64,000 bases of DNA from contig JABVXV010000012.1 of the NCBI GenBank assembly GCA_013365325.1, positions 496,001 to 560,000 on the forward strand, written 5' to 3'. Both the position numbers and the translations under genes were made by a program. Below, piece after piece: positions 1 to 64,000 of the stretch (position 1 is its first letter; each line of letters starts with the position of its first letter). The notes beneath the pieces are model-generated. The model had not been told where the DNA came from, did not search any database, and worked only from the letters and a program-made list of their open reading frames with translations. Origin of the DNA: Dipetalonema caudispina. Its lineage: Eukaryota > Nematoda > Chromadorea > Rhabditida > Onchocercidae.

Positions 1-1973
1 AGGTTACAGAAAACGTTTAAAGATCATTGATCACATAACAATAGCTGTGATATAATATTTCGCGGTGGTGGTAATAATGAGATAAATGGTACACTGTCCA
101 TTTGTCCTACATTTTCATGATAAAATTTAACATTTGATAAAAGAGATTATTGTGACACGTCAGTTTCACGATCGCAGTGCATTAATCAGCATGCCCATAA
201 TATTCATTATAGAAATAAAGCAATAATAGGTGCATTGTACATTAAAGATAAAGCAATAATAGTTCATCCAAGTTATACCGGTCTATATAGTTTCAGTTTA
301 CTGACTTCGGAAGGTCGTGTTCATACACATGATTTTCTACAAAAATTATAACTTGATGTTTTACTCACTCGTGTGTTCCTTCCGGATGCATACATTTCTA
401 CTTTCATCGTTTATATTGTATTGTCTTAAAATAATGAAAGAAAAGAAAATCAATTCCAAACCTTGGATTTTCCTAAATTATTCTCTATCTGACATTTAAA
501 AGCACATGATGGGAAGTTTAACAAGGTTTCAATGAGACATACTGTATTGTCTTAAAATTCAATGCCGAGTTCAAACATGCCATTTAATTTCTTCCTGTTA
601 GAACATTAATATTACTATACAATATTTAATTATCATGAAGTCAGCACAAAATGTTATTTAAAATAAGCAGTAACCTTCAAATTATTGGGGGGACGAAAAT
701 ACCCACCATTCCCAAAACATAATTCCCGTTACAGACCTTTACATCTGATCTCCAAAGATTCGGCGATCGTAACAATCGCCAACAGTTACTATCAGAAAGA
801 ACTGATATTGTTCAAAAATTACAACATGAAACGTTACCACAATTGTCATAAAACTTTTTCTAGCACAAGAGCGAATACTAAAAAACCAAATTGGTAATTT
901 GCTTTGATGATCAGTCTTTCCATTCTGCGCTTTTGAAAACTTTGCCAAAAAGCTGTAGTCTCTTTTACATTAGGATATACACCGTTTACTAATTTTTTAA
1001 AATGGTTATTATTCAAAAACATCCCATTTTACCTGTTCTCCCTCACACCTCTCAATTTTTTGCCAACAAATTCTGGTCAGAAACGTTTTATGTTCCAACT
1101 TTGTCTAATGAAGACAATGTTTATTTCAAACCTGCATCAAAATTCAAAATCGCTTTGAAATTAAAGTGTTATCACAAACCTAACCGCTCACAAGACGAAA
1201 GAAACACCGTTGATTTTCGATCTTCACCTAATTAACTGCCAAACGGATAATCTCACATCTCATATGTACCTCATTCATTTCCACCTACAACCACATATCG
1301 ATGACAGATTGCAAAATTCAGTATTAGATGTTTTCTTTCACTGTGCAAAAAAAAAAAAAGAAAAAAGAGAACACTGAAATGACAAATTGTTCATGCATTG
1401 AAACTAATATACACAAAGAGAGACAAAAGCAAAGAAATGTGACCCTGTGAGGTAGATATACAGAAAAACGAATTAATAATATAAAATGTATAACAACCGG
1501 AAAAAAAAAAACGTAAGTTTATAAGATAATTGAAAAAATTCACCATTACAACTTCATCAAAAATTTATTGATAAACGCCAGAAAACTATAACTGAATAAA
1601 TAAGAACCATCTAGATGAGAAGAAACACATGAGAAAAACGGGACAAGGTTTATCAGTGTATTTTAAAACAAATCAAAAAAAAATAGCACTTGCATAAGTG
1701 TACTTCTTAGTTTCCCGTCATACTCGGGGTTTTCTGTTTATCCGGATTCTTCTTATTTGTTCGATAACGATTCTTGCAGCGAATTCCCAAATTTTTGTTC
1801 GGTTATTAATATTTAAATTGTAGTGGTGAATTTTTCCAATAGTTGGAAATAAGTTGTTGAGCAGACAACCCGTAACCAACTACTCAAGTTTTTTTTTTTG
1901 AATATATAGGTTATAATCGGCAGGAAAGATTTGATTTGAAATCAGATTTCGGCAAAATGATTTCAAGTTCAAT
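1..1973. other. No recognised gene; 3' flank of TAF4
   Basis: AT-rich DNA with A-runs. Open frames here (for example 317-499, 1002-1235) are low-complexity and have no family resemblance or splice context, so I call none. The minus-strand hexamer AATAAA (forward tttatt at 1564-1569) lies about 400 bases beyond the TAF4 stop and could be its polyadenylation signal. Confidence 0.5.
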
Positions 1974-3845
1974 TTATGCCGAAACAGTATCAGTTGTATA
2001 ATTGAACAAAGCTAAACGATGTCTCAGTTGCGAGGTTCGAGAAATCGGATCTTGAGCAATCACCAGCTGCAGATCTCGCATAGTGACTCGTTTTGTCCGG
2101 GGGCGATGAGTCTGCACAGAAAGTATAAAAATAAAAACGAAGAGGGGTGAACTTCGTATACATGAGATAGACTAAATTTAATCAAAAATATTCTGCCATG
2201 GAATATGATCAACATAAATGGAAAATGGATTGTCAAAAAATTCAATCTATATATAGGTAAACTATAGGAAAATATCAATTGCTTTCTATTAAAGATGCAT
2301 ACCTGAAGTGAAACTCCAGCAGTTATTGGTTGGTCGAAAGGATTACTCGTTTCGGACCAAGGTTTCTTGCTTATCTTTCCTCCACCTAATGCTGCTATTG
2401 CGGCAGCATTGGCATCACGATTTCGTGCAGCTTCCTGATCAGCTCTTTGTAACTTGAAAAATAATTTCATCGAAAAAGTCAAAATATGGGAGTAACATTA
2501 GGACAACGAAAGGAACATGAAAATTCCAGTTAATCACTTAAAACGATGAAAGAAGTTATCAACCTGTTTTGCTTTCTCAACTAGAGTGTCTTTATCCTTT
2601 CCTTTAGTTTTACTGAGTCGAATTAATGCTTCTTTTTCACGATTTTCTCTTCTTTCATATTCTAAACGTTCTAATTCTTCCACAAAGCGAAGTTGTCGGC
2701 GAGTATCATCAATTGCCTAGAAAACCAAACAACATTCGGAAATAATTAGATGGACCGCGGTTACTGTCACTTACACTTATCCTAATGCCTTCCAGCACGA
2801 TAAGGTAAGTACGAAATTAGCATACGCGATAATAAGGATGATTTCGAAGAGGTTCCAAACGGTGTTCCGCAACAACAGCTAATTTGGCAAGCATTACCCG
2901 CAATCTAAATTCCGCGGCCTGAGAAATCAGCGCGATCACTTCATCTTGAGGAATACCTCCATCAGGCATTGCCCGTTGAATTTTCCTGAATTAAATTGAA
3001 CTGTCAATATGAAAAAATTCACCTAAATGATTCGAAGAGTGGGGAAACAAATATTAACTGATTATAATGGCATATAAAACTATAGAAGTAGAATTTCAGA
3101 AGCGAAAGAACTCACCGAGCAATGACATCCCCATTCAAAAGTTTATATTGTGTTTGGCTCGGAGGTAATGTACGGACCTCAACTTCACTAGACGATTCTT
3201 CTATTGAAAATTCATCACTTCCTTCAGTTTTCGTATAACTTCCTGTGCTGCCGTTTATCACTGATGACGACGCAACAACACTTGAGGACCTCTTCAACGA
3301 ATTTATCGTATGTTAAGTTTAAATCGCAGTAAAGTCTATTTTGTGGCAAACATTAATAAACATTTTTAAAAAAAAAAAAACCTGATACTTCAGTCTGATT
3401 TCAAAGACACGATTTAAGGTAAGAAATATTTGCAACTGGGATCAAAAACGAGAATGCAAACATCAGAAATTGAAATGAAAAGTGAAAAGGTACAATAAAA
3501 TATACCTGTGGCAGGTAAGAATTTTCATTATTCGTTCGTTGCGTATTTGTATCCCACTGTGTGGGAGGTTGAGGCATGTCAGGAAGTGGTGGCTGCTGGG
3601 GAGCAGTGGCACCGATTCCTTCAATAATAACTTCACCCTTTTGTAATGCTGCCCTCAGCGCTGGTAAAGTCTTCAATCAAACAGCATTAGTTAGGAGGTT
3701 TTGTCCAATAATTTTCAAATAAGAGAATGGTATTTGAAATAATTGTCATTCTCTCATTATAGTAACTGAACTGGAGGACGACCGGACAGTTCCGCTATTA
3801 TTCATGTGCTATTTCTACAAAACGCTCCAAAATGCTTATTTTTGT

Positions 3846-3878
<33 letters not shown>

Positions 3879-5053
3879 CAGGAAAAATTATTTCAAAGTG
3901 AACTTTATAAAAGCGATACCCTCTGAAGAAACGGAAGTAAATGTGGCTGTGCTTGAGAGCGCAGTGCTTCCTGAAGGCGACTAGTAAACACTTCTGGTGG
4001 CATTGAACCATATATTACCAGCTGGAAAGCAAATACCACGTTGAATTACCTTAAAAATATGCGTAAATATTGATTTGTAAGATCGTGAATTATCTTATTA
4101 CCTGTAAACTAAAAAAAAGTTTAGGCGAAAGAATTCCACCCCATATCCTTTACCTCAAATATTCATGGAACAACAACCTGCTCAACGTCGAAACTCACCT
4201 TAACAAGTTCGGTTACCCGCATGGCAGTTTGCTGCCCTTGTTGTTGATCAGGTTGCTGCGAGAGGTGTATGAGCGTTTTGAAAAACCGCGCACATTTTGA
4301 AACCATACTTGCTTGCTCGGCTGCATTAGCATTACGCATCTGATTCTGCTGAGACTGGACATTGTTACCTTAAAAAGGTAGTGGAAAATAAAAATTATCC
4401 AGTTTTCTAGTTATCCGTACGTCCGTACTCCTATTTTAATTAATGACTTCGCTGGAAAGATTTTTAAACTGCAGCCAAATGATGAAAGAAACAGATACAA
4501 AAAATAAACTGGTCTGTTGAAAACTAAAATCATTCAAAAACCAAAAATTAAAGTTTCAGGAAGTGAAGAACTTCTGAAATCCTATACAATTGAAAATCTG
4601 CTACCTTGGTTTAACATGACATACTGCACGGGACGTAATTGCATGTCTTGACTACTGACCTGCGAGACAAAGGATGGCGTTGAAACCTGAATTCAATACT
4701 TCCAGAATGTGTGAGTTTTTGAAATCTTTAATTTATATTAAAAATGAGATTTTGGAGAAAAAAAAGAAATAGTGAAAATTCGCCAGTCCTCACTACATAA
4801 AAGTGATTCATTGCGCTGATACTAAGTAAACACTCTGATACTAAATAAAGTAAAAAATGTGAATCGCTGCAGCAATTCTTTATTTTGCTTTTTATTTTAT
4901 CATTGAAATCAACAGTATTACCGAGGAAGCTATACTTGTACTTCGAGGAACATTTGCTCGGCCATTTTCGCCTAAAACAGGCCCTGGAACGATTCGGAAA
5001 CGCGGTCCACTACCTGTTGTTGAAATCGGAGGCGGCGGTACTGTTTCGCTCAT
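1974..5053 (-). CDS. taf-4: TFIID subunit TAF4
   Basis: Scaffold subunit of the general transcription factor TFIID in the nucleus; in the family its histone-fold partner is TAF12. Ten exons join in phase: 5053-4922, 4686-4605, 4368-4199, 4021-3920, 3670-3506, 3291-3116, 2985-2826, 2716-2564, 2452-2303, 2111-1974, giving about 475 residues. A TAFH/NHR1 domain occupies roughly residues 93-175 (SKCARFFKTLIHL, then PHLLPFLQRTLPALR). A histone-fold-like segment and charged helix follow at about 275-390, then the family signature RDANAAAIAALGGGK near 392-406. The end matches the conserved TAF4 tail (RVTMRDLQLVI). The start ATG lies just after a TTTTCAG acceptor, suggesting spliced-leader addition. 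The exon 6 acceptor (ttgaag) is the weakest junction. The large N-terminal Gln/Pro region of vertebrate TAF4 is absent. Confidence 0.9.
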
Positions 5054-7932
5054 AAAATACTGAAAATATTAAAAATTGTTAACCGGAAAACAAATGTGGC
5101 TTCTTTTCCGATATTTAACATATTTTTGCGGTAGTTAGGACAAGGGTACACAATGAAGTGCTAGCGACTTCACGGCTAATTACTACTTTTGCATTTTCTG
5201 TGTTTTTCTAAATATGTCAGCTTTTCAACATTCCAGTATTTCATTGCAATATGGAAAAAGTTCCATATTATTACCAGCAAGACAAACTTAAAAAGGACTT
5301 TGGTAGGCCAGCCGTCAAACCATTTATTTTTATGCATCAATTGATAAGTGCGGTTTACTCGGTCCTTTAGGAAAACTGTTTTTCGGTTTATTTGAAACTA
5401 CTCCGAATATTTTTTCTGAGTGTTTGGCACCATATTCATTATCATAACGGGCTGGGGTAGTAGAATTGGAATTCCCTGGAGGGTCCCTATCATATATAAA
5501 TAAAAACAATAAATAAATGAAAATATGATGAGAGCAAAGAATAACAATCCTAGATATGCATTAGTTTGATTTAATTCGAATTCAATTCACAAATACTCCG
5601 CTTTTATAAGCAATTAAAAAGTCATCATCGGCCTTCTGCGTTGCGAATTGGATTCACATGACACAAGCAAGTAACTGAAGTAATACAGAAAGATTTCGAA
5701 GATCCAAAACAGAAGTTAAGAAATAAATGTTAAGATTTTCATCTGCTAGAAAAAGGTGATAAAGAAATTAGATAAAATATAAATAGTAGTGGATGCAAAA
5801 AAAGTCCAATTTCTGATCTTTAAATTGTTCGACAGAAACAAGCTTAAATTTCAGGAAAAACTTGTCACCTGACGGTAAAATAGGGGTAAAAATCCTGACA
5901 TGTAATAATCATGCATGCTATCCATGTCATCCATGTTACCAAGCGTAAACAGACCAGACATGAACAATAATTAAGGGAGATAAGACCGCTTTTAGTTAGC
6001 GCCAAAATTATGTAAATTATAGTTAAAGGTTCGATAAAGCATCATTTTATGCAAATTCTTTAATGAACTTGAAAAACTGCGAAATAATTATGACACGGCT
6101 GTTCGAAACAGGTCTTTGCACGAAAAACTGAGAATGATTGGCTTTCAAAGTGAAACGAGTCAAAACTACTATTTTGCCATCAACTATTTCCAACAGGTCA
6201 CTTACTTCTGGTCAGATCACTGCTCGTACTATTTTTTAATGATGTTAACAATCTAATATATCTACATTCTACTTCATAAAGCATAATGAAGTAAAACAGT
6301 GGATAAACTGTTTCACTCTGATGAAGTAAATTTTTGAATAAACAGCTATGTGACCTATTTCATCGATTAAATGACTGCGAATTCGACATGATCTCTTGTA
6401 GTAACAGACTTAAGAATATTCAACGTGACTAATTATTTATCAAAAAAAAACTTTGGGATAACTCATCTAAATTGCTTACTGAATTACGGCATGATATCTT
6501 GACAACAACAAAAATGACACTTACTGGTAATTTCACTTCGCTTTTTAGAACTTACGTATCATTTCAATCATGATGCATAAACATTTGTGCCAACTACGTG
6601 CCACATACACAAAAGTACAACATTAAATGAAGTAGGTAACGGCTTTTGTTGTAGTGCTGCGAAAGCATAAACTCCGTTCATGAAAGGATGCCTTGACATA
6701 ACTACATCGACATCATTTTACAAGGGTATGAGAAATATTCGGAAATGTGCATGCACATGGGGTGATCATTTATCATTCATAGCAGCAGTGCACCTTGGAA
6801 TTGCTAAGAAAAAAAGCTTCATTTCATGGATTCAATCGACAGTAACGACGAGTTGGAATTCATCAGTTTCGGATAACAAACATTATCTTTTTTACCGTTA
6901 AAGGGAAGCTTAGTGGAACCGGGAAGTGAAGCATCATGCATAAGATGTAGCCTCAGAACATTTCATTCGAATATTTCGGTAGCTGAAGGCTGCTTTCCTG
7001 GAAGTCTGCTAATTTGCATGCAGGCAGTAGCGGATCAGACAAAGATGCCGTTTTTATAATACTTCAAAACTCGGAAAGAGATAAAATCCTTGCAAGGCAG
7101 AACGCTATCGCTAAAGGATTCAACACATTTCAATAATGCTGTAGATTTGTCTGCACTCTACACGCATCAAGCCTAAGTAACAAATTCAGACCCAATAGTG
7201 ACGTTACAGATTCTTTTCGATATTTTCAAAAATTTTATTTCACTAGATGGGACGTATACTCGTTTTGCACGAATCACACATAACAAAATTATTAATTACC
7301 AGAAAAAGTCAATAATTGGGAATTAAGCGTAGAGGCCTCAACAATAACATCACAACTGCATCCCACTTAAAACCCATAAATCCTTGAATTAAATCTATGA
7401 TGACAAACAAAAGCCAACCACCTATGGAGACTCACGTAATCACGGCCCGTTAAACAATATACACGCAAAATGCAAAATCACAGCTTCAGTGTTGTGGCTC
7501 GAAGGTTGACTGCAAGAGGTCATGGATTCGTTACTGCACCATATTCAGGCATATACTCTAGCCTCTTCTATTATTAGTTTAGTAATGTTTTATTTGGGGT
7601 AACATTCGTTGGAATATTTCAGAACAGAGAGAAGTGGTTGAAAATAAAGCAAGCAAAACTGAGGCTAAGGGAGTTCTAGCGCTGTTAGCGTTTGTGTTTG
7701 TATGTTAGTATTATTATATGATTTAGGTAAAACTAATAGTTATGGAAAGGAATGAAAGCAGATAGGTTTATCGACCCAGATATTTGCGTGGCTGGTGTTC
7801 ATATTGCTACAAATTCTTAGAATGACTTTTGGGAAGTGCAAAATATTGAAGTAAGACTTGAAGTTGCGAGTGAGATTATATGTTTGCATTCTTGTCAGTT
7901 TAATTGTATGCAAACACTTTTTTTTCAGTACA
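5054..7932. other. Divergent intergenic region between TAF4 and DGK
   Basis: About 2.9 kb separates two genes transcribed away from each other, so both promoters should lie here. The stretch 6650-7150 is visibly less AT-rich and keeps moderately long open frames on both strands (for example 6680-6901), but none has a recognisable domain or clear exon boundaries. A perfect TTTTTTCAG acceptor at about 7919-7928 just before the DGK start is a probable spliced-leader site. Confidence 0.45.
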
Positions 7933-10900
7933 ATGATGTGGCCATTATTAGTCATTTCGGCATTTCTATTAACTGTCGTGCAAATATTGAGGAAAGTTTT
8001 ACGCCCGAAAATTGTGGAGTATTATTCTCAAGATCTTAATGTTTCTTCTAGTAAGTTTTTTCCTTGAAAGTTTATAGATATAAATATAAGACTTGCATTC
8101 TTCGAAAGATTCTTTTCCAAATATTGCTTGACATATATTTGCATCCAATTAATAATACTTCTTCTCGAGGTGGACATCACTTCGTAAGCTTGTTCTACGA
8201 TGACACAAGGCATTATTGCAATGTTTGTGAGAATGGAATGAGAACGGGTCTGCAGTGCGACTATTGTGGGGTTATGGTCGATTGCATATCTTGTCTTCAC
8301 TCACTTTCGAGCACTTTCCGCTGTAAAATTACTGTTACATCAACAGATGGGGAAATTATGCACCACTGGGTAAAACCTTTCACTTTCTGGAAATTTTTAG
8401 TCGTCTGTTTCAAATACATCAAATTCCTTCTAGTGATTATTAGTTGCATAATTCCATTAACATTATAATCAATATGTTTAGCAACATCATATTTTAAAAA
8501 TTCTCGATATAGGTCCGTGGGAATCTGCCGCCGTGTAGCGTTTGTGGTGTGTGCAATGAGGAATGTGGTGATGGTGTTGGCTTGATAGATTCTCGATGCG
8601 CTTTTTGTCAGGTTAAACAATATCTTGTAATGCAGTTAATCAGTCAAGGAATCCAAGTCAGCCTTAATTTCATAATTTCAGTTTACTGTGCACACACGCT
8701 GTAAGCAATTGGTGAATGAACGTTGTACTATGGGCGCCAATTGGGATTTCATTGTTCCACCGACTTGTGTCACAGTACGTAAAGTTGGGAGTCGTCGCAA
8801 TAAACAGGTTGGGACTCAGCATTTTCGGATGAAAATGCATCTATTTTGTTAGTTTTTTCTTTTTAAGTGAAATATTACTGAAGATTTCAAGCAGCAGGAT
8901 AAGGTATTATATATGCACCTAATGTTTGATGCAGCGATACTTTGTGCATAACATCGGCTTTTCTATATGTTTCAAAAACGTTCCAGCGGTGGGAATAGCT
9001 ATACTTAGTAGCGCTGCACTGTTTAAAAAAAGGTAGTAGCTAATTTTATCGAAATCTCACGATATTTTGACAGTATACAGAAACAAACAAATTGAGGTAC
9101 TGAACTGGAACTATCATACAGTGATATAGCTCTAAAAATTTGCTTTAAGTGGCCTTAATTCTTGTTTTCGATTGAATTGAAAACAAGAATTAAGGCCACT
9201 TAAAGCAAGTTTGAATTTCGATTGATTTTGTAAAATCCATCTTATGAATTCAGGGATAATTGTAAATCTCTATCTTCTAACATACAGAACTTTGCTTCAC
9301 TTTTTCTTCTTTGCATTCTTTGCTTTTTGGCCTGCACATTCACCGAAACATCCTCATGATAACCACCACTCCGCTCGATCACGTCATTGGGCTGTTCCTT
9401 TTGCTCCTGTAGCATGTGTGTTCCTTGATCTTATTCGCCGGCAGTTCCTCTCCATTCCATTCAAATAAGATTGACTTTATATAGGGAATTTTTACACCGA
9501 AAAGGGTGAACTCCTTTTATAAACCACTGAAAAGCGACACTTTGTGAAATTTTTTCTGTCGACTTCAATTGCTTCCGAAATTTCTGTCCACTTGGGCTAT
9601 TTTTTCGAAGTGCTTTGACATTCCTTCCCCTAGGTTTCTTTGGTCTTCTTTTTTGTGTTTTGTGAATATGCAGCACTTTCGCAACTGCATGGTTTTTTGT
9701 CTGCAGTGTTTCATTGTCCACTTTTCCAGCTACTGACTGAAGCTAACGTAGACTTCTCAGTGTTTTGGATGTCTCTTCTTCATGAAGTACTTTTTCTACG
9801 GAATTGGAGTGTTAGATTTGATTTTCTTAATTCAAATGGTTATGATCAAATCCCTTTCTTCAATTATGATCACCTTTCTTCAAATTTTAGTGCTTTGATG
9901 AATTTTGCAGCTAATTGTTGACATGATTTGTCGACCAAGCAATACTGACTATTTGTCGTGGAAGCCACTTTTCGTTATTGTTAATCCAAAAAGTGGAGGA
10001 TCGGAAGGATTCGCTGCATTACGGACATTTCGCAAGCTCCTTCATCCGGTCCAGGTAAAAGAATTATTAAACTTTCAAGGTAGTCGAAAGGTCATAAATT
10101 GAATTTCGAGTTTGACATTGCGTGCTAATTTTAATATTTTGAACCATTCTAAAAATGAACTAAGTAGTCTGCAAATTTATTATTGCATGTCACAGGTTTT
10201 GTTTTGAAAAATACAAGACACTAGGTTCCATGATTGCAGGTCATAAATGTTCAACAAATCGGGATAGGGACAGCGCTGCGTTGGATCAATATGTATCCTG
10301 AAATCGACTGTCGTATCATTATCGCTGGGGGCGATGGCACAATTTCGTTAGCTCTAGATGCTATCAGCGAATTGCAGCGGAAATTACCCGTAGCTGTTTT
10401 GCCATTGGGTACTGGTAACGATCTGAGTAGGACTTTAGGATGGGGATCTGGTCATGAAGGGTCGTTCGACTTTTTCGAGGTCGTTTTTATAAAAATTGTC
10501 TTTGAAGGACTATATTTTATTGTTAAGAACTATAAAAGTTTAATGATCTTTAATTTAAGTTTAAATTATTATTGACTTATAGCGATGACAATAGCTAGTT
10601 TTTCTTAGCGTCGTTGTATTTTTTTAGGACATCATAAATTTCAGTTGTTACTTACCAGTGAACTTAAAGTTAATAAGCAAAAGTTACTTTTACGGTCAGT
10701 TACAGATCTGCCGTGACATAAGAAGTGCTAAGACAGTGAAATTAGACAGGTGGTCCATTGATATCATTCACAAGAGACAGCTAGGTATTCGTGCCAAAAA
10801 TAAGCGATTCAGTATGGTAAATTATGTTTCTGTTGGTGTGGATGCTTGCGTTACTTATGGTTAGTATAGTTCATATTTTCTGATGCACATGCACGTTTTA

Positions 10901-12176
10901 GCTGTTCCATACGTGAAAAGGATTTCTTCCTGTGAATAAACTTGATGAATTTCCAAAAAAAAAAGAAAAAAAAAACTTGCTGCAGTAACAGTGGAAAAAA
11001 ATCGTAGCAAGCTTTGTTAGGGGGTGAAAGTAAATAAATGATGTATGATAGATTTGTTCCGACAGATTATCTAAATTGTAACATTTTTTCCCACTCACTG
11101 AAGTCTATATTAGCCATATAAAATCCTTGGATCCTTTTAATTTCTAAAAGTGAAATAAAAAAGAACCGATTGACAGAGAAGCTGTTTTTATCAACCTGAG
11201 AAATTAGTTTTCAGGCATGCAATCAACTCGTGACAGTATTCGCAAGATAGTTTCATCACGATTTTTAAATAAAGTTCTATTCTTCACTTTTGGAACAAAG
11301 GTAAAAGATACGCTTCAGAACTTATTTCTGTTTGATAACTATCTTTTATTCATTTTTGCTTAAATACCAGTTCAGAAGCTCAAGGCTTGCTTTGTTTGTT
11401 ATTGCAGGATGTACTGGAACATGCTTGTGCTAATTTGGATCGAAAAATTGAACTAACTGTGGATGGCATTGTCATTCCACTGCCGCCGATAGAGGGCTTA
11501 ATTGTTCTCAATATCCCTTTTTGGGGTGCAGGGGTACGACCTTGGGTCGATTTATTTTCTCCGCAAGCTATTGATGATCGTTAGTTCAAACTATCTTTTT
11601 CGAGTGTAACACTTGTAAGTAGGCAGAAATTCATTTAAAGCATGCAGAGTTTAGACTCTGAGGAGGATAAAAGCAAAGTAAAACAAGAACAGTAGTAGTA
11701 AATGATATGGTACTTTCACAGCTGCATCTTTCTCATTAAGGTAGCCTTTTTGTGACAACCAGAAGTAAATTTGCAGATTAATCAGTTTTTATGAGAAAGT
11801 TTTGAATAAACATTGTGAAATATTGAAAAGAGATAAGTCCCGCACATAGGAAAATCTTATACATAGAATTGGACATAATTTAAATTTGTTCAAGGCAATG
11901 GTCGATAATAGTGAAATCAGCATAAGTTAATATCAGTGAGTTTTAGGGAAATTTGAAGTTTTTGCGGTACGTTCATCATTTCACATTGCACAGATGCAGA
12001 TAGGCGTTTCTCAAGGTATTTCGATTGCCCAAGGAAGTACTCTGAAGTTGAGAATTTTTGGTGCAACATTACCAGTGCAATGTGACGGTGAAGCTTGGCT
12101 ACAACCACCCGGTGTTATGCACATTACTCATAAAGACCAAGCTCTCATGCTGATTCACGAAAATTTACATGTTTAA
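7933..12176 (+). CDS. Diacylglycerol kinase, epsilon class
   Basis: Phosphorylates diacylglycerol to phosphatidic acid at membranes, ending DAG signalling. Ten exons: 7933-8050, 8170-8369, 8513-8611, 8682-8807, 9911-10054, 10240-10479, 10706-10859, 11215-11300, 11408-11579, 11947-12176, giving about 522 residues (human DGKE is 567). In order: a hydrophobic N-terminal segment (residues about 3-20) as in DGK-epsilon; two C1 zinc fingers (about 42-95, with CNVC and CDYC pairs, and about 105-155); the catalytic domain with the glycine-rich nucleotide motif GGDGT at 259-263 and LPLGTGNDLSRTLGWG after it; and the accessory domain with LDRWSIDI and VNYVSVGVDA. The last exon ends with DGEAWLQPPGVMHITHK, matching the family C-terminus. 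There is no EF-hand, PH or SAM domain, which supports the epsilon class. Two consecutive in-frame ATGs open the frame. Confidence 0.92.
9140..9208. repeat. Near-perfect inverted repeat (hairpin)
   Basis: Left arm 9140-9169 and right arm 9179-9208 are exact reverse complements over 30 bases, with a nine-base spacer gattgaatt that can pair further, leaving a tiny loop. The arms lie in the intron of the diacylglycerol kinase gene. They could be a small foldback element, terminal arms of a non-autonomous transposon, or a small-RNA precursor; no target-site duplication was established. Confidence 0.9.
9461..9748 (-). other. Unrecognised basic ORF antisense in DGK intron
   Basis: An open frame of about 90 codons runs on the minus strand inside the kinase intron. 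The protein is rich in Lys and Arg, with a stretch KTQKRRPKKPRGRN followed by ALRKNSPSGQKFRKQLKS, and the DNA is less AT-rich than nearby introns. A possible acceptor (tagcttcag) precedes it and it ends at a stop at 9461. I do not recognise the family. It could be an exon of a nested gene, a decayed insertion or chance; further coding-like fragments on the same strand at 9290-9460 need a frameshift to read through, which favours decay. Confidence 0.25.
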
Positions 12177-13282
12177 TAGGCTTACCGCAGGATTATAGAA
12201 CTCTCAGGAATCTATAATATGAGACATCTTACTAATTTTTTTTTATCCTTCAAGAATTTCAAAATACTTACATTTCTATGAATGGTTTGTAAGTTATGAG
12301 AAAGACTGCTCAACTCGATAATTCTGGTTTGTATTTTGTATTTGTCTGAATGATCTTGGAACTACTTAATCTGAATTCGATGAATGTCAGCGAACATTCT
12401 GTTTGCGGGGAATGCAGCCCTGTTTCGTTTCACATGCAAGTAAACTAGGGTAGGTTGAATTATTTGTGTTATTTGCTGCAAATTTCTTGTAAGATGATTA
12501 TTTGTTGTTTCTTTAGATAATGTATATCGCATGATCTCATCTTTAATTTTTGTTACTAGGTCGACATTCTGATCCGTCCCATCTTTTTACCTTTTATTCT
12601 CCGTTTTCTTTGATTCCTTGTTTCTTTAAGTGAATTAGTCGATTTGTTCATGAGCTTTCTAAATAAAGCAGATTTGGTTTGAGCTTATCGTACATAATAA
12701 AATGCCCATCATTGTCGCGGTTTTTAATTTTTTCCGATTTATCTTACTCTTGTCGTATAATGGCTTCGGATTATCATCATTGGTGAAGTTCTTATACGGT
12801 CCAAGTTAGTGTTCAGCTAAGAAATTAATCGAACAATTAGGATATTGACTCTTTTACTTACTTTTTCACGGGTTGTAATATATTTTCGATGTTGACGGAA
12901 CGGTCGTCAGTAGATATCGTCCAATCCTTGATTTGCATCTAATTGATCTGTGTTAGTCTCGCGTCTTTTCGAAATCAATTTTTGTTGATTTTGTAGTATT
13001 TTATGTTAAGAGTGGTGTTTCTACATGATCTCACTCATCAGGTAGCTTTGTACATTAGTAATTTTTCATGTCATGTATTTGTTACATTTGTCCATGTTTT
13101 AATATTAATATAAACTTTACAATAAAAATTTGAGATTATATCTTTCTTGTATTATTTTTAGTGTGTAGTAAAAGCAAATATATACTTTATAGTTTATATG
13201 AAAATTATTGGTTTCTAAGTTTCAATGTGAAAATAATTTGGACATTGATTTTTAACGAGCTTGTTCTATATTTATTTTCCAT
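12177..13282. other. DGK 3' UTR and spacer; polyadenylation signals
   Basis: T-rich sequence after the kinase stop. AATAAA hexamers at 12662-12667 and 13121-13126 are candidate polyadenylation signals for the kinase; the second lies about 160 bases before the next start codon. No open frame here has a recognisable domain. Confidence 0.4.
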
Positions 13283-14943
13283 ATGGCTGTCATGAGATTC
13301 AAAGGAAAGGAGATGCACACGGACGATGAAAGCGAAATTGAATATACGGTAGTTAAGCGCGTTGCATCCGTTACGATTGAATCTGATAGTCAAGTGGAAG
13401 CAGCAGTGGAGCAGCGTTCCGGACGCATAAGACGGAAGAAAAGAGTTGTGAAACGAAAAGATGTCAATGAAAAAATGGATGTCGATATTAATGTTTCTCA
13501 TCTGAGCATCATAAACAAGGGTAACATTGCACAAATTGACGCCATACTAAAATTAAATGACAAAGAATTGCTGATCAAAATATTGTACTGTTTTTCTTGC
13601 ATCTGCATGGTCCCAATTTTTATGGTCCTAGGTTTGATTGATGCTCGCGAACTCCGGAAATTAAGTGATTAAAATAATTTAGGGATGGATTGGGATGGCC
13701 TGTGTTCAACAAGTGAATTATCGTCTTCTGAAACCTGCTCCTCCGATGGTCGTGAGGCGGACGATGAGCAGTCAGATTGGGTTGGCTCTGTAAATGAAGA
13801 CCAGAATTTTCCTCTTCCACAGACATCGACGAGACAGCAGCGCTTTATTAAGTGAGTTGTTTTCAAATTCTTAATGTTAGGTAATCATTTCCCGACTGTT
13901 ATTTTCTCTTTTTGTTGAATTTAAAGGTTTGTGGATCAGCGCTTGCTCCTTATGTGTATGATTTTCTATTTCATAATTTGAGCAGAAATGGATTTCAGGA
14001 CGCGTACTGCATCAGCAGCTCTACAGCGAAAGCTGGAACGGTTTATTCGAGATGATAGCCAACGTGAACTTATTGTGAAACACTGGACCAGTTATCGACA
14101 AGTATCTTTTTTCAGCTTATTTAAATCAAAACCCAGAAAGACATCATCAAATTAGCAATCGGTATATGCTGTACATAACTAGACTGACATATGATGTACA
14201 AGCGTTGAGGGTTTAAACATTGCTAAATTTGTTATGGTCATCGCGATGTGGTATAATGTTAATGTAGTTGTCTCTGCATTCATTTGAAATTCAAATGGAA
14301 CTTTGTTATAGGTCAGTCGGGTTTTGCAATTTTTTGGTTTGGAAGTCTCGAAAAGAGGTCGTGGAACGTTGGTTTTAAAGAAGACACGATAAAATATGAA
14401 AACATACGTTCTTTCCTAACAAATGCTATTCTTTTTTGCAACTGCACTGAGTTTCTTGTGACATGTATTCTCTTATTCTGTATATTAAAATGATATACAT
14501 TATTTTATCAATTTATTTTTTGTACTGTTGTCCGTGATATATGCACTTCAAACCGGTTATGCTTTCAACTGAACATTTAACTGATTGCGGCGTTACCGTA
14601 TTGATTTACTCGTTGCTTCCGTAAATTAAACGATATTAAATTTGTTCTAAAACTGTCATTTCCAGCAGTAAGTTTGTACTGAGATTATCTTATCTTTTTG
14701 ACGTGTATTAGGGTTTGGAATCATTTTGAAGCAATATGAGAATTGAAATTCAAGGTGGGTCATGTAAGTGCGGTATATTAAATTTGAATTACATGATTTT
14801 GATGTTGGTATGATCTTATTTGCCTAAGCTTTTGTCGATGCTAAATCCGCATTTTTCAGGACATTCGACAAAAGATACCTTTCGAAGTTATTGTAAGTTT
14901 GAGTGCACTATATGCCAAGAGAGGTCAATTTGGTAGGCGATAG
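13283..14943 (+). CDS. GPATCH2-like acidic/basic protein, no G-patch
   Basis: Four exons join in phase (13283-13520, 13683-13851, 13999-14101, 14860-14943) to give about 197 residues. The N-terminal third has a basic cluster RIRRKKRVVKRKDVNEKMDVD, followed by an acidic/serine stretch ending in GREADDEQSDW. In vertebrate GPATCH2 a basic RRRRKVKR block also precedes an SS-rich segment ending GDDEQSDW, so I infer a divergent relative; the G-patch of that family is not seen. The rest (LERFIRDDSQRELIVKHW, then DIRQKIPFEVIVSLSALYAKR) is predicted helical. The last intron (14102-14859) is long, and the final exon has a GTAAGT inside it at 14893, so the 3' end could differ. It is probably nuclear. 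It may be the first gene of an operon with the two genes that follow. Confidence 0.5.
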
Positions 14944-15072
14944 ACGCTTAACGTTTAAAGTGTATGCACTTTTTATTTACATATATTTTTATATTTCCAT
15001 CTTAAGCTGCGAGGTTTTCGAACTAGTAGATTCAAAAATTTGGCTTCATTCTTTTTCCACTGATTTTGCTGA

Positions 15073-15381
15073 ATGTTCATGAACGTTGAAAACTACAGAG
15101 AGTTCGGAGTACCACTGAGGAGTGCATTTACTGGACGTGATTTTGAAATACTGGTCAATGAAGCAATACGACTAGTATTAGGTCAGACTGCTCCGAGTTA
15201 TTCGTTGGGCCCGTTTAACGAGATTGAACGGAAAGGGTCTGTGGTCGTTCAAGCATCGGACGTGAATCTTGTTTGGGCAGCACTTTCAGTGTATGGACGC
15301 TTTTTTGGCAAGCCTATCGCTTTGCATTTTAATTCGGTTGGCCTTTTAACCCTGTGTACTAGTTACTTAGTTTCGCTTTAG
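15073..15381 (+). CDS. RPP14/POP5-like RNase P/MRP subunit
   Basis: Single open frame of 102 residues (human RPP14 has 124). The pattern FEILVNEAIRLVLG, then EIERKGSVVVQASDVNLVWAALSVYG, follows RPP14, where a helix ending LFG precedes TYEEKTLSAILRICSSGLVKLWSSLTLLG; the order of helix, strand and the VWAALS/LWSSLT helix is the same, though identity is modest. RPP14 family proteins are small subunits of nuclear RNase P and RNase MRP, which process pre-tRNA and pre-rRNA. An in-frame TGA lies directly before the ATG, so the frame starts here or at the ATG at 15079, unless an upstream exon is spliced in. The gene starts 130 bases after the preceding stop, a spacing typical of nematode operons. Confidence 0.55.
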   Translation: MFMNVENYREFGVPLRSAFTGRDFEILVNEAIRLVLGQTAPSYSLGPFNEIERKGSVVVQASDVNLVWAALSVYGRFFGKPIALHFNSVGLLTLCTSYLVSL

Positions 15382-15715
15382 GCTCCTGAAATACTGTTGA
15401 GACGATATGTTATTGTTATGAAAGCGTACCATAGTCAAGTGTTGATACCATAACAGTGTTAAAAATACAAGTAAGGAAATAAATTAAGATATGCCAGTGA
15501 GATATATTAAATAGCATTGCTGAATGTCTTTTCTTACTTCAGGTCAAGTATACACTGTATGATCCTATCATTATTGCTGTTTGTAACATTATTTTAATCA
15601 ATTTTAAAATACTTATCTTATTTCAAACGAATAATTCAACCCATTTGAAATAGAATTATGCAAAGTCATTTATTGTAAATTCTTTTTCAGTTAACTGAAG
15701 TTCAAGAGCGTTGAA

Positions 15716-17587
15716 ATGGATATCTATTTCTACATATCATGCTTCACATTTGCTGTAGTTTTTATTTATGGCCTACTGTTGATCTTAGTTTACATTTCAC
15801 TACCACGAAAAAAACCACTATTATTTGAAGGGAAGCATGCATTCATCACAGGTATATCATTTATTGAATTCATGTAGATGAGATGTTTTTTCTTAGGTTG
15901 CATTGAATTTTCAACATATTCCTAATTCCTTTCTACCAAAGCGTTTTAGCATAGGTTTTTCGGTGAACTATTGTTTTGTTTGAAATTTTTGCGACTCATT
16001 TTCTTGTGTTAAATTTTCTTTTTCAGTAATAGTGCTGAACTTTCAAAAATCAAAAAGCAGAACAAAACCTTTGCAGGTGGATCGAAAGGAATCGGAAAAG
16101 CAATCGCTGTAGCCTTAATACGACGCGGTTGTTCTGTTTCTTTGGCTGCGCGTAACGTTGAACAGCTGGAATTGGTGTGTAACGAATTGAATGCTTTTGC
16201 AAAAGCCAAGAAAAATGGCGCGGTTGCAAAATATTACAGTGTTGATGTCACTTCATCCTATAATGTGGTGAGGATTATTATGTAATAAGTAATTGATGTC
16301 ATTCTAATTAAAGACAGAATAAGAACAAAAATGAAGACCTAACGTTTGTTTAATTTCTTCAGCAAGTTTAATAAACTTTCATAAAATGTTGTAAGTTTTT
16401 TCTGTGAAAATTTTCATGGATCTTGTTCAGCTGAAAGCAGTGGTAGAAGAAGCGGAAAATGAACTTGGTGATATCAATATTTTGGTAAATAACGCGGGGT
16501 ATGCTCTGCAAGGCGCTTTTGATTCCGTTGATATATCAGTATTTGAGGAGCAAATGTGTCTGAATTTTTTGAGTGCGGTATGCTTTTTATGCAATAGTGA
16601 GGATGGAAAGATGAGAAGGGTTGTCTTGTCCCAAGTTCTTCCCCTTTTCGTATTATTTTTATTTGGAGTTGTCGTTTTGAGATTCAAGTATATCTACGAA
16701 ACTTTTGCGAAATTAAAATACTATCACACTGACAAGATATCTTTGCCTTCAGGTTTATATGACTAAAGCAGTGGTGTCCAAAATGAAAAAATCGCGAGAC
16801 GGTCAAATCATTTTTGTGAATTCTGCAGCTGGTCAATGTCCAATTTGGGGATATACTGCCTATGGAGCAACAAAATTCGCAATGCGTGGTTTCGCTGAAG
16901 CATTGTATATGGAACTGCTCCCATATAACGTTCAAGTATCGGTAATCTATCCTCCAAATACAAATACCGAAGGCTACCAGGTTCCAAATTTTTCTAATTA
17001 TTGTAATGCTTCTATGATTGCGATATCATTCAAGTCACCGGAAGGTTGTTTTCGTATGCTGTTGATAATTTATTCAAAAATTTGGAAAAAAATAACGAAG
17101 GCTTGTGTTGTAACCATGATTTTTAAGCGTGAAATATTGACAATGCCGGAGGAACTGAAAGAAATAAGTGGTACTGCAGGACTATTTGAACCAGAAACGG
17201 TCGCTGAATGCCTCATTTATAATCTTTCTCGTGGTAATTATCACACATGCATTGGTTTGGAAGGATGGGCACTTGGAGTACTGTCAGCGGGTGGTGCACC
17301 AGAGAAGAGCTTTTTGCAGGCTGTTGCACAGGTCATTTGACTCTTGATTTTTCATTCAACTTGACTTTTTTTGGAATATCCAAAGAATTATCAAAGTATT
17401 GGTACTCCACACTATGATTTCTTCAGTTTTTTACTGTTTGACTCTCCGGTCAATTATTTTCCACGAATTTTACTTATGCTTTTTCTTCTGTATTCAGGTG
17501 CTGTTTGGTGGTTTGCTGCGGGCGATCATGCTCATTTACATCGGTCATTTCAACTGGATAGTGAAGAAATGTAGACTTAAACAATGA
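15716..17587 (+). CDS. 3-ketodihydrosphingosine reductase (KDSR)
   Basis: NADPH-dependent short-chain dehydrogenase of the ER membrane; it reduces 3-ketodihydrosphingosine to dihydrosphingosine, the second step of sphingolipid synthesis. Exons: 15716-15851, 16077-16267, 16431-16577, 16753-16980, 17128-17331, 17498-17587, giving 331 residues (human 332). Residues about 7-30 are a membrane segment. The cofactor loop reads TGGSKGIG (45-52), NNAG is at 129-132, and the catalytic set is Ser182, Tyr195 and Lys199 in YGATK. The last exon encodes a hydrophobic C-terminal helix (GGLLRAIMLIYIG). A TTTTTCAG at 15683-15690 before the ATG is a likely trans-splice acceptor. The intron 16981-17127 is 147 bases, in frame and free of stops, so retention would insert 49 residues; the length match to human KDSR argues that it is spliced out. 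Confidence 0.93.
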
Positions 17588-17895
17588 ATGTCTATGAGAA
17601 ACTTGAGTTTCGTCTATTGTTTGGTCTTTTGAGGTGCTTGTTCATCTATGTAAACTGCCTCGTCTTCCGATATTTCATTTCGGTGAATAATTAGAATTTT
17701 TTAATAGATATCTTGCGCTTAGTTACGGGACAGGAAGTCCAGAACTTCTGATAGATGGGAACAGCATGAAATTGATAACAAGCTTTAGTGAACCTTGAAT
17801 CAGTGAGAATACAAAATAGCATCATATTACACCGCATTGGTACAACAGTAGCAAGGAACAAAAAGAGGGATGTAGCTTGTTCACATAATTCCTTT

Positions 17896-20800
17896 TCAAG
17901 CGTGTAATTTGCAATATGGAGCTCCATTCTTGGCATAAAAACTCTCTCCTTCTAAGTTCACATTGCAGCTCTGAAGTTAATTAAATTCGAGTAACAGTAG
18001 GTTAAGCATCCATATTTAACCTATAAACATTGGCATTCTGTATCTTTGATTCTTCTTGTTTACTGTTTCAAAACAGTTTTTTTTTGGGACCGAAATGTTG
18101 TTCTAAAGGTCTTCGGTACTGGTCAGATTATTTTTGTTTCCACTTTTAGTGAGTCTTCAAGTTCAAGACTTCTACGTGTTCGGTAAAACTATACAACATG
18201 ATAAATTTACCGTGCAGTTAAAGCAGTTTGAATGGAATGCAGCGCCCAATGCTTCCACCCATCTATCGCCAGCTTCTATCGGGTAATGGCACGAAACGCA
18301 GTTGGTTGTGAATAGTCTATTCCAATCTAGAATTCAGGGTCGTTCTTTACCTCAAATTGCCATGTTTGAAAGTGATTATTTAAATCAATATTCAGCCATT
18401 TGGTGATGAAAATGTAAGGAGCTGAAGTACTTAATGAATTATTAAATTAAGTATGACGAGCTTGCCTGTTTCACAATATGGTTGTCCTTGTTCGAGGAAA
18501 AATGCAGAATTTCCGAATGGATTATGGCAATGTGTGCAAACAAAGCAGTGCGGATGCCACTGTTTCTGAAGCGCATTCAGACAGTCCTGTAAAAAGAAAT
18601 CAAGCGAGTAGTAGCTATCTAGTTATCATTGCGACTTCTAGAATTATTCGATACAGAGATTCTCTATCATGAAAGCAAATAACTTTTTCTGTGTTTAGGA
18701 AAGCCATCAGACTATTGGTTTTGCTTCCTGACGATACCGATCCCACGTTGCATATTTGAACAGTTTTTTAGTTTGAAAGGTTTTTATTTTTATTAACTAA
18801 CGGCAGTTATTGGCTGATTGCATTTGGCACAGCGTGGAGCAATTTCAGTTTCGAAGCAGCGCTCGCAATATTTATGTCCCTTTTCTTCTACAAAACCAAT
18901 ATCCAATAGTTTGCGACCACATGGTTTATTGGAGCATATAAAATGATCTGGACAATATGCTGATCTATTAGCTAAGACATATGCACCCCTGCAAAGCAAC
19001 TCTAACTTCAAATTATCAGATTTTTGAAAGCCTATCTAACCGACGAAACTCTCATTGTCCCTCAGTTACGTAATTCAGAGTAATTCTAGTACGTATATAT
19101 CTCATATTAATTAATTCTAAGATTGAAATTGCTTATGCAAACGACTGTTTCGAAATGTAAAGTGAGGAACTAAATATACCTTATTTCTTGTCTGCAGTCT
19201 TCGCAGCACGGTATACGGTTACTTTGAGCATGAAGTATACCTCGACCTTTTGCCAGTTCTTCATTTTGTGATTCATGGACATTTGATTGTTTAATATACG
19301 AATTCCTATTGACTGCAAAATTTCAGAACTCTGATTTTAAAGAGCAGAAATGCAAAAGGAAAGTCAATTTTTAAGCCGAAAAATTGAAAATATTAGTTGT
19401 GGGGAAGAAATGACTTCTAGCAGTGAGTTATTATAATTGTCAGTATATGTAATCACAGATTTGAATGGGTTATAGAAACTAAATTACAGCAACTGAAGTT
19501 TGAATCAAATTGCGATTAAAAGTTTCCAGCTTTTTGCATCTCTGTAACAAGCATTTCAAACTCTATGAAAATGAAAAAATGCTTGGCACTAAAGCGAAAG
19601 AAATAAAAAGAATCATGAAGTAGTTGGAATTTCAAGGTGTTTAAGAGAGGAAGAAATGCAAGTTGTTTTATAGAAATAATTCAATTATACATTTATGATC
19701 AATACTCATAGGATTCTTTGCAGAAATTTACAGAATCTTCAACGAGATTCCACTCTTACAAAAACTGAAATCAGTCGATAGCTCTGCTTTTCTCTTTGAG
19801 TACTTTGTAGACTTCCAGAAGTTTACTGACTGCATCCTTTATCCTAATCATATCCACTGACAAGTCAAAAAATACGGAGGTTATTTTAGTTTGATGCACA
19901 AATAATTTCCGTTACCAGTTTTCTTAGTGGAATTAGTTATTTTGAATGATTACTCATAAACTACTGTTGATCAAGAGAGTATAGCTTGGAACACTTTTCG
20001 GCATCACTATATTATTGTTTTCATTTATTATCATGAGCAAAGCTCTTATACAGAGATCAGTTAATTTGCACTTGCAGGATATTTGAGAACATTTTACACT
20101 GCATAACATGCTCTTCTCACTTTAAAAAATTTAGACTTTTCAGGACGTTCACATACTGTTAGTAGTTTTTAATTAGTAAAGCAGCCAGAAATTAGCATAT
20201 ACCTTCCTGTCCATCTATTTGTACATTTATTTCACAACAACTTATCAGAATTTTATCTATGATCTGTTACTATTACCTAATTGGGCGTTAATGAGCATTG
20301 AAGAATGATATAGGAGCTATTGGAATAACACACACTTTCGTTTGCATGCTGTTTCATGGAGGATTTCGATGATTAGATCTGATGGCGTTACGACGCCCAA
20401 ACAATTATCACCGTAAAAAAATATCACCATCCGGATCTTGACAACTGTTTGACTGATTCTCCACTACTTTTATTACTTTATTTGTGTCCAAACATCTTGC
20501 ACTTTTTTGTTGATGATGACAAAAGCCATTTTCATTCATCAATTTGTCCTCCATGCTAGAGTATCGTAGCACTTATATAAAATGTAAAACTTTGTTGATT
20601 AACTTACATAAATAATTAAACTTGTTTTTTAAAAGAATATTTACCGAAAATTTAAAATTCCTAGAACTAATTTTTATAAAATCTTTTTCTAAGCTTCATT
20701 TGGTAAGAGAAAAATTCCGTTAAAGGATGAAGTTTTTGCATACTTGTCAAGATTTTTGAGGAAATCGATAGCATTTTCAAGCATGTGTGAAAGTTCCTTC

Positions 20801-23800
20801 CCCGGATCATGTAATTCCAATTGATATCGAGCGATACTTGCGATAGCAATCTCTTTATCACGTTCTTCAATGGAATTCGAGTTCCTAGATTCTTTTTGTT
20901 CTTTCTCGATGTTTTCTCTAACCTCGTCCGTTACTTTCTGATTCTTAACATGAACATCAATATTCCACCCTTTCCATTTTGTCTTTTCATTCCCTTTATT
21001 CCTAATTTTATCACTGTGGGACACATCTTCCACAGTAATATCCTGAGAAAGCACATCAGTAATAAAGTTTTCTTCCATCTCAGTAATTAATTCCTCCTTT
21101 TCAATTGTATCTAAGTCGATATTTCCAGTTTCACCATAATGACTTACAGTATCCAATGATTCTGTTCCACTAGGCAGCTCCTGATCACCACACATCTCCT
21201 TGATGGGAAGAGTTCTCATTTCCATCCTATTATTATTGTCCACTAAAACGACATCAGCTTTATCGAGATTACGTTCTTCCTTTCCGTACTCCACCCTTTC
21301 GTATTCTCGAATTTCTAAATTTACCGTTTTGTGGTCGGTGTTCTGAGGGATGGAAGCCAAGTGTGGCCTGTTTTGAATATTTTGTTGCTGTTGCTGGTAT
21401 TCTTTGATACTATTTGTCGAGCAATAACTATCGTACTCACAGCTACAAATTTTATTATTTATATTATCAGTGAAGCCTTTTATATCTGTTTTATGAGTTC
21501 CTTCCACATCCCAATTGGATTCGTCTGAAAACCCCTTTCGTTCTTCCGTATGTCCCGAATAATTCGGATTTCGAAAAAACGGATCACATTGCATCAATTG
21601 GTATCTGCATTCCATGTTAAAATTACTTTCAGTGATTCTGTCTTCTTCCAACTGATTAATAGGCTTCCAATGATAACTTTTTTCTTCACCTCTTAACAGG
21701 TACCGTTTCGGACTTGGAAGCTTTCGCCATTTATCCTCATCTTCCTTGATGAATTTTGATAATGGCAAGAGCAATTCTTCTTCCGGTTTGCTAGAGTTCG
21801 AATATTTAGAAGCAGCAGCAGTTAAATAGCTGCATTGCCAATATCTCTTAATTTTGTGGGATTCCGGAGGCCAGTGATATTTACATGGAAGCCGACGTGG
21901 TGACGTTACTTTCTGGATTTCAAGAGGTAAAGATCGGACACGACTTAACAACATTTGCGAAGGTTGGTGAGATTCTTGATTGGACACATCACCTGCGTGA
22001 ATGTACAAATGACACAATATACAAAGGACATTTGACAAAGTTACAGAACAGACTTTGACATGAATAATTGTGACTGAAATTAAATCGCAAACATGTATAT
22101 AAGCAAAATCGGAATTCACATAGAAACAAGCATGTTATTTCAGTTATGAAACCATTAGATTTAATTTGTAGTCATTTTATTGATTGTAAAGCCAAAATAA
22201 AACTTCTTAGGCGTGCTTTATAAAGAATCATAATTCCCATTTTTACGTGAACTTTTGGTATTAAAAGTTAAGTTGGAGTTTAATTACCGAACTAATCTAA
22301 TCTTCAGTTTGTTTTTTGGTTTCATTTTGATATCGGCATTAACACTTTCAAGACCACCATTCGGTAGTTTTTTTACTCTCAGCTAAATAATTTCTTGCTG
22401 TAAATATAATTGAAGTAATCTCATTTACCTGAACTCATCGACGAACTGTAAATTTCCTTCCTCAATTCATTCAATTCTTGGCCATAGTGAGTAGCTGCTG
22501 GTGGTACACCTCGATTGCTTGGACTGTAATCTTATTCTTTTCAGTTCTGAATATTTTTGTATAATACATATCAATACAACTCACAGTTCAGACAATAATA
22601 CATCAGTATTTGAGAAAGTCTTCATAATGTTTTATCAAAAATAGAATTAGTATTTTATTTCTGCTTTTATTTTTGCATTTCTTATTAAAAATTGAATGAT
22701 GACGAAGAACTCAGTGAATACTTCGTATTCCAAAAAAATTAATAAATGATTAGTATGTTTGACTTAGTACTTATTATTTATATACTAAATTATGCGTTAG
22801 AGAGACTTGGATTGTGTGCTATCGCAAATTACTTGTCTTATAATATCTTTAGCAGTCAGTTAAAAATCCAAATGTTTGATTCCAGAATTGCCTTTTAGTT
22901 TTAATACAATTCATGCTATCCCACATAATTTTATGAATAATTTTTGGATGCAAATTATGGAAAGGGCTTGATTTTAGGGGAATTTTTTCTGGAAGCGGTT
23001 AATAATGAAAACAGTGATCGAAGCTATAAAAGGAGTATAGCGAAATCGTTTTAAGTGTCTGTCAGGACTTTTTAATCACAAAGACAGGAATGAAAATTGG
23101 AGGAAGAATACGAAAGATTTGTATGCCAAGTGAAAATGTTGATCTTTTAAATAATAATCGAAAAATTAGTTTTATTATCTGAATATTCTTTTAGTAAATT
23201 GTCGGCGATTTTGTTTTTTCCAACTATTTGATGATAAAATAATAAAAATTTCAGTAGATTTCGAAATCGATTAGAAATCGAAGTGTTATCAATGGTATAA
23301 TTGGCAACATTTGCTGTTCCATAAATTATACACAATGGCTGAACTACATAATTTATCCATCGGAAAACAAATAATTATTTTCTTTTCAGAGAAGTAAGCT
23401 GAGATTATTATATTGAAAATCTTCGGTAGAAGATATAAAATTTGCATAGCTTGAAACTAAAACGAAAATTCTTCCAACTTAAACGAATCTTGTGCGGGCA
23501 ACAAATTTGAATCTGACAAGCGTCTTTGAAAATGAAAAATTGGGGAAAAATGAAATTCGAAAAATTTGCTGAGCACCTGATAGGACTTTGCGTCTTCCAT
23601 GGTGTGGGACTGATTGAAATCGACTGCCGAGTCATAACTTCTGGCTGATACGGAGTTAGCAAAATATTTTTGTCAGAAGTTGGAACCATTTTGGGTCTCC
23701 GTCTAAAACATAAAAATCTAAGGCAGTTAATTATTTTGTAGAATTCAAAAAATTTCTGGCAGTCATGAAAAATCGATTTCTTCTATTTTGTTTTTGCCTG

Positions 23801-26800
23801 TTTTACTGTATTTGCATTCTATTATGGAATTCAATAAGCAAAACTGCGTCGTTTGGAATCCCTTCGAAGATTTGATCTCATATTATCAAATCAGCAACAT
23901 TGCTATCAACATCGTTATGGTCGTTTTTGTTATTTGCGGTTAAAGAACTTTTTTCAATACCATCCAATGTTTCCTACTCGAATTTTGGACTCAGTATTGC
24001 GAGGTCCTAATCCAAAACCGAGGTAATGTATTTCTGCAAGAGATTAGTGCTGGAGAAGTAAAAAGAGATAAAAATGATAACAGGAGGTGAAAAGACGGAA
24101 GGAGTGGAAAAAAATATCCCCAATATTGTTTGCCGCTTCCTTCACGGCTCACCAGAAATCCTGAAAAACGATCTTAAAGTTTGAAACCTAAAATTGATCG
24201 ATTATCATCGAATCTATTACTATTAAAGAGTTACAAAATTAACATACGCGGCAGACCAATGGGTCTCGTCACGCCTTGTAATGTTACTGCCTCCTTTAAG
24301 CTGACGGCCATGAATGTCACAGTAAAATTTGTCATTGATAAAATGATGCCCTTGATTCTTGAGTGAGCTACCGCATGTTGAGCATTGGAAGCAATCACTA
24401 TGTACCGTACGGTCGTATGCTCGACACATCACTCCTCTATAATACTTAAATTTTGAGACATATTCCTAAATAACGATAAATGAAGTCATCATAACTATAA
24501 TTGTTATTAGAGGTACTATTTTCATTTAAAAATCTATTTAAATTCATTAATAAGGATAGAATAGCAGGCTAAATGTGCACATCAGCTAATCCAGTTCCGT
24601 TCATCCTACTTTAAACCACGTTTTAGGATTACTGAAGTATTTTCTTATCTCGTATAAGGGACCAATTGAGTGTAATGAATGACTCATTACAAAAATGATA
24701 AATGATAAAATGAAATTGTGTAATTTCCTGTGGTTGAATAATCTTTTATGACCGTTGCATCTTAATGTGTTTAAGTACATTTAAGATTCTTTTCATGACC
24801 ACTTTCATTCTGTTACTTAATTTGGGCTGACGATAATCCCAATTTAAAAACTTTTATTTTCAATGGGTTTTCAGTTGGTAATTTACCCTCACATCTATAA
24901 ATACCACCATTATTCAACGAGAAGACACAATTAAGAATTAGATAGTCAATGTTTTTGTGAAAATCAGCAACTCTAAATAAAGTTAAAAAGTTCCAACATG
25001 TGAAGAAATACATCGCTCGAAACCTTTCATCTAACTGTTGTAAATGTATTTTGAATATTTTTTTATGTTTATTTTAGATTATCCAAGATATTGCAACAAG
25101 ACAAATAGGATTTTTGGCATTACAACAATTTACTGATTAGTTTTTGGGCAAAAACACAACATAACGCTAAGATATGGTCTTCCAAATTCTTGATATAACC
25201 TAAAAACACTAGGCAAGAAAGGTATATTATTTCATTCAACGTAAGATCAGTACGGTTAGTGTTTTTTTATTCAGCCAGAGAAATTTGTTTGTTTATGAAT
25301 ATTTTGAGCATAATATTAGATTTTGCTTCTCTTACAGAGATTAATGTATTAAAGATGAATTACTACAAACATCATACATCAAGCAGCAGAAAAAAATTTT
25401 TTGGATATACTGACATAATGAGACATAATCTGATTGGCAATGTATGATCAAGCAAAGTTTATCGTACTGACAGAACGATGCTTCGAAGACTATAACTTGG
25501 TAGTTTATATTTGAAGTTGGTGGGGAAAGTTTTCAATAAACAATTTTGAAGGCTAAAATTATTCAATCAAATTGGAGTACAGATTTCTTTCATTAAAATT
25601 AATGCTACAAAGTTGAAAAAGAACTGTCAAAATAACATACTTAATATTGCGTCCACAAATAAAACACATCGGCATTTCGGAAATATTTTCCGCATTCGGT
25701 CGGGTTTCTTCTGAAAATGAACAGAGTTCAGCATAAAGTTCTTTTATATTATATTACACATCATAATGACTATTTGTATCATTGAATAATATTAAATTGG
25801 CTGCAGTACCCTAAAGGTGCTTGGAAATCTATGTTCCACTATGATCCATGAAAAGTTTAAGAGTTAAACTAATAAGATTTCAAAAAAATTTAAAACTGCG
25901 GCAGCATACCTTGATTGATCTTAATCGACTTGACTGGTGTCGCATGTCCTTCATTTTCCTTCGAGCGCTCATTTTCCTGGATAAGGCGAAGCGTTTCCGA
26001 TCGCAAATACGACGGAACTTCCTTTTGTTTAGCCAAATTTGGGCTGAAATATCTCCAATTGAGATACTTAATGAAGTCTTGAATGCTATTCTTGATTGGT
26101 CAAAATAATACGACTGGCTTGCTCAAGAAAAGCTTTTGATAAATTAAGCTTAGAAATCCTCAGTCCAGCGAACCTAAATGCTAGTTTTTTATTTGGCAAA
26201 AACGTAATTGTGCTTATTTGTGGCCCAGTTGTAGTGCAAAAATCAATTTCCAATAATAATAACGAACTTATTGTGTTGTAACAGAAGATGTAGGTCGATT
26301 ATTACGATATATGGGTCAACATCATAATGTCCGTAATGGACATAGCTGGTTTAAGGCATTTGATTTTACTTCTTAACAGATGCATGAAAAATTTTAGTTT
26401 TGATTTGCGAATAAATTAAATTTTTAAAATACATGTGAGTTGTTAAGATTAAAAATATTCATTGTTTTAAATCAAAGCTTACTCAGTTCCAAACAGTCCA
26501 CCTGTTTGTTGAAGGTATTGTTCAGCAGCTGTTTGCGGCGAATAAAGAGGCATCGGTGAATTGTACTGTAAATGTTTCACTTCCTGATGATCACCGAATG
26601 GTTGAGCTGTGACGTTGAAACCCGGGATTGCGATTGATTCCTGGAAAAATCTCGTTTGACAAACGTTAAATAATCTCCCCAAACTAATTTTGTTCGATAA
26701 TATGTAAATAAAAAGTAATTAAGTACTTAATTTGAACTAATGGTTCCCATTGTTTCAAATCTAGAAAAATTTCTATCCTTTTACGTTTCAAAAAGTCATA

Positions 26801-29800
26801 TTTAGAAAAATTGTAAACAGTATGGAAATTAAAGGAGGGAGCAGAAATACGAAATAAAAACAAAGCGAACAACAAAATTATCCAGTTTCTTCTTGCTACT
26901 GAAAGTTATGGGAAGACGGGCAGAGACTGCACTTTTCAAAATTAAAATTCCGTGTACAAATCAAGGTTGAATTGTTGACTAATGTAACTTCGAAATTTTG
27001 AGGAGAATAATATGGTAATTTTAAATCTAAATCAAAAATAAAGCAATGTTGCAATAAAACTTATTACAAATTTAATCAGAAAAAATATGACCAATGGGAT
27101 TGTGTCTTATTTTTTAAAAATACTTTAAAAACAACATATTTATATCTTTGAAATGAATTTCGAGGATATATTTTTGTACAGATAATGTTAATGCAATGAA
27201 TAAAGTGCTGCTAGTAAGATCGCTTTCAAATATCTTTTTCAGGAAAGAAACTAAAGTTTAAAGTAATCTGCTGAGATACAAATCTCTGAATTGAGTAAGA
27301 ATTGTGTTTTTCTAGCAGTGACTCTGTTAGATATTCTACTTGTTGATGGAGATACAAAAAATAGACAAGAAAATCCTGGAAAATCCCTTAAAATGTGAAT
27401 TGGGATCCGGCACCTCATAACTTTGCTCACCAAATAATGTCGCTAATTATTATGAACCATTAAGATCGAAATTTGATAATGAGATGGAAAATCAATAGGT
27501 TGGAACTAGACTGAGAATATACGAGTCTAAAAAGCTATCTTGGACTAAATGATACTTGTGATGAGAGTATGGATCCATGTAATCAAACTCCGAAAGAAGC
27601 GAATGTAAGCGGTATCTCATCCCGATTGAAAGTTCTCAAATAACGGCTTTAATTCGTTTGTATTTTTGAAATACGTCAGTCATGCTGCAAATAGTTTATA
27701 GGCAATTTTAGGTCAGTCGAGACTTTCATCTACAATTCTTATCAAGTGATAAGTCTACCACTTGAGATTAATATCTAGTTGTCTCTTATAAATTATCATA
27801 TTCCATGTCAGCTATCTAGAATTTTAATTCTAATAAATAACTTATTAGATAAATTGATCATAATAGAGAATTTTGAACAAAAAATTGAGAAGTTTTATTT
27901 TGAGCTTCAAAAGATTAGATTTGATTATTCCTTATTCTGTAGGTTGGTACTTCCATTATTTGCTTAAGTGATTAATCGAGAAGTAACTAAATGGGTTTCA
28001 AGTTAATGGGTAATTAAAAGAGAACAGAAAATAAAAAATAAAATTTAGACCAAAAACAAAGACCGAAATTTCCAATTGTCAATTTGTAAGCATCTAGCAG
28101 TAAAAAGAAGGTCATGGCCCATTCTTTCACGCGTTTAGAAAGGAAACAAAAAAGTTGCTGTCAACTAATGCCGCAAGAAAAAATATGATTGGAAGTCAAT
28201 TCAAGATAAAATCATTGTTACGAACAAATAATCGAAATCGAAATTTGTAATTTAAGCGGTTGGAAACATATTTTGTAATGAAATTATTTCGGGTTTTTTC
28301 ACATTTAAAAATTTTGGAAAGTAAATAAAAAATTTTTATTGAAACTTGAACCAGTTGGAATTAAATAAAACTGTGAACTCTGTGAATAAAATGAAACTAC
28401 AAGATAGGTAGAAAAAAAATTTCGATAAAGTACATTTCTGAATCTTCTTGGAAAATTTCGTTCATTCGATCTGTCACGTAACTCTTTACTGTTTGTATTT
28501 TATTCATTATGATATTTCAAGACGAAGTTTTGTTACCTCGAAAATTCCACCATGTTGCATACTTCATTTTTCATGATTCTTATTCAAAAGAGAGAAGATT
28601 GGAAAAAGACACGTGTTAGTTCGATTAGGATTTGCTAATTTTAATTCAGGTGAAGTGAAAATTACCGGATTCTGATGCTCCAGAGATACTTTCAAAGGAA
28701 CAATCGGAGGCTCCATCTTCTGAGTATTGGTCGGAGGAACATTGAATACAGAATGTTGGAATTTGTTATATTCTGTATTTTCGGTTATCGATGGTTGCCA
28801 AATTCGATGTGTTATATTGCCTCCCGTCCTAAAATTATTCATTTTTGTTACAATTCAAATGTTTGAAAAATTTTTTCAGGACATAATTATTAAAAAGAAC
28901 TTTGATATATGGTGATCTTGGTAGAAGTGAAAGAAATGGGAAATTTACCAAGGTTTAGGTGTACAGGCAAGTTGGTACATAAGAAGAATGACTGTGGGTT
29001 AAATTGGAATGTTCGAATGGGACGAGCGCAAAGGATGTCTCCTAGTTGAGCTGAGCGAAAATTTTTCAAAATTAGGGCAATGCATGTGCTGCTCACTTTT
29101 ACACTTGCCATGTGTGAGATTTTGAAAAATTTCCTCGAAAATAATGACACCCACCTCAAATGAATTCTAACAATTTTTTGTCAAAACATGAAACCCGCTG
29201 TTATTTTCTCTGTTCTGCCGTTTTGACGTAACTGCCATTAAAATCATTCCGTAAGCCTCTTATGAATAATAAATGAAAATCAAAGATATTTCACGTAATT
29301 CGATAAATCAGTATAGCCCCTAAATCTCGACTATTGTGAAATTGGAAAATAAAGTCAGAAATTGGTCATTGGTACTTTGTAACCACTAGCTTAACCGATC
29401 AACATTAAAACCTTAGCTCTCTAAATTGGAGGTTGAAAGATCGGTAATAGTTCCAGTGTTGCATATTATCACTCCTTCTTGTCTTATATTATAATATAAA
29501 ATAAAGATATAAAATTGTGTGATAATGAAAATTGTTACCACTATTGATGTCAATGCTTTGATTGATTCTAATTAATTTGATCACTTACCTATGTACAATC
29601 AATTCGACTCTATGCTCCGTTTTTGACAATAATTGCTTTGCCAATTCAACATTTAAATTCTGATGACCTTCAAGTTCTACTAAAATATCGCCATTTAGCA
29701 AGCCAGCACGATCAGCTAGCGAGCCTCCGATTACCTGAAGAAAATTAATATCGCAATATAAATATATTCGATCGAACTGAAAACTTTAGCTATAGTGACC

Positions 29801-31267
29801 ACTTTTGAACTCTGTTTATGTAGCTTTTTTTTAACACAATTTAGTAAATTATCAGCACGATTGATATCGGAGAACTCGAGAATTCGACTGCTGAAACATC
29901 GAATAAGTTAGCACTTGTCACTTGATCTGCATGGTAATATCTTTTAAAAAACCTTATGACCGACGATATATTTTCCAAGCCTTTATTTATTTATTCCTAA
30001 ATTTGTTTACTCCTTTAAGTTTTAAAATTGATATGCACTTGAAAGTGCGATAAATACGGATGAAACTCCACTGTCAGGGGAGGAACAGAAAATGAAATTC
30101 TGCATGGTGGAATTGTTAATCAGAAATGTGACTTCAGCAAAGGAAAAAAAAAAAACAATTATTTTCCCTGTCTATATTATGATATCTGCAATGACTAAGA
30201 AATAAATATAAAGAAAGTCAAATAATCAACAAATACTTTCTATCCTGATGTTTTCAATAAGCAGAAACGTGTGATGCATTTGTATTAGTCATAGGTGATC
30301 AACTCATCATACTAACACTTTTTTTTTTTGTGACATTTTATCTTTATGCGTTGGATTCTAGAAATTAAAATGGTCAAATTTTTTTTTTTTTGAAAGATGT
30401 TATGATAGAGTAAAGATGCAATGTAATTGTAGCTCAACCGTTCTTTATGCAAAGGATTGTTACTAATATTTTTGCTGAAATGTAATACAGTCACGTGGTA
30501 GCTGCGTAGTTGGCAAGTAACCTATCTGGATCATCGTTATAACGGAAACCTAAAAAATTCACAAAATTCGTTTTTTTCATTTATCGAATTCCTTCAGTTC
30601 TCCATTTTTCATTTCCATTATAGATTTGATGAAGTGCGTTTGAAGGGAGGTATTATAAGCTCTTGGCATACAGACATAGTCATGAAAAAAGACGCTTTTC
30701 TAAACAACCAGTTTGTTCTAAAATCAACAAGGATAAGATGCTGGAAAACTGAAAGAATTCAATAAATGCAAAAGGATTAAGATTATGTTAATTTTTTTTG
30801 CCTTCACCATGAGGCGCAGATTTTAATCATCATGCAACAAATTTTAGGTATATTAAAATATTTTGCTTTTCTGTTTTTAAGCTTTAAAGTGCATCTAATT
30901 TATGATCTTTATCAAATTTACTGCTATTTAGGGAACTTTTCGTTTCAGCAATCTTTTTTACAGAATAAACCTTAGAATCCTTAAGATCTCAGGTACAACA
31001 CAGATTTTAGCAATATCTACAATAATCTGCTCAAAAGTTTGCTTAACAACGATCTGACGATAAGATCACAATACAAAACATGAAGAAAATGAAAAGTTGT
31101 CATTAATGAAATTTAAAAACATTTTGAATTATCATTTCTAACTTCTAGGACTAATTAAGTGATAATTATACATTAATGATGGCGAGTTCAGGTCCAACAT
31201 CGAAGCCCCATGGTGTGCCCATTTGGCCGCGCGACATGCGCACCGTCACCATTTCTGCCTGAGCCAT
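17896..31267 (-). CDS. alp-1: ALP/Enigma protein, PDZ-ZM-4xLIM (long isoform)
   Basis: Actin-cytoskeleton scaffold of muscle dense bodies/Z-lines in the family. Fourteen exons join in phase: 31267-31172, 29734-29589, 28828-28666, 26640-26483, 26043-25910, 25710-25641, 24436-24248, 23702-23577, 22523-22429, 19312-19180, 18988-18802, 18586-18466, 18326-18211, 17970-17896; about 602 residues. The PDZ domain (residues 1-85) has the TPWGF carboxylate loop. The ZM motif appears as YNSPMPLYSPQTAAEQYLQ. LIM1 (about 248-305) begins CFIC; LIM2 (429-487) begins CEDC; LIM3 begins CAKC; LIM4 begins CVSC and ends FYAKNGAPYCKLHA. The intron after 18466 starts GC, not GT. Exon 22523-22429 can splice either to 19312 (this model) or to the alternative terminal exon at 21992. 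Confidence 0.92.
20689..21992 (-). CDS. alp-1: Alternative terminal exon of alp-1 (acidic tail isoform)
   Basis: A 1304-base open exon inside the intron between LIM1 and LIM2. Its acceptor (attcacgcag) is in the same phase as the LIM2 exon, so exon 22523-22429 could join either: Gly-Asp-Val here, or Val-Asn-Arg with LIM2. This would give an isoform of about 826 residues with PDZ, ZM and LIM1, then a 433-residue hydrophilic tail with KWRKLPSPKRYLLRGEEK, a Gln run and many Glu/Asp-rich blocks. It ends at a TAG at 20689-20691, with AATAAA hexamers (minus strand) about 200 bases further on (20469-20482). An open frame this long in such AT-rich DNA is not expected by chance. I recognise no domain in the tail. 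Worm alp-1 is known to make short ALP and longer Enigma forms; whether this tail is conserved is unknown to me. Confidence 0.75.
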
Positions 31268-32316
31268 TGCTGCTACAATATCCGCTAAAGAAAATTTGAC
31301 CACCGAGCTATTCTGAAAGTTTTCTGAGAATTTTAGAAATATCTAACCGACTGCGAAATTTCGAAAAACGTCGAAATCAAAATCATAGTAACGGTTTCAC
31401 ATCCTGAATAATAAGTTGCAGTAAATTATTCAAAGCATCGTCCATTGCTTTTTATTCTTTTTTTTTTCTTTTGTCAGCAGTAACGTATCAAAAACTACGA
31501 ATAAAAAATGTTCAATATCTCAAGAATGAAAGTGAATGCTGGAAATACCTCAGTAAACGTTCCCTTTTCTCAGCAATGTTTCTCACTTCCACTTTGTTCA
31601 ATCTTCGCGTTTTTTCGAAAGTGTAAGCACGGAATTTTGAGACTGAAATGCAACAGAGGGAGGGAAGAGGGGAGAGAGAGGGTGGCTTTAAAAAGTACTC
31701 AACGAAGGATTCACGAGTTCGGATAATATCCAGAAATTTCAGATGAGCACTAAACATAAAATTATCTACATCCATATTCAAATACCGTTTATTATTAAGT
31801 TCGACATAAAAAAATCAACATCAGCTGGTATTTATAGTGAATCATACCTATAACAGATATGGTGAATGAATAGCTGGGTTAGCTCTTTAATATTCTTTAA
31901 TTCAAATTTCAGTGAGATTTTCTGTCATCAGAAGATCCAATAAGATTTGAAGCGAAAAATGTTATATCTTCTAAGCTCTGATTACTTCATTTTTAAATTT
32001 AATTTCATTATCATCGCTTAATCATCTATCAAGTTGGATATCATAGATGTTATCATAATGAATCCTCAATTATCATTACAATCATCATCATAACATGCTT
32101 ATCAATAGATTCCAGATAAATCCTGTAATTCCAATGGCCAAGAGAGGACGATTGGAAGGAAATATTAATCTTGTAGTTGACAGCTATCTCTAAATGACAA
32201 AGTACGAATGGAAGCAATACTCCCAGTTCTTCCAGCATGGAATAAGCATACCGAATAGCGGTGTACCACAACTTTCCACTCCTCCTATTGCATATGTATA
32301 AAAGCGCATTCTGTCC

Positions 32317-32402
32317 GTGTTGTGTGTGTATGTATGTGGGTGTGTGTGTGTGTGTGTGGGTATGTGTGTTTGGGTAGGTGTGTATAGGTGTGGGTGGGTG
32401 GT
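32317..32402. repeat. TG-rich microsatellite
   Basis: Imperfect (TG)n tract interspersed with TATG and TGGG units. It creates a spurious minus-strand frame encoding a His-Thr run. Confidence 0.95.
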
Positions 32403-35172
32403 TTAACAACCGTAAGATGAAAGCTAAACAATCATCGGAAGAGGATGACGTTGTGATTAAGCCGCCAGTTTCATTTATTGATGCAAAATCAAATAATACA
32501 ACGATATTTATTTGATTCAATAATTATTATTAGATAACCGTTGGAATCTTTGGAAAGACTGAAAAAGTAATGCTTGAAAATTATTTATTAATAATATTTC
32601 CAGGCTCTGAACTTTTGTAATTTCCTAAGAAAAAATGAGGAAGAAAGAATAATTTGAGCATAGTACAGTTAGAATGAATAAAATGTGTGAAGCATTTATT
32701 TGCATAACACTTTACGATATTCTTTGTTCACTTTTCACAGTAAAATAACTCTAATTCATGCTGGGAAATTTTATTCATCTTTACATCCTGGGATTTCCCC
32801 CATGCTTATTAAAATACGGTATATCTAAAGGGTTTTGATCGATCGTAATCGATAGGTCACAAGTAGCATCAACAAACGCTTAAAATTGTATACAATAAGA
32901 AGGCAATAATTTGAAATGGATATTTTTATGTCGAGAAAGCAATAAAAATATCTAATCTAAATAATTTAGAACTCGATTACTTAGTTGACGATTTTTGACG
33001 ACATTTTGACACATAAATTCGGATACCAAATTCTACTATGGAATGTTTGTTGAAGCGTGCTAATTACTATAAACAGATGTCGCTATTTAATATAAGGTTT
33101 TTGTATGCTAATCACAGCGAAAATTTACTTTGCTGTTTTGGGGTTAGAAGTTAGTGACATTATTCCTATTAAAAAATTGCTAGTTTTTTTATATATCAGA
33201 TATCCAGTGAGTTGAAAAATGCTGGCAGTGATATTCAAATCATGCATTCAACTGCCAGATGTTGCACTTACAAATTTCAAATATAGACTCATCTCTAAAC
33301 GAGGTTAATTTAAATTAATTTGAAAAGCTTGCAATGGATAAATAGCGAACAGCCCAACGAAGCATGTATCGTCGTCAGGTAGATAGGACATAGAAAGATC
33401 CATTTGTCTTTTCGGCTTAGTTGTTTTTATATTTGACATTATAGTTAGTATATTAATAAAGAGGTAAACTATCCTCATATTCGACCAACCTAATCGATTA
33501 GAACAAATATGTTGTAAATTCGTATGACATAAAATTTGCTTTTAATGGTAATTTAGTCATTATTACTAAAGCAAATTTTCGTTCAACCATATAGTTATTA
33601 ATAAACTATTAGGTTTCTACTGACATCTTCAGAATAATATCTCAACTAACTGTTCGAATAGTTTCACAAAACTTTGTGCTCACATAATTTAACTCAATTT
33701 AGAGAACTTATTTCGAATATTTTAATTACAGACGAAATGAATGCGTATTCTGCTGAGAAAATCTTTCAGCAAGTGAAAGATTTTATAGATGAAAGCAAAA
33801 GTTTGAACTTACGGATGTGTATGTGTATGTATGTATGTTTGTGAAATGATGGATAGGGAAGGATATTAAAGTGGGTGGTTGTGATACAATTCATGTGGGA
33901 TACATGGAAGTAGGAAGAAGTGAGGAAGAGCTGAAGACAGTCTCGGCGATTAGAGTGGTTGTTGAAAAGTTTATCTAACAAACAACAGACTCGTTGTTGG
34001 AACTATGTTCTGTTCGAGTCTTTCAATGCGATATATTAGCGATTCTTCATATAAAGGTTAAGAATTGAAAATTGGAAGATGTGCATATCATACTATAATT
34101 TTTGAAATGTGTATATTAGGGGAATGTCTAAACAGACCAAACATTCCAAACAATCGAAATTTGTATTTGTCAATCATCAAATTACTCGTTAAGCTTTGAA
34201 TAATCACAGCTAAATGAAACGTTGGACTTTGAAGATTTACAAAATCATTTCAAAATTTTTGAAAAAAAGACAGAATCAAGCTCAAATTTAAATTTCGGAT
34301 TGAAATATCAAACATTATGATAGCATAACGGCAAGGTTATCAATTGTCATACCATAACTGAGCAACGAATTAAAATTCGAAGCACTTACATAAACGAATT
34401 AAACACAGTATATATTGCATTTTCATTCCGAATCTACTCGAACCAATTTAGTCTTAATAATTTCGCAAGCGATTTCTCTATTAGGTAAATAACAACAAAA
34501 AAGGATATTATTAATCAAACTAAGCAAAAGTCGAAATGTGCATGGAATTCCTTTTCATTCTATTTGTGATGAAATATATTGATATTGATTGCTCATAGTC
34601 ATTTTAAATGATTTCCTTAAGATAATAAATATATTGAAGACAATTTTTTTTTCTTTTTCATCATTCAAAGTACAACATTTTGTGTAAAACTTATAAACAT
34701 ACATTACTTAGGTAATCTGATTTGTATCACCTAGGGGATTACCGATTCCATCACATTAAAAACTGTTAATGAAATTAAGTTTCATGTTAGAACAACAACA
34801 TGTCAGGAATCAGATTCATCACAGGGTGTGCTTTCCTTCATATATCCATCATATGCAATGAATGTAAACACTATAAATGATGTGACAAAATGATGATTTG
34901 GAGGAGGAGATTGAAGATTACGAATTTATACAAAATGACGGCATATTTGAAAAATTTTCGGTATATTGGTAGCATTTGAAATCGTTGCTGCATGCAGCAG
35001 AGAAAAGAAGACTGCTGGAATAAATAAATGAATACATCAAAGGATTGAAAGGTTGCTGAAAATTTGAAACTTAACAGCTAGGATAATAAGATTAGCTTGG
35101 TTTGAGGAGCAACAAAATGGGGAGTTTGTACAGAGTTAAATAGCTCCGTCCGATGGATTTGTATTTTAAGAA

Positions 35173-35649
35173 ATGAGCTTTCGCAGCTGTTCCTCTCTAT
35201 ACATCCAAACAACTGCATCCAGCTATGCATCATTACAAGTAAGTGCTTATAAGTCGAGAACTAGCTCTCGAGTTCTCTTCTCTACTTTACATCATCCTGC
35301 ACTACATACAACAATATTGAATTTTTGAATGCTCCCCAAAAATGTACACATAGCTTAAAGAATTTCTAGTTTCACACTACCATATTTTATTCTGTTCTGG
35401 TTACTTTCTAGCGTTAGCTTGATCTGCACAGTCTGTTTGCTAATACTATTAGTTTTTGATTTGATGGTTTTCTTCTGTTATCCGCATAGTTCAGTTTAAG
35501 TTTTGCTAAAAATATGCAAGCAGTACTTGAAAACTTCTTTGTTCAACATCATCATAGCTTTCATTCAGGGACATCTTTATCTCGGGACAACAAATTTCGA
35601 TTGACCTCCACCACCTCCACAAGGAACGATGTTGCATTATGTCACGAAG
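35173..35649 (+). CDS. Candidate 5' exons of an unrecognised gene
   Basis: Exon A (35173-35238) starts ATG, encodes 22 Ser/Tyr-rich residues (MSFRSCSSLYIQ...) and ends at a consensus GTAAGT donor in phase 0. Exon B (35490-35649) follows a catag acceptor in phase 0, encodes about 53 residues including AKNMQAVLENFFVQHHHSF and RDNKFRLTSTTSTRNDVAL, and ends at GTATTA in phase 1. The amino-acid mix is unlike the surrounding frames, which are dominated by Asn, Ile, Phe and Lys. I do not recognise the family and could not place further exons: the rap gene lies downstream on the other strand. Exons this short can arise by chance, so this is only a candidate. Confidence 0.25.
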
Positions 35650-36731
35650 GTATTAATCATTAACAATTTTATGAAGATGGAAGTAGCATTAGAGAGGCTT
35701 GCATCGTCTAAGCTAGTATGAGAAAATCAGTCGAATTCTGAGGTGAATACTACCAGAATCAAACATTCTGTTGCCTTGAAGGAAATAATTATCTTTATAG
35801 ATGCTTAACGATATTAAAATTTCAGAATATCAGTAAGAAAATCGAAGAATATGAATTATAAATTTCTAAACACTCATTTGACCTAATTGAAAACCAAGGA
35901 TTATTCAATTCATCTTTCTTATTGAACTTTTATTCCAGGATCAAAAGCACGAACCTGATATTTTCTTTAAAAAAAGAACTTGTAAAAACTAATCAATTTC
36001 ACTGAGTATAAAAATTCCTTTCCTTTTGATAAGTCTATTACATAGTAGAAATCATAATTGAACTTTCGCGTAACTTTCAAGGAGTTTTTCATGTTTAGGA
36101 CTGTTTCATCATTTAGTAATCATGATTTCAGTTCTCAGGAGAGTTCCAATTTGATATTATTATTCAAGTGACACAATTTTTATTGTCCCAAATTTCTATT
36201 TATAATCATAAAAAAGTCATAAAAAATGTTATGCGATATTCTCAATGGATCAAATGAACAGTAATTTGATAATTCGAATGAAGGGAGGAGCGATGATCCA
36301 TGACGGATTGAAATAACGGTTAACTTCGATAACATTCTTAAAATCACTTTAAAAGAAATTTAGACAAAAAGTACTGATTTCTTTCAGTAGGCAAAATCTA
36401 ATTAATTCTGACCGACCGGAATTCAATTGAAGAAAATGAATCGATTTCCTTAAAAATGAACATTATTATTATTATTAGAAAACATCCATTTCTACACAAA
36501 TGTTAAGAAAATAACTATATGAAGAATAGAAAGTAAAGGCGCATAAATAAAGAAATAGGGCAAAGGTCATGGTTTGGGTAGCTAAAAGTTTATGAATTTC
36601 AACTGGATCAGTTGTTTCTTTAAAAGTTGCACGAAATATGAAATGAAATGATTTGAGAACTTGGAATGAAAATATTTCTTGATCGAGAGGATGAAGGATT
36701 TATTTTTTTCTGAATCTTAGAATGAACTAAT

Positions 36732-38169
36732 TTACATGAAGCAACACATTGATCTGCCGTTATCAGCATACCATTGTCTGCGTTCTTTTTCCAGTTGGTG
36801 AACTGTTAATTGCCCTTCGATCCTAATTTGTTTTACGATATCTTCAAAGATCTGTAAAATTGGCGCTCTTATCTGAATTTTGAAATGCAATTATGAAAAT
36901 TGGATTTTTATTCAAGAATTGGAATTATCAATAACTTTTGGATGAATCCCTCTAATACTTCAGTTTTAGGATATGCATCAATTTTTCTATAACCAGGATT
37001 CTCACTGTGCCGGTAATCGGAAAAATTTTAAATGCCGGCCACTTTTGAAATCGATTTAAATTAAAACGAGGAATAAGTAGATAAGTATGCAAACCTCAAT
37101 GACGTGGATATTATTTTTAGCTGATGCTTCACAAAATGTTGAATTGTATCGAGCTGCATATTGTTCACCATCGGTTCTTGATACTTCTCGATTCTTGATA
37201 TCGTCACATTTATTACCAACAAGAATTAGCGGAAACTGAAACTTATAGATTACAGGACATTTGGTATGGTTCTTTGATCTAACTTCGCTGAAATATTTCA
37301 AGATCAGTCAATGCAGTGCTGAAAATCTCATTAAACACTTAAACTAATGAAATTCTTAATTTTCATGGTATTCCTATAAAATTCTAGACTTAATATAATT
37401 AAAAATTTCTGTTTAAAATTTGAGTAAGTATTTGGAGAAGCACCGACATGATATTTTTGTCGAACTCGCAATAAATTTTGAAATATCTCAGCCGTGTTTG
37501 TAAGACTTGCTGCATCAGTAATTGAATACACGACAATAAAGCCATCGCCATTTTTCATGTATAAATCGCGCATTGCTGTAAATTGTTCCTGCAAAAGTTG
37601 ACTTACACTAAATTCTCAAATTCTTAAATTCGAATTACATGAATAAATGTTTTTCCCTGCACTTCACTAACATTAATTTCGTGACAAAAATTGACTTCAA
37701 GGATTTGTATCAAATATTGTTTAGTTTGTGCTAATCTGTCTTACATTATCATATCTGCTAAAAACAAAAAATATTATTTAGGCGAATATTGCCAATCACT
37801 TTTTTCAAATCCCATATTTTGAGCATTTCTGTCTTTTGAGTGAAGAATTAGTAATATAAATAAATGAAATCAAAACTTATAGTTCCAGCGGTGTCAAGGA
37901 CTTCCACCGTACAGGTTATTCCGTCAACAACAATTTCCTTCTTATAACTATCTTCGATTGTTGGATCATATCGTTTTAAAAATATGCCTTTCACTAATTG
38001 TGCTGTCTGCAATTTGACGGGATTATTAGAAAACTGATAACAAAAAAAAAAAAAAAAAAAAACTCAATAATCCAAAGGACTTTACCAGAGCACTTTTCCC
38101 AACACCTCCACTTCCAAGTAAAACAATTTTATATTCAGGCATAGGTGTAAATTGCACTCGGGTTGGCAT
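36732..38169 (-). CDS. Rap-family small GTPase
   Basis: Ras-superfamily switch protein of about 203 residues, five exons: 38169-38086, 38006-37881, 37588-37448, 37235-37095, 36851-36732. The P-loop is GSGGVGKS (19-26), the effector loop YDPTIEDS (41-48), and DTAGTE at 66-71 has the Thr in place of the Ras Gln61 that is diagnostic of Rap. NKCD (125-128) and EASAK (153-157) complete the guanine sites. The C-terminus is CCFM, a CaaX box whose Met favours farnesylation. A ten-residue N-terminal extension precedes the usual MxEYK start. Exon 2 ends with Thr70 immediately before ATAAGT, where GTAAGT is expected. The exon 3 donor (GTCGGT) is also weak, but gives the exact Rap length. It resembles Rap1 more than Rap2; it may be a nematode rap-3-like paralogue. 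Confidence 0.9.
38042..38062. repeat. Poly-A tract (21)
   Basis: Uninterrupted A run in the first rap intron; on the coding strand it is a T tract about 35 bases before the exon 2 acceptor. Length may vary between assemblies. Confidence 0.9.
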
Positions 38170-41100
38170 CTAGAACAAATTTAATCGGTAGATTATTCAA
38201 TGAAACTTATGTAAAAAATCAATGTTTACTTTAAATGAATATGGCTAGTAGTAGAATATTGATAAGTTATCAACTTTGCTTTATTAGAGGAGTGAGTAAG
38301 GATGATAAGGTAAGAAATCCCTGTCCAGACTTCTGTGGACATTTAAAAGGCAATCGAGAATACTCTATTTTGATGAGCACAACTCAGTGTGTTTAATAAC
38401 CTGATCCGAGTTAAGAATTATATTCACCACTGGTTCAGGTTAAGAGTTTGACAACAAAGTTGAATTTGTGATTCTTTATCAGAAACTTTTCAAAAAGCAA
38501 CTCACGTTTTCAATCTGAAGCTCGTCTCTCCGTTTCCTCCCCTTTTATGCCGTACCTTAGTTTCAGCCGTTTCTGTCAACGCAGGAATCAGTGAAACTGA
38601 AAATCAAAAAAGGAATACATCCTTACATTAACCGTAACCGTGACTATAAGAAATAATAAATTTACCCAGAATCCAGAATTATTATATTATCTAATCGTTG
38701 GTTTTTAAAGTAGCTGAAAATCTTGCGTATATCCTCTTATTATAATTAAAAATTTTTGACAGTTAAAACATAACATATTCTGACCAAAAAAGTGAATATT
38801 TAATATAAAATATAAAATTAATGAAATTCACATGACATCGCTAGAAATATGAAGTGCAGAGACAGAAAGAAATGATTGAAGTTAGATTTATCGTTGAAGG
38901 TGTAATGCCGACCTCAATTTTCCCTAATTGAGACGACGTCATTTGTAAAAAGCCACCCATACAAATTCTGTACATTTTATATTATACATTCTTTAATAAT
39001 TCTATAATAAATTAATAATTCGTTAATGTAACATACTTACTTCAATCATTACTGATATATAACTGTAGAATCTTGGAGCGTTTAGTATTCATGATCTAAA
39101 ATTTTGCAGGCTTAATCATACTTTTTCATATCTGATATTTTCAATTAAAAATTCCAAAATTAAATCACTTCCTTTAAACAACTGCATCCTTTCAGTTTTG
39201 AAATACGAACATAAATCAAACTTCCACTGCTGATAGAAAAAAGTGACTAATCCTTTTAAAATTTAATTTTCCCAATTTCAAGGTTTAAAAAAAGGGTCCA
39301 AAATTCGTCAAGGAATAAATCAGCTAGAAGTCGTACGAAAGTTCAAAGACACGCTTCAGTCACTATTTACGAAATCTACAACTGAAGCAATGCTGAGCAA
39401 TAAGGGAAAAATTAAGGAAAAGATAAAAAGTAATCTACTGTTATTCTTGAATAGTTCATGTGAAAAATAGAAAATAATTTATCGTAATAGTGCGCTTCAT
39501 AATGCTATGAAATTTTCATGCCATTAATATTAATTTTTAAAAATTACAATAAATTTGTTTGCAATGAAATAATTGCGCGATTAAAAAAGCAAAAAATCCA
39601 AAAAATTACATATACATAGCAGATCAGCATCTATTTAATGTTCTTCTACGCGTTTGTTTTCCTAAACTGGTTTAGTCTCTTCTAGATTTGAAATTTGTAA
39701 ATAACACAAAAATTTTAATTTGAGACTACAAAACTGATTGAAACGAGAATGAATTTCTGCGATGAGTACGCTGTTTTTTCAAGGGTTCAGAATACTAACT
39801 AAAATGGTATAAAGAATAAAATTTTGAAGAAAATTGATATATGTTGTTGGATTTGTGGATTGATTAAATGAGAATGGGAGAAGTCATTCAGAAAACATTC
39901 TTGTTCCCATCAAAACTGAACTATTCATCGAAATTTCAAACTATGTCTCCATTTTACAATTTCATCTTCGCATACACACTTATGGACGAACTTATCAATT
40001 TATTGAATAAAGTTATTGTGTGATTGATTAATTCACTGAATCGACGAAAATTTCACGATACTTTTCATATCCCGCAATTTCGCTGAGTTAACGCAACTTA
40101 TCTTTTGATTGTTTTTATTTCTCATACTATTCCGCGCAATTACCTCTGAGAGAATATTTACTGAACCGTTATTTTCAGGATTATTTAAGAGTGATTTACA
40201 TTAACAAATAAGTTTCAAATCTTATCGAGATAAGCTAGGAAAACTTGTTTTATTCATCGCACTATTAGAGATTAGAGGAAAAAGATTTGCTTTGCGTTGT
40301 GTTGTGAAAAAGTTACTACGATCAAAAAAGTGGAAATGATGTCGAACGGTTTATTACTGCTGGTTAAATACAAATTCAAATTGTGGAATAAAAGTATTAA
40401 CTTTCTTGCAGCAAGGATTATCAGCCACAACATATTCCTTTAATGTGACCTATTGGATTAAGACTTTTTTGACGTTGTCCTGATTTTATTTCGGATTTTA
40501 ATGCATTACTGTGTGAAACGGCTCAACGAGTAGGTTTAAAATCAAATCCTTTTTAACTTGGTAATGGACAAAAAAACTTACTTTTTTCGTCTTTTCGTTA
40601 TTCCAGCATTTTTGATAGACAAGCGCTAAAATCATGGGATTATTTTTAGAACTGAAATGCTATTATAACGAATGAGTGTAAAATCATTAAGATTGGTTTC
40701 ACTAACGTTTTTAAAAAATTATTCACTAAGCGTTAAGTAGTTATCGAAATATTGAAACGAGTTATCAAATTTGTTTTCTTGCAACATTCTTTATCGAATT
40801 TCACACTTCGAAAAAGCTGGAATTTCCTCCACTCGAAAACTTTTTCGTTGAATGATTTTCTTAAATAAGAAACTTTGATTTCAATGTCAATATACTTCGT
40901 AAACCTTAAGCAAGATTCAAACAATATCGCAAACAATTTCAACAACTTTCTAATTCATTCAGCCATGTAAATTACTATGGAGAAGAAAGCTCCGGAACAA
41001 ATCTTTCCTGATGCCTAGCCTGACTTAACTGTTGTCCAGGAAGAACACATAGTACATTGATAGTGTTCTGCAATAAATTTGAGCGATTAGGACGAACAAC

Positions 41101-42316
41101 ATGATAATATCTGGATAATTCCCAAATAATTAAAAATTAAATCAAAAGTGAGAGCCATCGTATGGAATATCTTGTTTCATACATCAACTTATTTGTTCTT
41201 TTCATTTACGATGAAATACTCTGTTTTTGATGTAAGATATACAGATGATATTCTATACCTTGGATAAGGGGGCGTGAAAAGTTTAGGAAAAATAATTTAC
41301 GTGTACTTGTACGTTATAGCAGTATTTTAGCATATTTTATTTGCCCAATTTAATTTTTCGAAGCGTTTTTTCCAGCTAATTTCAATCATTGTTAAAGAGA
41401 ATAAAAATTGAAATTATTTACCTGTGATAATTTGTTTCACTTTCAAGAATTGCACACCATTTATTTTAGTTCGATTTCTTCCAGAAAATGCAAAAAAATT
41501 TTCCCAGAACTTTTTCAGGGAGTTAATTTGACAAAGTTATTTTAATACATTCAGCTTTTACAATCTGCTTTTTTCTTAACTCATAGAATGACAATTATAT
41601 TGCCATTCTGGAAACAAAATTTTGAATTATGTACAAAAAGATTTTTACCGAAATATTTTCAAATCTGCAGTTTACATCCATTGATATAATGGAGTGGAAT
41701 ATTTGATCCAGTCATATTACGTCTCCCGGAAATGGCTAAGTATCCATCCTTTGGCTGATTTTTGCAACTTGTTGCATTTGCAAAATTGACGCACAATAAC
41801 ACTGTAAAACATTCATTGAGTGGGAATTTCTTACACTTTCGAACAATATAGTCCCATGGAACTGCTTTTTGCTATGATAGCGAAGATAGCCGATGATATA
41901 CTGTCACCAAGATACATGATAATATACTGTGTGACATCCTTCCCATTAATTACAGTGATTGTTATGTTTCGTTCTTCTGTAGATATTGCGTACTGGACAT
42001 GAATGTATTGTAAAGAATGGACAATGACTGTAAATTGGCTTACCGCCATCATTGATGTTAGCAATCGGTAATATAATATATAAGTGTGCACACATAATAA
42101 TTTGGATAATATTTGAGAGGAAAATTCAGATTACATAAATAACTGAAAATGGCTCATGTTAATAGAGCTTGCAGATTTATTCTGAGAATGGGTAAAAGCA
42201 AGGTTCAATTTTTATGTTAATTAATTATCAGTATTATTTATTTCACTAGAACATGGCCCTAGTGCCACTGAAGCTCAGATTTAATATAACACAATGATTT
42301 TGATCTGCCTATAGCT

Positions 42317-42524
42317 ACACATGTATGATTGTATAAAAAGTCTGATCTAACAAGCGGTCGTCTAAATTGCCAGAGACCAATTTACTAACAATTAGATCAG
42401 TTGTCTCTTTGGCTTCGTGGATATGTGTATCATATATTGTAACCAAAATGCCTAACTTGGGCATATATCTGAGATAGCCTTTGTGATTTAAAAGTAATTC
42501 TCGAGCAGCATTTCTCTTCCTCAA
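42317..42524 (-). other. Unrecognised coding-like frame
   Basis: A minus-strand frame of about 70 codons (upstream it stays open to about 42550) encodes LRKRNAARELLLNHKGYLRY followed by a balanced mix of charged and hydrophobic residues, ending at a TAG at 42317. A weak acceptor (cacattcaag) precedes it. It could be the terminal exon of a minus-strand gene, but I recognise no family and found no partner exon. Frames of this length are expected a few dozen times by chance in this window. Confidence 0.2.
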
Positions 42525-42648
42525 TATTCCTTGAATGTGTAGTATGATTTCTCATGATGAATAAGTTAATGACTACTAATTGAAGATGAAAATAATGACA
42601 AAAGATGGGAAGATGTGATTCGATTAAAGGGATGGCCGTTTTCATACA

Positions 42649-42705
42649 GGTTCAGTAGTAACGTGTAGACCGGTTTGAGGACCGGAGTTCAAACCTTCAT
42701 TTTTT
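42649..42705 (+). ncRNA. tRNA-like Pol III element with A and B boxes
   Basis: GGTTCAGTAGTAACG at 42649 resembles the D-arm/A-box of tRNA-Gly-type genes, and GAGTTCAAACC at about 42685 resembles a B-box. Their spacing is close to that in tRNAs. CCGGT and ACCGG at 42670-42685 can pair as an anticodon-like stem, and a T6 run at 42700-42705 is a Pol III terminator. The anticodon loop is not seven bases and no acceptor stem pairs, so this is not a functional tRNA; it may be a tRNA relic, a SINE head or a small Pol III RNA. Confidence 0.3.
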
Positions 42706-42995
42706 GCCGATTAGTTACGCGTTTTGGAAGTTCGCGGGGAGTAGGTAGAGTTGTTAAGCGAATGATTGGGATGAGTGTCCCAATTAGTGATATGCACTGA
42801 TCACAGTGACATTATAGTGTGCATTGCAGTTGTGATTGATGTGACTCCTCTTTTATACTTTGAATTTGAAAACAGCAAGTTGTTCTAAAGTTGTCATTGT
42901 TTATCCAGTACTTTTCTGAAATCGATGTAATGAGTAGTAATGTTTATAACTTTGCAGGTACTTTTTGAAGAAGTGAATTCCTAACCGTATATTTG

Positions 42996-45900
42996 ATGTT
43001 GTTAACAACTCAATCGTTAGCTTGGTTACCTCGAACTAATGCTATAAATCTAAAATATGCTTATCGAGGACTGGCTGCCAGTTCACAGTGTACTGCGAGT
43101 AATGAAATGTACCGTTTCCGTTCGCATGTCCTTCAACAAAAACAGGTTTTGAAATTTTAATGTTTATTACCGAACTTTTCAGCTTATTAGATTGTGTTGG
43201 TTCAACAGAGCTAGGATATGCCAGGAAGAGACTAAAGTTTTACAGTGCTGTGTTGTGTTAAAAAGTATAAAGTACTGACTAGATTTAGGAATCTGATAAT
43301 TAGATTTTGATGGTACAAGGCATCGCATGGAGTAACAATTATTCATAAAATATTCTATTTCAAGGAAAGCATGTGCAAGTTTCAGTTCCAGAATTGTTCC
43401 AATTTTCGTGTTTGCTGTAAAAATACATGTAGTACCGTTGTCCTTGTATGATTAAATCAAAGAAATCCGTTGTAAACATTAATGTAGGAGTAGCATTATA
43501 CACAAAATATTATATGCGCTGTGTGAAAAGAAGAATTTCGCACATTCTTTTATCCTTTGTAACTCCAGTGAAATCTGTTAAGCATGACATGATTACAGGA
43601 TTCCACTTGATAACTCATCTAGTTAGTGCTCATTCATTATGCATCCAAGAAATTTCTTAGCGTGCCGAACTGGATACTGCTTTGTATTCCTCATTATATG
43701 TTTGTTAAAAAAACTTTAAGGTTGTTGAAGATGATTTACTTTTAATTCGACTCCTTAAAATTTGAAATATTTGGCCTTTGCTTAATGTTATCATCAGTGA
43801 CCCTTTTACTAACGTCAACATGATTAGTATTAATAGCGGCGGAAGTTCTTTTTTAATATTTGTCAACAGTCAATTATTTTAGGGTAAGTTAGCCAAATAT
43901 GGTGGACGTCAGATGGTGACGTTACTTACAGGCGATGGTATCGGGCCAGAAATGATCAATCATGTCAGGCATATTTTTGGCCACGCTGATGTGAGCACAG
44001 AAATTGAAACTGTCTAGTTTGTATTATCATTTGTCTATACCGTTTTGCGGTTTTTCATTCAAATTTTAAATTCAAATTTGAGTTTTATGGAAGTTTAGTC
44101 ATTCGTTACAAAAACATGAACTTATTTCAACATATTTCACCCTTTTTTTAGAATTTCAAAAAATGCTTTAAAGAGCGGTAGTCTTATATTTTATAACAGT
44201 AACTATCAATAGGTTCCGGTTGACTTTGAGGAAACGCCGTTAAATTCCAATTTGACTGATCTGGATACTGATATGGAATATGCTTTGTTATCGACTCGGC
44301 GAAATGGAGTAGCTCTAAAAGTAGTTTTATTTATTCATTCTCTTTCAGTTATTTCTATATTATTTAATACTTCTGGTATACAAACAGGTTGTTTTGCAAA
44401 AAAGGGAGAGAAAATTTTTGCTAAAAAGGCTCTAGAAGTTGGTGTTGTTTCTCCTTACTGACTTTCTAAGTTATTTTATCCTTGAACTCGTTTAATAACT
44501 ATACGGTAACATTTTCTGCAGTCATGCAAATTGACCCGATGAGGATAGAGGGATTGATATTATTTAACAGTCGCATGCAAACGCTTAAGTATCAAGTAGA
44601 TTTCTTTTGAAAATGAGTAAAATATAAAGCTGATAAAATTTTGCTTCGTAAAACGAGGAAATTTGACCTTATCGTATCCAATTTTGGACACCCTTAATGA
44701 GAGGGACAAGAGTTAAAATAAATGCTGCTAATTGCAGCAATAGTTTGGTTGGTAAATAAATTTTTTCTTGTTGTAGCTAATGTTTCTTTACTCGGTCACT
44801 GTAGATTTTATGTAATTTAGAAAAATAAGACATAAATTTTGACGTTGTCCATTGCAACGTGGTTATGCGAAAAGGTTTTAGCATTACTGTTTATTTGGTA
44901 CGGTGTCGAACACTGCAGAGATTGTAACAGTATGCTAGGTATTTCACTGATTTAAAAGCACAAAACTTTTAAGGGCAATATTGAAACTAAATTTGATGTC
45001 CCACAGTTTAAATCAAGGAACGTTGAATTGCGACGACGTTTGGATCTTTATGCCAATATTTTGCACTGTGTAAGCATACCTTCAATTCCATCACGACACA
45101 GCGATCTGGATATATTAGTCATAAGGTTAATTTGTTCTGTAGCATTTTAAGAATTCATTTTGAGAGGTGGTGACTTGCAGTTCGAACGAGAAGGATGTGC
45201 TGCTCGTTTTCAAGAGAAATTTGTATTGGTCAAATATATTAATGGAGTGAAATGATTTCCTGGCAGAAGATACCAGAAGTCACTGTTGTTTATTTAAATA
45301 TTAATGAGATATCTAGCGTTGCGTTTTTCCTGTTTTAACTATATTTCAAAAGTGAAAGCGCAGTTTTCAGAGAGAATATGGAAGGTGAGTATTCAGGACT
45401 TGAACACGAGGCCAAGAAAGGAGTCGTTGAAAGTTTGAAGGTTTTTTTTTTAATCATTTTTTAGTTGCAGATTTCTGATAGTAATTTTGAATGTAGATTG
45501 GAATTGGTGGAGGTTATAGTTTCTAAGAACTTTCTTAGAAAACTTGTTCGTTTGACTGTATTTGGAAGCAAGAGAAGTTTTACTAATTAGTAGTCCACTG
45601 CTATCTCTATGAGAATTGATTTATAGATTGTTACGCGTACAAATATCGAACGAATTGCTCGCTTTGCATTTGAATATGCGGTGATTTACAAAAGGAAGAA
45701 AGTTACAGCAGTTCACAAAGCTAATATACAAAAACTCGCAGATGGCTTATTTCTGAGAGTGGGCATTCACATATTCTTTATGTTTCAGTATTATGTAATA
45801 CCTTTTGTCTTTCCGCATGATCTGTTTGTTGGCATGCTTTAATGCGTAAGTGCAACTTACTTGAACATCTGTGGGTTTAATTCCTTTTACTATCAGTTCA

Positions 45901-47295
45901 TCTGGCAGTACTAAGTTTTCTACTCTCTGTTAATTCCTTGGTAAATTGTACGAACTCCATTTTCTCAAAATTGCGCCGAACTTATTAGAATGTATTTGGA
46001 AACAGTTAGTCAGATTTCATATTCTTTTTGTCATGATTTTTTAATTTTCCAGGTATGTAAAGAAATAGCGGAGAATGAATATCCACAATTGCAGTTCGAG
46101 TCAATGATTATTGACAATGCATCAATGCAGCTCGTTTCTCGCCCACAACAGTTTGACATTATACTTTTACCTAACCTTTACGGCAACATAATTTCGAACA
46201 TAGCTTGTGGCCTCATTGGTGGAGCGGGATTAGTGTCAGGTGTCAACGTTGGTTCCAAATATGCTGTTTTTGAAACGGTTAGTATTCTAGCAGTCAGAAA
46301 TTTTTGCAGTTTTTATTTAATACATTAATTAGAAGCATGGAACAAGGTAATTCTAACTGTGTTATTTGAAAGAATATTTCATTCTTAAATAACTTTTTCA
46401 AAATCATAACCTCATATTTTGTATGTAATTTTTAGGGGACGAGAGGCAGTGGCACTAAAATAGCTGGTAAAAATATTGCAAATCCAACTTCCTTCATTCG
46501 AGCTAGTGTAGATATGCTGAAATATTTGGGACTGGATAACTATGCAAATCTGATCAGCGATTCTTTGTTTATTGCACTCACAGAGCGACATATGCACACT
46601 GCTGATATTGGAGGTAGGCTTACCGTTCCAGCTTGGGACTCTGGAATCAAAATTTTCATGTCATTTAGTGTCCAGATTTAAGATAGGTAACTTTCATATC
46701 TCTAATTCGCAATCTTGTTTGGTTGGCTAGCTAACAAATTAGTATATTTCTATTTTTTCCGAAAATTGTTAGTTTCAAAAATGTAGAGTGGAACTTTCAT
46801 AGAGCAAAGAATGAATAAAATTACTAGAGTGACGTTTACTGGGGTCTGGAAGGCGGTACTGACATACAGATTGAGTGGATAAGAAATTTCTCTAAATATA
46901 CTAATCAATCTCAAGATCTGTGTTAACTACTTTCCCAAAAAAGATGATTGAGCCGTACTATGCGTTTCAGCGTGTTGTGATATATGTTTCTTTTGTCGTA
47001 TATTTGTAAGGCAAATCATTAAGAAATTTGCCCTTGTGATGACTACAGTAAATCATTATCGCACGACATTTTTTTTTTGTCTTTTGTAATTAACTTTTTT
47101 ATCTATTCATTTTCTGTTAAAGTATGGTAAAGTGAAATATCAAAGGTATTAGACCTAAAAGAGATTGAACTTTATTTAATCAGTGACATTGCCCTGCTAT
47201 CCTGAAGTTATTTTATAGGTACTGCTAAGACGAGTGAAGTTGTGAGCGCAATAATGGAAATAATGGATCAACTGAGGGATAATTACATTCAGTGA
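42996..47295 (+). CDS. NAD-isocitrate dehydrogenase, gamma-type subunit
   Basis: Regulatory-type subunit of the mitochondrial NAD-dependent isocitrate dehydrogenase of the TCA cycle. Nine exons: 42996-43145, 43883-43990, 44213-44320, 44974-45125, 45371-45440, 45627-45758, 46053-46277, 46436-46613, 47219-47295; 399 residues (human IDH3G 393). Residues 1-50 are Ser/Arg/Leu-rich without acids at the start, a likely mitochondrial presequence. GDGIGPEM opens the fold, [18 protein letters not shown] and [21 protein letters not shown] are family signatures, and [10 protein letters not shown] matches gamma rather than beta or alpha. The usual ENTEGEYS motif reads ENMEGEYS. An AATAAA at 47705-47710 is a candidate polyadenylation signal. 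Which nematode paralogue this is (idhg-1 or idhg-2) cannot be told. Confidence 0.93.
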
Positions 47296-50062
47296 GTATT
47301 GCTTCAAATGATCGGTGGCAAAGGTACCTATTGTAATCTTTAAAAGCAATTTCATTTAATTTCTTTTAAATTATTATACATTAATTTCTAGCATTCTGAT
47401 TCATGAGGCACTTTTCTCTGGCATGGGATGTCTAGTCTCAATTAATCATGAATAATGATATGTTTTATATTAGATAAATCAATGAGAATCTTTGTTTCTC
47501 TTAGATTTCTGAGTTAGTGAATCTTTGGCCAGTAGGTCATTGGTAGCTTACATTTACGAGGATTTGTATCTGCTTTTAATAAAATTTCTTAGCCGTTTGT
47601 GTATGTGTAGAAATTCTTCACTTTCAGAATTTAATGGAATGTTTGTTGTGTGTTTTTTCTTGATTTTGAAATATTTGGTATATTAGGACCAGCATAATTG
47701 ATTTAATAAAGTCCCTTTTTACTTACTTCTACTCTTGAACACAACCCATTGTTTCAAAAATCTATTTTAAATTATTGTGTATTGTTTAGCACTATGTTTC
47801 GTCAGCGTTTATCGGAGCAGAGAGAGTCAGTTTGTTGCTAAACTGGTAATATCCACTACTCATCATTTATTAGCTGTTGCCATCTCGAATATTCATACGA
47901 GTACATACACCTCTTCCACTAATTGCTTTACACCAAAGTTGTTGATTCTGTGCTAAAAAGGAATTGCTTCTATTATTCAGTTTTTTGAGCCCACGCAAAA
48001 TAAAAAATGTTATCCAATTACTAAATCGAAAATTGTTGCTCGCATATAAATAGCCTTAGCGTCACCATTGATGACAGGTACTTCTGTTTTTCGGCCATTT
48101 CAAGTACGACTGGATGCTTTGCGGTCAAACTTATTCCATTCTTATCACTCTTTTTGCAGTAATTTTCAGGTGAGCTTTTGCTTATGAACGCTGTCAAACA
48201 TAAGTATTCTGTTTGCCTATTGAACAATTGTTAATCAAGTTGCATGTAAAGGATTTTATATGAAGTTAATGTTTGTTGTTAGATATACTTCACTAGGTTG
48301 GTAAGTAATTCTAAAATCGGACAGAAAATTCATGCAATTTCCTCGGGAATTATTTTGTCAGCAGCCTTGTTTACATGTAGTATATTCACTAATTCGTAAA
48401 TAAATGTCTTTCCTATTTTGTATTATGTGTTTGGAAATATGTTATACTTGTTGTTTGTATAAGATATGAATTAATATTATCTTTATATATGGCCTTTATA
48501 GATAAGTTATTATTTGGCAATTTTTTCTAATTTCAATAGACTTCACTAAATTACTGTAGAAAAGAGGATAATGTGTATGCATAATATTTGTTATTCAGCT
48601 AAAGATACTTTGACTTTAGTCAAACTAAAGTGACTAAAGTCAAAGTATTCATCTGGTTCGATTACTTTTATCTTTTTGAACAGATTAATAAGGTCTATCC
48701 CTGCGTTAAGTCATTTATTCTTTCATTAGTGGACATGTTTATTTACTTCTCTATCTTTTATTATTCATTCTTTCCTTTCAAGTGTTGGAAATTAGTTTTC
48801 GAATTTACCCCAGTCATTTTCTTTCTCAACGATTCCAGTCCCTTTTTATTTTACATTTTCCCCTTAGAATGCATGTGTAGCTTTTGGTAGTATAACCCCA
48901 CCATGGTGCTATCATGACATCTTTATATAGGAATTTCGAGTATTGCTCATTGGTAGTATTTGGATCCAATTTATGCCATTGCGTTTTGTTTAGTTTTTTT
49001 AACAAAATTCTAAAGACCGTTCTTTTAATTCGGGACTGGAATTTTAAGTTAATGTGATTTTTGATTTATGTTCATTGTTTTAGATTTCTTTTCAATCTTA
49101 ATTTTGTATTATAAATGCAGGATTTCGCTGTAGTCTTTTCAATTGCAGTTTCATTTATGAATCTGTGGAATATAAAACAACGGATTAATTGATCTACGTT
49201 TGTGGTAATTGAATTTGTGATAATTAAATTTCTTTTGATTATAGTTTCGGAACATTGGAATCATACTCATCTATCCAAGGTTTTAGAAAATTAAATAAGA
49301 TCACAGAGATTGGTGAGAATCGGGAGATTCAGAGGTACTGTTACAAACAAAAAGGTGCTTGTAGATGCAGTTACTAGAAGTTGTAGTGTTTTAGCAGGTA
49401 GGTGGGAGGTGAAAGCCACATGAAATAGTTTTGGAAATTGATCTGTCTATCATCGTTATTTATTTGGGGTAATAAATATTTGGATAGCTGAATTATTTGA
49501 CTTTGTCTGTTAATCTCTCGTTTCACTAGAGTTGTATTTATTGACTTTATTTAGTTATTTAATACTGTTCACAAGTCTGGACGTTTTCTAGTAATTTACA
49601 TTTTATTTCTGATAGGTATGGTTCGAGTCTGGGTTTACTGCTGAAAAGAAACCTTAAATCGCAGATATGATAGAAATGGAAAGTTACAGTCTTTGAAATA
49701 GGCACTTTCTCTAACTTTCTAATGAAACCATCTGATTCAAATTTTCTGAATTGGGAGTAGTAACAGTATTTCTATACATGTTTTCAATTTAAGTTTGTCG
49801 TGTAGCTTTGTCAGATTTACTTTCATATAACTTTTAAATAACTTTGAATTGTTTGTCCCGGATGAAACATGGAAGTAAAGTAGAAATACAGGGTTATACA
49901 AATTTAGAAAACTAATTTTGAAGTATTATGGAATAGAAAGCAGAAGAGAAAGCTTTCTCCAGAAAGCGAAGTGTTTTTTGTATCATTTCAACTGCAAATT
50001 TAAAACTGGTTTCGAACTATGTTGCTGGTGAAAGTATAGAGAAAAAAAAAGTGAATTTGCAG
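47296..50062. other. 3' flank of idhg and spacer
   Basis: T-rich DNA. It contains an 18-bp inverted repeat at 48605-48648 and possible signal-peptide exons for the downstream peptide gene: 48260-48300 (ATG, 13 codons, ends at GTAAGT in phase 2), or the hydrophobic frame starting at about 48736. Neither is secure. Confidence 0.4.
48605..48648. repeat. Short perfect inverted repeat
   Basis: Arms 48605-48622 and 48631-48648 (18 bases each, atactttgactttagtca and its complement) flank an eight-base spacer. It is a stand-alone stem-loop in intergenic DNA. Confidence 0.9.
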
Positions 50063-50454
50063 GGCAAGCTTTGCCGGAATTTCACTATGGGACGATGAAT
50101 CACAAAACAGTGCATGGTAACTTTGCAAGCATATTCCGTCCCTTGCGTACCTTGTCGAACTGATCTCGAGAAACTTCACGACGTGACACTTTTTCTGGAT
50201 AAAATATCCGAAAAATCGAACATTCTTTTTGAAAATGCAAAACCGATCTTTCCAAAATTTCCTGCATTCTAAAAAAATTTTCCAGGGAAAATCTGGCAAT
50301 GTCTCAGTCATTTCCGTGGCGTATTATACCACATAAGCAAACTCGTCATCTTGAACAACAACAACCAAGACATCAGATAGCGCTGCGATCCGCAAACCAT
50401 TTCAAGAACTGTTATTTCTCACCAATCCAGTGTGTACTTGTTGAAGAGCAATAA
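50063..50454 (+). CDS. Putative allatostatin-C/somatostatin-like neuropeptide precursor (5' partial)
   Basis: Two small exons join in phase: 50063-50116 (after tttgcag; ends TG before GTAACT) and 50286-50454 (after attttccag; stop 50452-50454), giving 73 residues. The first exon encodes an acidic spacer (ASFAGISLWDDESQNSA). The second ends in SANHFKNCYFSPIQCVLVEEQ-stop. The ring CYFSPIQC matches the insect allatostatin-C ring CYFNPISC at six of eight positions, with the same six-residue loop between cysteines. In that family the disulfide-closed peptide acts through somatostatin-type GPCRs. No dibasic site borders the ring; a single Arg precedes SANHF, and no C-terminal amidation Gly is present, as in allatostatin-C. 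The signal-peptide exon is unresolved. The identification rests on the motif plus clean splice sites, not on length. Confidence 0.5.
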
Positions 50455-51575
50455 TAATTAAAATTATTTTTAATCATTTCGAGGATTAGTGATCGCTCTA
50501 ACCAGTCGGTTAATTTGTCAATATACTTCAAGTTGTCGCTTAAAAGAAATTAAAGAATCAGCAGTATTTCTGCAAAAGTGTGATCTTGACTGTTTTCAAA
50601 AGTTTAAAAAATTAAAACTGTTAATTGTTGTTCGCGATACTGAAAACAAACTCCGGAAAATGGGGTAAAATATTAATTAATGTGGCTGCCCTGCAAAGAT
50701 TCACTGTGGTGAAATGTCTTAATAAACGAGCAGCTGAGACTTAATAACTTCAGAAAATTCATTTCACAAAATAATAAAATCAGGCTTGCTTTTACATAAA
50801 GTTCGAGTTGCCTTTATGCCAATTTCTTAAGTAACTCGATATCAAGAACTGCACTTCCGCCAATTTTCTTGGCTGCCGATGAAATTATTGATAGCTGAAT
50901 AACACTGACTCTTTGCATCTATCTCTTCTGCATGTCATTTATTGTTTTAGAGACTTAACCAAAAAATAAATAAAAAAAAATAAAAATTTGAGGTTTGATG
51001 TAACCGTTCTTTAATTTGAGGACAGATTACCTTGATCGATATTACATCTCCAGATGATATTAGTAGTAATGTGTTATTTGTTGTACTACTTAATTCATTG
51101 CTGCTTAAATTTCGAGAAAATTTCCAAAAATTGTTGAGCTTTTAGATAAATGACAATAAAAATGACAAAGAAAAAAACGATTTAATGAAATAATTAAGAG
51201 CAGATTCAAAGTATTCTTAGCATTTTATTAGATATAATATTTTTATATTAGTTGAGGGAAAATAGATGAACGAGAAAATTGAACTGTCGATTCCACAGAT
51301 CAGCATGAAATTTTTATGCCAATAGGATTTGATCGATCCATACAACGGTTTCTTCACTGACATCCGTATGTTTGGTTAGTGAACAATAGGAAAAAAGTTG
51401 TAGAGAACTTTTTGTTGTGCCCAAATAGACATATTTTGAACAAATTATTTTTCTTTGAATTGGTCATTTTCAAAAAGAAAATTGCACGGCTCTTTAGAAC
51501 TTTTTTTTGATTTAAAATTTTATAAATTTAAGTTTTAAATTATTTGAGTTTTTCTCAAGTGAGTTGGTTTCGAAA

Positions 51576-51957
51576 TCAATTAAAACTGCTTTGAAATATA
51601 TTTTCTGTTTGTTTATTTTTTCCTTTTTTTTTTTTGTTGCTATAGGCAAATAGTTGGATGCAAATGCTAAAATTTACATCTTGACCTACTACACTGTGTT
51701 CCAAAGGAATTAGGTCAATTTTAACTGATTCGATTCTATTCATAATACACGGAAAATCTTGAATTTTAGATTCTGCTATTGACGGATATTGGATTCTAGC
51801 ATTACACGATGAAATTCTAATTAACGGAAGTTGATTTGGTACATTTGAAGTGCAACACAAAGGTTTCGATTTCAGTAGCAAAGGTTTACCATTGTTCAGG
51901 GTAGCTATCTTCATGATATCTGCTCTATTCCTTACCAAAACTATTAAATCCTACAAA
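51576..51957 (-). other. Unrecognised 120-codon frame, possible exon
   Basis: A minus-strand frame opens directly after an atttgtag acceptor-like site at about 51958 and continues to a stop at 51576. It encodes DLIVLVRNRADIMKIA, several Cys and Pro residues, then a Lys-rich tail from an A-run. It begins without an ATG at the expected place (an internal ATG occurs), so it would be an internal or terminal exon. A GTAAAT after GQD could be an earlier donor. I recognise no domain. A frame this long is near the limit of what chance gives in this window. Confidence 0.25.
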
Positions 51958-53015
51958 TATTTGATTAATTTGCCATTTTTTCGAATAAATAATTTTATGA
52001 CTTTTAATATCATTTAAGAACATAGAAAATATCAATTAAAACGTGTTTCTGATACATGTTGAGAACTTAATTTTTTATTACTTTCCTCTTTAGTGAAGCT
52101 ATAAAATGCATATTAAACTTTATTCAACTTTTGTATATTTTACTTACTAATGTGATAGAATCAATTTTTTAATCACATTTAGAAGTCGTATTATCCAACT
52201 TATTTTTCTATTTCTTCTTTTTTTCTAATGCATCCTTAATGTATCTAGCCTTTTTTCCCTTACTTTCTGCTTTTGCTCTAGTCAACTACATTAGAAAAAC
52301 CAATAAATTCACTTTTTTAAAGAGTTTCGAGACAAGTTTGAAATACAAGTTAATTTATTAAAATTAATTTTCTAACTTCCAAGATTTTCTCCATTTTAGA
52401 AATTAATTTGATTCCATCGGACCTTCTGGTGCTAAACCAACTGCATGCAATGTATATGGAATATATGTACTTCCTAAAATGTACAACGTGAGTTAGATCA
52501 TTTCGTTAGCTTCTTATGATAATTAAGATAATATAGTAAGTGGAACAGCTGAGCTTCATTTGGCCAGCATTTCACGGCATTTTTTCAGCTTATCTTATCT
52601 GGAATTACTGATAATGTACCTTGATATTTCTAGGATCTTTGGAGCAAAATTTTCGCAATGATTATTGTTCCTTTAAATATCTTTATTGAACTTAACATAT
52701 GTAAAAGATACTGATGAATGAAGATGAAAATTTTTGCATATTTCTCATTCAATTTTCCCATAATTGAAGGGCTAAAAAGATCCATAACTTATCAAATAGA
52801 ATGGAAAACAAAATTTCGACAAGGCTCACTTCTGAGGCTTAACCAAATAAAGCTTTCTGGATGTTCCGAAATTTGTTGCAGGGAAAATAATTATTCTTTT
52901 CCACCGCACTGTTTGCTAGTTTTTTTTATCAATACTATACGAGTTTTGGTGTAAGTATAATGACGTACATCGACATATTGGTCTATGCTACTTGTCACTT
53001 AATTCATCCGTTATT

Positions 53016-53070
53016 CACACACATACACACACACACACATACACACACACACACACACATAGATACATAC
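53016..53070. repeat. CA-rich microsatellite
   Basis: Imperfect (CA)n tract with CATA interruptions; it gives rise to a spurious Thr-His repeat frame. Confidence 0.95.
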
Positions 53071-55005
53071 ATTTGTTCCTCTTAACAGCTGGATCAAAAC
53101 AAAAATCCAACAACCCACTCTGTTTTCCTTTTAATCTATGTTTCGTTCACTTTCATATGTTTCTTATTTATTACATGAAAACGTCACTCAGAAGGAATAT
53201 TGTCATTTCCAAAACATTTCCTACGTTTTTCCATCATTTTAATACACCACCCTGCAAATAATGATCTACAATGCTATCTGCAAAATTTCAACATTATGTG
53301 AAGTTCAGTATTTTCCACTTTATAAGTGTTGTAATTTTACACTGAATTTCATCTCTTTTGTTGCATTTTCATCATTCTAAAATAGCATAAATTTAACTTT
53401 CCCAATATTCACAGTTGGCTTTTTCGTTAACGTGCATTTTTTCATTTCGACGATACACACAATTTCATTAGCTCACTGCTTTGATAAACTGTAATAGTGT
53501 TCAAATTATATTTCATAATGTTTGCAAATAAATTATTCTTGTGTCAAGTATTGTCAATAATCATTTTGAGAATTTCAATTTGTTGCTTATTTCGAAGAAT
53601 GCTTATTTGTGGTGCTTCCTTTGATGTTGTATGAATGAAGCGACTTTTCATGCCATATCTGATTTCCATGACGGAGTGATATGTTGTTTCTTACATTTAC
53701 GAATAAAACCATGAAATTTCAATTTTTTCTTGGTTTTTGATTATAGTAAAAGCTTTTATTACTATATTTTCTGGTAAATCTGCCATCATAAACGGAAATA
53801 AATTAATTTCATTTATTCCAGATTTTATATGGACAAGCGTTTTCTGTTTTCTAAAAGCTAATGGTATTAGAAATTTTTTGAAAAGTAATGATAAGATTAC
53901 ATAGAAACGGTGATTGAACTGAAACAACAAGAAGACTATAGGGATCATTTTCGAGGAAAAAAAGAGGATATCTCGTCAGAAATTCTGGAATTCTCAAAAC
54001 ATAAAAAGAAACAGGAACAATGTAAGTAGAGTGGAACCGCACTCTGCTCTTTACTGATAATGAAAATTTGGCAATTACTGTATTATTTTGTATTCTAGTC
54101 TGGAACTTTTCACTATTTTTTAACTTGGTCCTAGAAAACATCAAAAGATTTTTCACACTTAATTTCGAAAAACGAAAGATTGGGGATGGAGAAACAGGCG
54201 GCAATTCTGATTAATAAAATACATATAAATTGATCTAGCCATAAAATCAGAAAATACTCTCAATTGATTTTGCAATTCAACTGACAAACAAGAGAAGAGA
54301 GGATGAGAAAGCGAAGGAAGTTTTTAAGTTGAAAAAAAAACTGATCGCTGAATTTGTAAAGATTTTCTAACCCATTTCAGTTTCATTCATTTTGGATTAA
54401 ATTTTGTTAAACTACACACATATATTCACATGTTGATTGATGTTTTCGGTGCCGGACCGCCTGAAATCATATCTTAGAAAAACTGTATCAGTGTGCAGTT
54501 GTAGTTCAGTTTTTACAGTAAACTACTCTATTTGTAGCCTTAAATTTATTAGTCTATTATCAAAATTTAAATTTAGACTAAATTTTAAATTAAAATTGAT
54601 CCCTCTTTTGGATTCAATACTGTTCGAAAATCATCCCTTCAATTGTTTACGCTATTTCCTCTCTTTCTAACTTGTAGTTATTGCTTGGCATCGTGTTCGA
54701 GAAACGAATTGCGGTCTGACTTTGATAAATAACTTCATTGCTATGCTCTTAACTAGCACTTGAAGAGAAAAGTAAAAGTTTGTGAATTTCTCATTCCTCA
54801 TTTCATAAACTTTGATTCGGTTGAAGCATGTCTTTGAAGCTGTTTCAATTCATTCCTCTGAAATTCGTTTTCAATTTTCGTTCGTTCACCAGTCATATTT
54901 ATTGAAATTTCAAAAACTTTATTCTCATATACTGTGAGGAAGATGCTAAGAGTGGAAATGAAACACTAATAGGACATTATGTATGTTATTGTTAACTCAT
55001 TGTTA

Positions 55006-55053
55006 GTTCATTTCTGAGGGACCGGAAAGGTTCATTTCTGAGGGACCGGAAAG
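55006..55053. repeat. Perfect tandem duplication of a 24-base unit
   Basis: Unit gttcatttctgagggaccgg plus aaag occurs at 55006-55029 and again, identical, at 55030-55053. The unit is more GC-rich than its surroundings. Identity of both copies suggests a recent slip or insertion footprint. Confidence 0.95.
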
Positions 55054-57705
55054 GAAAAAGAGGAAATTCAATTGATCCATATTCGTTGACAATGCATTAT
55101 GAAATTTAATTTCGGCCTAATACTTTGCTGGAATTGAATCCGAAATTTCACAGAATTGTAAGTCATTCATGTATTGCTAATACATGAACGAATTGAAATT
55201 AATTGTACGATAAATAAATTGTGCCATCTAAAGCAAAAGAAATATCTTTAAATTAGAATTTGAGGGGAAATCAGTTTGGGTTGGCGCTCAGCCTTAGAAA
55301 ACAATGATTTGAATTTGCCTCAAAAATATTAACAGATGATAGGTTACACTTTTTCTGAACATTCAAAATCATTTTCTTTTGCTTTAGAAAAAGTTATTTT
55401 CTGTGTGCTTTGACGAAGAATATAGCTGATGGATAAAACTAAAGATGGGACGGAAATATAAGTTTAAATGCTCGTGAATTAATTAATGAAGTGGGTAATT
55501 TGTCAACAAAATTTTCAAAAGTCTAGATAGTCCGGAATTATTTATTTGATGCTACGCTGAGTTTCATTCCCTTTGGATTAAGAAACTTATTCAAAATTTA
55601 ACTTAACTCATAAATAGTTGACTGCAAACTTAATGCAGAATAAATCAACTAGGTAGCAGTTAAATAAGTCAGATTTTAAACAATATAGTGCATTTTTTAG
55701 AGAAGCTCGGCAGAAAAGATTTGAGTTCACACTATCCAATTTATTTCGAATTCACATGGTCTACTATGATTTCCAATTGTCGAGGAAATCAGAATTACTA
55801 TTAAGATAATAGTTAATAAGTAATTTTCTGCTAAAATAATAGTTAATAAAAATGGATAGACTAATATTTTGAAGAAAGCTAAAAAATTTTTCAAAAATTA
55901 GTTGTCGATTGTATATACTTTTCTGTGAACTCAGCAAATTTCATGACGAACTTTAAGGCTTATCTATAAATTTTTTATAATTCAAAGCTAAATGCAAAAG
56001 CAAAGAATTTGAGTGTTCAGTGCTTATGTCACTTGTCTCAAATATCCTCCCTTTCTTATTTCTATTAGTTTTTAAAAAGCAATGCAAAAAAAAAAAAAAA
56101 GATGCAAAACTGTTATATAACTGCATTTAAGTTAGATCAAATGTAAATAGAGTTTTTTAGGCTTGAAATTTTCTCGATAATGAAGATTAGTTTCAAACGT
56201 TCTCGCTGGAAAATTGTAAATTTTTAACAGCAATTGCTTAATGTTAAAACAGTAATGGTGCCGTAAAAATATAAAATCGTTGACTAATTCTTATAAAATA
56301 AATTCATGACATCGAGTTTTAACTTTCAGAACTTATAATTGCTGCTTTTGTATTGTTTCCTTATTTAAAAGAATTCTTTCATGAAACATTTTTAAGTATT
56401 TATTCCATCAAGGAAATCATAAATTTTGAGCTTTTGTTAGCTTCTGAGGATATATATCTAACAGCACTTTTTAAAGATTGATATTTATGTTACATAAGTT
56501 GTTAGTCAAAAGTTCTAATTATATAACTGAAAATTGACTCTTCCTTTACATATTTACTTTTTCTTTCTTTCTTCTAATTATCTACTTTTCTCATTGCTTG
56601 AAAAATAGCATTTCATCCAGTTCATCAATTTTCGATCCTATCATTTGTATTTTCTTGTTTGTACTAATTATTATTATTTGTTTTGTTAGCTATCTGAAAC
56701 TAATCGCTGATGCCAAGTTGTCTCACTTCAAGATGATGTAATACGCGGTGTGATTGAAATAAATTGGTGATAGTTTTTGCCCAAGGCGATAGTCAGGTGG
56801 AGTCGTATGTCTGAATTCATGATGAGAATGACTAATACATATATATCTTATGGAAAAACAACCTAATGGGTATGTTTTAAAAGCATTAAATCTAATTAAT
56901 CGAAGTTTGTTTTTCTCATATTTGCTCATTTTCCGCATGAGTAGTTTATTTTTATGTACAATTTCGAAACAGACTGAATTTCACATTTGTTTAGCAATTA
57001 AGCAGGCGAATCAATCTGTTGTACGATAATTTTGAATGTAGTCTGATTTCTCTTTTATGAGATAGAGTTCAAGGATTCTGTGCTGAAAGAATCTCCATGA
57101 ATCGTCATTAATGAAGGCTTATAAGAATAACTAATATTTAAACTAGAACTTATCAAAACTTCTTTAAATCTTTTAGTGCTGAAGTATTTGTTGTAATTAA
57201 TGTGCGAAATCACGTTATCATATTTGACGGAAAAATCGTATCGAAAGTCTTAATTCTTTTTCTTTAATATAACTGATATCCTTTTGGTATACTTATGATA
57301 GTTATTGCATCCAAAACTATGGTATGATAATTTTAATTGAAACGGGAAAGTAATAAAAATTTTTTTATCATATTTGTTTAGAATTAATATTCTGAAAATT
57401 AAATGTACAACTTTTTGGATTAAGACAACAGCGATACAACGAAACAAAAAGAAAGGAATGAAGAAAAATGTTTTTGCCATGCCTTTTTTCTACGGTTGAC
57501 ATGTCAATCTTTCTCCAAATAATTTTTATTGCGCAAAAGAAAGGACTCTTTTTTTGGAAAACCGAAATAATGTTATAAAACAACTTTTGCACCTAAATAA
57601 TTAAGTACTTGTAATCTAGAAATTTGTTCTATTTTCTTATGTAAATTCTTTCAGCTTGAATTTTATATATCTTAAACACTACGAGCCGGGACATGTCAAC
57701 CTTAC

Positions 57706-57775
57706 CTTGTGACACCAAAAATTTGTCGTGAAAGTGGACTTTTTTGGGAAGATAATTTGGTTTTACGGACCATAA
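57706..57775 (-). other. Exon-like segment, unrecognised
   Basis: A 70-base minus-strand segment bounded by a consensus acceptor (cctttgtttcag) and a consensus donor (GTAAGG). It is open in one frame, LWSVKPNYLPKKVHFHDKF plus LVSQ. Both boundaries being strong is unusual for a chance frame, but no neighbouring exon was found and I recognise no family. Confidence 0.2.
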
Positions 57776-59006
57776 CTGAAACAAAGGTTTATTTCTTGTT
57801 GAAGATTTGTTGTAGATACAGAGATAAGCAAATAGAAGCAAACAGAATAATATTCAGAAAGGAGCACAGAATTCGGAATCAATGCATGAACGAGTGAATG
57901 AATCAATGAAGGAATGAAGGAATGAATTCCGTAGCAAACTTTAACTCCTTATATATTTACAAAGAAAGGCATGTTGTAATACAATTCTATCGGATATACA
58001 ACGATAGCTATGTGGATAAAAGAGCTATTTTACATTTTACAACAATTTAACCATTGAACATAAACTTAGTTCCAGAATAGAAATTTACGTGTGAACTAAT
58101 TTACCAGATATTCAAGATGTGGATTTAACAGATGTTTAAGACATACAAAATCTAAGCTGGAAGAATTTACATAAGAAAATTGAACAAATTTCTAGGAAAC
58201 AAGTGCTTTAATTATTTAGATGCAAAAATTATTTTATAAAATTATTTCGGTTTTCTGACACCTTTTGCTTTTAGCAATATCAAAGTAATGCTTGACAAAT
58301 GTAACTTGCATCGATGAATTTAGAATAAGATCTATCAAATCTAAGAAATTTATGAAATTACCGTTTTAATACCAAGAATGTGATCATACCCTTGATATCG
58401 TCAAATTTTCAGTGAAATGTGATGGTGCAAAACTGTACCAGTGGACTCTTGCAACAATGAGTGGAAATAATTGAGGTGTAACGATCTTCTTTTTAACTTG
58501 AATGCAAAATAACCGAAATGAAATAATCACTTCTTAGTTTTTACCATAAAACTTTAACAGTTAAATAATTGTAATTACAATACTAGGAATAAATTTTCAA
58601 AAAGAAGATCTCGATTTAAAAACCATATGTCTTCCAGGATGCGCAGCAATTTCTTTATCAAAGTCCATCAGTTTATTTATTCTCATCTTCATGTAGGTCA
58701 TAAAAAGGATAAATTGAATTTAAATGAAGAAAAGATGAGTGTTATCATATACAGAAGCAATTTCATATTTCTCCTCTTTTCATTGCTAATTAATGAAAAC
58801 AAAGTAATCCGTATATATTATTGCATAAATGGAAGTCTCTTTAAAAAAGTATGAAAAAAAGCTTATAGATAGTTTCTTGGCAGATTTCCTCTTTGGCAAT
58901 TTTTCTTTTTTTCTCGAAAGAAAAGCTGGGCTGTGAGTGATGTATCATGGCACGACAGCTTATCTTAATATCACTATTTTTCTATCCATAACAAATTTAT
59001 TCATTT

Positions 59007-59219
59007 TTAAAATGCTTGTAACTGTGTGGTCATTTTCTTTTTGCGTACAAAAAACTGTGAATTTTTAATCTCATATCTGCTCTTCCAGAAAATTTCAACA
59101 TTTTTTAAACAATTATTGCGACAATGAATAGCGAAGAGGAAATTATCAGCATAAATTTGAGCCAAAAAGAAAGCAAGAAATAAGGGTAGAAGTGGGTAGT
59201 GACAATTAAGTTCTGTCAT
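59007..59219 (-). CDS. Candidate small secreted protein
   Basis: ATG-initiated frame of 70 codons. The N-terminus (MTELNCHYPLLPLFLAFFLAQIYA) looks like a signal peptide with a plausible Ala-x-Ala-like cleavage before Asp-Asn; the remaining 46 residues contain HCRNNC and a basic end. An AG-ending site lies just upstream (attctgaaag). Nothing else identifies it, and T-rich DNA often yields hydrophobic frames, so this is weak. Confidence 0.22.
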   Translation of the reverse strand: MTELNCHYPLLPLFLAFFLAQIYADNFLFAIHCRNNCLKNVEIFWKSRYEIKNSQFFVRKKKMTTQLQAF

Positions 59220-62200
59220 CAACTTTCAGAATTTTATCCAATATTATTGAGAGCTTCTTCATTTTTTCCTAAATTTCAATATTTCATTAGCTTTTTTTGT
59301 CGTTTTTTCTTAGCATTTTAACTAATTATTTATTTGGATATTCAGCTATTATACGTTTTATTGAAAATAGAAGAATTTATTCATATCGTTACATAAATTA
59401 TCCTTGATTTGACCAAAAGGTTTTTTTTTAATTGTGGAAAGCTAGCTGCAAAATTTGCACGGCTATTGATAATATTTTTTAAACAAGTTACTATCATTAA
59501 ATCTAAACTAATTTTATGATTAGAATTTGCAGACAAATCGCCATAAATTATATTCAAATCTTTTCACTAGTAATTAAAAAGAAGTTGACACAATTCGTTT
59601 AGGCTGAAATATTCTTCTCATAAAGATTTTTTTGCTGTAAATTCTTGAAGCTTTGCATTCTAATTAATTCCGTATTCACCAGTTCAGTAAACGCAACAAA
59701 AAGTTGACGGAATGAATATAGCCTTAGAGATAAAATGCTTCGTAGCATGAAAAACGTGTTCAATTTTTAAAAATTTTGCATAGCTTGATTTTCAACAAAT
59801 GTCGTTATTGCAAAAGTATTTGATGTTTGATGTTATTGAAAAAGCTTGAAACCTTAGTAGCTAAAGTGATTCTTTATTGTAATGAGAAAGTCGAGAATGT
59901 AATTGGACTGTTATATAAATTGTTAACAAGCCCTACGAAGTGTATGTGAATTTTTGGTCTTTCTTTTCACCGTTATTAATTTAAGCATGTGAAATTTTTG
60001 ATCTTAATTTATGCTGCTATCCATTTTCGGCAAATTGCTTTTCTATAATTTTGTTTTAAATGGATTGCTTCATTGTCCTTTTAAAAATCATCAACTATTA
60101 TTTTTAACTATTGCTTGTTTGTTCAAGCTGAATTATGAAACTGAAATTCATAACCTTTTTTCGACTCAAGTTCATACTACATGAGCAGGTTGCTCTTATT
60201 TGCCACATAGATCGGAATGCATAATTTCAACATAAATATCTGCCATGCAAGTTACATTACAGTGAAGTTGCACATAAAGTTATATTTCTGGGAATGATTC
60301 GGGTGATAAATAGAATGCAACTTAGATTGTTAAAAGAATTGACCTTGCTAAAACAATTGTTAAGTCTATGGCAATGTAATTAAAAAAGTATCTAACACAA
60401 AAGCATTGGTGGTTGTCGTTACTTTTTTTTTTCTAATTTGAAGGTACGGAAAAATGTTATGCTACGTAATACTTAATTTTCTATTTTGTTCCATTTGCAT
60501 TTTCATAATAGTACAGGGAATTTTCGAAAGCACTTAAAATAATTAAATATGCCATGTTTGAAAAATTGCCTAATCTTATCGATGTCAAATCAGTTACATT
60601 GATGCTTTAATACTATTGAACCAATAATTATCTCATCAAGCAAATATCCCATACACCAATTTATGAGATGTTCAAAACTTTTAATTTTAATTTAAGCCAT
60701 CGAGTTAATAAGATATTATTAACAAGAAACACGCTATATGACGACTTATTCATTCTACCTCAATTTTAAGGATGTAGAGAGCATGATATACAGCGACTGC
60801 CTATTATATTTGAAGAATACGTTCATGAAACTTCCTTATTATTGGATTTTCAATAATAAATTATATTGTACATACAAAGTAGTTTAGTCCTGTCTAAAAC
60901 TTTATAAAACTTAAAATTAAAAATGATGCACTTTGCTGTGCTGACAAATGAAATGATCTTTTTCCTAGCTTGTTTCCACATTCTAGGCTTTGATTAATTT
61001 CCAAAAAAAAAAAGATAATCCCAGTATGTGGAACAAGGAAATAAATGATTTTAATGTTGGTTTTCATGAAAAATCATTCTGAAATACTCAACTATTCTTT
61101 AATTCCCTTTCTGTTAGCTTATAAAAGATTTCGTAGAGTTTTTGATAGAGTGCTATTCATAACGTCGGTTTCTTGTATTATCCAAAATCTCGATACTACT
61201 AAGAACGACTGATGTGACGAGAAACTGATATTAATAATAATATATAGGGACTTTTGAGATTAGGCCCATACGCAGCAGAAATTTTTCGCACTACTTTTTA
61301 CAATCCAAGATTTCATATAATTGTTCCGAGAGATCAATCGATCTTTTATGGTGTGCTATTTTCAAAGAGTTCAATTCGGCTCTTGTATTCATACAATTTA
61401 CCATCGTTTGATTTATTAAATTGATAGAAATCGTTAAACTTTAACTTCAGAAACATTTCTCTCCCATGCTATTTCCTTTTAGTTTTTTTTTGATTTAATC
61501 ATATTGCAAACAATAAATACATTATTTGATGAATAGTCTTCTGATATTACCAATAGTTCAACGAATCAATTTTGCAGGGAACCTTTTTAAGAACTGCAAG
61601 GATGATGCAACATTATAGAAATATTTTAGTGAAAATTTTCATGTGCTAACTTTGTAATCGATATAGATCAATAACTACTTTAATTAATCTATATCATAAT
61701 TGTTTTGTTTAAAGTGGAACAAGTTTTTTCTTGGTTCACTTCATTACACAGAGTGTTGAGGAGTTCGAGATCGGTACTGGATAACAGCGCTACTCAAGAG
61801 TGTAATTAATTAGGAATAGCGTAATATTTATTGTTGTTCGCATGTCTTTTTTCTTATTTTTTTCTTTTTGAGAAGTTACACTGACTGTTTGCGAGATTGA
61901 TGAACAAGGAAATTTTGAAAGATTGGATTAGACAAGCGTCAAAATAGCATGATGGTAGATGAACAGGAAAGACGATGAATTTAGTGTTTAAACGAAAAAG
62001 AATTCGCAAAAATTAACAGCTGTTCAGCAATTTTTACTAGAACCAATGAATTTTGAATTAGTACTACAAGTTCATTGATTCCAGTGAACCATATTGTGAC
62101 CTCACTGGATTTTGTGTCATTCCCAAAATTTTCTATAATGACATATCATGCCAAGGCCATATCTCTCAATTTAACTACTCCAACATTTTCAATTTTTCAT

Positions 62201-62425
62201 CTTACAGTATATATGCGTTTTAAAGGAAAATGGTTTGAGCAAAAAACAAGCTTAAATTCGCTAAAACAATATTTGAAAAACATAAGATTTTTTGTTTTTG
62301 ATCTTCCACTCCTTATGCGTCATTATCGATATCAATTTTTTTTTAAATGGAAGTCTAATTTAGCTTAAGTATAGCTTGGCTTCCTTATTTCATCTTTTTA
62401 ATTTTAGTGAACCTTTTTTCAGGTG

Positions 62426-63863
62426 ATGGCTGAGAATGATCACCCACCAGAACCAATTGCAAGCGATTATGTTGAACTAGGGACATTACTAATTTTATTT
62501 ATTATTGGTGGACCGTTAAACCTTGCAGCACATACTCAGGTAAGCGCGTCTATCTTGTGGGAAAAGGCTTTGAAAGTTGAAATTTTTTATTGAGAATTAA
62601 GGATGAAAAGAAAGTTTGATTTATCAGCTATTGTTTTTTGAAGATGAATGCATTGAATTAGTAGCGACCATTTCAATTCATTTATATGTTTTCGCATGTT
62701 CTCCTTCCAAACAAGTGCTAAATAAAATTTCTCTGATTGTTGTTTTATAAAATATTTCAATCGCCTTTATTTGTAATGAATTTAGCTATAATTACATGCC
62801 TGGCTGATTCGAACGAAACCAAAAACTTGAAGTAAATAAATGAATAAATTAATATGTACAAGGAAAATAAGTACTACTTGTACTTTTGATATCCACAATC
62901 TTTGCTTTGTTTTCTTGAATTTTAGAATGAACAATTACTTCATTCCTGCAAGTATCAGAATATTTCCGTTCTTATAGAAGTTGCATAATTGTTGCTATTC
63001 TCATAGTCAAGGATAAGAGATTCTGAAGAAAAAGCTATTCCGCATATATTTGAAGTGAACCATTCTTGTCTATTTGAAATTTCCAAATTTGTAATAAATT
63101 TGGTTGCATTGTTTGAAATAAGATTGTCGGAAAATGAACAGCCTTCCATACATTCAGTTGAGACTTCGACTTCTCTTTTTTCTAATATAGTTCATCTCAA
63201 TTTTGCTCTTTGTAAAGTAGGTTATAAAAAGTTAAATTGTAAAAGATATTTGAGACAAGTTTACTCAAAAATTTCACTTGAACAAAATTATTTATCATGA
63301 AATTACAAAAAAAGTCAAAAGCATTGAGGAAATACAACCAGTCAGGACAATATCCAACAAAAGCGATATTGGTTTTTCCTCACACTGTGGTGTTAGAAAT
63401 TTAAAATAAGAAAAGAGAATTAAAAGATAGCCTCTGAGCCTAGAACAATTGTCAATAGGACCTCATCCCAATAGTGTCCTAATCCTAAAGGGAGCAATAT
63501 TTAAATTAAAGAACGCAACAGCATTCAAGGCTGACGAGGTTGACAGAACAAATCAGCAGCCCAACAACACATTTATTATTGAAAAATGTCAAAAAACATT
63601 CTTCACGAACTATTACATTCCTTACATCTTTCGCATTCCCAATGTTTCAATATGAAAAAGTAAAAATTTTAATAAAATTTCAGATCACAGAACGACCATC
63701 AGCTACACGTCTCGATATCTTGAAACGACATTTAAATTATTCTGATTTACTTGTACTATTCATATATGTACCATCACGAGTCTGCTGGCTGCTAACATAT
63801 GATTGGCGAGGTGGAAATGCATTATGTAAAATTATCAAATTTCTTCATACATTTTCTTTTCAG
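62426..63863 (+). CDS. GnRH/AKH-receptor-like class A GPCR (5' part)
   Basis: Seven-transmembrane peptide receptor, cut by the window edge. Two exons are visible in phase 0: 62426-62539 and 63684-63863, 98 residues. The first has an acidic extracellular N-terminus and TM1 (LGTLLILFIIGGPLNLAAH, with Asn1.50). The second has TM2 with NYSDLLVLFIYVPSRVCW (Asp2.50 at about residue 59), the extracellular loop Trp-Arg-Gly-Gly, and the conserved TM3 Cys (about 86) in LCKIIKFLHTFSF. This spacing and the xCKxxKFL motif are typical of nematode gnrr receptors related to vertebrate GnRH and insect AKH receptors; related oxytocin/vasopressin-type receptors are an alternative. A TTTTTTCAG ends four bases before the ATG, either a trans-splice site or an internal exon boundary. 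The 1.1-kb intron is unremarkable. Confidence 0.75.
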
Positions 63864-64000
63864 GTAAAAATTTTAAAATTAATGGGAAAATTTGTTGATT
63901 TTTGAAAATCAGAGGTCAACTGCCGGTTCATTTAGTTATAGGAATGATGATCATTTAAGATTTTTGTCTGAAATGAGAAGTTATGAGGGAATCCTTGTTT
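63864..64000 (+). other. Intron of the GPCR gene, cut by window edge
   Basis: Begins with the GTAAAA donor after the TM3 exon; no further exon is seen before the end. Confidence 0.7.

Follow-up and report, generated by a model that had tools for sequence, protein, structure and literature searches.

The window, a 64,000-nucleotide stretch of Dipetalonema caudispina DNA, contains what is, with a probability of about 0.92, a functional filarial gene for an allatostatin-C (AstC)-like neuropeptide, whose three coding exons would encode a 92-residue preproprotein. This reading is supported by (i) a three-exon model with canonical borders, (ii) a leader matching that of an O. volvulus protein, (iii) a peptide core kept across Nematoda and (iv) profile similarity to insect AstC precursors. 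The locus looks like a real, so far unlabelled filarial gene for a small ring-shaped nerve peptide. An earlier note, made from the nucleotide sequence alone, had proposed an AstC-like ring peptide in this region; its multi-exon, secreted-type precursor in a nematode stands, while the novelty attached to it does not.

Gene model and predicted precursor

The coordinates of the gene and of the predicted parts of its product are summarized in Table 1.

Table 1. Features of the AstC-like peptide gene (window positions).
Feature	Position	Strand	Description
Exon 1 (coding part)	48114..48169	+	ATG and hydrophobic leader MLCGQTYSILITLFAVIF; donor GTGAGC; intron phase 2
Intron 1	48170..50062	+	1893 bases, GT..AG, phase 2; inferred from protein alignment with O. 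volvulus P0001
Exon 2	50063..50116	+	ASFAGISLWDDESQNSAW..., spacer of precursor; aligns with ISLWDEE.. of O. volvulus and Loa loa proteins
Intron 2	50117..50285	+	169 bases, GTAACT..TTCCAG, phase 2
Exon 3	50286..50454	+	Remaining spacer, peptide and TAA stop; ends NCYFSPIQCVLVEEQ-stop
Arg71 codon	50386..50388	+	Likely single-Arg cleavage site preceding the peptide
Predicted mature peptide SANHFKNCYFSPIQCVLVEEQ	50389..50451	+	21 residues, as predicted from Arg71 and the stop codon
Ring CYFSPIQC	50410..50433	+	Cys79-Cys86, six residues between; putative disulfide

Joined, the exons form a frame of 279 bases (92 residues and a stop codon). The two downstream exons, described earlier with canonical borders and matching phase, were borne out in sequence and coordinates; they are spliced in frame with compatible phases. 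The 5′ exon that the earlier note had asked for, missed by its reader, was found at 48114-48169. Among 54 phase-compatible ATG..GT candidates with starts within window positions 44001-50062, this exon is identical to the O. volvulus N terminus at 16 of 19 residues, compared to 4 for the runner-up. Codon 19 of the precursor (Arg) is split by intron 1 and completed across the splice.

The leader reaches a 10-residue Kyte-Doolittle maximum of 3.2, a value equalled in 12 of 10,000 shuffles (a crude test of hydropathy only). Judged by this hydropathy and by the leader common to O. volvulus, the precursor has a putative N-terminal signal peptide, as is typical of the nematode AstC-like NLP group; an upstream exon without a signal peptide, named beforehand as an argument against the gene, is thus not what the locus contains. 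A single peptide is located at the C terminus of the precursor, as in AstC-type genes.

The two-exon translation matched nothing in Pfam or among PDB sequences; Rfam and tRNA scans of the window and a blastn search of a phage collection gave no match either. Several other coding regions were observed in the window. On the forward strand, these are a diacylglycerol kinase exon (10234-10572; DAGK_cat, E 1.7e-16), a C1-domain match (8055-8465) that falls below the Pfam cut-off and perhaps belongs to the same gene, a short-chain dehydrogenase exon (16717-17337; adh_short, E 2.7e-19) and an isocitrate/isopropylmalate dehydrogenase exon (45945-46325; E 9e-22), situated approximately 1.8 kb upstream of the ATG of the peptide gene. 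The reverse strand carries a Ras-family exon (37334-37615; E 1.9e-9) and an uninterrupted open frame of 481 codons (20692-22134) with no Pfam match at E 0.01.

Homologs in filariae and near relatives

The two-exon translation (exons 2 and 3) was compared with protein databases, which yielded nine proteins at E <= 1. All nine are homologs, with E values from 6e-29 to 1.3e-5, the closest being that of O. volvulus (77%, E 6e-29). They originate from O. volvulus, Loa loa, O. flexuosa, Wuchereria bancrofti, Brugia pahangi, Elaeophora elaphi, Thelazia callipaeda and Dracunculus medinensis, and one entry has no species name. The sequence FKNCYFSPIQCVLV is kept in every one of them, so that the ring, whose absence from sister species was to have counted against the gene, is conserved in 9 of 9.

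When the window precursor was included (ten rows), FKNCYFSPIQCVLVE and an Arg at precursor position 71 were common to all rows; the ring, Arg71 and the VLVE tail are invariant, whereas the spacer diverges. The O. volvulus protein P0001 aligns with the window precursor from end to end, leader included. It is the only one of the nine annotated homologs to carry this leader, the other models being truncated or having a different N terminus (as in Loa loa). The relatives were compared as proteins only, and several models are truncated or oddly named: their database labels include “Secreted protein” (O. volvulus), “PAZ domain-containing” and “FBA_1 domain-containing”.

Ring motif versus conservation

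The ring matches insect CYFNPISC at six of eight residues and in its six-residue cysteine spacing, as had been pointed out before. The pattern CYFxPIxC occurs once in the six frames of the window and in none of 60 simulated 64-kb sequences (second-order Markov), which agrees with the earlier judgment that such a match is unlikely by chance in 64 kb; for the looser pattern CxFxPxxC, 0.25 matches are expected per window. Across the 78-Mb genome, C[YF]FxPxxC gave 48 matches compared to 30 in a reversed control, and therefore the ring alone is weak evidence at genome scale. A longer genome scan with N placed in front of the ring gave 104 matches (68 in the reversed control), many of them T-rich strings. 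Genome ring matches were translated with their context (30 loci and 8 regions). Only 3 of the 48 contain [ST]P[IV]QC, the window gene being one of the three; the other 45 were dismissed by ring sequence.

The commonness of C[YF]FxPxxC in the genome could be taken to suggest that both the open frame and its motif arose by chance, but this explanation is practically untenable: nine homologous database proteins, the best with E 6e-29, refute it, and the matching leader exon speaks against it as well. As judged from these comparisons, the decisive evidence for the gene is conservation and homology, not the ring motif.

Relatives across Nematoda

A profile built from the window, filarial and sister-gene sequences (the latter described below) matched 146 proteins at E <= 10; the analysis covered the 120 listed ones. 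All those of the 120 that bear a species name are of nematode origin, with the exception of one bacterial MAG protein (P0106, Paludibacterium; E 0.66). This protein contains NCYFSPIQC, through chance or contamination; the motif on its own is thus no proof. In the 120 matches listed plus the window precursor, NC[YF]FxPxQC is present in 110 of 121 sequences and absent from 11. Conservation is therefore both local (9/9 in the first search) and, by profile, phylum-wide, and the window gene carries the (K/R)NC(F/Y)F motif of the nematode AstC-like NLP group in the form KNCYFSPIQC.

Sorted by eye, the listed relatives comprise the FKNCYFSP(I/V)QCVL type, to which the window gene belongs, the SYPRNCYFSPIQCLFTR, LRNCFFSPVQCLLP and SRNCFF(T/S)P(V/I)QC types, and some others. 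A Pristionchus member of the SYPRNCYFSPIQCLFTR type is labelled nlp-67. Two types are present in C. elegans. The first is represented by P0014, a “Neuropeptide-Like Protein” (E 1.6e-9) with an identical core, FKNCYFSPIQCVL; the peptide to expect from it would be ALNQFKNCYFSPIQCVLME. The second, of the SYPRNCYF type, is P0090 (E 0.15). A query with P0090 for this nlp-67-type sub-group returned no match in the D. caudispina genome, an empty answer that proves little. Since the H. contortus relative P0035 bears the name Y73B6BL.35, P0014 is probably Y73B6BL.35, and it is to P0014, rather than to nlp-99, that the window gene probably corresponds.

The same distribution bears on the function of the product. 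A secreted Cys-ring peptide other than a neuropeptide, e.g. an antimicrobial or host-directed one that has kept an AstC-like ring, would fit the altered processing sites of filariae (see below) and the O. volvulus label, which says only “Secreted protein”. However, free-living worms (Caenorhabditis, Plectus) have the core in common with filariae, as would be expected of a peptide with a conserved receptor rather than of one directed at the host; moreover, the database name of the C. elegans member is that of a neuropeptide-like protein. A role outside neuropeptide signaling is consequently considered very unlikely.

Processing sites

If the product is a neuropeptide, the leader would direct the precursor into the secretory pathway, where a convertase may cut after the conserved single Arg71 and the two cysteines may close an eight-residue disulfide ring. 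Dense-core vesicles would then release a non-amidated peptide of approximately 21 residues, ending in VLVEEQ at the natural stop codon, which would act on a somatostatin/AstC-type receptor, probably Gi/o-coupled, of neurons or muscle.

No paired basic site is present anywhere in the window precursor; one conserved Arg is located upstream of the peptide. Paired convertase sites flanking the peptide, a usual but not strictly defining trait of the AstC type, are therefore lacking in this gene. Processing sites were compared in 48 FKN/FNN-type proteins (those among the matches listed, plus the window), which are not independent (isoforms, close species) and include some truncated models. In 36 of these 48, the ring is followed by a paired basic site; likewise, 36 of 48 have a pair within 20 residues before it. 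The earlier statement on the lack of a flanking dibasic pair is thus correct for the window gene, but it applies to only part of the family.

The 12 listed rows without a pair after the ring are 8 filarioid ones and those of Thelazia, Dracunculus, Gnathostoma and Plectus. Of the filarioid rows, one is the window and seven are database entries; P0006, among the latter, has no species name and was called filarioid by sequence. The same 12 rows of the listed set have no pair within 20 residues before the ring. The claim of an upstream loss is softer, because 4 of the 12 (Brugia pahangi, Thelazia, Gnathostoma and Plectus) have a pair 22–24 residues before the first Cys; in Loa loa a pair is found at 63. 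A single Arg at exactly the same distance from the ring is present in 44 of the 48 listed proteins and is invariant in 12 of 12 aligned phylum-wide rows. By taxonomy, Thelazia, Dracunculus and Gnathostoma are placed in Spirurina, as are Toxocara and Syphacia, in which the pairs are kept. The C-terminal tails are acidic and fixed as VE(E/D)Q in filarioids, and read VENR in Dracunculus and LLENR in Gnathostoma.

The simplest reading of this pattern would be cleavage at the single Arg, with the C terminus set by the stop codon, in filariae and some near relatives. In its specific form, we advance this proposal only tentatively: in filarioids, Thelazia, Dracunculus and Gnathostoma, the C terminus may be formed by the stop codon and not by a trimmed basic tail, and an upstream single-Arg cut may replace the paired site. 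The pattern might also indicate a decayed copy, i.e. a filarial gene that has lost its processing sites and makes no active peptide, given that the pair after the ring is missing from 12 of the 48 listed relatives, including all 8 filarioid rows, and that the same 12 have no pair within 20 residues before it. Such decay is highly improbable: all 10 rows have the same ring, Arg71 and VLVE tail and differ in the spacer, the opposite of what decay would produce.

If the single-Arg reading is true, it would represent a lineage-specific change in the making of an otherwise frozen neuropeptide, possibly with altered receptor fit. The loss of the paired sites provides a concrete, testable case of altered peptide processing.

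Relation to insect AstC and to NLP-99

A search with a Drosophila peptide gave 55 proteins, from insects where the species was named, and 11 of these AstC precursors (fly, midge, gnat, flea) were aligned. Comparison of a 12-row nematode profile with this 11-row insect profile by hhalign gave a probability of 78% (E 1.8e-5, single comparison) over 12 columns, FKNCYFSPIQCV / YRQCYFNPISCF, with the rings in register. None of 100 column-shuffled controls reached the score (33.3, compared to 23.9 for the best shuffle). A probability of 78% over 12 columns offers moderate support for kinship with AstC. The window gene also has two Cys residues six residues apart, the spacing rule given for the AstC type in PMC8786951, in a ring resembling that of arthropod AstC. 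The extreme C-terminal position of the peptide had been regarded as a contrast with insects; this is wrong, since the insect peptide also ends the precursor in 11 of 11 rows.

Genome G000, in which the window lies on contig C33, harbors further genes with related rings. The first sister gene (L065; G000:C57:112099-112122, minus strand), LKRQRSNNNLRNCFFSPVQCLLPLDDSRLTKSDTKRRTEFPD, has NCFFSPVQC after KRQRSNNNLR and before ..TKRR, i.e. paired basic sites on both sides, and resembles Acanthocheilonema viteae P0011. The second (L064; G000:C455:20963-20986, minus strand), SSRNCFFTPVQCLLSRDQ..., has NCFFTPVQC in its ring region and matches the nematode profile with an hhalign probability of 94%; a possible upstream leader exon, MQKVWTLLLFLIPISCLI, was observed at this locus. 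The A. viteae proteins P0011 and P0012 resemble the sister genes but are not identical to them.

A third locus (L077; G000:C640:10943-10966, minus strand) is an open frame ending ..GYHWDECEFSPLSCLLRR-stop. It encodes exactly the ring of C. elegans NLP-99 and is a candidate filarial NLP-99 gene. NLP-99 (synthetic peptide GDGYGWNDCEFSPLSCLL) has been called the C. elegans orthologue of somatostatin/AstC, with the Gi/o-coupled NPR-16 as its receptor (PMC13082328). The ring of the window gene is CYFSPIQC and not the NLP-99 ring CEFSPLSC.

These data bear on whether the window gene could be the one-to-one filarial orthologue of arthropod AstC and vertebrate somatostatin, and hence the NLP-99 counterpart. 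The agreement of CYFSPIQC with insect CYFNPISC (6/8) and the profile similarity to insect AstC favor such orthology. Against it, the separate C640 locus has the NLP-99 ring exactly, and C. elegans P0014, distinct from NLP-99, has the exact core of the window gene. The N-terminal intron also differs: a phase-0 N-terminal intron is reported for AstC genes (PMC7536072), whereas intron 1 of the window gene is of phase 2 and follows 56 coding bases. Intron 2 is of phase 2 as well, at residue 37 of 92; the AstC-type trait (Drosophila, C. elegans) is a phase-2 intron in the C-terminal coding part. One-to-one orthology is therefore regarded as very unlikely. Because two sister genes and a locus with exactly the NLP-99 ring are present in the same genome, the window gene is probably an AstC-like paralogue.

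On the receptor side, 51 genome fragments match 7tm_1. At least eight somatostatin-like receptors were counted in C. elegans in a 2012 review (PMC3524798); NPR-15, -16, -17, -18, -24 and -32 are among the SSTR-like receptors that it lists. In its homolog table, more entries are given for npr-24 than for npr-16, so that some parasites may lack NPR-16 itself; npr-16 was reported in 8 of 10 parasites by McCoy et al. 2021 (PMC8515059).

Place among described nematode neuropeptides

The family had earlier been presented as one usually described from arthropods, but nematode AstC-like genes are already in print: McKay et al. 2022 (PMC8764417) list nlp-88 to nlp-96 besides seven earlier ones, and NLP-99 and NPR-16 have been described (PMC13082328). 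The supposed novelty is further undercut by the C. elegans database relative with the same FKNCYFSPIQCVL core. According to McKay et al., whose nine species include B. malayi and D. immitis, the five genes nlp-92 to nlp-96 have a common (K/R)NC(F/Y)F, are missing from C. elegans and are conserved in key parasite species. Because C. elegans does have a protein of the window gene's type, the window gene may instead be among those named earlier. The string CYFSPIQC is absent from the main text of the open-licence papers searched; as supplements lie outside that scope, the gene may well be in the supplementary alignments of McKay et al.

The window gene thus adds a newly delimited member to a nematode neuropeptide group already described; one feature, that of its processing sites, is modestly surprising. 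A filarial gene that was unlabelled and poorly modelled becomes a neuropeptide candidate whose exons are delimited exactly and whose mature form is predicted. Both are needed for receptor matching; worm peptide receptors are regarded as drug targets (PMC8764417).

Comparison with known systems

Like insect AstC, the window gene encodes a CYFxPIxC ring in a single peptide that forms the very end of the precursor; the insect form differs in having KR before the peptide and F plus a basic tail after the ring, without the FKN and VLVE flanks. With the AstC-like nlp genes (nlp-88 to nlp-96 and others; PMC8764417) it has in common the (K/R)NC(F/Y)F motif found in parasitic nematodes. C. elegans NLP-99 also has an eight-residue ring with x-F-S-P followed by hydrophobic residues, but its ring is CEFSPLSC, and an NLP-99-like locus stands separately in the filarial genome. 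C. elegans P0014, grouped here with its rhabditid relatives, has the identical FKNCYFSPIQCVL core, an Arg at equal distance ahead of the ring and a C-terminal peptide; it differs in the KR before the peptide and the RRRK after it, whereas the filarial form has neither and ends in VEEQ.
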